Program-made: the position numbers and the translations under genes
Shown: positions 1 to 38,826 of the stretch, in pieces
Numbering within the stretch: the stretch's first letter is position 1
Layout of the letters: each line of letters starts with the position of its first letter
Assembly: GCA_017431725.1 (NCBI GenBank)
Contig: JAFRKN010000006.1
Span: 1-38,826, forward strand
Direction: 5' to 3'
Source: Candidatus Saccharimonadota bacterium
Lineage (GTDB): Bacteria; Patescibacteriota; Saccharimonadia; Saccharimonadales; Saccharimonadaceae
Length of the DNA stretch: 38,826 bases
Notes under the pieces: model-generated
Told to the model about the DNA's origin: nothing
The model's database searches: none
Seen by the model: only the letters and a program-made list of their open reading frames with translations

Positions 1-154
<154 letters not shown>

Positions 155-341
155 TGAGAAGGAATTGATGCTTATGAATCCGCGAGGATGCATAATGCTA
201 GGTCGGTTACGGTTATGATTATATGCAAGCTTGAATCATAACAGCCCTCGTTAAGAGGCGTAACGTTAAGCTATTTGACGATGATTTGCACAACTAAGTT
301 GTTAAAACGAAAATTTCCCCAACGGGGGAATTTTTTGAAGA
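155..341 (+). other. 16S trailer with processing-type hairpins, no 23S or tRNA
   Basis: The spacer after 16S holds hairpins, for example GGTTATGATT near 210 pairing with AATCATAAC near 232, and CAACT/AGTTG near 291-301. No tRNA or 23S start is present, and it ends in a terminator. It may contain the 3' half of the 16S maturation stem, which cannot be shown because the 5' flank is outside the window. Confidence 0.6.
311..336 (+). terminator. Rho-independent terminator of the 16S transcript
   Basis: Stem TTCCCC / GGGGAA with flanking A/T pairs is closed by an AACG-type loop and followed by a run of T. It sits about 160 nt after the 16S 3' end and implies that transcription of rrs stops here. 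Confidence 0.8.
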
Positions 342-366
342 TAAGGTTACGTTCGGGTTTTTGGCA

Positions 367-395
367 TTGACGTTTTAAGAAAAGTATTATATAAT
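367..395 (+). promoter_or_regulatory. Sigma-70-type promoter of the 118-aa gene
   Basis: TTGACG (367-372) and TATAAT (390-395) are separated by 17 nt. Predicted start is near 402, giving a leader of about 70 nt. A hairpin lies inside that leader: CCAC..TTGC pairing with GCAAGTGG, about 427-446, just upstream of the AGGAGG site. Confidence 0.8.
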
Positions 396-471
396 AAAAC
401 TAAGTTAATCAAGGTTAACTCGCATCCACCTTGCGTATGCAAGTGGAAATATATTAAGAGGAGGTATTCGG

Positions 472-828
472 ATGAATACCAGAAGTTTTGAGATTGTTGG
501 AGGACCAAGTAGAGATGCACTATTTGATGCATGCAAATATGCCTACGATAGTCGTTCAACTATTGTTGTTGATTTCGAGGTGGCCATAGGCTATACCGCA
601 CCGCCATCTCAACCTGGAGCCGGGTATATCCCAATGAAATTAAAAGGAATTAAGATAGTGGGAATCCGACATGAGGACGGTAGCGGTGCTGGGTTTCGCA
701 TACACGGCTATTGTGATGCCGATTTAAACCTTCGGGACTACAAATATTCCGCGACTTGGCAACATTACAAATTTAGAGCGTCTTACGACACCAAACACCG
801 TACCGGTGAATTTACCTTTATTCTCTAA
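472..828 (+). CDS. Hypothetical protein, 118 aa
   Basis: I do not recognise this family. It has a near-consensus promoter, an AGGAGG site 7 nt before the ATG, and its own terminator, so it is a convincing single-gene unit. No signal peptide or membrane segment is visible. The product is a small soluble protein rich in aromatic residues and Gly, with a C-terminal half rich in Tyr, Lys and Arg. A hairpin just ahead of the ribosome site could control translation. It sits alone between the 16S terminator and a convergent MazG-like gene. The strong signals suggest high expression. No function is proposed. Confidence 0.8.
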   Translation: MNTRSFEIVGGPSRDALFDACKYAYDSRSTIVVDFEVAIGYTAPPSQPGAGYIPMKLKGIKIVGIRHEDGSGAGFRIHGYCDADLNLRDYKYSATWQHYKFRASYDTKHRTGEFTFIL

Positions 829-838
829 ACTTCCTCCC

Positions 839-860
839 CGCCCGGACCTTGTGTCCGGGC
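839..860 (+). terminator. Terminator after the 118-aa gene
   Basis: GCCCGGAC / GTCCGGGC, an 8-bp perfect stem with a CTTGT loop, followed by ATTTTT. It lies about 10 nt after the stop codon at 826-828 and faces the 3' end of the convergent MazG-like gene. Confidence 0.9.
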
Positions 861-873
861 ATTTTTATGCCAA

Positions 874-1215
874 TTATCTCTTATCTCCCTCACCGTGTAA
901 CTTATTTCTTCTCCTCCGGCTTTCTAACTTAGCGATATTTTCATCAGCCACTTCAGATAATGGCACATCAAGATATCTCGCAATCGCCGCCACATACCAA
1001 AGAGTATCTCCAAGCTCTTTAATAATCAAATCCTTATCTTCAGGCGAGACCACGCCATTCTTATCTCTCAAAATCTTTTTTATTTTATCTGCCGTCTCGC
1101 CCGCCTCTCCAACCAAACCTAGAACCTTTTCTATAAATCCAACCGCCTTTAAATCCGCCGTCGCTTCCGCCAAATCATATTTTGCTGCCTTTTTCTGATA
1201 TTCATCAAATCCCAT
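874..1215 (-). CDS. MazG-like nucleotide pyrophosphohydrolase
   Basis: This 113-aa all-alpha protein matches the MazG/dUTPase-like superfamily, which hydrolyses (d)NTPs to monophosphate and pyrophosphate with Mg2+ bound by two acidic pairs. The pairs are visible: GLVGEAGE with Glu37 and Glu40, and KELGD with Glu67 and Asp70. It is a single-domain short form, about half the size of E. coli MazG. An AAGGAGG site precedes the ATG, and the -10 box TATAAT on this strand is at 1239-1244. The start region is divergent from the TrmH gene, with promoters only 9 nt apart. Its likely role is nucleotide-pool housecleaning. Exact substrate cannot be read from sequence. Confidence 0.88.
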   Translation of the reverse strand: MGFDEYQKKAAKYDLAEATADLKAVGFIEKVLGLVGEAGETADKIKKILRDKNGVVSPEDKDLIIKELGDTLWYVAAIARYLDVPLSEVADENIAKLESRRRRNKLHGEGDKR

Positions 1216-1253
1216 ATACCTCCTTATCTGTTAAAAATATTATAGCACAGTGG

Positions 1254-1259
1254 TATAAT
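1254..1259 (+). promoter_or_regulatory. -10 box for a leaderless TrmH transcript
   Basis: TATAAT ends 6 nt before the ATG at 1266, so transcription should start at or beside the start codon. There is no Shine-Dalgarno sequence between them. Confidence 0.7.
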
Positions 1260-1265
1260 TAGATT

Positions 1266-1787
1266 ATGGAAGATACGCGGAATTTAATTGATGAATATAA
1301 GGGAATGACGAACGAACAAGTTTTTTCTGCGCTCGAGAAGTCTCGCACTTCTTTAGAGATTGCCATTGAAAATGTTGAACACGATTTCAATATCGGTTCG
1401 ATTGTCCGTACCGCGAACTCTTTTAATGTTAAAAAAGTTCATATTATTGGCAAGAAAAAATATAATCGTCGTGGTGCGATGTGTACCGATAAATATCTTG
1501 AAATTATTCACCATCCGACCGTGGAAGATTTTCTTAAAACCCAAAAGAACAGGGAATTAGTTGCCATTGAAAATAATACCGAACGTGCAAAACCGTTAAA
1601 TGATAAAAAATTTATCAAAGATACTACCCTTATTTTCGGCTCGGAGAACAACGGTATTACGAAAGACTTATTAGATCGAGCGAAAGATGTCAGATTTATT
1701 GAGAGCTTCGGCTCTACGCGTTCAGTTAATGTCGGCGTTGCCGCGGGAATTGCTATGTATGAGTACATACGCCAAACTACCTTCTAA
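1266..1787 (+). CDS. TrmH/SpoU-family RNA 2'-O-methyltransferase
   Basis: A 173-aa SPOUT enzyme that would transfer methyl from S-adenosylmethionine to a ribose 2'-OH of tRNA or rRNA. The three family motifs appear in order: NIGSIVRTANSF (about 42-53, with the catalytic-type Arg), LIFGSENNGI (about 122-131), and SVNVGVAAGIAMYEY near 152-166, the trefoil-knot SAM site. Motif 3 has SVNVGVA where SLNVSVA is more usual. It lacks the N-terminal L30e-like domain of RlmB, so it is a minimal catalytic unit resembling TrmL/TrmH forms. The start appears leaderless. The last 29 nt overlap the deacetylase gene, suggesting one transcript. The modified nucleotide is not predictable. Confidence 0.9.
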   Translation: MEDTRNLIDEYKGMTNEQVFSALEKSRTSLEIAIENVEHDFNIGSIVRTANSFNVKKVHIIGKKKYNRRGAMCTDKYLEIIHHPTVEDFLKTQKNRELVAIENNTERAKPLNDKKFIKDTTLIFGSENNGITKDLLDRAKDVRFIESFGSTRSVNVGVAAGIAMYEYIRQTTF

Positions 1788-2604
1788 AAAACCAAAGCAA
1801 AAAGCTCCCCATCGCTCTTTTTTCCGCCGTCTCGATATTCGTTTCCCTTGGCTAAAGCTTGCAGCTGTAATTTTAATTGGAATTTTTGCTATTATGGATC
1901 TTCTCGATCTCACCATTTCCAAAATTGGTGATCCTTACGATAAAATTAAAATCGCTCCCATGTCTCATCACGTGCGTGCTACCGAACGCTATTTCAATGG
2001 CAGAATGCTTGTCGCCCTTACTTTCGACGACGGTCCATCTGCCGAAACTACCCCAATCCTTCTCGATATTCTCTTTCAAAAAGATGTTCCAGCAACCTTC
2101 TTTATGCTAGGTAGCATGGCAAGGAAAAACCCAGATTTAGTGCGTCGCGCCGAAAAAGAAGGGCATAACATCGGCAGCCACACTATGTATCATCAAAATC
2201 TCGTCCGCATTTCTGCTAAAGCCACCCAAAACGATATTTCCGAAGCCAAAACAGTTTTTAACGAAATCTTAGGCCATCAACCCACTTATACTCGCCCACC
2301 TTATGGCAATATAAATAACACCGTGCGTTCTTCGGTTGGCACCCCTATGATTCTTTGGTCGGTCGACTCTCTCGACTGGCAAAGTAAAAATGTTGACGCT
2401 ATTGTCGCAACGATTATGGAACAAGTTCATGATGGTGCTATCATTTTGATGCATGATATTTACCCGACTTCTGTTGAAGCAGTCCCTATTATTATTAATA
2501 AATTAAGAGATGCCGGCTATGAATTTGTCAACATTTCCGAACTCGTCAAAATGCGTAGCATTAACCTTTCACCAGGCACAGCTTATTATAATTTTCGTCC
2601 CTAA
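1759..2604 (+). CDS. Membrane-anchored polysaccharide deacetylase (NodB domain)
   Basis: A 282-aa carbohydrate esterase family 4 type protein. After a basic N-terminus there is one membrane segment (about 32-52), placing the catalytic domain outside. NodB motifs are complete: TFDDGP (about 88-93, catalytic Asp and metal Asp), a HTMYH metal-binding pair, RPPYG, and LMHD near the C-terminus. Such enzymes remove acetyl groups from peptidoglycan GlcNAc/MurNAc or chitin-like polymers. Peptidoglycan modification, such as lysozyme resistance, is the inference here. I place the start at ATG 1759 inside the end of trmH. Upstream in-frame starts from 1687 would add residues of trmH frame-shadow composition. 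Likely translationally coupled to trmH. Confidence 0.88.
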   Translation: MSTYAKLPSKKPKQKAPHRSFFRRLDIRFPWLKLAAVILIGIFAIMDLLDLTISKIGDPYDKIKIAPMSHHVRATERYFNGRMLVALTFDDGPSAETTPILLDILFQKDVPATFFMLGSMARKNPDLVRRAEKEGHNIGSHTMYHQNLVRISAKATQNDISEAKTVFNEILGHQPTYTRPPYGNINNTVRSSVGTPMILWSVDSLDWQSKNVDAIVATIMEQVHDGAIILMHDIYPTSVEAVPIIINKLRDAGYEFVNISELVKMRSINLSPGTAYYNFRP

Positions 2605-2605
2605 T

Positions 2606-2839
2606 TTATTTTCCGAACATTAATTTTACCAATAGACCAAGCAAAAAAGTATGTAGATTTGCTGTCACCAAGAGCCCAACTACTACCGTTATTATGCCAA
2701 ACAGTTTAACGTGATCATATGAAGAAACCCCATTAGCCAAATTTTCGGCAATTTGACGATAAAAAATCACAATTAAACCCCCAGCCAATGCAATCATTAA
2801 CCCTCCAAACATCCAACCTAAACTAAATTCATAATCCAT
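2606..2839 (-). CDS. Small two-helix membrane protein, 77 aa
   Basis: Unrecognised family. The sequence shows two hydrophobic segments, about residues 9-27 and 46-70, joined by a short polar stretch containing SSYDHVK, which fits a hairpin membrane protein. It converges on the deacetylase gene with 1 nt between stop codons. The start ATG at 2839 is preceded by TATAAT (2847-2852 on this strand) with a 7-nt gap and no Shine-Dalgarno site, so the transcript is predicted to be leaderless. The function is unknown. Confidence 0.75.
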   Translation of the reverse strand: MDYEFSLGWMFGGLMIALAGGLIVIFYRQIAENLANGVSSYDHVKLFGIITVVVGLLVTANLHTFLLGLLVKLMFGK

Positions 2840-2846
2840 AAGAACT

Positions 2847-2852
2847 ATTATA
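2847..2852 (-). promoter_or_regulatory. -10 box, leaderless 77-aa membrane protein
   Basis: TATAAT on the minus strand ending 7 nt before ATG 2839. Confidence 0.6.
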
Positions 2853-2872
2853 TCACAAATATTTACAGAGGG

Positions 2873-2900
2873 TTGACATTTTTCTCATTTCCGTTAAAAT
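2873..2900 (+). promoter_or_regulatory. Promoter of the tRNA-Ala/tRNA-Ile unit
   Basis: TTGACA (2873-2878) and TAAAAT (2895-2900) are separated by 16 nt. Predicted start is about 4 nt ahead of the tRNA-Ala 5' end at 2911. Confidence 0.8.
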
Positions 2901-2910
2901 ATAGGAGCAA

Positions 2911-2987
2911 GGGGTAATAGCTCAGCTGATTAGAGCGCTGCCTTTGCAAGGCAGAGGTCCTGGGTTTGAGTCCCAGTTACTCCACCA
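2911..2987 (+). tRNA. tRNA-Ala (TGC)
   Basis: Acceptor GGGGTAA pairs with TTACTCC (one G-U), the anticodon stem CTGCC/GGCAG encloses loop TTTGCAA with anticodon TGC, and the D and T arms are normal. CCA is encoded. It stands outside any rRNA operon, 2.8 kb from 16S, upstream of tRNA-Ile in the reverse of the common Ile-Ala spacer order. Confidence 0.97.
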
Positions 2988-3005
2988 AGCAAATTACTAC
3001 CAAGC

Positions 3006-3082
3006 GGGGATATAGCTCAGCTGGTTAGAGCGCGTCACTGATAATGACGAGGTCTGTGGTTCAAGTCCACATATCCCCACCA
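3006..3082 (+). tRNA. tRNA-Ile (GAT)
   Basis: Acceptor GGGGATA pairs with TATCCCC, the anticodon loop is CTGATAA (anticodon GAT), and the T arm TGTGG/CCACA encloses TTCAAGT. CCA is encoded. It is 18 nt after tRNA-Ala and so co-transcribed, with a terminator immediately downstream. Confidence 0.97.
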
Positions 3083-3120
3083 GATTATAAAAAACTCGGC
3101 ATATTAGCCGATTTTTTAGT
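3075..3120 (+). repeat. Direct repeat, copy 1: tRNA-Ile 3' end plus terminator
   Basis: This 46-nt stretch, from CCCCACCA at the tRNA end through the terminator TCGGC-ATATTA-GCCGA and T-run, recurs at 3980-4025 with 43/46 identity and no gaps. The copies are 905 nt apart and bracket the 204-aa membrane protein gene. Confidence 0.85.
3089..3117 (+). terminator. Terminator of the tRNA-Ala/Ile unit
   Basis: TCGGC / GCCGA stem with an ATATTA loop, flanked by six A before and six T after. It lies 6 nt past the tRNA CCA. Confidence 0.85.
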
Positions 3121-3187
3121 GGTAAATTTCTGTTAAGTACCCTGCAGGTTCTAGGGTGCTATTTTGTACCAATTTTGCATAAAAAAT

Positions 3188-3213
3188 GGGGCAAAAAGTA
3201 CCGTTTTGCCCCT
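3188..3213 (-). terminator. Terminator of the 204-aa membrane protein gene
   Basis: GGGGCAAAA / TTTTGCCCC perfect inverted repeat. On the minus strand it is followed by ATTTTTTATG. It lies 50 nt past the stop codon of the gene ending at 3264. Confidence 0.8.
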
Positions 3214-3263
3214 ATAAATTCGTCTGTTAATACCCTAAACAACCAGATCTTATAATCTTTATT

Positions 3264-3878
3264 TTAAATCTTTGAATACAATGTTGAATCCGATAAGGCA
3301 TCTATAATTAATTTATCAATTGTTAAGTCTCTTTCTGGCGTAGTATTGGTGTACATTAGATAATAAGCAAAGTCGTCATCTAGAAAAACCGCATCATCTA
3401 GGCTTGTTTGCTGAGCGTTTCCGCTTTCAACCGCTGTTTTGTCTACTTTTATTAACCCTACCGTTGCTGTTTTTTGTTTATTGTTTACGGGCGAAGCAAC
3501 AATTGATAACCAACCATCATTATCTAGCGTATATGAAACTACGGAAATTGATTCTGGGATTTTAACATTTAATTTCCAGTCATCAATAATTATATTGGTT
3601 TTACTATTTTCGGAAGTATTATTGTTTGCACTTGTATTCTCTATAGTATTTTCTAATTTTTCTATCGATTGTTTCAGTTGTGTTATCTCTGAGTTTAATT
3701 CTGAAATTTGATTATCCTTTTGTGAATTCTGCAATATGCCATAAACGCCAAACCCAATACCACAAACTGCTACGATACAAGCAATTGCTGTAGCAATTTT
3801 TAATCCGTTACCGCCGTTTTGTTTGTTATTTTCTGTCACAGGCGCTATTGGCGCACCAGTATCTACATTTTGTTCCAT
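3264..3878 (-). CDS. Single-pass membrane protein with coiled coil, 204 aa
   Basis: Not recognised by family. A short acidic/Asn-rich N-terminus is followed by one membrane helix (about 26-48, Ala/Ile/Val/Gly-rich). Next come a heptad-type coiled coil (about 50-78) and an Asn/Ser/Thr-rich linker. The extracellular domain, from about residue 95, is a mixed alpha/beta sequence rich in Asp. This resembles small surface-exposed proteins of parasitic Patescibacteria, but that is only a topology-level comparison. The start is supported by GAAAGGATAAT before ATG, and the promoter TATAAT is at 3908-3913 on this strand. The gene is alone in an islet between two copies of the tRNA-Ile 3' end, which suggests acquisition or a duplication scar. 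Confidence 0.72.
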   Translation of the reverse strand: MEQNVDTGAPIAPVTENNKQNGGNGLKIATAIACIVAVCGIGFGVYGILQNSQKDNQISELNSEITQLKQSIEKLENTIENTSANNNTSENSKTNIIIDDWKLNVKIPESISVVSYTLDNDGWLSIVASPVNNKQKTATVGLIKVDKTAVESGNAQQTSLDDAVFLDDDFAYYLMYTNTTPERDLTIDKLIIDALSDSTLYSKI

Positions 3879-3979
3879 TATTATCCTTTCGATTATCCTT
3901 ATGTTTTATTATAGCACATTCATAGTCCAACTTTGCACGTAAATCTCCCCTATACAGTGTTAATACCTACCCAATTCGC

Positions 3980-4025
3980 CCCCACCAAATTTTAAAAAAC
4001 TCGGCATTTTAGCCGATTTTTTAGT
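3980..4025 (+). repeat. Direct repeat, copy 2: tRNA-Ile 3' tail and terminator
   Basis: CCCCACCA followed by A-rich spacer, TCGGC-ATTTTA-GCCGA hairpin and T-run, 43/46 identical to 3075-3120. No tRNA body precedes it: the upstream bases do not form T or anticodon arms. It behaves either as an attachment-site-like scar or as the remnant of a lost tRNA copy. The hairpin could still act as a terminator. Confidence 0.8.
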
Positions 4026-4057
4026 ATGTTTATTTATTAGCTTACGTCATCACAAAG

Positions 4058-4086
4058 AAAGACCGCCCCTTCTCGGAGCGGTCTTT
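4058..4086. terminator. Strong hairpin, likely bidirectional terminator
   Basis: AAAGACCGC / GCGGTCTTT, a 9-bp perfect stem with an 11-nt loop and a T-rich 3' side on both strands. It insulates the KGG gene promoter from the islet to its left. Confidence 0.7.
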
Positions 4087-4260
4087 TAGGTCATACATAG
4101 AATTAAGTAGCCTCGCAGTTTAATCTACTTAAAACTACCTCTAGTTTATATCACGAAATGCATAATGTCAAGACCTTTTTTCCACATTTTGTGCAAAAAA
4201 TTAGAAAAACGTGTTCGGATTTTATAAAAATATTAAAACACTTTTTTAAGAAAAAGCATA

Positions 4261-4289
4261 TTGACAAACGTTAAGCACTATGCTATAAT
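4261..4289 (+). promoter_or_regulatory. Consensus promoter of the KGG protein gene
   Basis: TTGACA (4261-4266), 17-nt spacer, TATAAT (4284-4289): a perfect consensus pair, the strongest-looking promoter in the window. Predicted start is near 4296, leaving a leader of about 63 nt. Confidence 0.88.
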
Positions 4290-4358
4290 CACGACATACA
4301 CTCTTGTAATGGGTGGTGATTAATTTTTAATATGGTGGGCAGAATAGGAGTTCTAGAA

Positions 4359-4562
4359 ATGGCTGGAACTAAAGCTGGCGGCATGAAAGCTGCTGCTACT
4401 AACAAAGCTAAATACGGTAAAGAATTCTATGCCCGTATTGGTAAAAAAGGTGGCCAAAATGGTCACACTGGTGGTTTCGCTGCTAACCCTGCGTTAGCTC
4501 GTATTGCTGGGGCCAAAGGTGGACGGATTTCTCGTCGTGGTCCTGCTAAAAAAGCTGCCTAA
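4359..4562 (+). CDS. Small basic KGG-motif protein (YciG/GsiB-like), 67 aa
   Basis: The protein is rich in Gly, Ala and Lys and contains repeated GG motifs: IGKKGGQNG at the centre and AGAKGGRISRRG near the C-terminus, both typical of the KGG-repeat family (general stress protein B / YciG type), with an Ala/Lys-rich start. These are small hydrophilic stress proteins, and a nucleic-acid-binding role is possible from the basic charge. I choose ATG 4359, which has AGGAG 8 nt upstream. The longer frame from 4332 has no such site. The perfect promoter predicts abundant product. Family-level identification is good; molecular role is unknown. Confidence 0.8.
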   Translation: MAGTKAGGMKAAATNKAKYGKEFYARIGKKGGQNGHTGGFAANPALARIAGAKGGRISRRGPAKKAA

Positions 4563-4566
4563 TAAT

Positions 4567-4968
4567 TTAAACTAAATTTTCGCAACGGGGACAATGATAG
4601 TCCCCGTCTTGCGTCTGAAATCGCGTAAGCCCACACTTAGGGCAACGCGATTTTTTGTGTAACCAATCTCGGTAAGTATCAAGCTCCCATTGTATAAAGT
4701 CGTCATCTATTTCGACCCCATACAAAGCAGCCAGTTCTTTTGCTTTTTCCCAAGCCTCCGCCTCCATTTTTAATCGTCCTACGCCAGTCTTAAAGTCTTT
4801 GTGCCCCAAGATAGCATGCGAAATCTCATGTAGAGTCAAAAGCTCATCAAAAGGCTCATTTGGGCCCAAGATAATCGTTTTTGGCGGGTGAAACGCAAAC
4901 TTCTTGCCTTTTTTAAATCTAAATTCTGGGAAATCGTTCTCTATTTTTTTTTCAAAAGTCACCTGCAT
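4567..4968 (-). CDS. ImmA/IrrE-like zincin with C-terminal zinc ribbon
   Basis: A 133-aa protein with the zinc-metallopeptidase motif HEISH (about 47-51) inside TLHEISHAILGH, followed by an Ala/Glu-rich helix as in IrrE/ImmA proteins. The C-terminal 30 residues form a rubredoxin-like knuckle pair, CPKCG and CPRC, so it should bind a second zinc. No signal peptide, so it is cytoplasmic. The family includes proteases that cleave phage or stress repressors, but no partner repressor gene is adjacent. It follows the ROK kinase gene by 9 nt on the same strand, so it is the second gene of that operon. The start is ATG at 4968 with no clear ribosome site, consistent with coupling. Confidence 0.75.
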   Translation of the reverse strand: MQVTFEKKIENDFPEFRFKKGKKFAFHPPKTIILGPNEPFDELLTLHEISHAILGHKDFKTGVGRLKMEAEAWEKAKELAALYGVEIDDDFIQWELDTYRDWLHKKSRCPKCGLTRFQTQDGDYHCPRCENLV

Positions 4969-4977
4969 AAAAGGGAA

Positions 4978-5751
4978 TTACTCTCGTTCCTTTTGACGAG
5001 CGTAAATATTACAACCATAAATTACCGACTCATTCGGCCTTTTCGGACGACGAAATTTTATACCTAAATCACTAGGCAAATATTTGGCATACAATTTAAA
5101 TATTTTTCCTAGAGGCCCTCCCAAAACAATTGTTTCTGGCTGGTATTTTTTCACGATATCTGGTAAACCCAGATAAACTCGTTTTGCAATATCCTTCATG
5201 ATTTCTTTTCCTCGTAGATCAGTAGCATAATCGGCATGGTAATAATTTTCGAGAGCTGAGGAGGCAGCGATATCTTCCCATTCTTCAACTTTTCCATCAT
5301 AAAAATACATCTTATGGCCAGGTTCGAAACTATTAGACTCGGGCAAAATACGATTTTTTTCGATAATTCCACCACCGATTCCGGTTGAAAAAGTCAAGAA
5401 AATTACTTTACCCGGAATACGAAAAGCTTCGTAAAGAGCACCTAAATTAGCATCATTTTCAAAATAAATTGGGCACTCGAACAAAGATTTTATTGGTGTT
5501 AACAGGTCAATATCGCCCCAATCTCGGTTCCCAAATCGAACTGAATAATTTTTTTGAACAAGACCAGGAATTGCCACAACAACTGAACGGATTTTATATT
5601 TTTGGAACTTTTCCAGATTTTCTTTCAATTCCTCAATAAAGGTTTTTGAGCCCCGAGCTGTTTTAAACTTAAAGCGTCTCACTACCCGACCCCTCTTTGA
5701 GAAGAGTGCAATTAAAGTTTTTGTTCCTCCGATATCAACTGCTAGATACAT
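4978..5751 (-). CDS. ROK-family sugar kinase-like protein
   Basis: 257 aa with the actin-fold ATPase signatures of ROK proteins: VDIGGTKT (about 4-11, phosphate 1), FENDANLGALYEA containing the catalytic Asp, and STGIGGGII (phosphate 2 loop). Members phosphorylate glucose, N-acetylmannosamine or similar hexoses, and some are regulators. There is no N-terminal HTH, so kinase is more likely. The usual zinc-binding Cys cluster CxCGxxGC is absent; at that position the sequence reads EPGHKMYFYDGK, so this is a non-zinc ROK variant. Length is short compared with about 300 aa. The start is predicted leaderless (TATAAT 5758-5763, 6 nt before ATG) and divergent from the S1 promoter. Substrate unknown. 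Confidence 0.82.
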   Translation of the reverse strand: MYLAVDIGGTKTLIALFSKRGRVVRRFKFKTARGSKTFIEELKENLEKFQKYKIRSVVVAIPGLVQKNYSVRFGNRDWGDIDLLTPIKSLFECPIYFENDANLGALYEAFRIPGKVIFLTFSTGIGGGIIEKNRILPESNSFEPGHKMYFYDGKVEEWEDIAASSALENYYHADYATDLRGKEIMKDIAKRVYLGLPDIVKKYQPETIVLGGPLGKIFKLYAKYLPSDLGIKFRRPKRPNESVIYGCNIYARQKERE

Positions 5752-5754
5752 ATA

Positions 5755-5783
5755 TTGATTATATCATGGTTTTTTGTTATAAT
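5755..5783 (+). promoter_or_regulatory. Promoter of rpsA
   Basis: TTGATT (5755-5760), 17-nt spacer, TATAAT (5778-5783). Start predicted near 5790, immediately before the structured leader. Confidence 0.75.
5758..5763 (-). promoter_or_regulatory. -10 box of a leaderless ROK kinase transcript
   Basis: TATAAT on the minus strand ends 6 nt before the ATG at 5751. It overlaps the -35 box of the divergent rpsA promoter. Confidence 0.7.
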
Positions 5784-5795
5784 TAACTAATCTTG

Positions 5796-5898
5796 GGCTC
5801 ATTCACTAATTTATATCCTAGATAAGACGTGTCTCAAGCAGGATATCTCGTCAGTACCCGTTGGGAAAAAATATATCTTATAAGTTAGTGAATGGGCC
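5796..5898 (+). promoter_or_regulatory. Structured leader of rpsA, candidate autoregulatory element
   Basis: A long-range stem joins 5796-5815 with 5879-5898. It begins GGCTCATTCACTAA opposite TTAGTGAATGGGCC, and the only departures from Watson-Crick are two G-U pairs valid in the sense RNA. Inside are smaller hairpins, such as AGAC-GT-GTCT and TCCT/AGGA. The stem ends 2 nt before the AAGGAAGG ribosome site, so folding could present or hide it. Feedback by S1, known for E. coli rpsA, is the natural but unproven regulator. Confidence 0.7.
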
Positions 5899-5918
5899 TA
5901 AAGGAAGGAAAATTAAAG

Positions 5919-6989
5919 ATGGCAAATGCCAAAAAAATCACTATGGATGAACTCCTAGCTAGTAATGAGGAGTCATTCAAAAAAGTCACCGCTGGTGATA
6001 CTATTAAAGGAACGGTCTTATCCGTCAAAAAACACGAGATTTTAATTGATCTCGGAGCTCAGGGAATCGGATTGATCCCGCGTCGCGAAGCCTCATTCGC
6101 TCGTAATTTAAACGTTGGAGACGAAGTCGCCACCTCTGTTGTTGAAGCAGAAATGGATGATGGCTATGTTTTGCTTTCGCTCCGTAAAGCCGTTAAAGAT
6201 AAAGGCTGGGATGAAATTCAAACTAAGCTTGATAATAACGAAACTGTTGAAATTACCCCATTTGACGCCAATAGAGGCGGATTATTGGTTGAATACGAAG
6301 GTATCAGAGGATTTTTACCAGTTTCTCAACTTTCGGCTGAACATTATCCACGCGTGGGTTCTGCTGACAAAGAGGAAATTTTGCAACGTCTCAATTCATT
6401 GGTTGGAAAATCTATCAAAGTACGCATTTTGGATGCCAACAAAAAGGAAAATAAGCTTATCTTTTCTGAAAAAGAGGCCATCAAAGACGGTCTAGCTGAA
6501 CGTTTCGCTGAGCTAAAGGTTGGCGATACCGTAAAAGGCGTGGTCACTGGTGTAGTTGATTTTGGCGTTTTCGTCAACGTAGATGGCATCGAGGGGCTAA
6601 TTCATATTTCCGAAATTTCTTGGGAACGAGTCAATAATCCTTCGGATTATGTTAAGGTTGGTGATACAATCGAAGCTAAAATCATCGCAATTGATAAAGA
6701 ACGTCTCTCGCTCTCAATGAAACAATTAGTTGAAGACCCTTGGATTTCTGAGGTAGAAAACCTTAAGAAAGGCTCAAAAGTCGAGGGAACTGTCACTAGG
6801 ATTACTCCATTTGGCGCCTTTGTCCAAATTTCTCCCGCTATCGAAGCTTTAGTCCATGTTTCCGAGCTAGGAGAAGGCTCTGATGTCGACCCCGAAAAAA
6901 TCTTTACCTTAAACGAACGCAAAAGCTTTAAAGTTCTCGATATCGATAAAGAAGGTCGCAAAATCTCTTTATCTATTGCCAAAAAATAA
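5919..6989 (+). CDS. rpsA: 30S ribosomal protein S1
   Basis: 356 aa with four tandem S1/OB-fold RNA-binding domains, roughly residues 21-88, 105-184, 196-265 and 281-352. The third and fourth have the clearest signatures, such as DFGVFVNVDGIEGLIHIS and PFGAFVQISPAIEALVHVS. E. coli S1 has six domains; a four-domain form is usual in Gram-positive-like and Patescibacteria lineages. S1 unfolds mRNA leaders on the small subunit, which is interesting in a genome with many apparently leaderless genes. I choose ATG 5919, with AAGGAAGG 10 nt upstream; the frame-extending ATG at 5892 lies inside the leader stem and would have no ribosome site. Confidence 0.95.
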   Translation: MANAKKITMDELLASNEESFKKVTAGDTIKGTVLSVKKHEILIDLGAQGIGLIPRREASFARNLNVGDEVATSVVEAEMDDGYVLLSLRKAVKDKGWDEIQTKLDNNETVEITPFDANRGGLLVEYEGIRGFLPVSQLSAEHYPRVGSADKEEILQRLNSLVGKSIKVRILDANKKENKLIFSEKEAIKDGLAERFAELKVGDTVKGVVTGVVDFGVFVNVDGIEGLIHISEISWERVNNPSDYVKVGDTIEAKIIAIDKERLSLSMKQLVEDPWISEVENLKKGSKVEGTVTRITPFGAFVQISPAIEALVHVSELGEGSDVDPEKIFTLNERKSFKVLDIDKEGRKISLSIAKK

Positions 6990-7029
6990 TTTTTTGAAAG
7001 ACACTGTTTCCAAAAGAATTTGCTTATGA

Positions 7030-7035
7030 TATAAT
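7030..7035 (+). promoter_or_regulatory. -10 box of the acyl-CoA synthetase gene
   Basis: TATAAT lies 26 nt before the GTG start, with AGGAG between. No convincing -35 hexamer is seen. Confidence 0.6.
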
Positions 7036-7061
7036 GAATCTATCTATTTGAGGAGATTTTT

Positions 7062-8780
7062 GTGAAGAATAAGAAAGAATATAAAGAACGCCCTTGGCTT
7101 GAATTTTACGATGAACAAGGTATTCCTGGTAATATTGAATATCCTGATTGCTCGATGGTAGATATGGTCATGCAAAGCGCCGAAAAATGGCCTGATAATG
7201 TTGCTTATGTTTATTATGGGCATAAAGTAACTTATAAAAACTTCGTAAAAAAAATTGAAAAAGCCGCTCGCGCTCTCAAAAACTATGGTGTCAAAGAGGG
7301 TGACCGCGTAACGATTTGTATGCCAAATACCCCTGAAGGAATTACGATGGTTTACGCCGTTAATATGGTCGGCGCCATCTGTAATATGGTTCACCCATTA
7401 TCATCGGAAAAGGAGCTAGAATATTATATTAAAGTTGCTGAATCAAAATATGTACTCGTTTTTGACGCTATTTTTGACAAAATCTACCGCTTAAGAGATT
7501 CTGCAGGGCTAGAGCGTATAATTGTTGTTCGTCCCTCTGATGGGCTCGGCTTTTTAAAGCAAAAAATGTATCGCCTGCTCCACGTCAAAAAAGTTAAACT
7601 TCCTATCAATGATAGCAGAGTAGTTTTATGGGAAGATTTTATTGCTAACTCTTATTTTTATCAGGGTAATTACCACGAAGAAAGAAGTGCCAACGATCCT
7701 TCTGTTATCCTTTATTCTGGCGGGACGACCGGAGCACCCAAAGGCATCCTCTTAACTAATCTAAATTTTAATGCACTAGGCATTCAAGCTACTACAGTCA
7801 TCAAACAAGCTGTACCTGGCGCAACTATTCTTTCTATTTTACCGATTTTTCATGGTTTTGGCTTAGGCGTTTGTATCCATACTCCCCTCTGCAAGGGTAT
7901 GGGTTGTATTCTTATTCCGGCCTTCTCTTATAAACAATTTGCTGATATGATTCGTAAGAATGAACCAAATTTTATTGCTGGTGTCCCTACTCTTTACGAA
8001 TCTCTTGTAAATAGCAAATTAAAGTCTGGTGATCTTAAATCGGTTACAGCGGTTATCTGCGGTGGGGATGCTCTCAATCAAACTCTCCGCGATAAAGTTA
8101 ATAAATGTCTTGAAACTTATGGTTCCTCCGCCAAAATTCGAGTCGGCTATGGTTTAACTGAAGCTACTGGTGCAGTTTGTCTTTCTCCAGAAAATTCTTT
8201 TAAAAATGGCATTATTGGTGCACCTTTCCCAGATATTTATTGTAAAATCATTCGTACTGGCACGCACGACCAAGCTGATGTTGGTGAAGAAGGAGAAATT
8301 TGTATTTCTGGTCCACTAGTGATGGTAGGATATTTGAATGATGACGCAGAAACCGCTCAAGCGCTTCGTCTCCACGACGATGGTAAAGTTTGGCTTCATA
8401 CTGGTGATTTGGGTATTTTAGGCGAAGATGGTTTTATTTATTTTGCGCAACGTCTAAAACGCATGATTATTTCCTCTGGTTATAATATCTACCCAACCCA
8501 TCTTGAATCAATTATTAATTCCCATGAAGGAGTTCTTACCTCTACAGTTATTGGGATTGACCATCCTCATAAAGGCCAAGTGCCAAAGGCCTTCATCGTG
8601 CTTAAATCCGGCTACAAAGCTGGTAAAAAAGTTGAACGTGAAATCAGGGAATTATTAGAACGTAATGTCCCAGTCTATGCTCTCCCAGTCGCCTATGAAT
8701 TTCGTGACAAACTTCCTCAAACCCTAGTTGGCAAAGTTGCCTTCAAAAAACTAGAGGAAGAAGAAAAATCCAAAGAATAA
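7062..8780 (+). CDS. AMP-binding long-chain acyl-CoA synthetase-like protein
   Basis: 572 aa, an adenylate-forming enzyme of the ANL superfamily, which activates a carboxylic acid with ATP and usually transfers it to CoA. Visible core motifs: the P-loop-like YSGGTTGAPKG (about 218-228), GYGLTEATG (A5), HTGDLG (A7) and a C-terminal PQTLVGKVAFKK, whose GKV Lys fits the catalytic A10 lysine. Length and layout fit fatty acyl-CoA ligases (FadD type). No fatty-acid synthesis or beta-oxidation genes are near, so use of scavenged host fatty acids for membrane or lipid editing is the inference. GTG start with AGGAG site. A strong convergent terminator follows. Confidence 0.85.
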   Translation: MKNKKEYKERPWLEFYDEQGIPGNIEYPDCSMVDMVMQSAEKWPDNVAYVYYGHKVTYKNFVKKIEKAARALKNYGVKEGDRVTICMPNTPEGITMVYAVNMVGAICNMVHPLSSEKELEYYIKVAESKYVLVFDAIFDKIYRLRDSAGLERIIVVRPSDGLGFLKQKMYRLLHVKKVKLPINDSRVVLWEDFIANSYFYQGNYHEERSANDPSVILYSGGTTGAPKGILLTNLNFNALGIQATTVIKQAVPGATILSILPIFHGFGLGVCIHTPLCKGMGCILIPAFSYKQFADMIRKNEPNFIAGVPTLYESLVNSKLKSGDLKSVTAVICGGDALNQTLRDKVNKCLETYGSSAKIRVGYGLTEATGAVCLSPENSFKNGIIGAPFPDIYCKIIRTGTHDQADVGEEGEICISGPLVMVGYLNDDAETAQALRLHDDGKVWLHTGDLGILGEDGFIYFAQRLKRMIISSGYNIYPTHLESIINSHEGVLTSTVIGIDHPHKGQVPKAFIVLKSGYKAGKKVEREIRELLERNVPVYALPVAYEFRDKLPQTLVGKVAFKKLEEEEKSKE

Positions 8781-8782
8781 TC

Positions 8783-8819
8783 AATAGAGAACCAATAAAA
8801 GTTATATTGGTTCTCTATT
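8783..8819. terminator. Bidirectional terminator between convergent genes
   Basis: A 15-bp perfect stem, 8783-8797 with 8805-8819 (left arm AATAGAGAACCAATA), with a 7-nt loop and A/T flanks on both sides. It overlaps the stop codon of the HerA-like gene at 8815-8817. Confidence 0.85.
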
Positions 8820-10431
8820 TAAATATATCTTTAAAAAGCTTATCTGTAATTTTACGTCCAATTGCACTTCCGGCTGACCCGAGTATATTTCCAATCACTC
8901 TTTCTTTAACTTTCTGAGCCTTTTCTTTGGCTTTTTTGGCCTCTCTTTCGGCCTCTAGGCGTCTTTTCTCCTCAGCCTTGATACGTTCTGCTTCTGCTTT
9001 TTCAGCGGCTCTAGCGGCCGCAATACGCTCCTTTTCAGCCAATTTTGCCTGTTCATCCGCTGCCTTTTCTGCTGCTTTATCAGCTGCTATCTGTTGTTTT
9101 TCAGCTGCTATCGCTTCTTCTTGCGCCGCTATCTCTGCTGCTTTTGTATCGGCCTTTTGTTGGATGATTTCCGCTGCTGATTCTGGATCTATAATTTCAT
9201 CATATTTACCCACCAACGGGCTAGCATTAATTACTTTATTTCGGGCAATTCCATCAATCGCTCCCATTAAACTTTGAGGAGGTAAGATAGTGGCTCTCTC
9301 TACTATCTCTGGTGCGCCCTTCTCATTTTGGAAGGAAATTAAAGCCTCGCCAGTACCAAGCTCCAAGATTGCCTTCTCTGTATCAAACTTTGGATTTACC
9401 CTAAAAGCTTGCGCCGCCGCCTTTACCGCCTTTTGCTCCGAAGGAGTATAGGCGCGCAAAGAATGTTGTACTCTATTACCAAGTTGCGCCAAAACCTCAT
9501 CTGGGATGTCGGTTGGACTTTGAGAAATGAAATAAAGCCCAATCCCACGCGAACGGATTAGTTTTACTACTTGTGCAATTCGTTTTAATCTATAAGCTGG
9601 CATGCCATTGAAGAGCAAATGTGCTTCATCGAAGAAGAAAACCAGCTTTGGCTTATCCAAATCACCTACCTCTGGTGAAGTCGAGAACAAAGTTGTAAGA
9701 AGCCAAAGCAGAAACGCCGCATACATATCTGGACTCTCAAACAATGTAACAGCATGCAGTATATTTATCACTCCTCGTCCGTTCTCTGTGGCAAAGAAGT
9801 CATGAATATCGAGAGCTGGCTGACCGAAGAAATGATTGGCTCCCTGGTTCTCCAGCGTCAAAAGTGACCTCTGTATTACGCCAATACTTTGAGTGGTAAT
9901 ATTGCCATATCGAGTCGAATATCTATCTTTATTTTCGCTTACATATTGTAAAACTGCTCGAAGATCTTTTAGGTCAATCAATGCTAGATTTTCATCTTTT
10001 GCAATTGCAAACGCAATCGCTAAATTACCTTCTTGTGCTTCTGATAAGCCTAACATAATAGATAATACTTCTGGCCCAACTGATTCAACAGTCGCTCGAA
10101 GCGGATGCCCTTCAGTCCCAAATAAATCCCAAAAGCGCACAGAGAAAGATTTTGCTTCAAAATCTTTCACAGCAATTTTATCTAATCTTTTTTGAATTGC
10201 CTCCGTTACCTCACCTTTTATTGCCATACCAGCGAGATCGCCCTTTACATCAGCCAGAAACACCGGCACGCCCGCATCCGAAAAACTTTCCGCCATCACC
10301 TTAAGAGTAATCGTTTTTCCAGAACCTGATGCTCCTGTAATAATGCCATGTCGGTTTGCCATCTGTAGCAAAATAGAAAGTTCCGTTCCATCATCTGTTT
10401 TTCCAATTAATAGTTTGTCTTTTAAAAGCAT
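8815..10431 (-). CDS. HerA/FtsK-type ATPase, DUF853 (YjgR-like)
   Basis: 538-aa P-loop ATPase. Walker A GASGSGKT (about 33-40) and a Walker B ending FFFDEAHLLF are clear, as is the conserved block SRGIGLYFISQSPTDIPD with the sensor Gln. This is the DUF853 branch of the HerA-FtsK superfamily, close to E. coli YjgR, whose cellular role is not settled. It may act as a DNA- or RNA-associated translocase. Residues about 415-505 are an Ala/Glu/Lys-rich coiled coil, followed by a Gly-containing tail typical of the family (VIGNILGSAGSAIGRKI). An AAGGAG site precedes ATG. A promoter in the 54-nt divergent gap shared with the 10486 gene is likely (TATAAT-like near 10455). Confidence 0.85.
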   Translation of the reverse strand: MLLKDKLLIGKTDDGTELSILLQMANRHGIITGASGSGKTITLKVMAESFSDAGVPVFLADVKGDLAGMAIKGEVTEAIQKRLDKIAVKDFEAKSFSVRFWDLFGTEGHPLRATVESVGPEVLSIMLGLSEAQEGNLAIAFAIAKDENLALIDLKDLRAVLQYVSENKDRYSTRYGNITTQSIGVIQRSLLTLENQGANHFFGQPALDIHDFFATENGRGVINILHAVTLFESPDMYAAFLLWLLTTLFSTSPEVGDLDKPKLVFFFDEAHLLFNGMPAYRLKRIAQVVKLIRSRGIGLYFISQSPTDIPDEVLAQLGNRVQHSLRAYTPSEQKAVKAAAQAFRVNPKFDTEKAILELGTGEALISFQNEKGAPEIVERATILPPQSLMGAIDGIARNKVINASPLVGKYDEIIDPESAAEIIQQKADTKAAEIAAQEEAIAAEKQQIAADKAAEKAADEQAKLAEKERIAAARAAEKAEAERIKAEEKRRLEAEREAKKAKEKAQKVKERVIGNILGSAGSAIGRKITDKLFKDIFK

Positions 10432-10473
10432 ATAAACTCCTTTTATTAACTTAATTATATAACAAAATTGTGT

Positions 10474-10479
10474 TAAAAT
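10474..10479 (+). promoter_or_regulatory. -10 box, leaderless transcript of the 161-aa membrane protein
   Basis: TAAAAT ends 6 nt before the ATG at 10486. No Shine-Dalgarno site fits between. Confidence 0.6.
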
Positions 10480-10485
10480 AATTTT

Positions 10486-10971
10486 ATGTTTTGGAAAGTT
10501 CTTATTGTTTTAATTATTTCTATGATTCCTCTGGTTGAACTTCGTGGTGCTATTCCGGTCGCCGTAGGGATGGATCTTGGTCTTCCAGAATGGCTAGTTT
10601 TGATAATTGCAATTATTGGCAATATCATTCCTGTACCAATTATTTTCTTCTTTGCTCGGAAAATTCTCAATTGGGGAAGTAAACAAAAATGGAAGCCGTT
10701 CAAACAATTTTGCAATTTCTGCCTCAAAAAAGGCGAAAAAGGAGGCGAAAAACTCCTTAAAAAGGCAGGGAATTACGGCACCTATTTTGCTCTCTTTCTT
10801 TTTGTTGCTATTCCGATTCCAGGAACTGGTGCTTGGACTGGTACACTCGCCGCCAGTATTTTAAATTTAGATTTTAAGAAAACCACCATTGCCATTACGA
10901 CTGGAATTATTACCGCAGGCCTCATTATGCTCGCCGTTTCTCTTGGCCTTTTTAAAATCATTTTAGGTTGA
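10486..10971 (+). CDS. Small multidrug-export-family membrane protein (PF06695-like)
   Basis: A 161-aa integral membrane protein. The N-terminal segment ends in the family hallmark ELRGAIP (about 19-25), and a second conserved part is IPIPGTGAWTG (about 104-114). Both are characteristic of the putative small multi-drug export protein family, related in layout to DedA/SNARE-associated proteins with re-entrant loops. About four hydrophobic stretches with a Lys-rich loop (about 60-90) in between. Transport of drugs is a legacy name; the substrate is unknown and lipid or cation handling is possible. Leaderless start predicted. It converges with the next gene, with 3 nt between the stop codons. 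Confidence 0.82.
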   Translation: MFWKVLIVLIISMIPLVELRGAIPVAVGMDLGLPEWLVLIIAIIGNIIPVPIIFFFARKILNWGSKQKWKPFKQFCNFCLKKGEKGGEKLLKKAGNYGTYFALFLFVAIPIPGTGAWTGTLAASILNLDFKKTTIAITTGIITAGLIMLAVSLGLFKIILG

Positions 10972-10974
10972 AAA

Positions 10975-11751
10975 CTAATTCTTTATTGGTATAAATTTTT
11001 TTACAATTGTATCTTTTTTGCTATTTTTAAGATAAGAGGCTCCCATTATACAAAATAGAGTTGCTCCCACCATATTCACAAGGATGTCTTTCATTGTATC
11101 CATAATTCCAATATCCAAAAATCCTTCATCTATTGTTATAACTTCACCATTTTGAAGATAAATGTCCGTCTTTTCGATATTATTTAATCTTACTGGCCGA
11201 TTTCCGCCGTCACGCTGCAAAGTAATTGTAGAAATCTGGCGCACATGCGCATCTTTTTGAGCGTCAGTCCGCGCTGTCATATCGAAAGTAAATTCTAAAC
11301 ATTCCCACATCGTCCCAAGTGTCATCGAAAAACAAAATGCAAAAAGGAGCGTGAATAATCGTGATTTTTCGCCTTTGTTTATAATTTCGACAATAGACAA
11401 TCCAATACCAGCAATCACAAAACCGCTTAATAAATGCAAAATAATGTCCCAAAAAGGGAACGGCCCATAAAAAGCAAATACCTCTCCTAGAACTAGAGAG
11501 GCAAACACGAAAAGATAAAAAGTAATTTCAAGTGTCGCTGGCAAACGAAGTTTAAACCGATAAGAGACAAAACTCGGTATCAGATAAAACATTAACGCTG
11601 CAAATGACAATCCAATTTTTACCCAGTCGCCGATGATAATTGTATTGATAAAAGCAATAAAAGTTAAACTCCAAATTACGAAAAACGCGAATAATACAAA
11701 CTTATTTTTCTCTTTAAAATAATCCTCTACAGTTTTCTTAATCTTACTCAT
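10975..11751 (-). CDS. Multi-pass membrane protein, YjdF/DUF2238-like
   Basis: 258 aa with about six hydrophobic helices. Features that recall the DUF2238/YjdF family are FPFWDIILHLLSG (about 98-110), a central TMWECLEFTFD containing the conserved Trp-Glu, and GIMDTMKDILVNMVGA (about 217-232), which carries the paired Asp residues. A hydrophilic loop of about 55 residues rich in Asn, Arg and Gln lies between the fourth and last helices. The family has no established function. Start is predicted leaderless: TAGAAT (11758-11763 on this strand) ends 6 nt before ATG. The repeated tRNA-Asn tail lies just upstream. Confidence 0.72.
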   Translation of the reverse strand: MSKIKKTVEDYFKEKNKFVLFAFFVIWSLTFIAFINTIIIGDWVKIGLSFAALMFYLIPSFVSYRFKLRLPATLEITFYLFVFASLVLGEVFAFYGPFPFWDIILHLLSGFVIAGIGLSIVEIINKGEKSRLFTLLFAFCFSMTLGTMWECLEFTFDMTARTDAQKDAHVRQISTITLQRDGGNRPVRLNNIEKTDIYLQNGEVITIDEGFLDIGIMDTMKDILVNMVGATLFCIMGASYLKNSKKDTIVKKFIPIKN

Positions 11752-11757
11752 AACAGT

Positions 11758-11763
11758 ATTCTA
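11758..11763 (-). promoter_or_regulatory. -10 box, leaderless DUF2238-like gene
   Basis: TAGAAT on the minus strand, 6 nt before the ATG at 11751. Confidence 0.55.
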
Positions 11764-11784
11764 TCATAATTTTTGCTAAAAAAA

Positions 11785-11806
11785 TGGCTCCCGGGACCGG
11801 ACTCGA
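11785..11806 (-). repeat. Duplicated 3' end of tRNA-Asn (scar)
   Basis: On the minus strand the last 22 nt of tRNA-Asn including CCA recur here with 21/22 identity, 55 nt downstream of the intact gene and beyond its terminator. The preceding bases cannot form a T stem or anticodon arm, so it is not a second tRNA. It has the layout left by recombination at a tRNA 3' end. Confidence 0.8.
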
Positions 11807-11839
11807 TTCGAAGAACGATGTCCAGCTTTTTGGTACGAA

Positions 11840-11858
11840 AAAAGCCCAAAGGGCTTTT
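11840..11858 (-). terminator. tRNA-Asn terminator
   Basis: AAAAGCCC / GGGCTTTT with an AAA-complement loop, followed by T on the minus strand, starting 3 nt after the tRNA CCA. Confidence 0.85.
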
Positions 11859-11861
11859 GAG

Positions 11862-11936
11862 TGGCTCCCGGGACTGGACTCGAACCAGCAACCTCGAAGT
11901 TAACAGCTTCTTGCTCCACCATTGAGCTACCCGGGA
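11862..11936 (-). tRNA. tRNA-Asn (GTT)
   Basis: Minus-strand cloverleaf: acceptor TCCCGGG with CCCGGGA, discriminator G and encoded CCA. The anticodon loop CTGTTAA gives anticodon GTT, and the T arm CTGG-TTCGAGT-CCAG is perfect. The base pair closing the anticodon stem is an A-G mismatch, which is unusual. The 75-nt length is normal. Confidence 0.95.
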
Positions 11937-12015
11937 ATATCCCTATTATAGCATAATTTTTGATTTTGTGATAAAATTAGAACAGTTTATTTTTACGGTC
12001 AGAAAGGAGAGAGTC

Positions 12016-13782
12016 ATGGAAGAAAAGACTATTCAGATTGCTGGTTCTATCACAGTTGACGAGCTATCCAAAGCTCTCGGTCTTTCTGTAACTGAACTTA
12101 TCGGTACTCTCTTTAAAAACGGTATCGTTGCCACGATTAATCAGCGCCTCGATTTTGAAACCGCTTCCATTATTATTGAAGAACTTGGTCTTAAGAATGT
12201 CAAACTAGAAAGAAAAAATACTTCTACTAGAACTTCCAATCTTCATCGGGAATTATCCGATAAAGCTGTAGCAAGACCACCCGTAGTTGCTGTCATGGGT
12301 CACGTTGATCACGGTAAGACTACTCTACTAGATACTCTCCTCCACAAGAAAACTGTCGACGACGAGGCTGGCGGTATTACTCAACATATTTCTGCCTACC
12401 AGTTAGAACACGATGGCCGGTTAATCACTTTTCTCGATACTCCTGGTCACGAAGCTTTTGCCGCTATTCGTCAACACGGCGCGATGTTAACCGACATCGT
12501 AGTTATTGTCGTCGCCGCTGATGATGGCGTAAAACCTCAAACTATTGAAGCAATTAATTTCGCGAAATCTGCCAACGCCAAAATCATTGTCGCCATTAAT
12601 AAAATCGACCGCGAAGGCGCTGATGTTCAAAGAACTATGGCCGACCTTTCTAACAATGGACTTCAGCCCGAAGAATGGGGTGGCGATATTATCATGGTTC
12701 CGATTTCCGCAAAGATGAACCAGAACCTCGACAAACTTCTCGACATGATTCTCCTTACCGCCGACATCGAAGAATTAAAAGCCGACGTTAACATTCCAGC
12801 CGAAGGTCTCGTCATTGAATCTCATATGGAGGTTGGTAAAGGCTCGGTTGTTAATATTTTAATCACTGGCGGAGAACTCAAAGTCGGAGAATTTATTGTC
12901 GCCGGCTCAACCTATGGCAAAGTTCGCACCATGCTAGATTATAAAGGCAAGCCAAAGGGCAAAGCTACTCCTTCTACCCCAGTTACTATTACCGGTTTTA
13001 AAGAACTTCCAAATTTTGGTGACCGCTTCGAAGAGGTAAAGGACGAAAAGACTGCCCGTAAAATGGCGCTTCTTAATGCCCAAGCTCTTGCTAATGAATC
13101 TGCCGATGCGAATGTAACTAGCTCCGACCTTCTTCGTATGATGAATGTGGCGGATAATACTAAAACTTTCAATGTTATCGTCAAAGGCGACGTTTTAGGC
13201 TCAGTTACTAGCGTAGTAGATAGCCTCCGTCTTATTGACACTAAAGGTGAAATCACTCTCAATATCGTTTCTACTGGTGTTGGCGATATTAACGAAAACG
13301 ATGTTTATATGGCCGCCGGTGAAAATACTGTAATTTATGGTTTTAACGTCTCTGTCCCAATTAATATTAGTAAAATGGCTGCGCGCGATCATGTTCCAAT
13401 CCGCATTTATAAAGTCATTTACGAACTTTTAGACGACGCTAAACATGAGATGGAAAACTTACTTGACGCCGAAATTATAGAAGAAGACAAAGGAGAATTA
13501 AAAGTTCTTGGTGTATTTCGCACTGAAAAGACCTCAATTATTGCTGGTGGCGAGGTTTTAACTGGCGATTTAAAACCTGGTTATCTTGCTCGTGTGGTTC
13601 GTAATAAGACCTATCTGGGTGAAGTTGAAGTAACTTCTGTCCAAAAAGAAAAAATTGATGTCAAAGAACTCATTGCTGGCGAAACTGGCGGCCTTGCCTT
13701 AAAAACCGCCAATAAAATTGATCTTGAAATTGGCGATCGTCTCAAATTCTTCACTCGCGAAACCAAAAAACGCACACTTTAA
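12016..13782 (+). CDS. infB: Translation initiation factor IF-2
   Basis: 588 aa, delivering initiator tRNA to the 30S P site. A single IF2-N domain (about 10-57) leads straight into the GTPase domain: G1 GHVDHGKTT (95-103), G3 DTPGH (141-145), G4 NKID (195-198). These are followed by the beta-barrel, domain 3 and a C-terminal fMet-tRNA-binding barrel. E. coli IF-2 alpha has 890 residues; the long linker region is missing, as in other reduced genomes. ATG 12016 is chosen because AGAAAGGAG precedes it; the upstream GTG at 11968 lies across the promoter (TAAAAT 11972-11977). A structured element of family A begins 3 nt after the stop. Confidence 0.96.
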   Translation: MEEKTIQIAGSITVDELSKALGLSVTELIGTLFKNGIVATINQRLDFETASIIIEELGLKNVKLERKNTSTRTSNLHRELSDKAVARPPVVAVMGHVDHGKTTLLDTLLHKKTVDDEAGGITQHISAYQLEHDGRLITFLDTPGHEAFAAIRQHGAMLTDIVVIVVAADDGVKPQTIEAINFAKSANAKIIVAINKIDREGADVQRTMADLSNNGLQPEEWGGDIIMVPISAKMNQNLDKLLDMILLTADIEELKADVNIPAEGLVIESHMEVGKGSVVNILITGGELKVGEFIVAGSTYGKVRTMLDYKGKPKGKATPSTPVTITGFKELPNFGDRFEEVKDEKTARKMALLNAQALANESADANVTSSDLLRMMNVADNTKTFNVIVKGDVLGSVTSVVDSLRLIDTKGEITLNIVSTGVGDINENDVYMAAGENTVIYGFNVSVPINISKMAARDHVPIRIYKVIYELLDDAKHEMENLLDAEIIEEDKGELKVLGVFRTEKTSIIAGGEVLTGDLKPGYLARVVRNKTYLGEVEVTSVQKEKIDVKELIAGETGGLALKTANKIDLEIGDRLKFFTRETKKRTL

Positions 13783-13785
13783 GAC

Positions 13786-13932
13786 AATAATAAATTTTTT
13801 TGAGCTTATCATTTACAGGCTGAAAATTTCCAAAAAATAGTGATGGAAAGCCGGTACTGAAATACCGGAAGGCTTCCATCAAATTATTTTTTGGAATTTT
13901 CACCTTAGATAAGCTCAAAAAAGTTTATTATT
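13786..13932. repeat. Structured palindromic element A, copy 1
   Basis: The 61-nt core at 13832-13892 is a hairpin (GATGGAA/TTCCATC outside, CCGGTA/TACCGG inside, CTGAAA loop). An inner arm (13821-13839 with 13885-13902) and an outer arm (13786-13810 with 13908-13932, centred on GAGCTTATC/GATAAGCTC) enclose it. They are separated by an asymmetric internal loop ending in CAGGC on the left. Core matches copies 2 and 3 at 60/61 positions each; arms do not match in sequence but pair. Lies between infB and the DUF5663-like gene. Confidence 0.9.
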
Positions 13933-13973
13933 ATTAAACCATGTGTTATTATTAAACATAAGGAGAACAATAC

Positions 13974-14273
13974 ATGGAATTTGACGAAAAATTTTTGCAA
14001 GAAATGGGACTTTCGGCCATGCCAGAAGACCAAAAACAACAATTTTTAGACTATGTCCAAGAAGAACTTGAAGTTCGCATTGGCGAACGTATTTCTAAAG
14101 GTCTTACTGAAGTTCAATTAAACGAATTTGATATGATTACTGACCAAATTGAGGCTGCCAAATGGCTTGAAGAAAACCGCCCAGATTACCGCGAAATAGT
14201 CAATCGCACTATTGAAGAAATGAAAGCCGAAATTCGCGCCAATCGCACCAAACTTGTCACTCCAGAAGTCTAA
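13974..14273 (+). CDS. DUF5663-like small acidic protein, 99 aa
   Basis: The layout is helical and acidic: a short Leu/Met-containing start (FLQEMGL), then MPEDQKQQFLDYVQEELE and a segment GERISKGLTEVQLNEF, ending in WLEENRPDYREIV. This fits my recollection of DUF5663, a family common in Patescibacteria; I could not check it. The pattern is reminiscent of proteins with a ubiquitin-associated-like or ribosome-associated helix bundle, but no function is known. The AAGGAG site at about 13961 precedes the ATG. It lies after infB and structured element copy 1, in the same direction, and could be co-transcribed if the element does not terminate. Confidence 0.65.
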   Translation: MEFDEKFLQEMGLSAMPEDQKQQFLDYVQEELEVRIGERISKGLTEVQLNEFDMITDQIEAAKWLEENRPDYREIVNRTIEEMKAEIRANRTKLVTPEV

Positions 14274-14301
14274 ACTATACGCATTCTAGAAATATACTTA
14301 G

Positions 14302-15078
14302 TTATTTTTTATAGCCGTTCAAAAATGCTTTCGCGTCCATCGCTTTACGCCCTTCAGGCTGTAATAAATCTACCGCAATAGAATGTCCGTCAGCACAGGG
14401 AATTGAAAGAACCGCTGTCTCATTCGGCTTTAATATATGCGCCTCGTGTATGATACAAGAGACGCCAAAAAACGTGTATTTTGGTTTTGGGAAGACCTGG
14501 AAAGCTACGATTTTCCGGAAAGTCTGTTCTGACGAATCTGTTTCGGGGGTTAAAACCCCCATATTTTTTGTAAGTTTCCCACAAAAAGTCGCCTCCGCAG
14601 CATTTTGTAAAATCGGTTTTGGCAAATCTGCCAAATTCTTTATAATCCATTTCGCCCCAGTTTCTGCCAACGCTTTGTAAATTTCATTTTTACAAAAGGG
14701 CAAATCCGATAAGGTAGTCTGATAATAAATCGGACCCGCGTCCATCTCTTTAACTAATTTCATGATAGATACAGAAAAATCGTTATCTCCAGCCAAAATT
14801 GCGCTCTCTATTGGTGACGCGCCTCGATATAAAGGTAACAGGGAAGGATGGATATTCAAAATGCCCTCTGGTTCAAACAAATCTAAGACCTCACTCTTTA
14901 TTAAAACTCCAAACGACGCCAAAACCCCATGTGCCTCTGGAAATTCTCGTTTTAAACGACAAACTTCCGCTAAATCTTCCCGTGTTCTCGCATGAAAAAT
15001 TATATCGCATTTTTGTTTCAAAACCTCTAATGCATATTCTGCCAAAAGCCCATTCCCAAAAAATATCACTTTTTCCAT
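14302..15078 (-). CDS. fmt: Methionyl-tRNA formyltransferase
   Basis: 258 aa. The Fmt catalytic region is plain: ILNIHPSLLPLYRGASPIE holds Asn75 and His77, and EMDAGPI holds the catalytic Asp113; the product uses 10-formyl-tetrahydrofolate to formylate Met-tRNAfMet. The C-terminal tRNA-binding part aligns to the usual end (LLQPEGRKAMDAKAFLNG). At 258 residues it is shorter than the usual 310 or so, mainly through loss of the loop between the first strand and the catalytic region. I start it at ATG 15078, 8 nt after the def stop, giving a def-fmt operon. The longer frame would overlap def. Confidence 0.9.
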   Translation of the reverse strand: MEKVIFFGNGLLAEYALEVLKQKCDIIFHARTREDLAEVCRLKREFPEAHGVLASFGVLIKSEVLDLFEPEGILNIHPSLLPLYRGASPIESAILAGDNDFSVSIMKLVKEMDAGPIYYQTTLSDLPFCKNEIYKALAETGAKWIIKNLADLPKPILQNAAEATFCGKLTKNMGVLTPETDSSEQTFRKIVAFQVFPKPKYTFFGVSCIIHEAHILKPNETAVLSIPCADGHSIAVDLLQPEGRKAMDAKAFLNGYKK

Positions 15079-15085
15079 TATTTGA

Positions 15086-15658
15086 TTATTCCTCACCCCA
15101 GAGTTTTTTATTCCCAGCGATTTTTTTATCATAATCCACCGGTATCAAATCCCCTTTATCGTTCATCTCGTAAAACGCATCTTTTATCCCCTTAATATGG
15201 TCGATAAACAAAATTCCGTTAAGATGATCAATCTCGTGTAAAAGTGTTCGCGCCAACTCATCTGTTGCCTTAATTCTGACCTCTGTACCATTTTCTAGCT
15301 TTGCCTTTACCCGAACTTTAGTTGCACGCGGCACCATCCCATAAATAGTCGGCACCGATAAACACCCTTCATAATCAGTTTTTGTCTTGCCTTCCGCTTT
15401 TATCACCTCTGGATTAATCAGTGCCGTAAAAGTCGCTTTTTTCTTATTTTCCATATCGTCACGAATGATAATGATGCGCTTATTTACTCCCATCTGGGGT
15501 GCCGCCATCGCCGCCGATAATTCGTAAGGATGGTCAGCCTCCCAATCCAGCGATAATTTTCGCATATCAGAAATCACGCTCAAGATTTCATCGTCAATCT
15601 TGTGTACCTTTTCTGACTTCTCCCTAAGACGCGCGTCCGGCGTCGTAATTATTTTCAT
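15086..15658 (-). CDS. def: Peptide deformylase
   Basis: 190 aa, a metal-dependent enzyme that removes the N-formyl group from nascent proteins. Motif 2 EGCLSVP (97-103, metal ligand Cys99) and motif 3 HEIDH (141-145) are intact. Motif 1 is degenerate: SAAMAAPQ replaces the usual GxGxAAPQ, so both Gly positions are lost while the Gln is kept. ATG 15658 is chosen because TATAAT (15665-15670 on this strand) ends 6 nt before it; the longer frame from 15718 would start upstream of that promoter. Together with fmt and infB nearby it forms a translation-initiation group. Leaderless transcript predicted. Confidence 0.93.
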   Translation of the reverse strand: MKIITTPDARLREKSEKVHKIDDEILSVISDMRKLSLDWEADHPYELSAAMAAPQMGVNKRIIIIRDDMENKKKATFTALINPEVIKAEGKTKTDYEGCLSVPTIYGMVPRATKVRVKAKLENGTEVRIKATDELARTLLHEIDHLNGILFIDHIKGIKDAFYEMNDKGDLIPVDYDKKIAGNKKLWGEE

Positions 15659-15664
15659 ATTTCC

Positions 15665-15670
15665 ATTATA
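15665..15670 (-). promoter_or_regulatory. -10 box of the leaderless def-fmt operon
   Basis: TATAAT on the minus strand, ending 6 nt before ATG 15658. Confidence 0.7.
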
Positions 15671-15722
15671 CCACAAATCGCCACCCCTGTAAATAATTCT
15701 TATGTTGCAGTTTTTCATTTAC

Positions 15723-15751
15723 TTGCCAAAAAAAATCTACCACCATATAAT
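15723..15751 (+). promoter_or_regulatory. Promoter of the TetR-like gene, leaderless
   Basis: TTGCCA (15723-15728), 17-nt spacer, TATAAT (15746-15751); the ATG at 15758 begins 6 nt after the -10 box. Confidence 0.75.
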
Positions 15752-15757
15752 ATTTTT

Positions 15758-16336
15758 ATGAAAATCAGCAGGTTAACAGAGAAAAAAATGGCAAACAAAA
15801 GATTTTGTAAATCCGAAAATGCTATTTTTATTACTTACTGCAAATTCAAAGATTATCCCTCCGCCAAACTTATCGCACAAAAATCCAAAATATCTCGCTC
15901 TACTATCTATCGTCACCACGGGCAACCTCAAAATATTCCTCGCGACTACGAGGAATATTTATTACATCTCTATCAGAAGAAAGTGGGCAAAATTTTAAAT
16001 AAAAAGGGAATTGATCTAAAAACACTCTTTCTTCGCACTCTTATTTATATCTATTCCAATCGAAAAACTATCAAAGTTTTATTTTCCAGTGGGCGGTCAG
16101 AGATTATTAAAAAAATCCTCAAAACTTTAAAAGCCCGCATTCTTGTAGTCTGGAATCTCACCGGAGATTTAGATGAACTCTATTGTATCTTTGAAAATGA
16201 AATTATTGGAGTAATTGAAACTTGGTCCAAACAAGGTTTCAGAGCTAATTTTCTCGATACAACACTAAACGATATTGTCCAGCTTACCAACACCGCCCCA
16301 AAACGTTTAGCGTTTTTAGTTAAAGATAAAATCTAA
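15758..16336 (+). CDS. TetR/AcrR-like transcriptional regulator
   Basis: 192 aa. The N-terminal third has a helix-turn-helix of TetR type: PSAKLIAQKSKISRSTIYRHH (about 34-54), where the second helix SRSTIYRH is the typical recognition helix. The rest is predicted helical with no catalytic motif, consistent with a ligand-binding dimer domain. The first 30 or so residues are Lys-rich. It converges with the bile salt hydrolase-like gene with a 5-nt gap. It might control neighbouring genes, but no palindromic operator is obvious at its own promoter. Moderate confidence in the family; ligand unknown. Confidence 0.6.
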   Translation: MKISRLTEKKMANKRFCKSENAIFITYCKFKDYPSAKLIAQKSKISRSTIYRHHGQPQNIPRDYEEYLLHLYQKKVGKILNKKGIDLKTLFLRTLIYIYSNRKTIKVLFSSGRSEIIKKILKTLKARILVVWNLTGDLDELYCIFENEIIGVIETWSKQGFRANFLDTTLNDIVQLTNTAPKRLAFLVKDKI

Positions 16337-16341
16337 TAATT

Positions 16342-17289
16342 TTATACAGCGATTAGCTCCGCCGACTCAAGGTTATAATCAGACAGAGCAACACTCTTGA
16401 TTGCAGGCTCTTCGTAGGTGTTATAATAATAAGTTTTCGTTTTTATTGAATATCCACCAGTGTAAACCGTCTTTTCAAATTGACCATCTGCCATTGCCGC
16501 TGCTCCGTCAATCATCGCCACTCCAGTAAGTGTGTGGAATAAACGTGATACATTTTCTTCTTCTGTTGTTTTTATTGGATAATGTGTGTTCAAGTAAGCC
16601 ACCCGCACGAATCGCGACGGGGAATAATAATCACCTGGCAACCCTCGCATCAGAGAACCACTTCCGAATGCTGTCATTTTTGCCTTTTCCCATTTTACCT
16701 CTTTTGGCATCTGTGGGAACAAATTCATATAATTACGTAAATTTTCCTTATGCCATCCATATCCCGGTTGATTTGTCAAAATATCTACGTTATTTTCAAA
16801 AATTTCCATGCCTTTTTCAGTGTATTCCACCACAATCGATCTCTTAGCATCACCAATAATCCAATGAAGTTCCGAAACTGGATACTGATCATTTATTGGT
16901 TTTGCTACAATCGCAACTTCCTTTAAAGCTTTTTCCGCCTCATCTACAGTATTAAAATTTAAAACCACCCAAAACGGGAATTCATAAGCTGCAACATTAG
17001 TTTTATCTCCCACCATCGCCGTTTCGTACTTTGCGTAACCAGGAAAATTTAATCCTGCGATTGCTAATCCGTTTTCGTTTGCACAATCAAAATAAAGCGG
17101 CGTATTTTCGACTATAATACCCATTCCAATCACCGCTGGAGATTGATTCGTCTCCCCCAAAAATGCTGGCTTGTATTTATACCCTCGTGGTGTAATTACT
17201 ACTTTCTCACCATATCCCACCGACCAGTCTAAATTCCGACCAAAATACATATTTCCAGCACTATCATTAAATCTCACCCCTGTACACAT
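16342..17289 (-). CDS. Choloylglycine hydrolase family protein, bile salt hydrolase-like
   Basis: 315 aa, an Ntn amidase whose nucleophile Cys2 is exposed after Met removal. All key residues of bile salt hydrolases are at matching places: Cys2, Arg18 and Asp21 in GRNLDW, Asn81 in GLNFPGY, Asn173 in LTNQP and Arg226 in SPSRFVR. The resemblance to clostridial/lactobacillar bile salt hydrolase runs along most of the length, including GLPGDYYSPSRF and YYYNTYE near the end. It would hydrolyse glyco- or tauro-conjugated bile salts, although penicillin V acylase or other N-acyl amidase activity cannot be excluded. No signal peptide, so cytosolic. AAGGAGG site precedes ATG. Gene is likely of outside origin. 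Confidence 0.85.
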   Translation of the reverse strand: MCTGVRFNDSAGNMYFGRNLDWSVGYGEKVVITPRGYKYKPAFLGETNQSPAVIGMGIIVENTPLYFDCANENGLAIAGLNFPGYAKYETAMVGDKTNVAAYEFPFWVVLNFNTVDEAEKALKEVAIVAKPINDQYPVSELHWIIGDAKRSIVVEYTEKGMEIFENNVDILTNQPGYGWHKENLRNYMNLFPQMPKEVKWEKAKMTAFGSGSLMRGLPGDYYSPSRFVRVAYLNTHYPIKTTEEENVSRLFHTLTGVAMIDGAAAMADGQFEKTVYTGGYSIKTKTYYYNTYEEPAIKSVALSDYNLESAELIAV

Positions 17290-17359
17290 CTCGCCTCCTT
17301 TTTATTTATTTTTTAATTCTTACGTTTATTTTATCACAAAATTTATTTATTGAAATTTT

Positions 17360-19297
17360 TTATAACAGGCTTGGCGGATCAAAGATAACCTTAAAATTTG
17401 GCTCTAATTCCGCACACGCTTCTAAAAGCGCCTTTCTAGATCGACTTCTCACAATAATTTGCCACGAGTATCCCTTATTTGTCCTTTCATGAAAAGCCGG
17501 CATTGGTGGAGAAACAGAGAGTCTCTTATCTCGATCTAATTCAGATACCAATTCTCGTATCTTTTTTAAAACAATCGTCTCTGTTTTCATCGTGATTTCA
17601 ATCTTTGCGATAAATCGAAACGGTGGAAATCCAGATTTTTTACGTTTTTTTATCATATACTCATAAAAATCTAAATAATCTTCATTCTCAGCAAATTCAA
17701 TTACCTTATGCTCTGGTCGGAAGGTCTGAATCACTATCTCCGATTTCGATAGATGTCCGCGTCCAACTCTCCCCATAACTTGCGTTAGCAATTGAAAGGT
17801 TCGCTCTTCCGCCATATAATCCGGTAGGGAAAGCCCCGCATCGGCCTGGACTATCCCTACCGTAGCCAGCTTCGGTAAATCTAACCCCTTAGCGAGTGTC
17901 TGGGTCCCGACCAAAATATCTACCTCGCCTCCTTTTACCGCCTCGTAAACCGCCTCTAATCCTTCGTTCTTCTTGTTATCAGCGTCAAATCGTCTGACTC
18001 GCGCTTTTGGAAACAATTTTTTTAGTTCACTTTCTAATAATTTCGTTCCAAACCCCTTATGAACCATCCCCGGATGCCCACATTTTGGACAATTTATCGG
18101 CACTTTCTCGGAAAATCCACATGTATGACAATGTAATACATATTTATCGGCATGCAGAGTTAATGGCAAATAACAGTTCGGACATAAAATTTCTTCACCG
18201 CAATTTTCACAAATTGTTAAAGGTGCCGACCCTCGTCGGTTATGAAAAATCAACGTTTGCAGTCCAGCCTCTAAATTATCCGAAATTGTTTTAAGCAGGG
18301 CATTAGAAAAATACCGATTTTTCGTAAAATTCTCTCTATCTTTAAAACCGATAATTTTAATCTCTGGTTTTGCCGCCTCTTCTTTAGCTTTCACCTCTAG
18401 CTTAACTAAAGCATCTCGCTCTTTGGCAAGATAAAAATCTTCTACCGTTGGGGTAGCTGACCCCAGAATTAAGGGGATTTTCAAACATTTTGCTATAAAA
18501 CTTGCCACTCGCACCGTCGAATAACGCGGTGGATTCTCTTGATAGTAAGCATTTTCATGTTCCTCATCTACAATTATCAACCCAATATTAGAAAGCGGTG
18601 CAAATAAGGCCGAACGCGGCCCAATCACTATCTTAGGGCCTTCGGTCTCAAGCAGGGAATTAAAGACCAAATGTCTTTCCGTTTCAGTTTGTTTGGAATG
18701 AATTAGAACAATATTTTTGCCAAAAACCTCCTCAAAAACTCGAACGAATTGGCTTGTTAAGGCAATTTCTGGCACCAAGATGATACTAGATTTTTGTCGT
18801 TTAAACGCATTTAAAGCCATTTTGAGGTAGATATTAGTTTTACCACTACCAGTAACGCCAAACAGCAGTTTCGTGCCTTCTAGGCCCTTCTGCAGGCCTT
18901 CTAGGGCCATTTTTTGCGCCGGGTTGAGGGGGATTTTTAAAAAACCAGGTTCAGCCAAGACCCGCCCACCAATATTCCCGAACATTTGTTCGGTTTTCCT
19001 CCGTTTCTTTTCCACCCCTCTCGGCAAGATTAGCGACACCGCTTGCCCCGATGGCGCTAAATAATATTCATGCAAAAATTCCATAGTTTCTAATAAATGT
19101 TTTGGCAAAGGTTTTGAATACAATACTTTCAAAATCGATTTGGTTTTAAAATCCGGTTGCGCAACTTTTTTAACAACAATTCCCGGCACTACTCGCCGAC
19201 CTACCGGCACCAAAACGATTTGACCAGGTAAAAGGGAATCAAAAAAATCATAGGTCAATCCTTCTACCTTACCTTCTGGTATCACCTCATAAAACAT
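17360..19297 (-). CDS. priA: Primosomal protein N' (replication restart helicase)
   Basis: 645 aa. DNA-binding N-terminal region, then SF2 helicase core with Walker A GVTGSGKT (147-154), motif II DEEH, motif III GSATPT and motif VI QVMGRVGRG. Between helicase lobes lie the zinc-binding cysteines (CENCG, CPNC, CHTCG, CPKCG). PriA restarts stalled forks by loading the replisome. Length is modestly shorter than the 732 aa of E. coli. Leaderless start predicted: TATAAT (19304-19309 on this strand) ends 6 nt before ATG. BSH-like gene follows with its own promoter. Confidence 0.95.
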   Translation of the reverse strand: MFYEVIPEGKVEGLTYDFFDSLLPGQIVLVPVGRRVVPGIVVKKVAQPDFKTKSILKVLYSKPLPKHLLETMEFLHEYYLAPSGQAVSLILPRGVEKKRRKTEQMFGNIGGRVLAEPGFLKIPLNPAQKMALEGLQKGLEGTKLLFGVTGSGKTNIYLKMALNAFKRQKSSIILVPEIALTSQFVRVFEEVFGKNIVLIHSKQTETERHLVFNSLLETEGPKIVIGPRSALFAPLSNIGLIIVDEEHENAYYQENPPRYSTVRVASFIAKCLKIPLILGSATPTVEDFYLAKERDALVKLEVKAKEEAAKPEIKIIGFKDRENFTKNRYFSNALLKTISDNLEAGLQTLIFHNRRGSAPLTICENCGEEILCPNCYLPLTLHADKYVLHCHTCGFSEKVPINCPKCGHPGMVHKGFGTKLLESELKKLFPKARVRRFDADNKKNEGLEAVYEAVKGGEVDILVGTQTLAKGLDLPKLATVGIVQADAGLSLPDYMAEERTFQLLTQVMGRVGRGHLSKSEIVIQTFRPEHKVIEFAENEDYLDFYEYMIKKRKKSGFPPFRFIAKIEITMKTETIVLKKIRELVSELDRDKRLSVSPPMPAFHERTNKGYSWQIIVRSRSRKALLEACAELEPNFKVIFDPPSLL

Positions 19298-19303
19298 ATC
19301 CCT

Positions 19304-19309
19304 ATTATA
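19304..19309 (-). promoter_or_regulatory. -10 box, leaderless priA
   Basis: TATAAT on the minus strand, 6 nt before ATG 19297. Confidence 0.7.
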
Positions 19310-19339
19310 ACATTGTTGTAATTTTTACAGAATCCATGC

Positions 19340-19345
19340 TATAAT
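19340..19345 (+). promoter_or_regulatory. -10 box of the winged-helix/recJ unit
   Basis: TATAAT near 19340, with a leader of about 20 nt carrying AGAGGT before ATG 19368. Position of the hexamer is approximate to 1-2 nt. Confidence 0.65.
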
Positions 19346-19367
19346 AAAAACATATAAAAGAGGTAAT

Positions 19368-19658
19368 ATGTTAGAAGTATTCGTGACATCAAGGGTGCGA
19401 CGCAAGATTCTGGTGGTTTTTGCCAAATATCCCGATTTTAAAACCCACGTTAGAGGTCTAGCTAAGTTGATTAAAGAAGATCCAGGTAATATTCAGAGAG
19501 AACTTGAGCGCATGGCCAAAGGCGGTTTTCTTGTTGTAACCAAAAAAGGCAAAACTAAAATTTACCAAACCAATAAACAATTCCCAATTTTAAAAGAGCT
19601 CCAAAGTATTGTAATAAAAAGCCAAAAAGGCAATAAGCCTAGTAAAACCATCGGCTAA
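19368..19658 (+). CDS. Small winged-helix DNA-binding protein (ArsR/MarR-like)
   Basis: 96 aa. A compact wHTH: VTSRVRRKILVVFAKYPD, then THVRGLAKLIKEDPGNIQRE as the recognition part and a wing GFLVVTKKGKTKIYQTN. This is the arrangement seen in ArsR-like and nucleotidyltransferase-linked winged helices. No metal-binding Cys pair, so metal sensing is unlikely. The C-terminal tail is basic. It precedes recJ by 12 nt on the same strand and is probably co-transcribed with it and possibly autoregulatory. A ribosome site AGAGGT is 5-8 nt before ATG. Confidence 0.7.
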   Translation: MLEVFVTSRVRRKILVVFAKYPDFKTHVRGLAKLIKEDPGNIQRELERMAKGGFLVVTKKGKTKIYQTNKQFPILKELQSIVIKSQKGNKPSKTIG

Positions 19659-19670
19659 CAGGGGTATAAT

Positions 19671-21290
19671 TTGAGTAAAATTTTTGAACAACTACTAGAA
19701 AAACGTCATCTCGACAAAGACTTTTTATATCCCAAATACGAAAATAGCGAAAATCCTTTTTCTCTAGTCGACATGGACAAAGCCATCAATCGCATTCAAA
19801 AAGCTCTAGACAATCACGAAAAAATCCTCATTTATGGCGACTATGATGTAGACGGTGTCACCGCTAGTACTTTAATGGAAGAAACCTTAAAACTTACTGG
19901 CATAAAACCAGATGATATTAGTATTATGCTCCCAGATCGCTTTGCTGACGGCTATGGCATGAGTCCAAAACTCATCGAAAACGCCAAAAAACAAGGTGTT
20001 AAACTCGTCATCACCGTTGACTGCGGCTCCAGCAACCACAATATTATTACAGAACTTAACACCTTAGGTATTGACACTATTGTCACAGATCACCACGAAA
20101 CTCCCAGTACGATGCCAGAAGCAATCGCCATTCTAAATCCCAAGCGCAAAGACAAACCCACCGAAAATCTCCAAAATCTCGCTGGCGTTGGTGTCGCCTT
20201 CAAACTAGCTCAAGCCCTTGTCGGTCAAGGGTTAATCAAATCAGGCCAAGAAAAGTGGCTTCTCGACCTCGTTTTAATCGGCACTATTTGCGACAATATG
20301 CTTTTAACGGGCGAAAATCGTATTCTCGGCTATTACGGGATGAAAGTTTTAGCAAAAACTCGTCGACCCGGACTTCTAGAATTAATGGAAAAAGCTGGAG
20401 TAAAAAAATTGAACTCCGAATCAATTGGTTTTCAGATTGGCCCGCGTCTTAACGCTGCCGGGCGTCTAAAAACCGCCGACCTCTCTTTAAATCTACTGCG
20501 TTCTACTAGCCAAGCTGAAGCCGCCCTCCTTTCCGAAAAACTCGAAATTTTGAACAAAAAAAGAAAAAATGAACAAATTTCCGCTACTCGCGAAATTATC
20601 AAACGTGGTGTTAACTCTAACCCGGTCATTATTGAGACTGGCCAATTTCATGAAGGCATTCTTGGTATTGTGGCTGGTCGTTTAGTTGAAGAATACCATA
20701 AACCGGCTTTCGTTTTAACTGAGGTAGAAAACGGAATTTTGAAAGGTTCTGGGCGTAGTTTTGGAGATTTTAATTTGGCTGAAGCTCTTAATTTTACTCA
20801 AGAAACTATCATTGGCGGAGGTGGTCATGCTGGTGCCGCTGGGGTAAGACTAGAGCAAAAAAATCTTTATCAATTTCGCGAACAAATCAATGCCTATTAT
20901 CGTAATCTAAAATTACCAGATCAAACTAAATACCTAACTAAACCCGCCGATCTCGAATTAATTGACTTTTCTGGTTTAAATCTCGACTTATTAGAAGAGT
21001 TAAAACTTCTTGAACCATTTGGGGCAGGGAACGAAGAGCCAATTTTTTGTCTTAAAAACGTCGAAATAGCAAATCTTACCCGCATGGGTACCGAACGTAA
21101 TCATTTACGTATTGATTTAAGAGATAAAAATGGTAAATATTTTAAGCTTGTCTCCTTTTATGCCCCTGAAAATTGGCTCAATCTCGATCCTGATTACGAC
21201 CATATCGAACCGCTGATTAAACTTTCTGAGAACGACTTTAATGGTACTAAGTCTCTCGAAGCTCGCATTATAGACATAAATATGATATAA
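19671..21290 (+). CDS. recJ: Single-stranded-DNA-specific exonuclease RecJ
   Basis: 539 aa DHH-family 5'-3' exonuclease acting in recombination and base-excision/mismatch repair. Visible motifs: GDYDVDGVTA (56-65), VDCGSSN, TDHHETP (DHH) and the DHHA1-type GGGGHAGAAGV (about 384-394), followed by an OB-fold-like C-terminus. The start codon is TTG at 19671 with AGGGG about 7 nt upstream. A later ATG would remove the conserved N-terminal PKYENSENPFSL stretch. Length is near the usual 560. TAA stop codon overlaps the -10 box of the next gene. Confidence 0.94.
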   Translation: MSKIFEQLLEKRHLDKDFLYPKYENSENPFSLVDMDKAINRIQKALDNHEKILIYGDYDVDGVTASTLMEETLKLTGIKPDDISIMLPDRFADGYGMSPKLIENAKKQGVKLVITVDCGSSNHNIITELNTLGIDTIVTDHHETPSTMPEAIAILNPKRKDKPTENLQNLAGVGVAFKLAQALVGQGLIKSGQEKWLLDLVLIGTICDNMLLTGENRILGYYGMKVLAKTRRPGLLELMEKAGVKKLNSESIGFQIGPRLNAAGRLKTADLSLNLLRSTSQAEAALLSEKLEILNKKRKNEQISATREIIKRGVNSNPVIIETGQFHEGILGIVAGRLVEEYHKPAFVLTEVENGILKGSGRSFGDFNLAEALNFTQETIIGGGGHAGAAGVRLEQKNLYQFREQINAYYRNLKLPDQTKYLTKPADLELIDFSGLNLDLLEELKLLEPFGAGNEEPIFCLKNVEIANLTRMGTERNHLRIDLRDKNGKYFKLVSFYAPENWLNLDPDYDHIEPLIKLSENDFNGTKSLEARIIDINMI

Positions 21291-21291
21291 T
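21286..21291 (+). promoter_or_regulatory. -10 box of the leaderless CYTH gene, overlapping the recJ stop
   Basis: TATAAT spans the recJ stop codon and ends 6 nt before ATG 21298. Confidence 0.65.
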
Positions 21292-21297
21292 TAAAAT

Positions 21298-21828
21298 ATG
21301 AAAAAAGTTATCCTCAAATGTAAGCTAAAGAATCGTGATGAATTTGAGCAAAAACTCAGCGATATTGATCTTGATTTCTCTCCGATTTATTGGCAACACG
21401 ACCGAGTTTATGCTCCACGTGGTTACAAACGGGGGATTAACCTCCCACGCCTCATCATGCGTACTGAAATGAAAGCCGTTGATAAACCTGCAAAATATTA
21501 TCTGATTTTGCGCCGTCACATCGAAGATTCCGGTGTTGATGTCACCGAAGAAACTTCAATCAAAGATTACGAAAAAGTAGTGAATATTATTATGCAACTT
21601 GGCTTTAAATCAATTGCTGAGGTCTCTCGTCGTCGCCAAGAACTAAAAATGGGCGAAGGAACTTTTATTTATCTTGATAAGATTGATAATAAACCTGGTT
21701 ATTACGCTAAAATTGAATCCGAACTTTCCGATGCAGACTCCGTCATAGAAGCCAAAGAAGACCTAAAAAAGACCTTCGAAACTCTTGGCGAATCTAACTT
21801 TATCGATAGCACGTATTTTGAATTATAA
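21298..21828 (+). CDS. CYTH-domain (CyaB/ThTPase-like) protein
   Basis: 176 aa with the CYTH tunnel layout: alternating basic and acidic strands such as YYLILRRHIED and SRRRQELKMGEGTFIYLDKI, ending in a YYAKIESEL strand and a C-terminal helix. CYTH enzymes hydrolyse triphosphates (thiamine triphosphate, polyphosphate) or make cAMP. The hallmark N-terminal ExExK is missing: the sequence reads ILKCKLKN, with Leu and Cys in place of the two Glu. Activity may therefore differ or be lost. The last codons lie inside structured element copy 2. Leaderless start predicted. Family assignment moderately sure, function open. Confidence 0.65.
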   Translation: MKKVILKCKLKNRDEFEQKLSDIDLDFSPIYWQHDRVYAPRGYKRGINLPRLIMRTEMKAVDKPAKYYLILRRHIEDSGVDVTEETSIKDYEKVVNIIMQLGFKSIAEVSRRRQELKMGEGTFIYLDKIDNKPGYYAKIESELSDADSVIEAKEDLKKTFETLGESNFIDSTYFEL

Positions 21829-21962
21829 AACTCCTAGCTTGCTATTTGCAGGCTAAAAATCTGAAAAAATAGTGATGGAAAGCCGGTACTGAAATACCGG
21901 AAGGATTCCATCAAATTATTTTTTCAGATTTTTACCAGAGCAAGCTAGGAGTTTTATAATTC
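21820..21962. repeat. Structured palindromic element A, copy 2
   Basis: The 61-nt core 21864-21924 differs from copy 1 at one base, in the lower stem/internal loop. The outer arm is 23 bp perfect (21820-21842 with 21940-21962, beginning GAATTATAAAACTCC). The inner arm pairs TAAAAATCTG with CAGATTTTTA. It covers the CYTH gene's stop codon (21826-21828) and fills the convergent gap to the KwaB-like gene ending at 21972. Here the stem has A-rich left and T-rich right tails on both strands, so it could also terminate both transcripts. Confidence 0.92.
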
Positions 21963-21971
21963 AAATATTTT

Positions 21972-22961
21972 CTAGCCTCTCGGTGGTTCACCATCTGGTT
22001 CGCCAAGCAATTTTTTCGATTTAATCTCGTATCGTCGCCCATTTACTGGCGAAATATAATAATCTTCATTTAGAAGATTCACAAACATTGTTAAATCTTT
22101 GTCGTCCATAATAATAATTGAACCATCGTCATCAGTCATAAGCTCAAGTTGCATTTCATCCGCGTAATCAAGCAACTTATCTTGCGGCATTTCTTCAGCA
22201 ATATCCATTGCTTGAACCTTTTTCAAAAGCGGCTTTTTATCTGCCAGTAGGGAATCGAGTGTTAAGCCTTCCGAAAATGACAACTTATATTTTTCAGTTA
22301 ATTCTTTTGCTTTCGCTTCCGCAAGCACTTGAGATTTATAGTCATACTGGAACAAATTCTCAAATTTTGCCTGATTAAAAACGATAATATTGCCATCTAC
22401 GATTGCTACTTGGTTGTCATCCGGCATTTTTAATGCGATTTCGGCCGAAAATGGTTCAAAACTCTCACCATTAATTTCCCAAGACGTCGCTCCTTTTAAA
22501 GCCGAAGATGCCGGTAAATTTTTTGCAATGTAAAAAGTCTTCATCCCAGTCTCGCCTGGGTAAGTAAACTTTGCAATAATTCCTTTTACTTTTTTAAAGT
22601 CATATTCATTTTCGCTAAAATAATCGATATCCTTATATTCGTGTTCAATTAAATGAATCAATGTCTCTGCTCGTCCTACTTTAGAAAGGGAAGTGCGATA
22701 AATTACTTTCTCCTCACCATCCGCCCTTTCGTATTCGCGACATTCTAATCCTTTATCCGCTTCCTCAATAACATAATGCACCGCCTCTTGCATAAACATC
22801 GACTTTACTGCACCAGTCAATTTGTCCGAGTATTTAATTTTATACGGCGTATAATTTTTATTAAATAAAAACAGCTCTGCGCTAACGTTATTTTTTATTT
22901 CGTCAATCTCGTTCGCCCATAAAAATACATCAAACGGTTCAGAAGAATTAGTATTATTCAT
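21972..22961 (-). CDS. DUF4868 / Kiwa KwaB-like protein
   Basis: 329 aa, soluble, acidic. The arrangement is that of DUF4868, the domain of KwaB from the Kiwa anti-phage system: an N-terminal variable half, then NQVAIVDGNIIVFNQAKFE and LFQYDY. After that comes a helical middle and a closing LLNEDYYISPVNGRRYEI, where family members have a similar SPxTxxxYEV-like end. In Kiwa, KwaB works with membrane protein KwaA; no KwaA-like gene is adjacent. A stand-alone copy could have another role. Ribosome site GTGAGGT precedes ATG, with a leader and TATAAT about 30 nt upstream. Family recalled from memory, not searched. Confidence 0.6.
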   Translation of the reverse strand: MNNTNSSEPFDVFLWANEIDEIKNNVSAELFLFNKNYTPYKIKYSDKLTGAVKSMFMQEAVHYVIEEADKGLECREYERADGEEKVIYRTSLSKVGRAETLIHLIEHEYKDIDYFSENEYDFKKVKGIIAKFTYPGETGMKTFYIAKNLPASSALKGATSWEINGESFEPFSAEIALKMPDDNQVAIVDGNIIVFNQAKFENLFQYDYKSQVLAEAKAKELTEKYKLSFSEGLTLDSLLADKKPLLKKVQAMDIAEEMPQDKLLDYADEMQLELMTDDDGSIIIMDDKDLTMFVNLLNEDYYISPVNGRRYEIKSKKLLGEPDGEPPRG

Positions 22962-23045
22962 ATTTACCTCACTTAGTTTTTTCTATTATAACATACATTT
23001 TAGAGTCGACGAAACCGGAGACAGAACATAGTAGCCTCATAATTT

Positions 23046-23068
23046 AAGCCGGCCCATAGGACCGGCTT
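23046..23068. terminator. Terminator of the 81-aa gene, likely bidirectional
   Basis: AAGCCGG / CCGGCTT hairpin (additional CC/GG inside), with T-rich sequence on the + side, directly beside the 3' end of the gene ending at 23072. Confidence 0.65.
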
Positions 23069-23071
23069 TTA

Positions 23072-23317
23072 TTAGTATGCGGAATGTGACAAGGATTTCA
23101 TGCCATTTTTCAAAACAACTATATTATTAACAACTTCAAGCCTTTCTTCGGTATCTTGCAAATTATAGGATATTTCCATCATCTGGCATAATTTGCCATT
23201 AAAATCGGCGAAAATATCTAAATCGCCAGTTTGTTCTAATTTTTCTAAAAGAAAAAAGTATTCTTTTTCTAGATTATCTAGTTCTTTCCGCATTTCTTCG
23301 AAAAGTACACTTGCCAC
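23072..23317 (-). CDS. Small coiled-coil protein, 81 aa
   Basis: Unrecognised. Strongly acidic helical protein: EEMRKELDNLEKEYFFLLEK near the start has Leu/Phe at heptad spacing, then a short linker TGDLDIF and a second helix. No signal peptide or membrane part. The start codon is GTG at 23317, supported by GAGAGGGGGG about 7 nt ahead and TATAAT-like sequence further upstream around 23355. It could pair with another protein through its coiled coil; the adjacent KwaB-like gene is on the same strand, 110 nt downstream, so the two may or may not share a transcript. Confidence 0.65.
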   Translation of the reverse strand: MASVLFEEMRKELDNLEKEYFFLLEKLEQTGDLDIFADFNGKLCQMMEISYNLQDTEERLEVVNNIVVLKNGMKSLSHSAY

Positions 23318-23416
23318 TATAATCCCCCCTCTCTAAATAAGGCATACTATTTAATTATACCACGTTAAGGGTAAAAAGTCAAGCTAAACAGAGAAAAAGA
23401 TCTTCCGTAGCAAGGG

Positions 23417-23662
23417 ATGTTCGGTTTCTATAAAATAAAATATAAAAAAAATCAACCAAGCTTGTTCGGTAAATTAACAGAGAAGTTTTCCACAAGTGCG
23501 AAAAACCATAACAATAAAAAGACTAAAAAACACTTGCATTTTATTGAAAAATATAATAAACTGAAATCAGCGAATAAAAGAATAAAAACGCTAAACAAAA
23601 ATTGTACCTTAAAAATGTTTGAGACCGGCCAACTAGGAGCTCTAGCGCGCATTAAATATTAG
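23417..23662 (+). CDS. Doubtful Lys/Asn-rich ORF, 81 aa
   Basis: An open frame starting ATG after GCAAGGG, encoding a very basic, Lys- and Asn-rich polypeptide whose last part is MFETGQLGALARIKY. Composition follows the AT-rich background, so it may be chance. No family recognised. Listed because the region is otherwise empty and a start with a weak ribosome-site-like GCAAGGG exists. Low confidence. Confidence 0.3.
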   Translation: MFGFYKIKYKKNQPSLFGKLTEKFSTSAKNHNNKKTKKHLHFIEKYNKLKSANKRIKTLNKNCTLKMFETGQLGALARIKY

Positions 23663-23870
23663 CGAGATGCGTCAAAAAAATCGTGCGTTCCTTCCTCAAA
23701 ACACACCTCCCAATAAAACTCTATATGGTCTAAACACAATAAGTCTCTCAACGGCTGCGATATGGATTAGCTTCGCGCTGGTAAATCGTGGTGGATTATA
23801 TTGTGAACAAACAAAAATCAAAGCAGAAACAAACCCGCTGAAGTTTCTAGTTGAACGGCCTCAAACGATG

Positions 23871-23876
23871 TATAAT
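23871..23876 (+). promoter_or_regulatory. -10 box, leaderless rsmH
   Basis: TATAAT ends 7 nt before ATG 23884. An apparent N-terminal extension from a TTG at 23851 would be translated through this promoter and is rejected. Confidence 0.65.
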
Positions 23877-23883
23877 AAACAAT

Positions 23884-24756
23884 ATGGAGAAACAACATAT
23901 TCCTGTATTATTGTCAGAAGTTCTAGCAACTTTGGATCCGCAACCCGGAGAAAGTTATTTAGACTTAACTGCCGGCTACGGAGGTCATGCTAGTAAAATT
24001 TTGGATGTGACACGGAATTATAAGAATTCAGTTTTAGTCGACCGTGATGAATTTGCTACAGATTATCTCAAAAGCAAATTTCCACTCGAAACTAAAATCG
24101 AAAATACAGATTTTTATAATGCGGTGCTACAGCTTATTGAGTGTGGAAAAACTTTTGATATTATACTGGCTGATTTTGGTGTTTCTTCTCCGCAACTAGA
24201 CATGGAAAATCGTGGATTTTCATTTAAATATGATAGCCCTTTAGACATGCGGATGAATCAAAAACAAAATTTTACGGCAGCGGACGTTGTTAATAAATAT
24301 AACGAAAGGGAACTAGCAGAAATTTTTGCTAAATATGGTGAAGAAAAGCCAGGTCACGCCAAACTGCTAGCTAGAGAAATAGCCCATCATCGTCCGATTA
24401 AAACCACGAAAGAATTAGCTGAAATTATTATTAAAAAATCGAGATACACTAAAGTTCACCCCGCCACTAAAGTTTTCCAAGCAGTTCGGATAGTTGTAAA
24501 TGATGAGTTAACGCAAATTGCAAAAACTCTTCCATTAATTCCAAGACTATTAAATCAAAACGGTCGTGTCGGCATTATTACTTTTCACAGTTTAGAAGAT
24601 CGGTTAGTAAAAGATTATTTCAAAAAAGCTTCAAATCTAGGTGAAGAATCTGAACTCAAGATCATTAACAAAAAACCCATCATTGCAACCCCCCAAGAAT
24701 TAGTTATCAACCCACGTGCCCGGAGCGCTAAGTTCCGCGCGGCAACGCGGAATTGA
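23884..24756 (+). CDS. rsmH: 16S rRNA m4C1402 methyltransferase RsmH (MraW)
   Basis: 290 aa SAM-dependent enzyme. N-terminal HIPVLLSEVL, SAM-binding DLTAGYGGHA (about 28-37), DIILADFGVSSPQLD (about 88-102) and the FxxYDSPLDMRM block are all diagnostic; the end ITFHSLEDRLVKDYF and NPRARSAKFR is typical. It methylates N4 of C1402 in the P site of 16S rRNA. It opens the division/wall cluster. mraZ, the usual first gene, is not upstream. Length is slightly below the usual 310. Confidence 0.96.
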   Translation: MEKQHIPVLLSEVLATLDPQPGESYLDLTAGYGGHASKILDVTRNYKNSVLVDRDEFATDYLKSKFPLETKIENTDFYNAVLQLIECGKTFDIILADFGVSSPQLDMENRGFSFKYDSPLDMRMNQKQNFTAADVVNKYNERELAEIFAKYGEEKPGHAKLLAREIAHHRPIKTTKELAEIIIKKSRYTKVHPATKVFQAVRIVVNDELTQIAKTLPLIPRLLNQNGRVGIITFHSLEDRLVKDYFKKASNLGEESELKIINKKPIIATPQELVINPRARSAKFRAATRN

Positions 24757-24788
24757 TAAAATAAAAACCAAAAACAAAAGGAGGCAAA

Positions 24789-24854
24789 ATGCCAAAACAA
24801 ATTTTCGTCGCGAACAAATCGCGTGCCCAAAAAATTAAGGTAAATTTCCGTTAG
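24789..24854 (+). CDS. Small ORF, 21 aa, between rsmH and ftsL
   Basis: ATG is preceded by AAAAGGAGG, one of the best ribosome sites in the window, and the frame ends after 21 codons at TAG. The peptide is basic: MPKQIFVANKSRAQKIK followed by VNFR. A hairpin stack lies just after the stop. It could be a leader peptide controlling ftsL transcription or translation, or a tiny functional protein. No family recognised. The strong site makes chance less likely, but length alone cannot prove coding. Confidence 0.5.
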   Translation: MPKQIFVANKSRAQKIKVNFR

Positions 24855-24864
24855 TCTTCCTTTT

Positions 24865-24888
24865 CCGAGCAAGTTTTAACTTGCTCGG
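24865..24888 (+). other. 11-bp hairpin after the small ORF
   Basis: CCGAGCAAGTT / AACTTGCTCGG perfect stem. Followed by ATTTCC, so a poor U-tract; more like an attenuator or RNA-stability hairpin than a terminator. Confidence 0.6.
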
Positions 24889-24904
24889 ATTTCCAAGATT
24901 AATG

Positions 24905-25022
24905 ACATGGACCGAGTGTGGTCCGCCAATTAGAGTTCACAGAGAGTGTGAAGTGTATGACCTTCCCGGGATAATTTTTGCGACTTACTTATAGCTCTGG
25001 TCGTAAAAATTCCCGGACTAGG
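24905..25022 (+). ncRNA. Multi-hairpin leader upstream of ftsL (candidate)
   Basis: Three further stems follow: GGACC/GGTCC (24909-24913 with 24920-24924), TTCACA/TGTGAA (24936-24941 with 24947-24952) and a longer one joining 24966-24984 with 25000-25015. That longer one reads CCGGGA, bulge, ATTTTT, G-U, CGAC against GTCG, AAAAAT, TCCCGG. The gap is non-coding and structured, so it is either an ftsL leader or a small RNA. No known family is recognised. Confidence 0.5.
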
Positions 25023-25073
25023 AAAACAAAATTTAAAAAATAAACATCAACATAAACCATAAGCGAGGAAAAA

Positions 25074-25421
25074 ATGATTAGTCAAACCTACGTCACTAGA
25101 CGGGAAACCATCGGTAGCAGTTTTGTCCGTAACCACAATTCTGTTCGTCACACCAAAAGAAGTCTGGGAGAAATTTCTCAAATTGTCATAGTCAGTATGC
25201 TCACTCTCGTTTTTGGGCTTATTTATGTCGCGGAAGGCACTAAAGCCACTAGTTTTGATTATGAACTATCATCCGTTGAATCAGAAATTTCCGAAATGAA
25301 TGCCAAAAAAGATGACCTCGCGGTCGAAAAAGCACGTCTAAATTCCATTGCTACGGCTAAAAACAGCACTGTTGCTGCGGCTATGGAAGACGCCACGGTA
25401 ACAGGATATGCTACGGAATAA
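25074..25421 (+). CDS. ftsL: FtsL/DivIC-like cell division protein
   Basis: 115 aa. Basic N-terminus, one membrane helix (about 34-54), then a Glu/Lys-rich coiled coil (about 62-95). This is the bitopic FtsL/DivIC layout and its place between rsmH and ftsI is the standard position of ftsL. The start has GCGAGG about 7 nt ahead. The sequence itself is too divergent to separate FtsL from DivIC. It overlaps ftsI by 14 nt, implying translational coupling. Confidence 0.8.
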   Translation: MISQTYVTRRETIGSSFVRNHNSVRHTKRSLGEISQIVIVSMLTLVFGLIYVAEGTKATSFDYELSSVESEISEMNAKKDDLAVEKARLNSIATAKNSTVAAAMEDATVTGYATE

Positions 25422-27180
25422 TTTTTCCCCAACATCTCAAGGATTATTTACGCGTTTTAAAATTTTAAAAATTATTGTTATTATTATGCTCGCCATTATT
25501 TTGGTGCGACTTTTTTTTATTCAAATTGTCGAGCATGGCCACTGGGTTATGAAAGCCGATGAACAACACACATTACTTGAAACTATTGTTGCAAAAAGAG
25601 GCGAAATCTATATGATGGAAGGGGAAAAACCTGCCCCAGTAGTTTTAAATCAAACTACTTATCAAATTATTATTGACCCTTCTGTTACAAATCAAGATGA
25701 AATAAAATCTGCTCTAGAATCATATGCCAAAGATTATATTGTCGTCGATTTTGATGAAATTTATCATACCGATGGACTAAGATATTCTATTGTGGCCAAA
25801 AATGTTCCGCGCGAATTAGCCTCTCAAATTTCCGAATTAGGCATTTCAGCAGTTTGGTTTCAAAAAAATAACCAACGCGTTTATCCCGAAAATGAAATGG
25901 CCTCGGGTTTACTTGGCTTTGTCAATGCCGATGGAATCGGTCAATATGGTGTCGAAGGCTCCCTCAACCATCTCTTAGCAGGTAAAGATGGTCTCTTAAA
26001 AACCACTTCGGATATCAACAATGTCGCACTATCTATTGGCAATGACAATATCAAAATTCCAGCTGAAGATGGTAAAGACATAGTGCTTTCAATTGATCGT
26101 AGTTTTGAACGTGGTATCGAAGAAATTGCTAATGAAGCATTAGCTTCATCTGCTGCCACTAATGTTGCTGTCCTCGCCATGGACCCCAATACTGGTGAAA
26201 TTTTAGCAATGGCCAATTTACCCAATTATAATCCAGGTAATTATGGCAATGTTACAGATTCATCAGCCTACATTAATTACACTACTGAAGTCCCTTATGA
26301 GCCAGCCTCAATCTGCAAGAGTTTTGCCTTCTCCGCAGCCATCAATGAAGGCGTTATGACTCCTCACACCACCTATTACAATCAAGGCTACGAGATTATT
26401 GACAGCGAGACGATTAATAATGCTGAAAAAAGGGCGTCTTTAAACGGCTATATTGATATTCAAACTGCGTTGTATTGGTCGCTTAATACAGGATCTATTT
26501 ATGCTTTAAAATTACTCGGCAATAATACTGAAAGTATCAATCAACAAGGACGCGAAAAACTTTATGATTATTATTACAATAAGTTTCGACTTGGCCAAGC
26601 TACCGGCATTGAACTTGCTGAAGCTGAAGGTTTTGTGTGGAGTCCCAACGCAGAAATTTACGGTCTTAATGCGGCCTATGCTAATATGACTTTTGGCCAA
26701 AACTTAAGTCTTACCATGGTTCAAGTTGCTTCGGCTTTTTCTGCGATTGTTAATGGCGGCATCTATCATACCCCCACTGTAGTAAAGGGTACCCTTAAAA
26801 ATGATAAAATCATTCCTTTCGAACAAACTACGGATGCAGAAGATAAGATTCTGTCCGATGAGACCAGCGCCACTATGCGCGGAATGCTTATCAATAACCG
26901 CTCTAGCAAAGTCCTTTGGGGTATTGATCCGCCTGGTTATGCTATCGGTGGTAAAACTGGGACAGCTCAGGCTATCAAAGATGGAGCGTATACTATGGAC
27001 GAATTTATTGGTTCTTATATCGGCTTTGTCGGAACGGAAGAAGAGTTGCCAAAAATTGTAATAATGGTTAAAATGTGGGGGGAGGGTCAAAAAATTGAAG
27101 GAAATAAAGACCCTATGTCTCTCTTTGACTCTCTCTCCAATTATGCAATTAATTATTTTAAAATTAAACCGAAAGTTTAA
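25408..27180 (+). CDS. ftsI: Penicillin-binding protein 2/FtsI, septal transpeptidase
   Basis: 590 aa. One N-terminal membrane helix (about 20-40), a dimerisation domain and a transpeptidase domain with Ser301-x-x-Lys304 in EPASICK, the SLN motif (358-360) and KTG (516-518) in GGKTGTAQ. It cross-links peptidoglycan at the septum. The typical EPGSTFK is varied to EPASICK. No PASTA domain. ftsL start overlap and 2-nt gap to mraY put it in one operon. Rod versus septal role rests on its neighbours. Confidence 0.93.
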   Translation: MLRNNFSPTSQGLFTRFKILKIIVIIMLAIILVRLFFIQIVEHGHWVMKADEQHTLLETIVAKRGEIYMMEGEKPAPVVLNQTTYQIIIDPSVTNQDEIKSALESYAKDYIVVDFDEIYHTDGLRYSIVAKNVPRELASQISELGISAVWFQKNNQRVYPENEMASGLLGFVNADGIGQYGVEGSLNHLLAGKDGLLKTTSDINNVALSIGNDNIKIPAEDGKDIVLSIDRSFERGIEEIANEALASSAATNVAVLAMDPNTGEILAMANLPNYNPGNYGNVTDSSAYINYTTEVPYEPASICKSFAFSAAINEGVMTPHTTYYNQGYEIIDSETINNAEKRASLNGYIDIQTALYWSLNTGSIYALKLLGNNTESINQQGREKLYDYYYNKFRLGQATGIELAEAEGFVWSPNAEIYGLNAAYANMTFGQNLSLTMVQVASAFSAIVNGGIYHTPTVVKGTLKNDKIIPFEQTTDAEDKILSDETSATMRGMLINNRSSKVLWGIDPPGYAIGGKTGTAQAIKDGAYTMDEFIGSYIGFVGTEEELPKIVIMVKMWGEGQKIEGNKDPMSLFDSLSNYAINYFKIKPKV

Positions 27181-27182
27181 AA

Positions 27183-28205
27183 ATGAGTATCAACGATGAA
27201 ATATTTTATGGATTATTATTGAGTTTAGCTGGGTTCCTTTTTTCAATGGTTTTAACCCCTTTCTATACCCACTTTGCCTATAAATATAAATTTTGGAAAA
27301 AGCAGAAAAAAACCACAGTTGATGGCAAAGATTTACCAGTTATGTCCAAACTTCACGCCCACAAATTTAAACATGTTTTTCCGACTATGGCTGGCTTGAT
27401 TGGAGTTATTTCGGTTACCCTTGTTACTTGGACTTTTAATCTTGATCGTGGTCAAACCTGGCTTCCGCTCGTTGGTTTTCTTGGTGGGGCTTTGGTTGGC
27501 GTCATAGATGACGTAATCAACATCTTTGGTTCTGGCCGGGGGGCCGCTGGACTTCGTGGTCCTGTCAAATTTTTCTTAATTTCTGCAGTCGGTCTGTTGC
27601 TCGGCTGGTTTTTCGCCGCCAAACTTGGTTGGACCACCATCTTGGTTCCTTTCTTAGGTAATTTCGAAATTAGTATTGTTGGGATGATTTTAATTTTTGC
27701 TTTTGCCGTAGTTGCTACTTCCAACGCTGTTAATATCACTGATGGTTTAGATGGCCTTTCTGGTGGTCTCGCTATGATGGCGTATGGAGCCTACGGCGTT
27801 ATTGCTCTCTTGCAAGACCAAATGCTCTTATTTGGCTTCTGCCTTACTGTAATTGGCTGGCTTTTGTCTTATATTTGGTTTAACGTCCCCCCAGCTCGAT
27901 TTATGATGGGAGATACCGGTTCATTCGCGCTTGGCGCCGGTCTCGGTGTAGTCGCCATGATGACCAACTCTTTTCTCTTACTACCAGTTATTTGTCTTCC
28001 AGCCGTTATCGAAACCATATCCAGCCTTGTTCAATTAATCTCTAAAAAATTTTTTCACAAAAAAATCTTTATTTCGGCTCCTCTCCACCATCATCTTGAA
28101 GCTAAAGGTTGGGGTGAAGCCAAGATTGTGATGCGTTTTTGGATTATTGCTGGTGTCTGCGCTATTTTAGGAGTATTCATTGCTGCCACTGGAGGAGCCA
28201 TATGA
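27183..28205 (+). CDS. mraY: Phospho-N-acetylmuramoyl-pentapeptide-transferase
   Basis: 340-aa membrane enzyme making lipid I. About ten hydrophobic helices. Catalytic Asp-rich loops are visible: GVIDDVINI with the paired Asp (about 105-113), NITDGLDGLSGG (about 180-191), MGDTGSFALGAG and the terminal histidine loop APLHHHLE. No Shine-Dalgarno site; the ATG lies 2 nt after the ftsI stop, so translation is probably by reinitiation. murD, normally the next gene, is absent; a 58-nt gap with a weak GCGG/CCGC stem leads to ftsW. Confidence 0.95.
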   Translation: MSINDEIFYGLLLSLAGFLFSMVLTPFYTHFAYKYKFWKKQKKTTVDGKDLPVMSKLHAHKFKHVFPTMAGLIGVISVTLVTWTFNLDRGQTWLPLVGFLGGALVGVIDDVINIFGSGRGAAGLRGPVKFFLISAVGLLLGWFFAAKLGWTTILVPFLGNFEISIVGMILIFAFAVVATSNAVNITDGLDGLSGGLAMMAYGAYGVIALLQDQMLLFGFCLTVIGWLLSYIWFNVPPARFMMGDTGSFALGAGLGVVAMMTNSFLLLPVICLPAVIETISSLVQLISKKFFHKKIFISAPLHHHLEAKGWGEAKIVMRFWIIAGVCAILGVFIAATGGAI

Positions 28206-28263
28206 CATCAGCGGGTACTGTATATAGTAGGGGTAGCAGAATCCGCCAAGAGATGAGGCTCAC

Positions 28264-29493
28264 ATGAAAAATCGTAAACACAAATCAGATCTGATCATTT
28301 TGTTTGCCACACTCGGGCTTATGGCACTCGGACTTATCATCATTTATGCTATTGGACCAATGCGTGCAAATGTACTCAATTCAACTTACGGGACAGATTA
28401 CGATTCTAACTTTTTCTTTCTTGGACAACTACGTTCTGTAGGACTATCACTCCTAGCTTTTTTTGCTGCTTTTAAATGGATTCCTTACAAATATATTAAA
28501 AAATCTGCCAAAATTATCATGATTACTGCTCTTATTCTATCAGTTATGCTTTGGATATTAGCTTTAGCCGGCTCCAGTTTAGCAAGATGTGAACTGGGGG
28601 AATGTCGATGGTTTAATTTAGGCAGTATTAGCTTCCAACCTGCTGAATTTTTAAAATTAGCTCTTGTTGTTTATCTTGCAGATTTTCTTACTCGCAAAAA
28701 AGCAGAAGGGAATATCGGCAAATGGAAAGAATTTTGGTTCCCACTTTTAATTATTTGTGGCGTCTCTCTTTTTCTTGTAGTTATTGCACAAGGTGATCTT
28801 GGCACTGGTGTAGCTCTTATTTCCATTGTTTTTGGCATGCTATTAATTTCCGGAATACCTGCCAGACAATATCTTATTATGGTCGCTTTGGTTTTAGCCG
28901 TTGCAGTAGGAGCAGTCATGACCTCTAGCCATCGCATGGAAAGAGTTGATGCTTGGCTCACGACTTTATCTGGTGGAGAAAGTACTGATTCAACCTATCA
29001 CATTGAAAATGCCATTCTTGCTATTGGTACGGGTGGGCTATTTGGCGTAGGGGTTGGCAATTCTGTTCAAGCCACCGGTTATCTCCCAGAATCAATTAAC
29101 GATTCGGTTTTTGCCATCATGGGAGAAACTTTTGGTTTTATGGGTCTTTTTCTTATTATTCTAGTTTTTGGAGCTCTTTTACTTCGTATGCTTAAAGTAG
29201 CCGAAAATTCTCCTGATACCAATGATCGTTTCTTTGTCATTGGAGTTTTTTCTTGGACTCTTGCTCAAGTCGTTGTCAATATTATGGCAATGACTAGTCT
29301 AGTACCAGTTACTGGAATTACTTTACCCCTGCTCTCTTATGGTGGCACCAGTATGATATTTATTGCTTTTGCAATCGGTTTAGTTTTACAACTTTCATGC
29401 TATACTAGTAGAGAGGTAAACAAAAATGAAGATATTAGTAGTCGGAGGGGGCTCAGGGGGGCACATTACCCCAACCGTCGCCGTAGTTCGTAA
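28264..29493 (+). CDS. ftsW: FtsW/RodA-type peptidoglycan glycosyltransferase
   Basis: 409 aa SEDS protein with about ten membrane helices. Markers include GECRWFNLGSISFQPAEFLK (the WxxxGxxxxQPxE block), the catalytic-type Asp in AQGDLGTG, and the end PLLSYGGTS typical of the family. Assigned FtsW from its dcw location rather than RodA. GAGATGAGG precedes ATG. The last 22-23 codons overlap the start of murG in another frame; the resulting basic C-terminal tail (RRGLRGAHYPNRRRSS) is therefore constrained by murG. Works with FtsI. Confidence 0.92.
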   Translation: MKNRKHKSDLIILFATLGLMALGLIIIYAIGPMRANVLNSTYGTDYDSNFFFLGQLRSVGLSLLAFFAAFKWIPYKYIKKSAKIIMITALILSVMLWILALAGSSLARCELGECRWFNLGSISFQPAEFLKLALVVYLADFLTRKKAEGNIGKWKEFWFPLLIICGVSLFLVVIAQGDLGTGVALISIVFGMLLISGIPARQYLIMVALVLAVAVGAVMTSSHRMERVDAWLTTLSGGESTDSTYHIENAILAIGTGGLFGVGVGNSVQATGYLPESINDSVFAIMGETFGFMGLFLIILVFGALLLRMLKVAENSPDTNDRFFVIGVFSWTLAQVVVNIMAMTSLVPVTGITLPLLSYGGTSMIFIAFAIGLVLQLSCYTSREVNKNEDISSRRGLRGAHYPNRRRSS

Positions 29494-30655
29494 GATCCTA
29501 GCAGAAAAACCTCGCGCAGAGGTCGAATTTTGGACCGATTTTAAATATTATAAAAATGTCACCAAGCTTACTACTGAAATTGGTATGCCTTGGGGTGAAG
29601 ATAAAAAAACCAATCGAAAAACCCCTTATATCCGTGTCCGTCGTTTACCAGCCGGCAAATTCCATCGCTATTCAAATTGGACTTTTCGCGATTATTTTGT
29701 AAATTTTGACACAACTATAAAAGATCTCCTAATCGGCAACATACTAGGCTTTTTTGGCTTCATTTTAGGTTTAATTACTTGTTTTTTCCGACTAGTTTCT
29801 AAAAAAACCCGACCCAATGTGATTTTTCTTAAGGGCGGTTATGTTTGTTTACCAGTTGGGCTTACCGCTCGGCTTTTTAAAATTCCTTACATCATTCATG
29901 AGTCTGACGCCGTTGCAGGTCTCGCCAACCGCATTTTAATGCGAAAAGCAAAAAAAGTAGCTTTCGGAGTTCCTTTATCTGAAGAAGTACAAACAAAACA
30001 CCCAAATTATGTTTGGACTGGCATCCCAGTCGGACCAGAATTTAAAGCAGTATCATATACTACCCAACTTTCCCTCAAAAAAGCTTTTTCCTTTAATCCC
30101 GAAAAACCTTTAGTTGTTATTACCGGTGGAAGTCAAGGCTCCAAAAATCTTAATGAAGCAACTCGCGCCATCCTTCCAGAACTCCTCAAATTTTCTTCAG
30201 TAGCCCTCGTGGCCGGACGCAAACATTATGAGGACATGGTAGACCTCAAAAAATACGAAAATTGGGACAAGGCTTCACTTGAATCCAATTTTCGGATGTG
30301 GGAATTTAACACCACTATGAACGAACTTTTGGGTGCTGCTGATGTCATTGTCTCACGTGCCGGTGCCACCACTATTGCTGAAATGGCAGCTTTGAAAAAA
30401 GCCACTATTCTAATTCCGTTTGAACGTTTACCTGGTAGCCATCAAGTCAAAAATGCCGAAAGACTAAAAAAAGCCAACGCCGCATCAGTAATTTATGATT
30501 CCGAAATGACCAAAAAACCAGAGATTTTATTAGAGGAAATTCGTCACCTTGTCAAATCTCCCCGCCTCCGTGCCGACATGGCTGACCATTTGCACGAAGA
30601 AGCACGTTCTGACGCCGCCGACCGTTTAGCAAAGATAATTCTCGAAGAGATATAG
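29426..30655 (+). CDS. murG: UDP-GlcNAc:lipid I N-acetylglucosaminyltransferase
   Basis: 409 aa GT-B glycosyltransferase forming lipid II. GGGSGGHITP (about 7-16), the HESDAVAGLANR loop, TGGSQGSKNLNE and the UDP-GlcNAc site SRAGATTIAEMAA with ILIPFERLPGSHQ are all present. Length is longer than E. coli MurG (355), mainly from a hydrophobic insert near 102-125 that may strengthen membrane contact. GAGAGG site upstream, embedded in ftsW; the 68-nt overlap suggests tight coupling. Confidence 0.95.
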   Translation: MKILVVGGGSGGHITPTVAVVRKILAEKPRAEVEFWTDFKYYKNVTKLTTEIGMPWGEDKKTNRKTPYIRVRRLPAGKFHRYSNWTFRDYFVNFDTTIKDLLIGNILGFFGFILGLITCFFRLVSKKTRPNVIFLKGGYVCLPVGLTARLFKIPYIIHESDAVAGLANRILMRKAKKVAFGVPLSEEVQTKHPNYVWTGIPVGPEFKAVSYTTQLSLKKAFSFNPEKPLVVITGGSQGSKNLNEATRAILPELLKFSSVALVAGRKHYEDMVDLKKYENWDKASLESNFRMWEFNTTMNELLGAADVIVSRAGATTIAEMAALKKATILIPFERLPGSHQVKNAERLKKANAASVIYDSEMTKKPEILLEEIRHLVKSPRLRADMADHLHEEARSDAADRLAKIILEEI

Positions 30656-30665
30656 GAGGCTATCG

Positions 30666-31283
30666 GTGGGAAAAAAGTCTCAAACAGAAATTTCAACCTC
30701 TCCTTCGCCACCAGAACTTGTTCGGCGTCGCGAAAACCGCCAGTCAATTTTTAGATCCGGTCGCACCATTGGCGAAAAAAGGGAACGGCTCGAAACTAAA
30801 AATGAACGTATAGCAGCTCGTAAAAAACAAAAACGCGGCAAAGTTTTTCGTATAATCTTTACAATTTTTTGTTTTGCGATTTTAATGTTTATATTAATTA
30901 GTCTTTATCAAGCCTTTTCTAAAAGGGAAGATCCAGTTGTGACAGAAAACCATTCTCTTAGTCCTACTATAGAAATTATTGACGAAGAAGCCTCTTCCAG
31001 CGGTCAGATTACTTCACGTATGAAAACTTTTATTGCGCGAGCTGAAAAAGAATTTCGTACCCTAAATTACCAACCAATCAAAGCCGTCATTCCTGTTGGC
31101 TCGGTTCGTGAAGTTGATCTCTATCTCGAAAACTATAACGGTTTTATTAAAATGACTATTGATCGCAATCCAGCGGTATCCGTCGAAGACGCCAGTCGCA
31201 TGCTTCGTTACCTTAATGAAAAAGGAATAAGTGAATTTACTTATATAGATGTTCGTATCGACGGCAAAGCCTACTGGAAATAG
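30666..31283 (+). CDS. ftsQ: FtsQ/DivIB-like bitopic division protein
   Basis: 205 aa. A long, highly charged cytoplasmic N-terminus (about 60 residues, many Arg/Lys), one membrane helix (about 61-81), then a short extracellular domain. The last part EFTYIDVRIDGKAYWK resembles the C-terminal end of FtsQ/DivIB, where xIDLRxxxxxxK ends the beta domain. The POTRA domain is reduced or absent. Start GTG with AGGAGG 6 nt upstream. It follows murG by 10 nt, the usual FtsQ position after the mur genes. Symbol given as a tentative homologue. Confidence 0.6.
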   Translation: MGKKSQTEISTSPSPPELVRRRENRQSIFRSGRTIGEKRERLETKNERIAARKKQKRGKVFRIIFTIFCFAILMFILISLYQAFSKREDPVVTENHSLSPTIEIIDEEASSSGQITSRMKTFIARAEKEFRTLNYQPIKAVIPVGSVREVDLYLENYNGFIKMTIDRNPAVSVEDASRMLRYLNEKGISEFTYIDVRIDGKAYWK

Positions 31284-31287
31284 GGAA

Positions 31288-31341
31288 TTGTTCGGTTTTT
31301 GTTCTATTACAATTCTCTGTTCTTTTGTTCGGTTTTTGTTC
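31288..31341 (+). repeat. Direct repeat TTGTTCGGTTTTTGTTC x2
   Basis: The 17-mer TTGTTCGGTTTTTGTTC occurs at 31288-31304 and 31325-31341, immediately after the ftsQ-like stop. A near copy of its central part (TTCGGTTTTTGTTCGG) lies near 32365 within the VirD4-like gene. Function not known; the coding copy may be chance. Confidence 0.6.
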
Positions 31342-31478
31342 AGTTTATATCTTAGTATAACAATTTTTATGTGGGATAATATTTGAAAAAACAGGGAAAA
31401 ACACTAAAAAGGGAAACAAAAATGGGGAAATGTCAAATGTGGAAAACTCTGAACAAAAACCAGAGGTTATGAGGGCCA

Positions 31479-31714
31479 AATTACTAATTATCAAATTCCA
31501 AAAACATTAAAAGGTTTGGCCCGTTGCTATTATCACAATACTCCAGTTATACGAGCGTCATCGAGTATTTTATAGATTATTTGCATGTGGCTCTAGAGTG
31601 TAAACGAGCGTTTCATTAGAATCTTAAGACAATCACTAAGACGCGAGTATCTGACGAGTCTTGTGATAATAGCAACTGCCCAAGCCCGTTTTTGGAATTT
31701 GATAATTAGTAATT
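31479..31714. repeat. Long rod-like palindrome B (236 nt)
   Basis: A 27-bp perfect outer stem (31479-31505 with 31688-31714, left arm starting ATTACTAATTATC) is followed inward by an asymmetric loop. Next comes a 16-bp perfect stem, GTTGCTATTATCACAA (31523-31538) with TTGTGATAATAGCAAC (31661-31676). After ACTC/GAGT, an ATAC-GA-GCGT / ACGC-GA-GTAT segment (31549-31558 with 31641-31650) forms a tandem G-A type internal loop. Unlike a simple terminator, it has at least three stacked helices. It lies between the division cluster and the VirD4-like gene. Confidence 0.88.
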
Positions 31715-31967
31715 AAATACACACTAACATTCATATTTTAGGCATAATTCCTGCCCACCCAGAAATATTCCTACCCAAAAGACGATTGATTTACCGGCTT
31801 TTTAACATAACCGTAATGTCTTAAAATCTATATTGTGCGACATTAAACTTATATTCCCAACACAAAGTTGTATCAACCTAAATTCAACAAAAATCGAGAC
31901 CTTGTTTAATTTTTTCAAAAATCCTTATTTCCCTACTTTTAATTCTAGAATTTTTTATACTTTTATT

Positions 31968-34871
31968 TTAATGTTTGATAGCTAAAAATCCATCCGCTGA
32001 ATTATCTTTATCTACAAAGCTGTCAGCCCTTCTAACAGGGGTAGACAGGGAAAGGGGAGTGCTTTTTGGCTTGATTTCAATAGTTGTTTTTTCCTGGTAT
32101 TCCACCTCTGGTTTAACAGGGGAAGAAGCCGTATTTTTTTGATCGGAATTAGCTTTGGGCTTAATAGAAGGTTTTCTACTAAGTCTTTTTTTCCCTTTTT
32201 CAATCTTCTCTTGCTTTTTAGCCTCTTCATTCTGTTCCTTCCCTTTTTCCTCAGCAATTAACTTCGCTAAATCTTTTAAACCCAACCGCTCTTTACCCTC
32301 AGCCACATTTGGACTCAAATTTTGTCTTCGAAAATCCGCCTGAGGCGTGGGCTGATATTTAAAGTTCGGTTTTTGTTCGGTAGAAGTTTTTGTATTTATC
32401 ACTAATTTTGGCTCTTCTTTACGCCCAGAATCTGATAATTCCCTTTTATATTTTTCGGATTGTTCAATCGTTTCCCGTATTTCTTTTTCCACTTCCATTC
32501 TTGGCCGCGCAAACTGCTCTCTTGAATGTGCAATAATCTCTTCAATATTGTCTTTTGGTGAATCGGGAATAGAGAGGGTGGTAGCAGAGAAGGCTGGAAC
32601 TTTTTCACCATTGATAATCATCGAAATCACAAAATGGCGATTGTTGAGCTGAATGATATCAGATTCGTCAAAAGTTGGTTCAAACTGTTTTACTAAAATT
32701 GGAGCATCATCGGCTGAGACTCGGAAAGAAATTGTCGTCCCCACATTGCCAAATACCGCATCGCGGACTTGATCGGTCATTTGAGCGACATATTGGTTTG
32801 CTACGGTTAGATTTAAGCCATACTTCCGTGCTTCAGAAAGAATTATTGCAAAAGATTCCGTTGCAAAATTTTGAAACTCGTCCACATACAGATAAAACGG
32901 TCGCCGATCTGCAATATCGGGAATATCTGACCTAGACATCGCTGCTAATTGTACTTTTGTTACCAAGAATGCACCCAGAATTGCTGCATTGTCTTCTCCT
33001 ATTAAGCCTTTAGAAAGATTCACCACTAAAATTTTTCCTTCATCCATAATTTTTCGAATATCAAAAGAAGATTTTGGCTGTCCAATAATATTTCGGATAA
33101 TTGGGTTAGCCGTGAAAGCACCGACTTTATTTAAAACCGGTGCAATCGACTCATTTACCTGTTTTTCGTTCCATTGTCCAAATTCATGTTTCCAAAACTG
33201 CAAAACTGTTACATCTTTGCAATAATCCAAGGTTTCCTTGCGAAAATCCTTATCAGTTAAAAGCCTGGAAATATCAAGTAATGTAGTTTCTGGCCGGTCA
33301 AGCAAAGCAAGAAGCGTATATCGTAAAATATGTTCCAAACGAGGACCCCAAGAGTCCCCAAACATTCGTTTCAAAACTCCAATTACCTCAGAACAGATAT
33401 TGGGCTTTCTTGAAGGATCGGAAATTTCAAGAGGGTTGAAAGCTACAGGAAAGGCTGTGTCGGCTGGGTTAAAATAAACTACATCCCGAATTCTAGAATC
33501 TGGTATAAAGCGTAAATTATCAATTGCGAAATCACCATGTGGGTCAATAATACAATAACCCTGGTTATAAAAAATATCAGAAAGTGCCAAAAGTTCTAAC
33601 ATCCCACTCTTACCAGCCCCAGTTTGACCGATTATATACACATGCCTTGAACGATCACGTCGCAAAAGCCCAAACTGGTGATTAATTCCTCTAAAATTAG
33701 TCAGGCCAAAAGCTGAAATATTTTCATCAGTTGTAAGGTTACCAGTTAAAATTGGTAATTTAGCTGGGGGCTCTGCCGTTTTAGAACTCGCCCAGACAAT
33801 GTTTGGCGTTTCTACTGAAGTATGAGGTAAATGATAAACCGAAGCTAATTCGGAAATATTTAAAATGAAACCTCGATTAGAAAATTGTCGCATTTTGTAG
33901 GCGTCTAAATCAGCAGCATTAAAGCTGCTGCCAAGCTGTTTAAAACCATTAAGATTGGTTGAATTATATTGTTTAAATGTTCCTACAAGTGCTTGCATAT
34001 TTAATTTTGCATCGGTTTCATTTTGACCAAGATAAGCCAAGCGTACTTTTACCTCATAACCCAACTTTGTGGCTTTTTCTTCAGCCTTTGCTATACGGGT
34101 TTTGTCTCGCTCCGAAAGCTCCACTTTTACTTCAGAAGTAGTTCCACCAGCTGGCGGTCTAAACAAGGCTCCTAACGCCTCAACCAACCAGGTCCAATCT
34201 ATTCCAGTTTCTCCTAAAAAGAGTTTTTTGCCAGATTTTATTTGCTGAATCCATTTGTCGGTAGTATTTTTGTGCCAATCATCTGGTATTGGTCTCGCCA
34301 AAATCTGAATCCAAAGCTCTTCTGAATTATCGGCATTCAATTTTGCTAAAGTTCCAGTAATTCCCGCCAAAGGATCGACTTCAAAATTATCAAAAGTTTT
34401 GATGGGCAAAGCCTCATTCTCGGTTAAAGCTAGTTCCGCCGAATAATTAACTGGATATTTTACCCGATTGTCAACATAATCTTCATTCATTTTGTAAATT
34501 TGTACAGTCGGATACTGTGAATAGATCTGCCCCTCTACAAAGCTTTGTAAAACTTTTGGCACCCAAACGTAAAATCTAATTTGCCCACCAGTTGAAACAA
34601 TCTCAAAAGACAAATGCTCCTGCACGCCTCCAGAATTTTTCAATTCCTGTTTATCCCTTAATATCCCGTGTAGAGAAGCAAACAGTTGTTCCGCTGCTAA
34701 CTCTTTTTTGTCGTTTTCTCGCGGAATTTCCAACATTAAAAGAACCGAATCTACATTCAAAACTTTCAACTTGTTGAGTTTTTTATAATTTTTATAGGTC
34801 AAAAAAGCTAAAATTCCCACTACAGGAATCCAGAAGATTGGCATTAAAATAAAATGTATGACATTTTCCAT
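31968..34871 (-). CDS. VirD4/TraG-like conjugative coupling ATPase (T4SS-type)
   Basis: 967 aa. One or two N-terminal hydrophobic segments (about 7-25), a long N-terminal domain, then an AAA-like motor: Walker A GQTGAGKS (415-422), Walker B YVDEFQNF (662-669), and an arginine- and Gln-rich core typical of TraG/VirD4 with GLNLTVANQYVAQM. The C-terminal 180 residues are Lys/Glu/Pro-rich and look disordered. Such proteins recruit DNA or protein to type IV secretion systems. No VirB genes are nearby, and Patescibacteria often encode isolated T4SS-like ATPases. Leaderless start: TAAAAT (34878-34883 on this strand) 6 nt before ATG. Confidence 0.85.
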   Translation of the reverse strand: MENVIHFILMPIFWIPVVGILAFLTYKNYKKLNKLKVLNVDSVLLMLEIPRENDKKELAAEQLFASLHGILRDKQELKNSGGVQEHLSFEIVSTGGQIRFYVWVPKVLQSFVEGQIYSQYPTVQIYKMNEDYVDNRVKYPVNYSAELALTENEALPIKTFDNFEVDPLAGITGTLAKLNADNSEELWIQILARPIPDDWHKNTTDKWIQQIKSGKKLFLGETGIDWTWLVEALGALFRPPAGGTTSEVKVELSERDKTRIAKAEEKATKLGYEVKVRLAYLGQNETDAKLNMQALVGTFKQYNSTNLNGFKQLGSSFNAADLDAYKMRQFSNRGFILNISELASVYHLPHTSVETPNIVWASSKTAEPPAKLPILTGNLTTDENISAFGLTNFRGINHQFGLLRRDRSRHVYIIGQTGAGKSGMLELLALSDIFYNQGYCIIDPHGDFAIDNLRFIPDSRIRDVVYFNPADTAFPVAFNPLEISDPSRKPNICSEVIGVLKRMFGDSWGPRLEHILRYTLLALLDRPETTLLDISRLLTDKDFRKETLDYCKDVTVLQFWKHEFGQWNEKQVNESIAPVLNKVGAFTANPIIRNIIGQPKSSFDIRKIMDEGKILVVNLSKGLIGEDNAAILGAFLVTKVQLAAMSRSDIPDIADRRPFYLYVDEFQNFATESFAIILSEARKYGLNLTVANQYVAQMTDQVRDAVFGNVGTTISFRVSADDAPILVKQFEPTFDESDIIQLNNRHFVISMIINGEKVPAFSATTLSIPDSPKDNIEEIIAHSREQFARPRMEVEKEIRETIEQSEKYKRELSDSGRKEEPKLVINTKTSTEQKPNFKYQPTPQADFRRQNLSPNVAEGKERLGLKDLAKLIAEEKGKEQNEEAKKQEKIEKGKKRLSRKPSIKPKANSDQKNTASSPVKPEVEYQEKTTIEIKPKSTPLSLSTPVRRADSFVDKDNSADGFLAIKH

Positions 34872-34877
34872 AATAAT

Positions 34878-34883
34878 ATTTTA
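34878..34883 (-). promoter_or_regulatory. -10 box, leaderless VirD4-like gene
   Basis: TAAAAT on the minus strand ending 6 nt before ATG 34871. Confidence 0.6.
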
Positions 34884-34890
34884 CCATAAA

Positions 34891-35922
34891 TTATTTAGCT
34901 AATGTGTAAGAATTCTTATCAACTTTTTTAAATAAAGCTTTATTCTGTAAATTCAAAAGAATCGTGGTTTCTTTAACTTTTCGCACTCTTAAGACCTGTT
35001 TGACGATTTCTTCACGGGTTAAAGGAGACTCTGATTTTTCCAAAATAGACTTAATAATTTCTGAAATAGTTCCCTTCTTATAACCCCAGCTATTAAGGGC
35101 GTAAATTCCTCGGCCAATCAAAATAAAGCGAGAATCTTTGATTAATTCATTATGAATAGCCTGGATTGTTACATTTTTCCTCTTAAAATTGGAATCTTTA
35201 ATTTCTTTAGCAATCTCAGAAAAATGCATTGGTTCTTTTTTAGTTTCCAAAATCACAAAAATTTTATCGCGAATATTCTTAGGATTTACTGCTGGCCATT
35301 TTGCTAGGCCCCACAACCCATTTAAGGTGGCTAAAAGCTTAGAAATTGACGCTACGGCTTTTATGTGGTCAGGATGCTCATAATTTAGTTTATTGTCAAT
35401 TTCTTCCAGAGTCATCGGCTCTTTATTTTCTCTTATTAATTTTACAATTTCATCAACTCGTTCGCGGACTTCTTTACTGTTACCATAATCGTGAATCCCA
35501 ATAGCCGCATAATATTTATCATTTTCTTCAATAATAGTTAAATTTTTAGAAAAGGTAGCAATAAAATAAATGCCGGTCTTTTCGGACGCGGTTGTCGGTC
35601 TGCCATAAATTTTATCAGCAAGATCGTTTAGTTTTGCTATCCGACCCACTTCGGTTAGATTTCTGATTAATAATTTTTCAGCGGCTGCGAGTTCTGGAAT
35701 CTGATTTTCTTCTGCGGAAATTTGGAGACGAATCAAAATAGCTTTTTCAAGCTGCCTTACTCTTTCCCTTGTAATTGACAACATTTCGCCGATTTGTTCA
35801 AGTGTTTCCTTTGTGCCAGTCAACCCAAAACGGCGTGAAATAATTTCTTTTTCGCGATCTTGTTCAATAATCTTCAGGCTGCCAGAGATTGCATTTTTTA
35901 GAATTTCCGCATTTTGATCCAT
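34891..35922 (-). CDS. Sigma-70 region 4 / HARE-HTH fusion regulator
   Basis: 343 aa. Residues about 22-66 match a sigma-70 region 4 HTH: KEIISRRFGLTG, TLEQIGEMLSITRERVRQLE. The middle is not recognised. From about residue 208 there is a HARE-HTH/RpoE-delta-type winged helix (RDKIFVILETKKEPMHFSEI) and a second similar unit (SPLTREEIVKQVL). Regions 2 and 3 of a sigma factor are absent, so it cannot start transcription by itself; binding to the RNA polymerase flap or -35 DNA is the inference. ATG 35922 is chosen because the upstream frame begins with a TTG that is the -35 box. Ribosome site GCGAGG is distant (about 13 nt). Confidence 0.75.
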   Translation of the reverse strand: MDQNAEILKNAISGSLKIIEQDREKEIISRRFGLTGTKETLEQIGEMLSITRERVRQLEKAILIRLQISAEENQIPELAAAEKLLIRNLTEVGRIAKLNDLADKIYGRPTTASEKTGIYFIATFSKNLTIIEENDKYYAAIGIHDYGNSKEVRERVDEIVKLIRENKEPMTLEEIDNKLNYEHPDHIKAVASISKLLATLNGLWGLAKWPAVNPKNIRDKIFVILETKKEPMHFSEIAKEIKDSNFKRKNVTIQAIHNELIKDSRFILIGRGIYALNSWGYKKGTISEIIKSILEKSESPLTREEIVKQVLRVRKVKETTILLNLQNKALFKKVDKNSYTLAK

Positions 35923-35968
35923 CAGTTTTTTCCTCGCCCCGCCCCAGTTAATATTATTAATTTTTACT

Positions 35969-35997
35969 ATAATATCATAGTTTTTTATAAATGTCAA
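35969..35997 (-). promoter_or_regulatory. Promoter of the sigma4/HARE gene
   Basis: TTGACA (35992-35997) and TATTAT (35969-35974), 17-nt spacer, on the minus strand. The TTG of the -35 box is also the first codon of the longer open frame, which is therefore not the real start. Confidence 0.85.
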
Positions 35998-36090
35998 CTA
36001 TAATATTATCAACTTTCCAACTATATTGTAGCACATTTTTTACAATTTCAAAAGAAAGTTTTAAAAGCATAACTAATATATAATAAACTT

Positions 36091-36215
36091 TTTCTAAGTT
36101 CATCATCAATAGGCTAAAAATTTGAAAAAATAGTGATGGAAAGCCGGTACTGCAATACCGGAAGGCTTCCATCAAATTATTTTTTCAAGTTTTCACCAAG
36201 ATGAACTTAGAAAAA
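36091..36215. repeat. Structured palindromic element A, copy 3
   Basis: 61-nt core 36125-36185, one base different from copy 1 (loop CTGCAA instead of CTGAAA). Outer arm TTTTTCTAAGTTCATC (36091-36106) pairs perfectly with 36200-36215. The inner arm keeps pairing with TTTG against CAAG, where copies 1 and 2 have other pairs. Orientation is the same as the other two copies though flanking genes are on the minus strand. Lies upstream of the sigma4/HARE promoter. Confidence 0.92.
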
Positions 36216-36268
36216 ATTTAATATTATAGCATCAACAAATTTGATTATCATAAAAATCTTAATTAATT

Positions 36269-36432
36269 CCAATCTATTTTTAATTTTTCTCAACTTAAAA
36301 TTACGCCAAGATAAAAATTACAACATTAGTCAGATTTTTGCTCGCGTAGCAAGCTCTACTCGCAAAAACTGTAATGTTGTAATTTTTATATGGGTAATTT
36401 TAAATGTTTCGAAATAATTAAAAATAGATTGG
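36269..36432. repeat. Long rod-like palindrome C (164 nt)
   Basis: Stems, outside in: 17 bp (36269-36285 with 36416-36432), 10 bp TTAAAATTAC/GTAATTTTAA (36295-36304 with 36394-36403) and 18 bp ATAAAAATTACAACATTA (36311-36328 with 36372-36389). The last is CAG-A-TTTTTGC against GCAAAAACTG with a small bulge. The tip has a TAG/CTA mini-stem. It ends 2 nt before the topA stop codon. It may terminate topA, but its size exceeds what termination needs. Confidence 0.88.
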
Positions 36433-36434
36433 GG

Positions 36435-38696
36435 TTACTTTTTCTTTTTAGCCTTTGTTCTTGGTGCCCTTCTTTTAGTTTTTGGCTTATTTTCAAGCAT
36501 TTTTTTAGCTTCTTCTAGAGTAACTTTCTTTGGATTAGTTGCTTTTGGAATTTTAACATTATTTCTGCGCCCTGGCCCTTTAATGTATGGCCCATAAGCC
36601 CCATTTATAATCATAATCTCACCCCAATCCGCGATAATAGAAGCAACTTTATTCTGGTAAAGTGGCAAAACTTCTTCTAACGAGACTATGTAAGGATCAA
36701 AATCCTTCATCGGAATATTATATTTTCCACCCTTAAGGTATGGTCCAAAGGGCCCATTTGCGGCAATTAATTCTGTGCCATCCGGAGCCTTTCCTAGCAC
36801 TCGTGGCAAAGTTGGTAGTTCGAGTTGGCTTAACGCTTGTTCTAAAGTTACAGTTTTTACTGTTTTACGTTTAGGGAGTGGTGCAAAACGTGGTTTTTCC
36901 TTAGTTTCTTTTTCATTATCACCAAGCTGAATAAAACCACCATTTTTTCCTACTTTTGCATAAATTGGCTTACCAGTTTTTGGGTCATGCCCCAGGAGTC
37001 TTGCATTATTATATCTTTCAACCCCATTAGCAATTAATACTGTGTTTTGAAACGGCCCATAAAAATCTCGGAGCATCTTTACGCGCTCTAATTTGGCATC
37101 AGCAACCAAGTCCAAGTCCTTTTCGATGTTGGCTGTAAACTTGTAGTCAACAATATTTTTGAAATTATCAGTCAAAAAACCCGCAACCAATTCACCAATT
37201 GGAGTCGGGATTAGCTTCCCTTTATCCGCTCCAAATTTTTCTTTTACCAAATTTTCTTTAATGTTGCCATTTTGTGCTACAAATTCAGTAATTTTTCTTG
37301 TCTCTCCTTCATTTTCGCCCTTTATCACATACCCCCGTGTCTGTATAGCGGTCATAATTGAAGCATAAGTAGAAGGCCGTCCAATGCCGAGGTCCTCTAA
37401 CTTCTTGACCAATGAACCTTCAGTATATCTTGCTGGTGGCTTGGCGTAAGTTTGCCTAGCAACAAGCTCCAGACAATCCATCTTATCACCTTTTTTAACT
37501 TTGGGTAGTTCTAAATCTTTCGATTTTCCATAAACCTTTAAGAATCCGTCAAAAATTACTATCTCACCCTTTGCAACAAAATCATGACTTAATTTAATAG
37601 TAGTTTTTGCCACTTTTGCGGCCGCCATCTGGGTGGCAACAGTTCGTGCCCAAATTAACTTATAAAGTTTTTTTTCATATTCAGTCTTACCAGCCCCTAC
37701 TCTAGTTATATCAGTTGGGCGAATCGCTTCATGTGCCTCTTGTGCTTGGGTATCCTTAGTCTTAAACGTCCGCACCTTTAAGTAATTTTTTCCAAAAGTT
37801 CCTTCAATATACTTTGCAATTGTTACGATCGCCTGAGAACTCAAGTTTAAAGAATCGGTTCTATGATAAGTAATCAAGCCGGCCTGATAAAGGCCTTGTG
37901 CTGCACTCATGGTCGTTCGTGAGGAAAAACCTAACTTGGCATTCGCTTCAATTTGGAGCGCTGCAGTTGTAAATGGCACAGGATTTGTTCTAGTTCCCTC
38001 AGTTTCCTCTACATTCTCAACTTTATAAGTTTCTAAACTTAACTTTTCTAATATTTTTTTAGCTTCTTCTTTGGTTTCCGGCGCACCACCTTCATAAATA
38101 GCATCAAATTCTTTATCTTTTTTAAATTTACCACTAATTTTGAAAGTAAATTTTGTCTCAAATTTCTCAATTTCTTTCTCGCGCTCAACAATTAATCTTA
38201 GCGCTGGTGATTGTACTCGTCCCGCCGAAATTGCCCCCGGCACTTTTTTCCTCACGATATCTGACAAATCATAGCCAACCAACATATCTAAAGTTTGCCT
38301 CGCCTGTTGCGACGCCACCATATCCATATCTACTGTGCGAGGATTTTTAATAGCGTTCTCTAACGCTGGTTTGGTAATTTCATGAAAAGTAATTCGTGCC
38401 GTATTTTTTGGCAGTTTTAAAACTTCACACAGATGCCAAGAAATTGATTCTCCTTCGCGGTCTTCATCGGTCGCTAGCCAAATCTTATCCGCTTCTTTTA
38501 CTGCTTTTTTCAATTCAGTAATAATTTTTTTATGATCAGGATCAATTTCGTAGGTCACATCAAAAGTGGCCTTATCAACCTTTGTGTCTTTCCGAATATG
38601 CCCTACTGAAGCTAAAACTTTAAAATCCGATCCGAGATATTTCTCAATCGTATGTGCTTTCGCCGGGCTCTCTACTATTACTAAATTTTTTGCCAT
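36435..38696 (-). CDS. topA: DNA topoisomerase I
   Basis: 753 aa type IA topoisomerase that relaxes negative supercoils. TOPRIM domain with Glu9 and DEDREGE (77-83), and the catalytic Tyr in GLITYHRTDS, where Met is usual after Tyr (His here). The usual zinc fingers are absent. Instead the C-terminus has several repeat units of the TOPRIM C-terminal repeat type (for example VGKNGGFIQLGD, ANGPFGPYLKGGKY and INGAYGPYIKGPG), ending in a Lys-rich tail. ATG 38696 is chosen because TATTAT (38704-38709 on this strand) ends 7 nt before it. The frame could start at 38723, but that lies upstream of the box. Confidence 0.95.
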   Translation of the reverse strand: MAKNLVIVESPAKAHTIEKYLGSDFKVLASVGHIRKDTKVDKATFDVTYEIDPDHKKIITELKKAVKEADKIWLATDEDREGESISWHLCEVLKLPKNTARITFHEITKPALENAIKNPRTVDMDMVASQQARQTLDMLVGYDLSDIVRKKVPGAISAGRVQSPALRLIVEREKEIEKFETKFTFKISGKFKKDKEFDAIYEGGAPETKEEAKKILEKLSLETYKVENVEETEGTRTNPVPFTTAALQIEANAKLGFSSRTTMSAAQGLYQAGLITYHRTDSLNLSSQAIVTIAKYIEGTFGKNYLKVRTFKTKDTQAQEAHEAIRPTDITRVGAGKTEYEKKLYKLIWARTVATQMAAAKVAKTTIKLSHDFVAKGEIVIFDGFLKVYGKSKDLELPKVKKGDKMDCLELVARQTYAKPPARYTEGSLVKKLEDLGIGRPSTYASIMTAIQTRGYVIKGENEGETRKITEFVAQNGNIKENLVKEKFGADKGKLIPTPIGELVAGFLTDNFKNIVDYKFTANIEKDLDLVADAKLERVKMLRDFYGPFQNTVLIANGVERYNNARLLGHDPKTGKPIYAKVGKNGGFIQLGDNEKETKEKPRFAPLPKRKTVKTVTLEQALSQLELPTLPRVLGKAPDGTELIAANGPFGPYLKGGKYNIPMKDFDPYIVSLEEVLPLYQNKVASIIADWGEIMIINGAYGPYIKGPGRRNNVKIPKATNPKKVTLEEAKKMLENKPKTKRRAPRTKAKKKK

Positions 38697-38703
38697 ATAA
38701 ATA

Positions 38704-38709
38704 ATAATA
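38704..38709 (-). promoter_or_regulatory. -10 box, leaderless topA
   Basis: TATTAT on the minus strand ends 7 nt before ATG 38696. Alternative phasing of the AT-rich tract exists. Confidence 0.5.
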
Positions 38710-38740
38710 TCACACCTACGCAAGCATAACCATCAAAAAA

Positions 38741-38771
38741 GCCTCAGGTAAGGGTGGGCATCACCTGAGGC
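38741..38771 (-). terminator. Rho-independent terminator of an off-window minus-strand gene
   Basis: GCCTCAGGT / ACCTGAGGC, a 9-bp perfect stem. On the minus strand it is followed by a T-run (A at 38735-38740 on +). The gene or RNA it terminates lies right of the window. Confidence 0.85.
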
Positions 38772-38786
38772 TATTTTGGCCCTCTA

Positions 38787-38826
38787 ACGCTTCTCACTAT
38801 ACCGGGAGAGACCCCGGAAGCGCAAC
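38787..38826 (-). other. Structured edge segment upstream of the terminator
   Basis: Minus strand: CGCTTC pairs with GAAGCG outside CCGGG/CCCGG. It could be the 3' end of a structured RNA or the end of a coding sequence; one minus-strand frame ends TAG within it. Too short to decide. Confidence 0.35.

Follow-up and report, generated by a model that had tools for sequence, protein, structure and literature searches.

The window analysed here is a stretch of 38,826 nucleotides, contig C16 of a 752-kb draft genome, from a genus that a pattern from the neighbouring block places among Candidatus Saccharibacteria and whose genomes come mostly from the ruminant gut. A gap of 684 nt (31284-31967) lies between two convergent genes, an ORF in the position of ftsQ (+) and a VirD4/TraD-like ORF (-), and contains a rod-like palindrome between conserved blocks:

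30666..31283, + strand: upstream gene, named ftsQ by position only, from the conserved order ftsW-murG-X
31390..31438, + strand: conserved flanking block 1, AACAGGGAAAAAC..AAAAAGGGAAACAAAAATGGGGAAATGTCAAAT, with repeated GGGAAA towards the predicted dif
31479..31714, + strand (the sense orientation): rod element of 236 nt, assigned to the R1 family by fold, arm pairing and covariance-model match
31479..31505, + strand: outer 5' arm of 27 nt that pairs perfectly with the 3' arm, its letters unlike those of most other copies
31515..31680, + strand: conserved core, matched by covariance models R1 and R2, TTTGGCCCGTTG ... CCAGTTATACGAGCGTC ... GACGCGAGTATCTGACGAGT ... CAACTGCC
31688..31714, + strand: outer 3' arm, 27 nt
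31780..31803, + strand: conserved short hairpin followed by a T run, AGACGATTGATTTACCGGCTTTTT, terminator-like
31818..31845, + strand: predicted dif (Xer) site, GTCTTAAAATC-TATATT-GTGCGACATTA, inside conserved block 2
31968..34871, - strand: VirD4/TraD-like ATPase gene, the convergent neighbour

The RNA fold of the + strand of the rod has an energy of -91.7 kcal/mol, compared with a mean of -42.4 for shuffled sequences (z -11.4), and none of 200 shuffles was as stable; the z values were -11.3 for the - strand and -10.6 for the DNA fold. The outer arms (31479-31505 and 31688-31714) are 100% complementary over 27 nt, the inner stem of 16 bp pairs GTTGCTATTATCACAA with TTGTGATAATAGCAAC, and the interior holds an asymmetric loop and a tandem G-A internal loop (ACGAGCG / CGCGAGT). 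The rod, its two perfect stems, both loops and the length of the gap had all been described in an earlier note made from the letters of the window, and our analysis recovered each of them; its statement that the rod lacks a flanking target duplication also held on re-inspection. Searching Rfam with the rod revealed no family above the gathering threshold, and the sole match below it, to a generic miRNA hairpin model, scored 32.7 bits where 144 are required. A hammerhead-like reading of CUGANGA on the 3' strand was dropped because this motif is not conserved among the copies, others reading CUGACGG or CUGCCGG. The promoter/terminator scan gave no support for either at the rod, and the simple terminator scan did not pick up the hairpin at 31780..31803.

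Both flanking blocks were conserved in 118 of the 147 genus genomes, within the gene order ftsW-murG-ftsQ (by position)-gap-virD4-sigma-topA; the gene at 30666..31283 matched no Pfam or NCBIfam family. Block 1 may be called KOPS-like, only by analogy. The 28-bp site at 31818-31845, 103 nt from the rod, is conserved and has an 11-6-11 layout. It is probably dif, and we call it the predicted dif because a prophage is inserted exactly there in relatives and because gene orientation flips at the locus, a change in strand bias that was seen in three genomes. GC skew showed no sign change at the site, and tyrosine recombinases are present. The prophage, which is inovirus-like and about 6 kb long, was found in two relatives, G056 (L293:4774-10423) and L130, the latter assigned to the G140 genome by identical sequence. 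It encodes a Zot-like ATPase together with a G2P-like Rep protein and lacks an integrase; a shared core is found at both junctions. Filamentous phages such as XacF1 integrate at dif via the host XerC/D (PMC5666396), and in the same manner the block beside the rod appears to act as the attachment site of an integrase-less prophage. This parallel with phage integration (XacF1, CTX phage) concerns the neighbouring dif site only and does not extend to the rod. The intergenic hairpins of the prophage are nearly identical in the two species and differ from the rod.

Some further observations were made around the gap. Upstream of block 1, TTGTTCGGTTTTTGTTC at 31323-31341 is nearly invariant across the genus, and it recurs once more at 32364. 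In one genome, a gene with a CdiA_C domain (PF18451; L138:5155-5586) lies between ftsQ and block 1, beside a FISUMP gene. A segment of 650 bp spanning block 1, rod and dif is 96.8% identical between two species, G056 (C4:10399-11049) and G103 (C14:69398-70047), compared with only about 80-88% for the genes neighbouring it, which suggests that this segment was laterally exchanged recently.

A homology search with a structure model, which the earlier note had proposed, retrieved about 60 homologues of the rod, all within one genus of rumen/gut Saccharibacteria (TM7); that note had treated the rod singly and missed a dispersed family, in our reading a mobile one. The first homologues, from a DNA search, came from three species of the same genus, and the R1 covariance model then placed copies in 27 of the 147 genus genomes, up to five per genome. 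The R2 covariance model was built from 37 copies and searched in 392 genomes of the order from 156 genera; its matches were confined to the one genus, with no copies in the 155 other sampled genera. The elements are about 235-265 bp long, lie outside the main ORFs and occur in several copies per genome. The rod motif was absent from IMG/VR viral contigs in an exact-motif search, and none of the papers searched dealt with Saccharibacteria hairpin repeats. We lean towards regarding the rod as one copy of a previously unnamed, genus-specific mobile hairpin family, here called R1. Short forms, with a core of 68-110 nt in which the stem is kept and the central region is missing, were seen in G333, G048 and G028 C4 (L252, L258, L253, L267) and are probably deletion derivatives.

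The pairing of the rod is kept while its letters change. In a comparison of four copies, 98.6% of the cells were paired and double changes were found in 15 of 16 varying pairs, and the covariation was far above that of shuffled and slid controls. For the core of 37 copies, 96.3% of the cells were paired and double substitutions had occurred in 30 of 35 pairs, compared with 30-46% paired in slid controls; these pairing figures rest on an alignment fitted to the covariance model. In four aligned species, the flanks could be aligned and the rod arms could not, the arms differing in letters yet pairing within each copy. The median arm identity between copies was only 36%, and the outer-arm duplex reached -39.5 kcal/mol with its own partner compared with -13.3 across copies on average. 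The compensatory changes that the earlier note had suggested looking for in relatives are thus present, and where it had named unpaired divergent arms as the contrary outcome, the arms proved divergent but paired. On the sense strand of the core, G.U pairs outnumbered A.C mismatches by 42:14, an excess that the model-fitted alignment may inflate and that points to the strand with the same sense as the upstream gene; the ratio in the outer arms, 45:34, is not significant. Because the compensatory change is strong and the core shows this sense-strand bias, selection of the kind acting on structured RNA is supported for the rod. Among copies with a core identity of 0.84-0.89, the arms were either well conserved or like those of random pairs, suggesting that arms can be replaced.

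These results also bear on the explanations that the earlier note had offered. Its structured-RNA candidate gains from the compensatory change and the G.U excess, whereas the tie to the VirD4-like ATPase is positional only, because most other copies adjoin unrelated genes. Its guess of a DNA-processing role came true in a way it had not foreseen, in that the gap contains the predicted dif.

Away from the window locus, R1 copies typically lie 3-70 nt past the stop codon of a same-strand gene, and they are mostly in the sense orientation relative to it, although the counts are phylogenetically non-independent. The commonest upstream partners are FISUMP (PF09603) surface-protein genes, a large family in the genus genomes, and the partner proteins of this type have a C-lectin-like C-terminus. 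Rods also follow FtsA-like genes and genes that we take, from reading their protein sequences, to be ileS, dnaG, GH57-like and thrS-like; Pfam matches back the FtsA-like and FISUMP names. Apart from the rods, several FISUMP genes lie about 1.5-2 kb upstream of same-strand reverse transcriptase genes, in pairs that look like diversity-generating retroelement cassettes:

G124 C1:101583/103364: FISUMP and reverse transcriptase genes
G124 C6:32125/34106: FISUMP and reverse transcriptase genes
G134 C24, G052 C20 and G023 C9: FISUMP and reverse transcriptase genes

In G028, G135, G052 and G124, paralogues share both the gene and the rod, and their similarity stops at the 3' tip of the rod or no more than about 15 nt from it. 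In addition, two rods at unlinked sites (G116b/c) are 97.5% identical over -36..+34 of the core, which is the rod alone; two others at different loci with different neighbours (G460c/d) are 95.5% identical over -43..+50, again the rod; and the rod common to G134a/b comes without a shared neighbouring gene. Near-identical rods at unlinked sites, with identity ending at the tips, are good evidence from sequence comparison that the rod moves as a unit, in some cases recently. An empty-site comparison at dnaG, with a query from G134 and the search mistakenly centred on G116, found no contiguous site; divergence between the compared species is too great for an empty site to be matched to the base. 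A Y1 (HUH) transposase was detected in 3 of 118 genus genomes and not in the genome of the window, and this enzyme was rejected as the mobiliser of the rod since it is almost absent from the genus. A REP/RAYT or IS200/IS605-derived element was likewise rejected, the Y1 transposase being absent from the window's genome.

The gap beside the predicted dif has collected hairpins of other kinds in other species. The spacer between block 1 and the predicted dif folded with z <= -3 in 45 of 66 genomes and with z <= -5 in 37 of them, and the hairpins in this slot belong to at least six motif families, mutually unlike. In the stretches scanned, comparable hairpins are otherwise uncommon, with counts, the locus itself included each time, of two over 258 kb (G139), three over 105 kb (G056) and five over 115 kb (G103). 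Those centred on GGTACTGAAATACCGG in the dif gaps of other species are of the same family as the other palindromes of the window:

13786-13932: palindrome with GGTACTGAAATACCGG centre
21817-21965: palindrome with GGTACTGAAATACCGG centre
36080-36224: palindrome with GGTACTGAAATACCGG centre

Palindromes of this second family also occur at G000 C12:5171-5272 and C7:4871-4976; they are intergenic, have variable paired arms and twice stand right at a stop codon. The idea that the R1 rod and hairpin family S are permuted forms of a single module (CTGACGG / CCCAGT), to which the eye was drawn by their resemblance, was rejected, the match not exceeding shuffles.

We favour, with moderate confidence, the explanation that R1 is a non-autonomous, MITE-like mobile palindromic family that folds as RNA, on its sense strand, in 3' UTRs. 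Transcription of the upstream gene would yield a sense strand that ends in the rod and folds into a long RNA hairpin, which may protect, process or end the mRNA. The rod would spread by means of a trans-acting enzyme that reads the folded shape and the core, not the arm sequence, while the arms would be held perfect through compensatory change or palindrome correction and sometimes be replaced at a new site. The copy in the window would have come to rest in the convergent gap, with block 1 on one side and the predicted dif on the other, at a spot where hairpins repeatedly collect. A bolder version, which we advance tentatively and think unlikely in full, is that the element is recognised by its folded shape, so that the core travels and its arms of 25-30 bp either accompany it or are made anew at each target, and that unrelated hairpin families converge beside dif as the folded strand serves them or the terminus.

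The rod could instead be a structured-RNA gene or 3'-UTR regulatory element of the host, spread by gene duplication and lateral transfer and not by transposition. Conserved unpaired motifs, the sense-strand bias, the orientation of rods with their upstream genes, their co-duplication with FISUMP genes and the position near dif conserved in many species would all fit such an element. However, rods shared without a neighbouring gene (G134a/b, G116b/c, G460c/d), the patchy presence in 27 of 147 genomes and the unrelated hairpins that occupy the same place in other species do not, and we regard this alternative as rather unlikely. Less probable again is a terminus element. The rod would then be single-strand DNA folded into a substrate linked to Xer recombination at dif, as with the attP hairpin of CTX phage, or a remnant of such a substrate, or else the terminus would need it in order to work. 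In favour are the distance of 103 nt to the predicted dif into which the inovirus-like prophage is inserted and the enrichment of several hairpin families in exactly this gap. Nevertheless, the best dif-like matches in the rods did not exceed shuffled background (-14.2 vs null -11.9), and the rod was rejected as a folded dif-like site; most R1 copies lie far from dif, 21 of 66 genomes lack a clear hairpin in the gap, and the prophage's own hairpins are of a different kind. A special role of the rod at dif is possible, and the sequence tests give it no support. It seems very improbable that the rod is a hairpin which diversity-generating retroelements use behind the variable 3' ends of their FISUMP target genes. 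FISUMP/C-lectin-like C-termini do precede many of the copies, and reverse transcriptases are widespread in the genus (86 of 147 genomes). However, rods also follow ileS, dnaG, FtsA-like, thrS-like and other genes, the FISUMP genes inspected beside a reverse transcriptase (L221, L246) have no R1 rod, three rods occur in G036, where no reverse transcriptase was detected, and no consistent link was seen. A chance palindrome or an artefact, which a draft metagenome assembly might produce, has almost no probability in view of the z of -11.4 and the compensatory changes seen among independent homologues from many genomes.

As a MITE-like, probably mobile family, R1 can be compared with known repeats. 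YPAL / RU-2 of Yersinia are mobile palindromic intergenic repeats of about 168 bp that contain inverted repeats and lack TA at their ends; they insert at or beside dyad symmetries and are expressed together with upstream genes, whose RNA they may stabilise or destabilise (PMC2229807). R1 is likewise a mobile palindromic intergenic repeat, on our reading. However, it is longer (235-265 bp), no sequence relation was seen, its arms are hypervariable yet paired within each copy, and it is confined to one Saccharibacteria genus, with no target duplication found. ERIC/IRU and NEMIS (Correia) are small non-autonomous repeats that end in TA and have terminal inverted repeats whose sequence is fixed; once transcribed, they form long stem-loops and influence the adjoining mRNA through processing by RNase III or RNase E (PMC2229807). 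The arms of R1, in contrast, have no fixed sequence. R1 is thus small, non-coding, dispersed and intergenic, as MITEs are, and its transcript could fold into one long stem-loop (z -11.4, covariation), while its arms are unrelated between most copies; because a conserved terminal repeat is absent, we file it as a variant of the MITE-type repeat.

If this assignment is right, R1 adds to these tiny host-dependent bacteria a repeat family under selection for shape and not for sequence, and the R1/R2 covariance model provides a means of tracking it. The neighbour of the rod is marked as the probable dif of these Saccharibacteria, with an inovirus-like prophage inside it, and one intergenic slot is shown to collect unrelated hairpins. 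Two questions can now be put to the test: how inverted repeats lacking a fixed sequence are mobilised, and by what, and whether a stabilising hairpin closes the mRNAs of the large families of FISUMP surface proteins.
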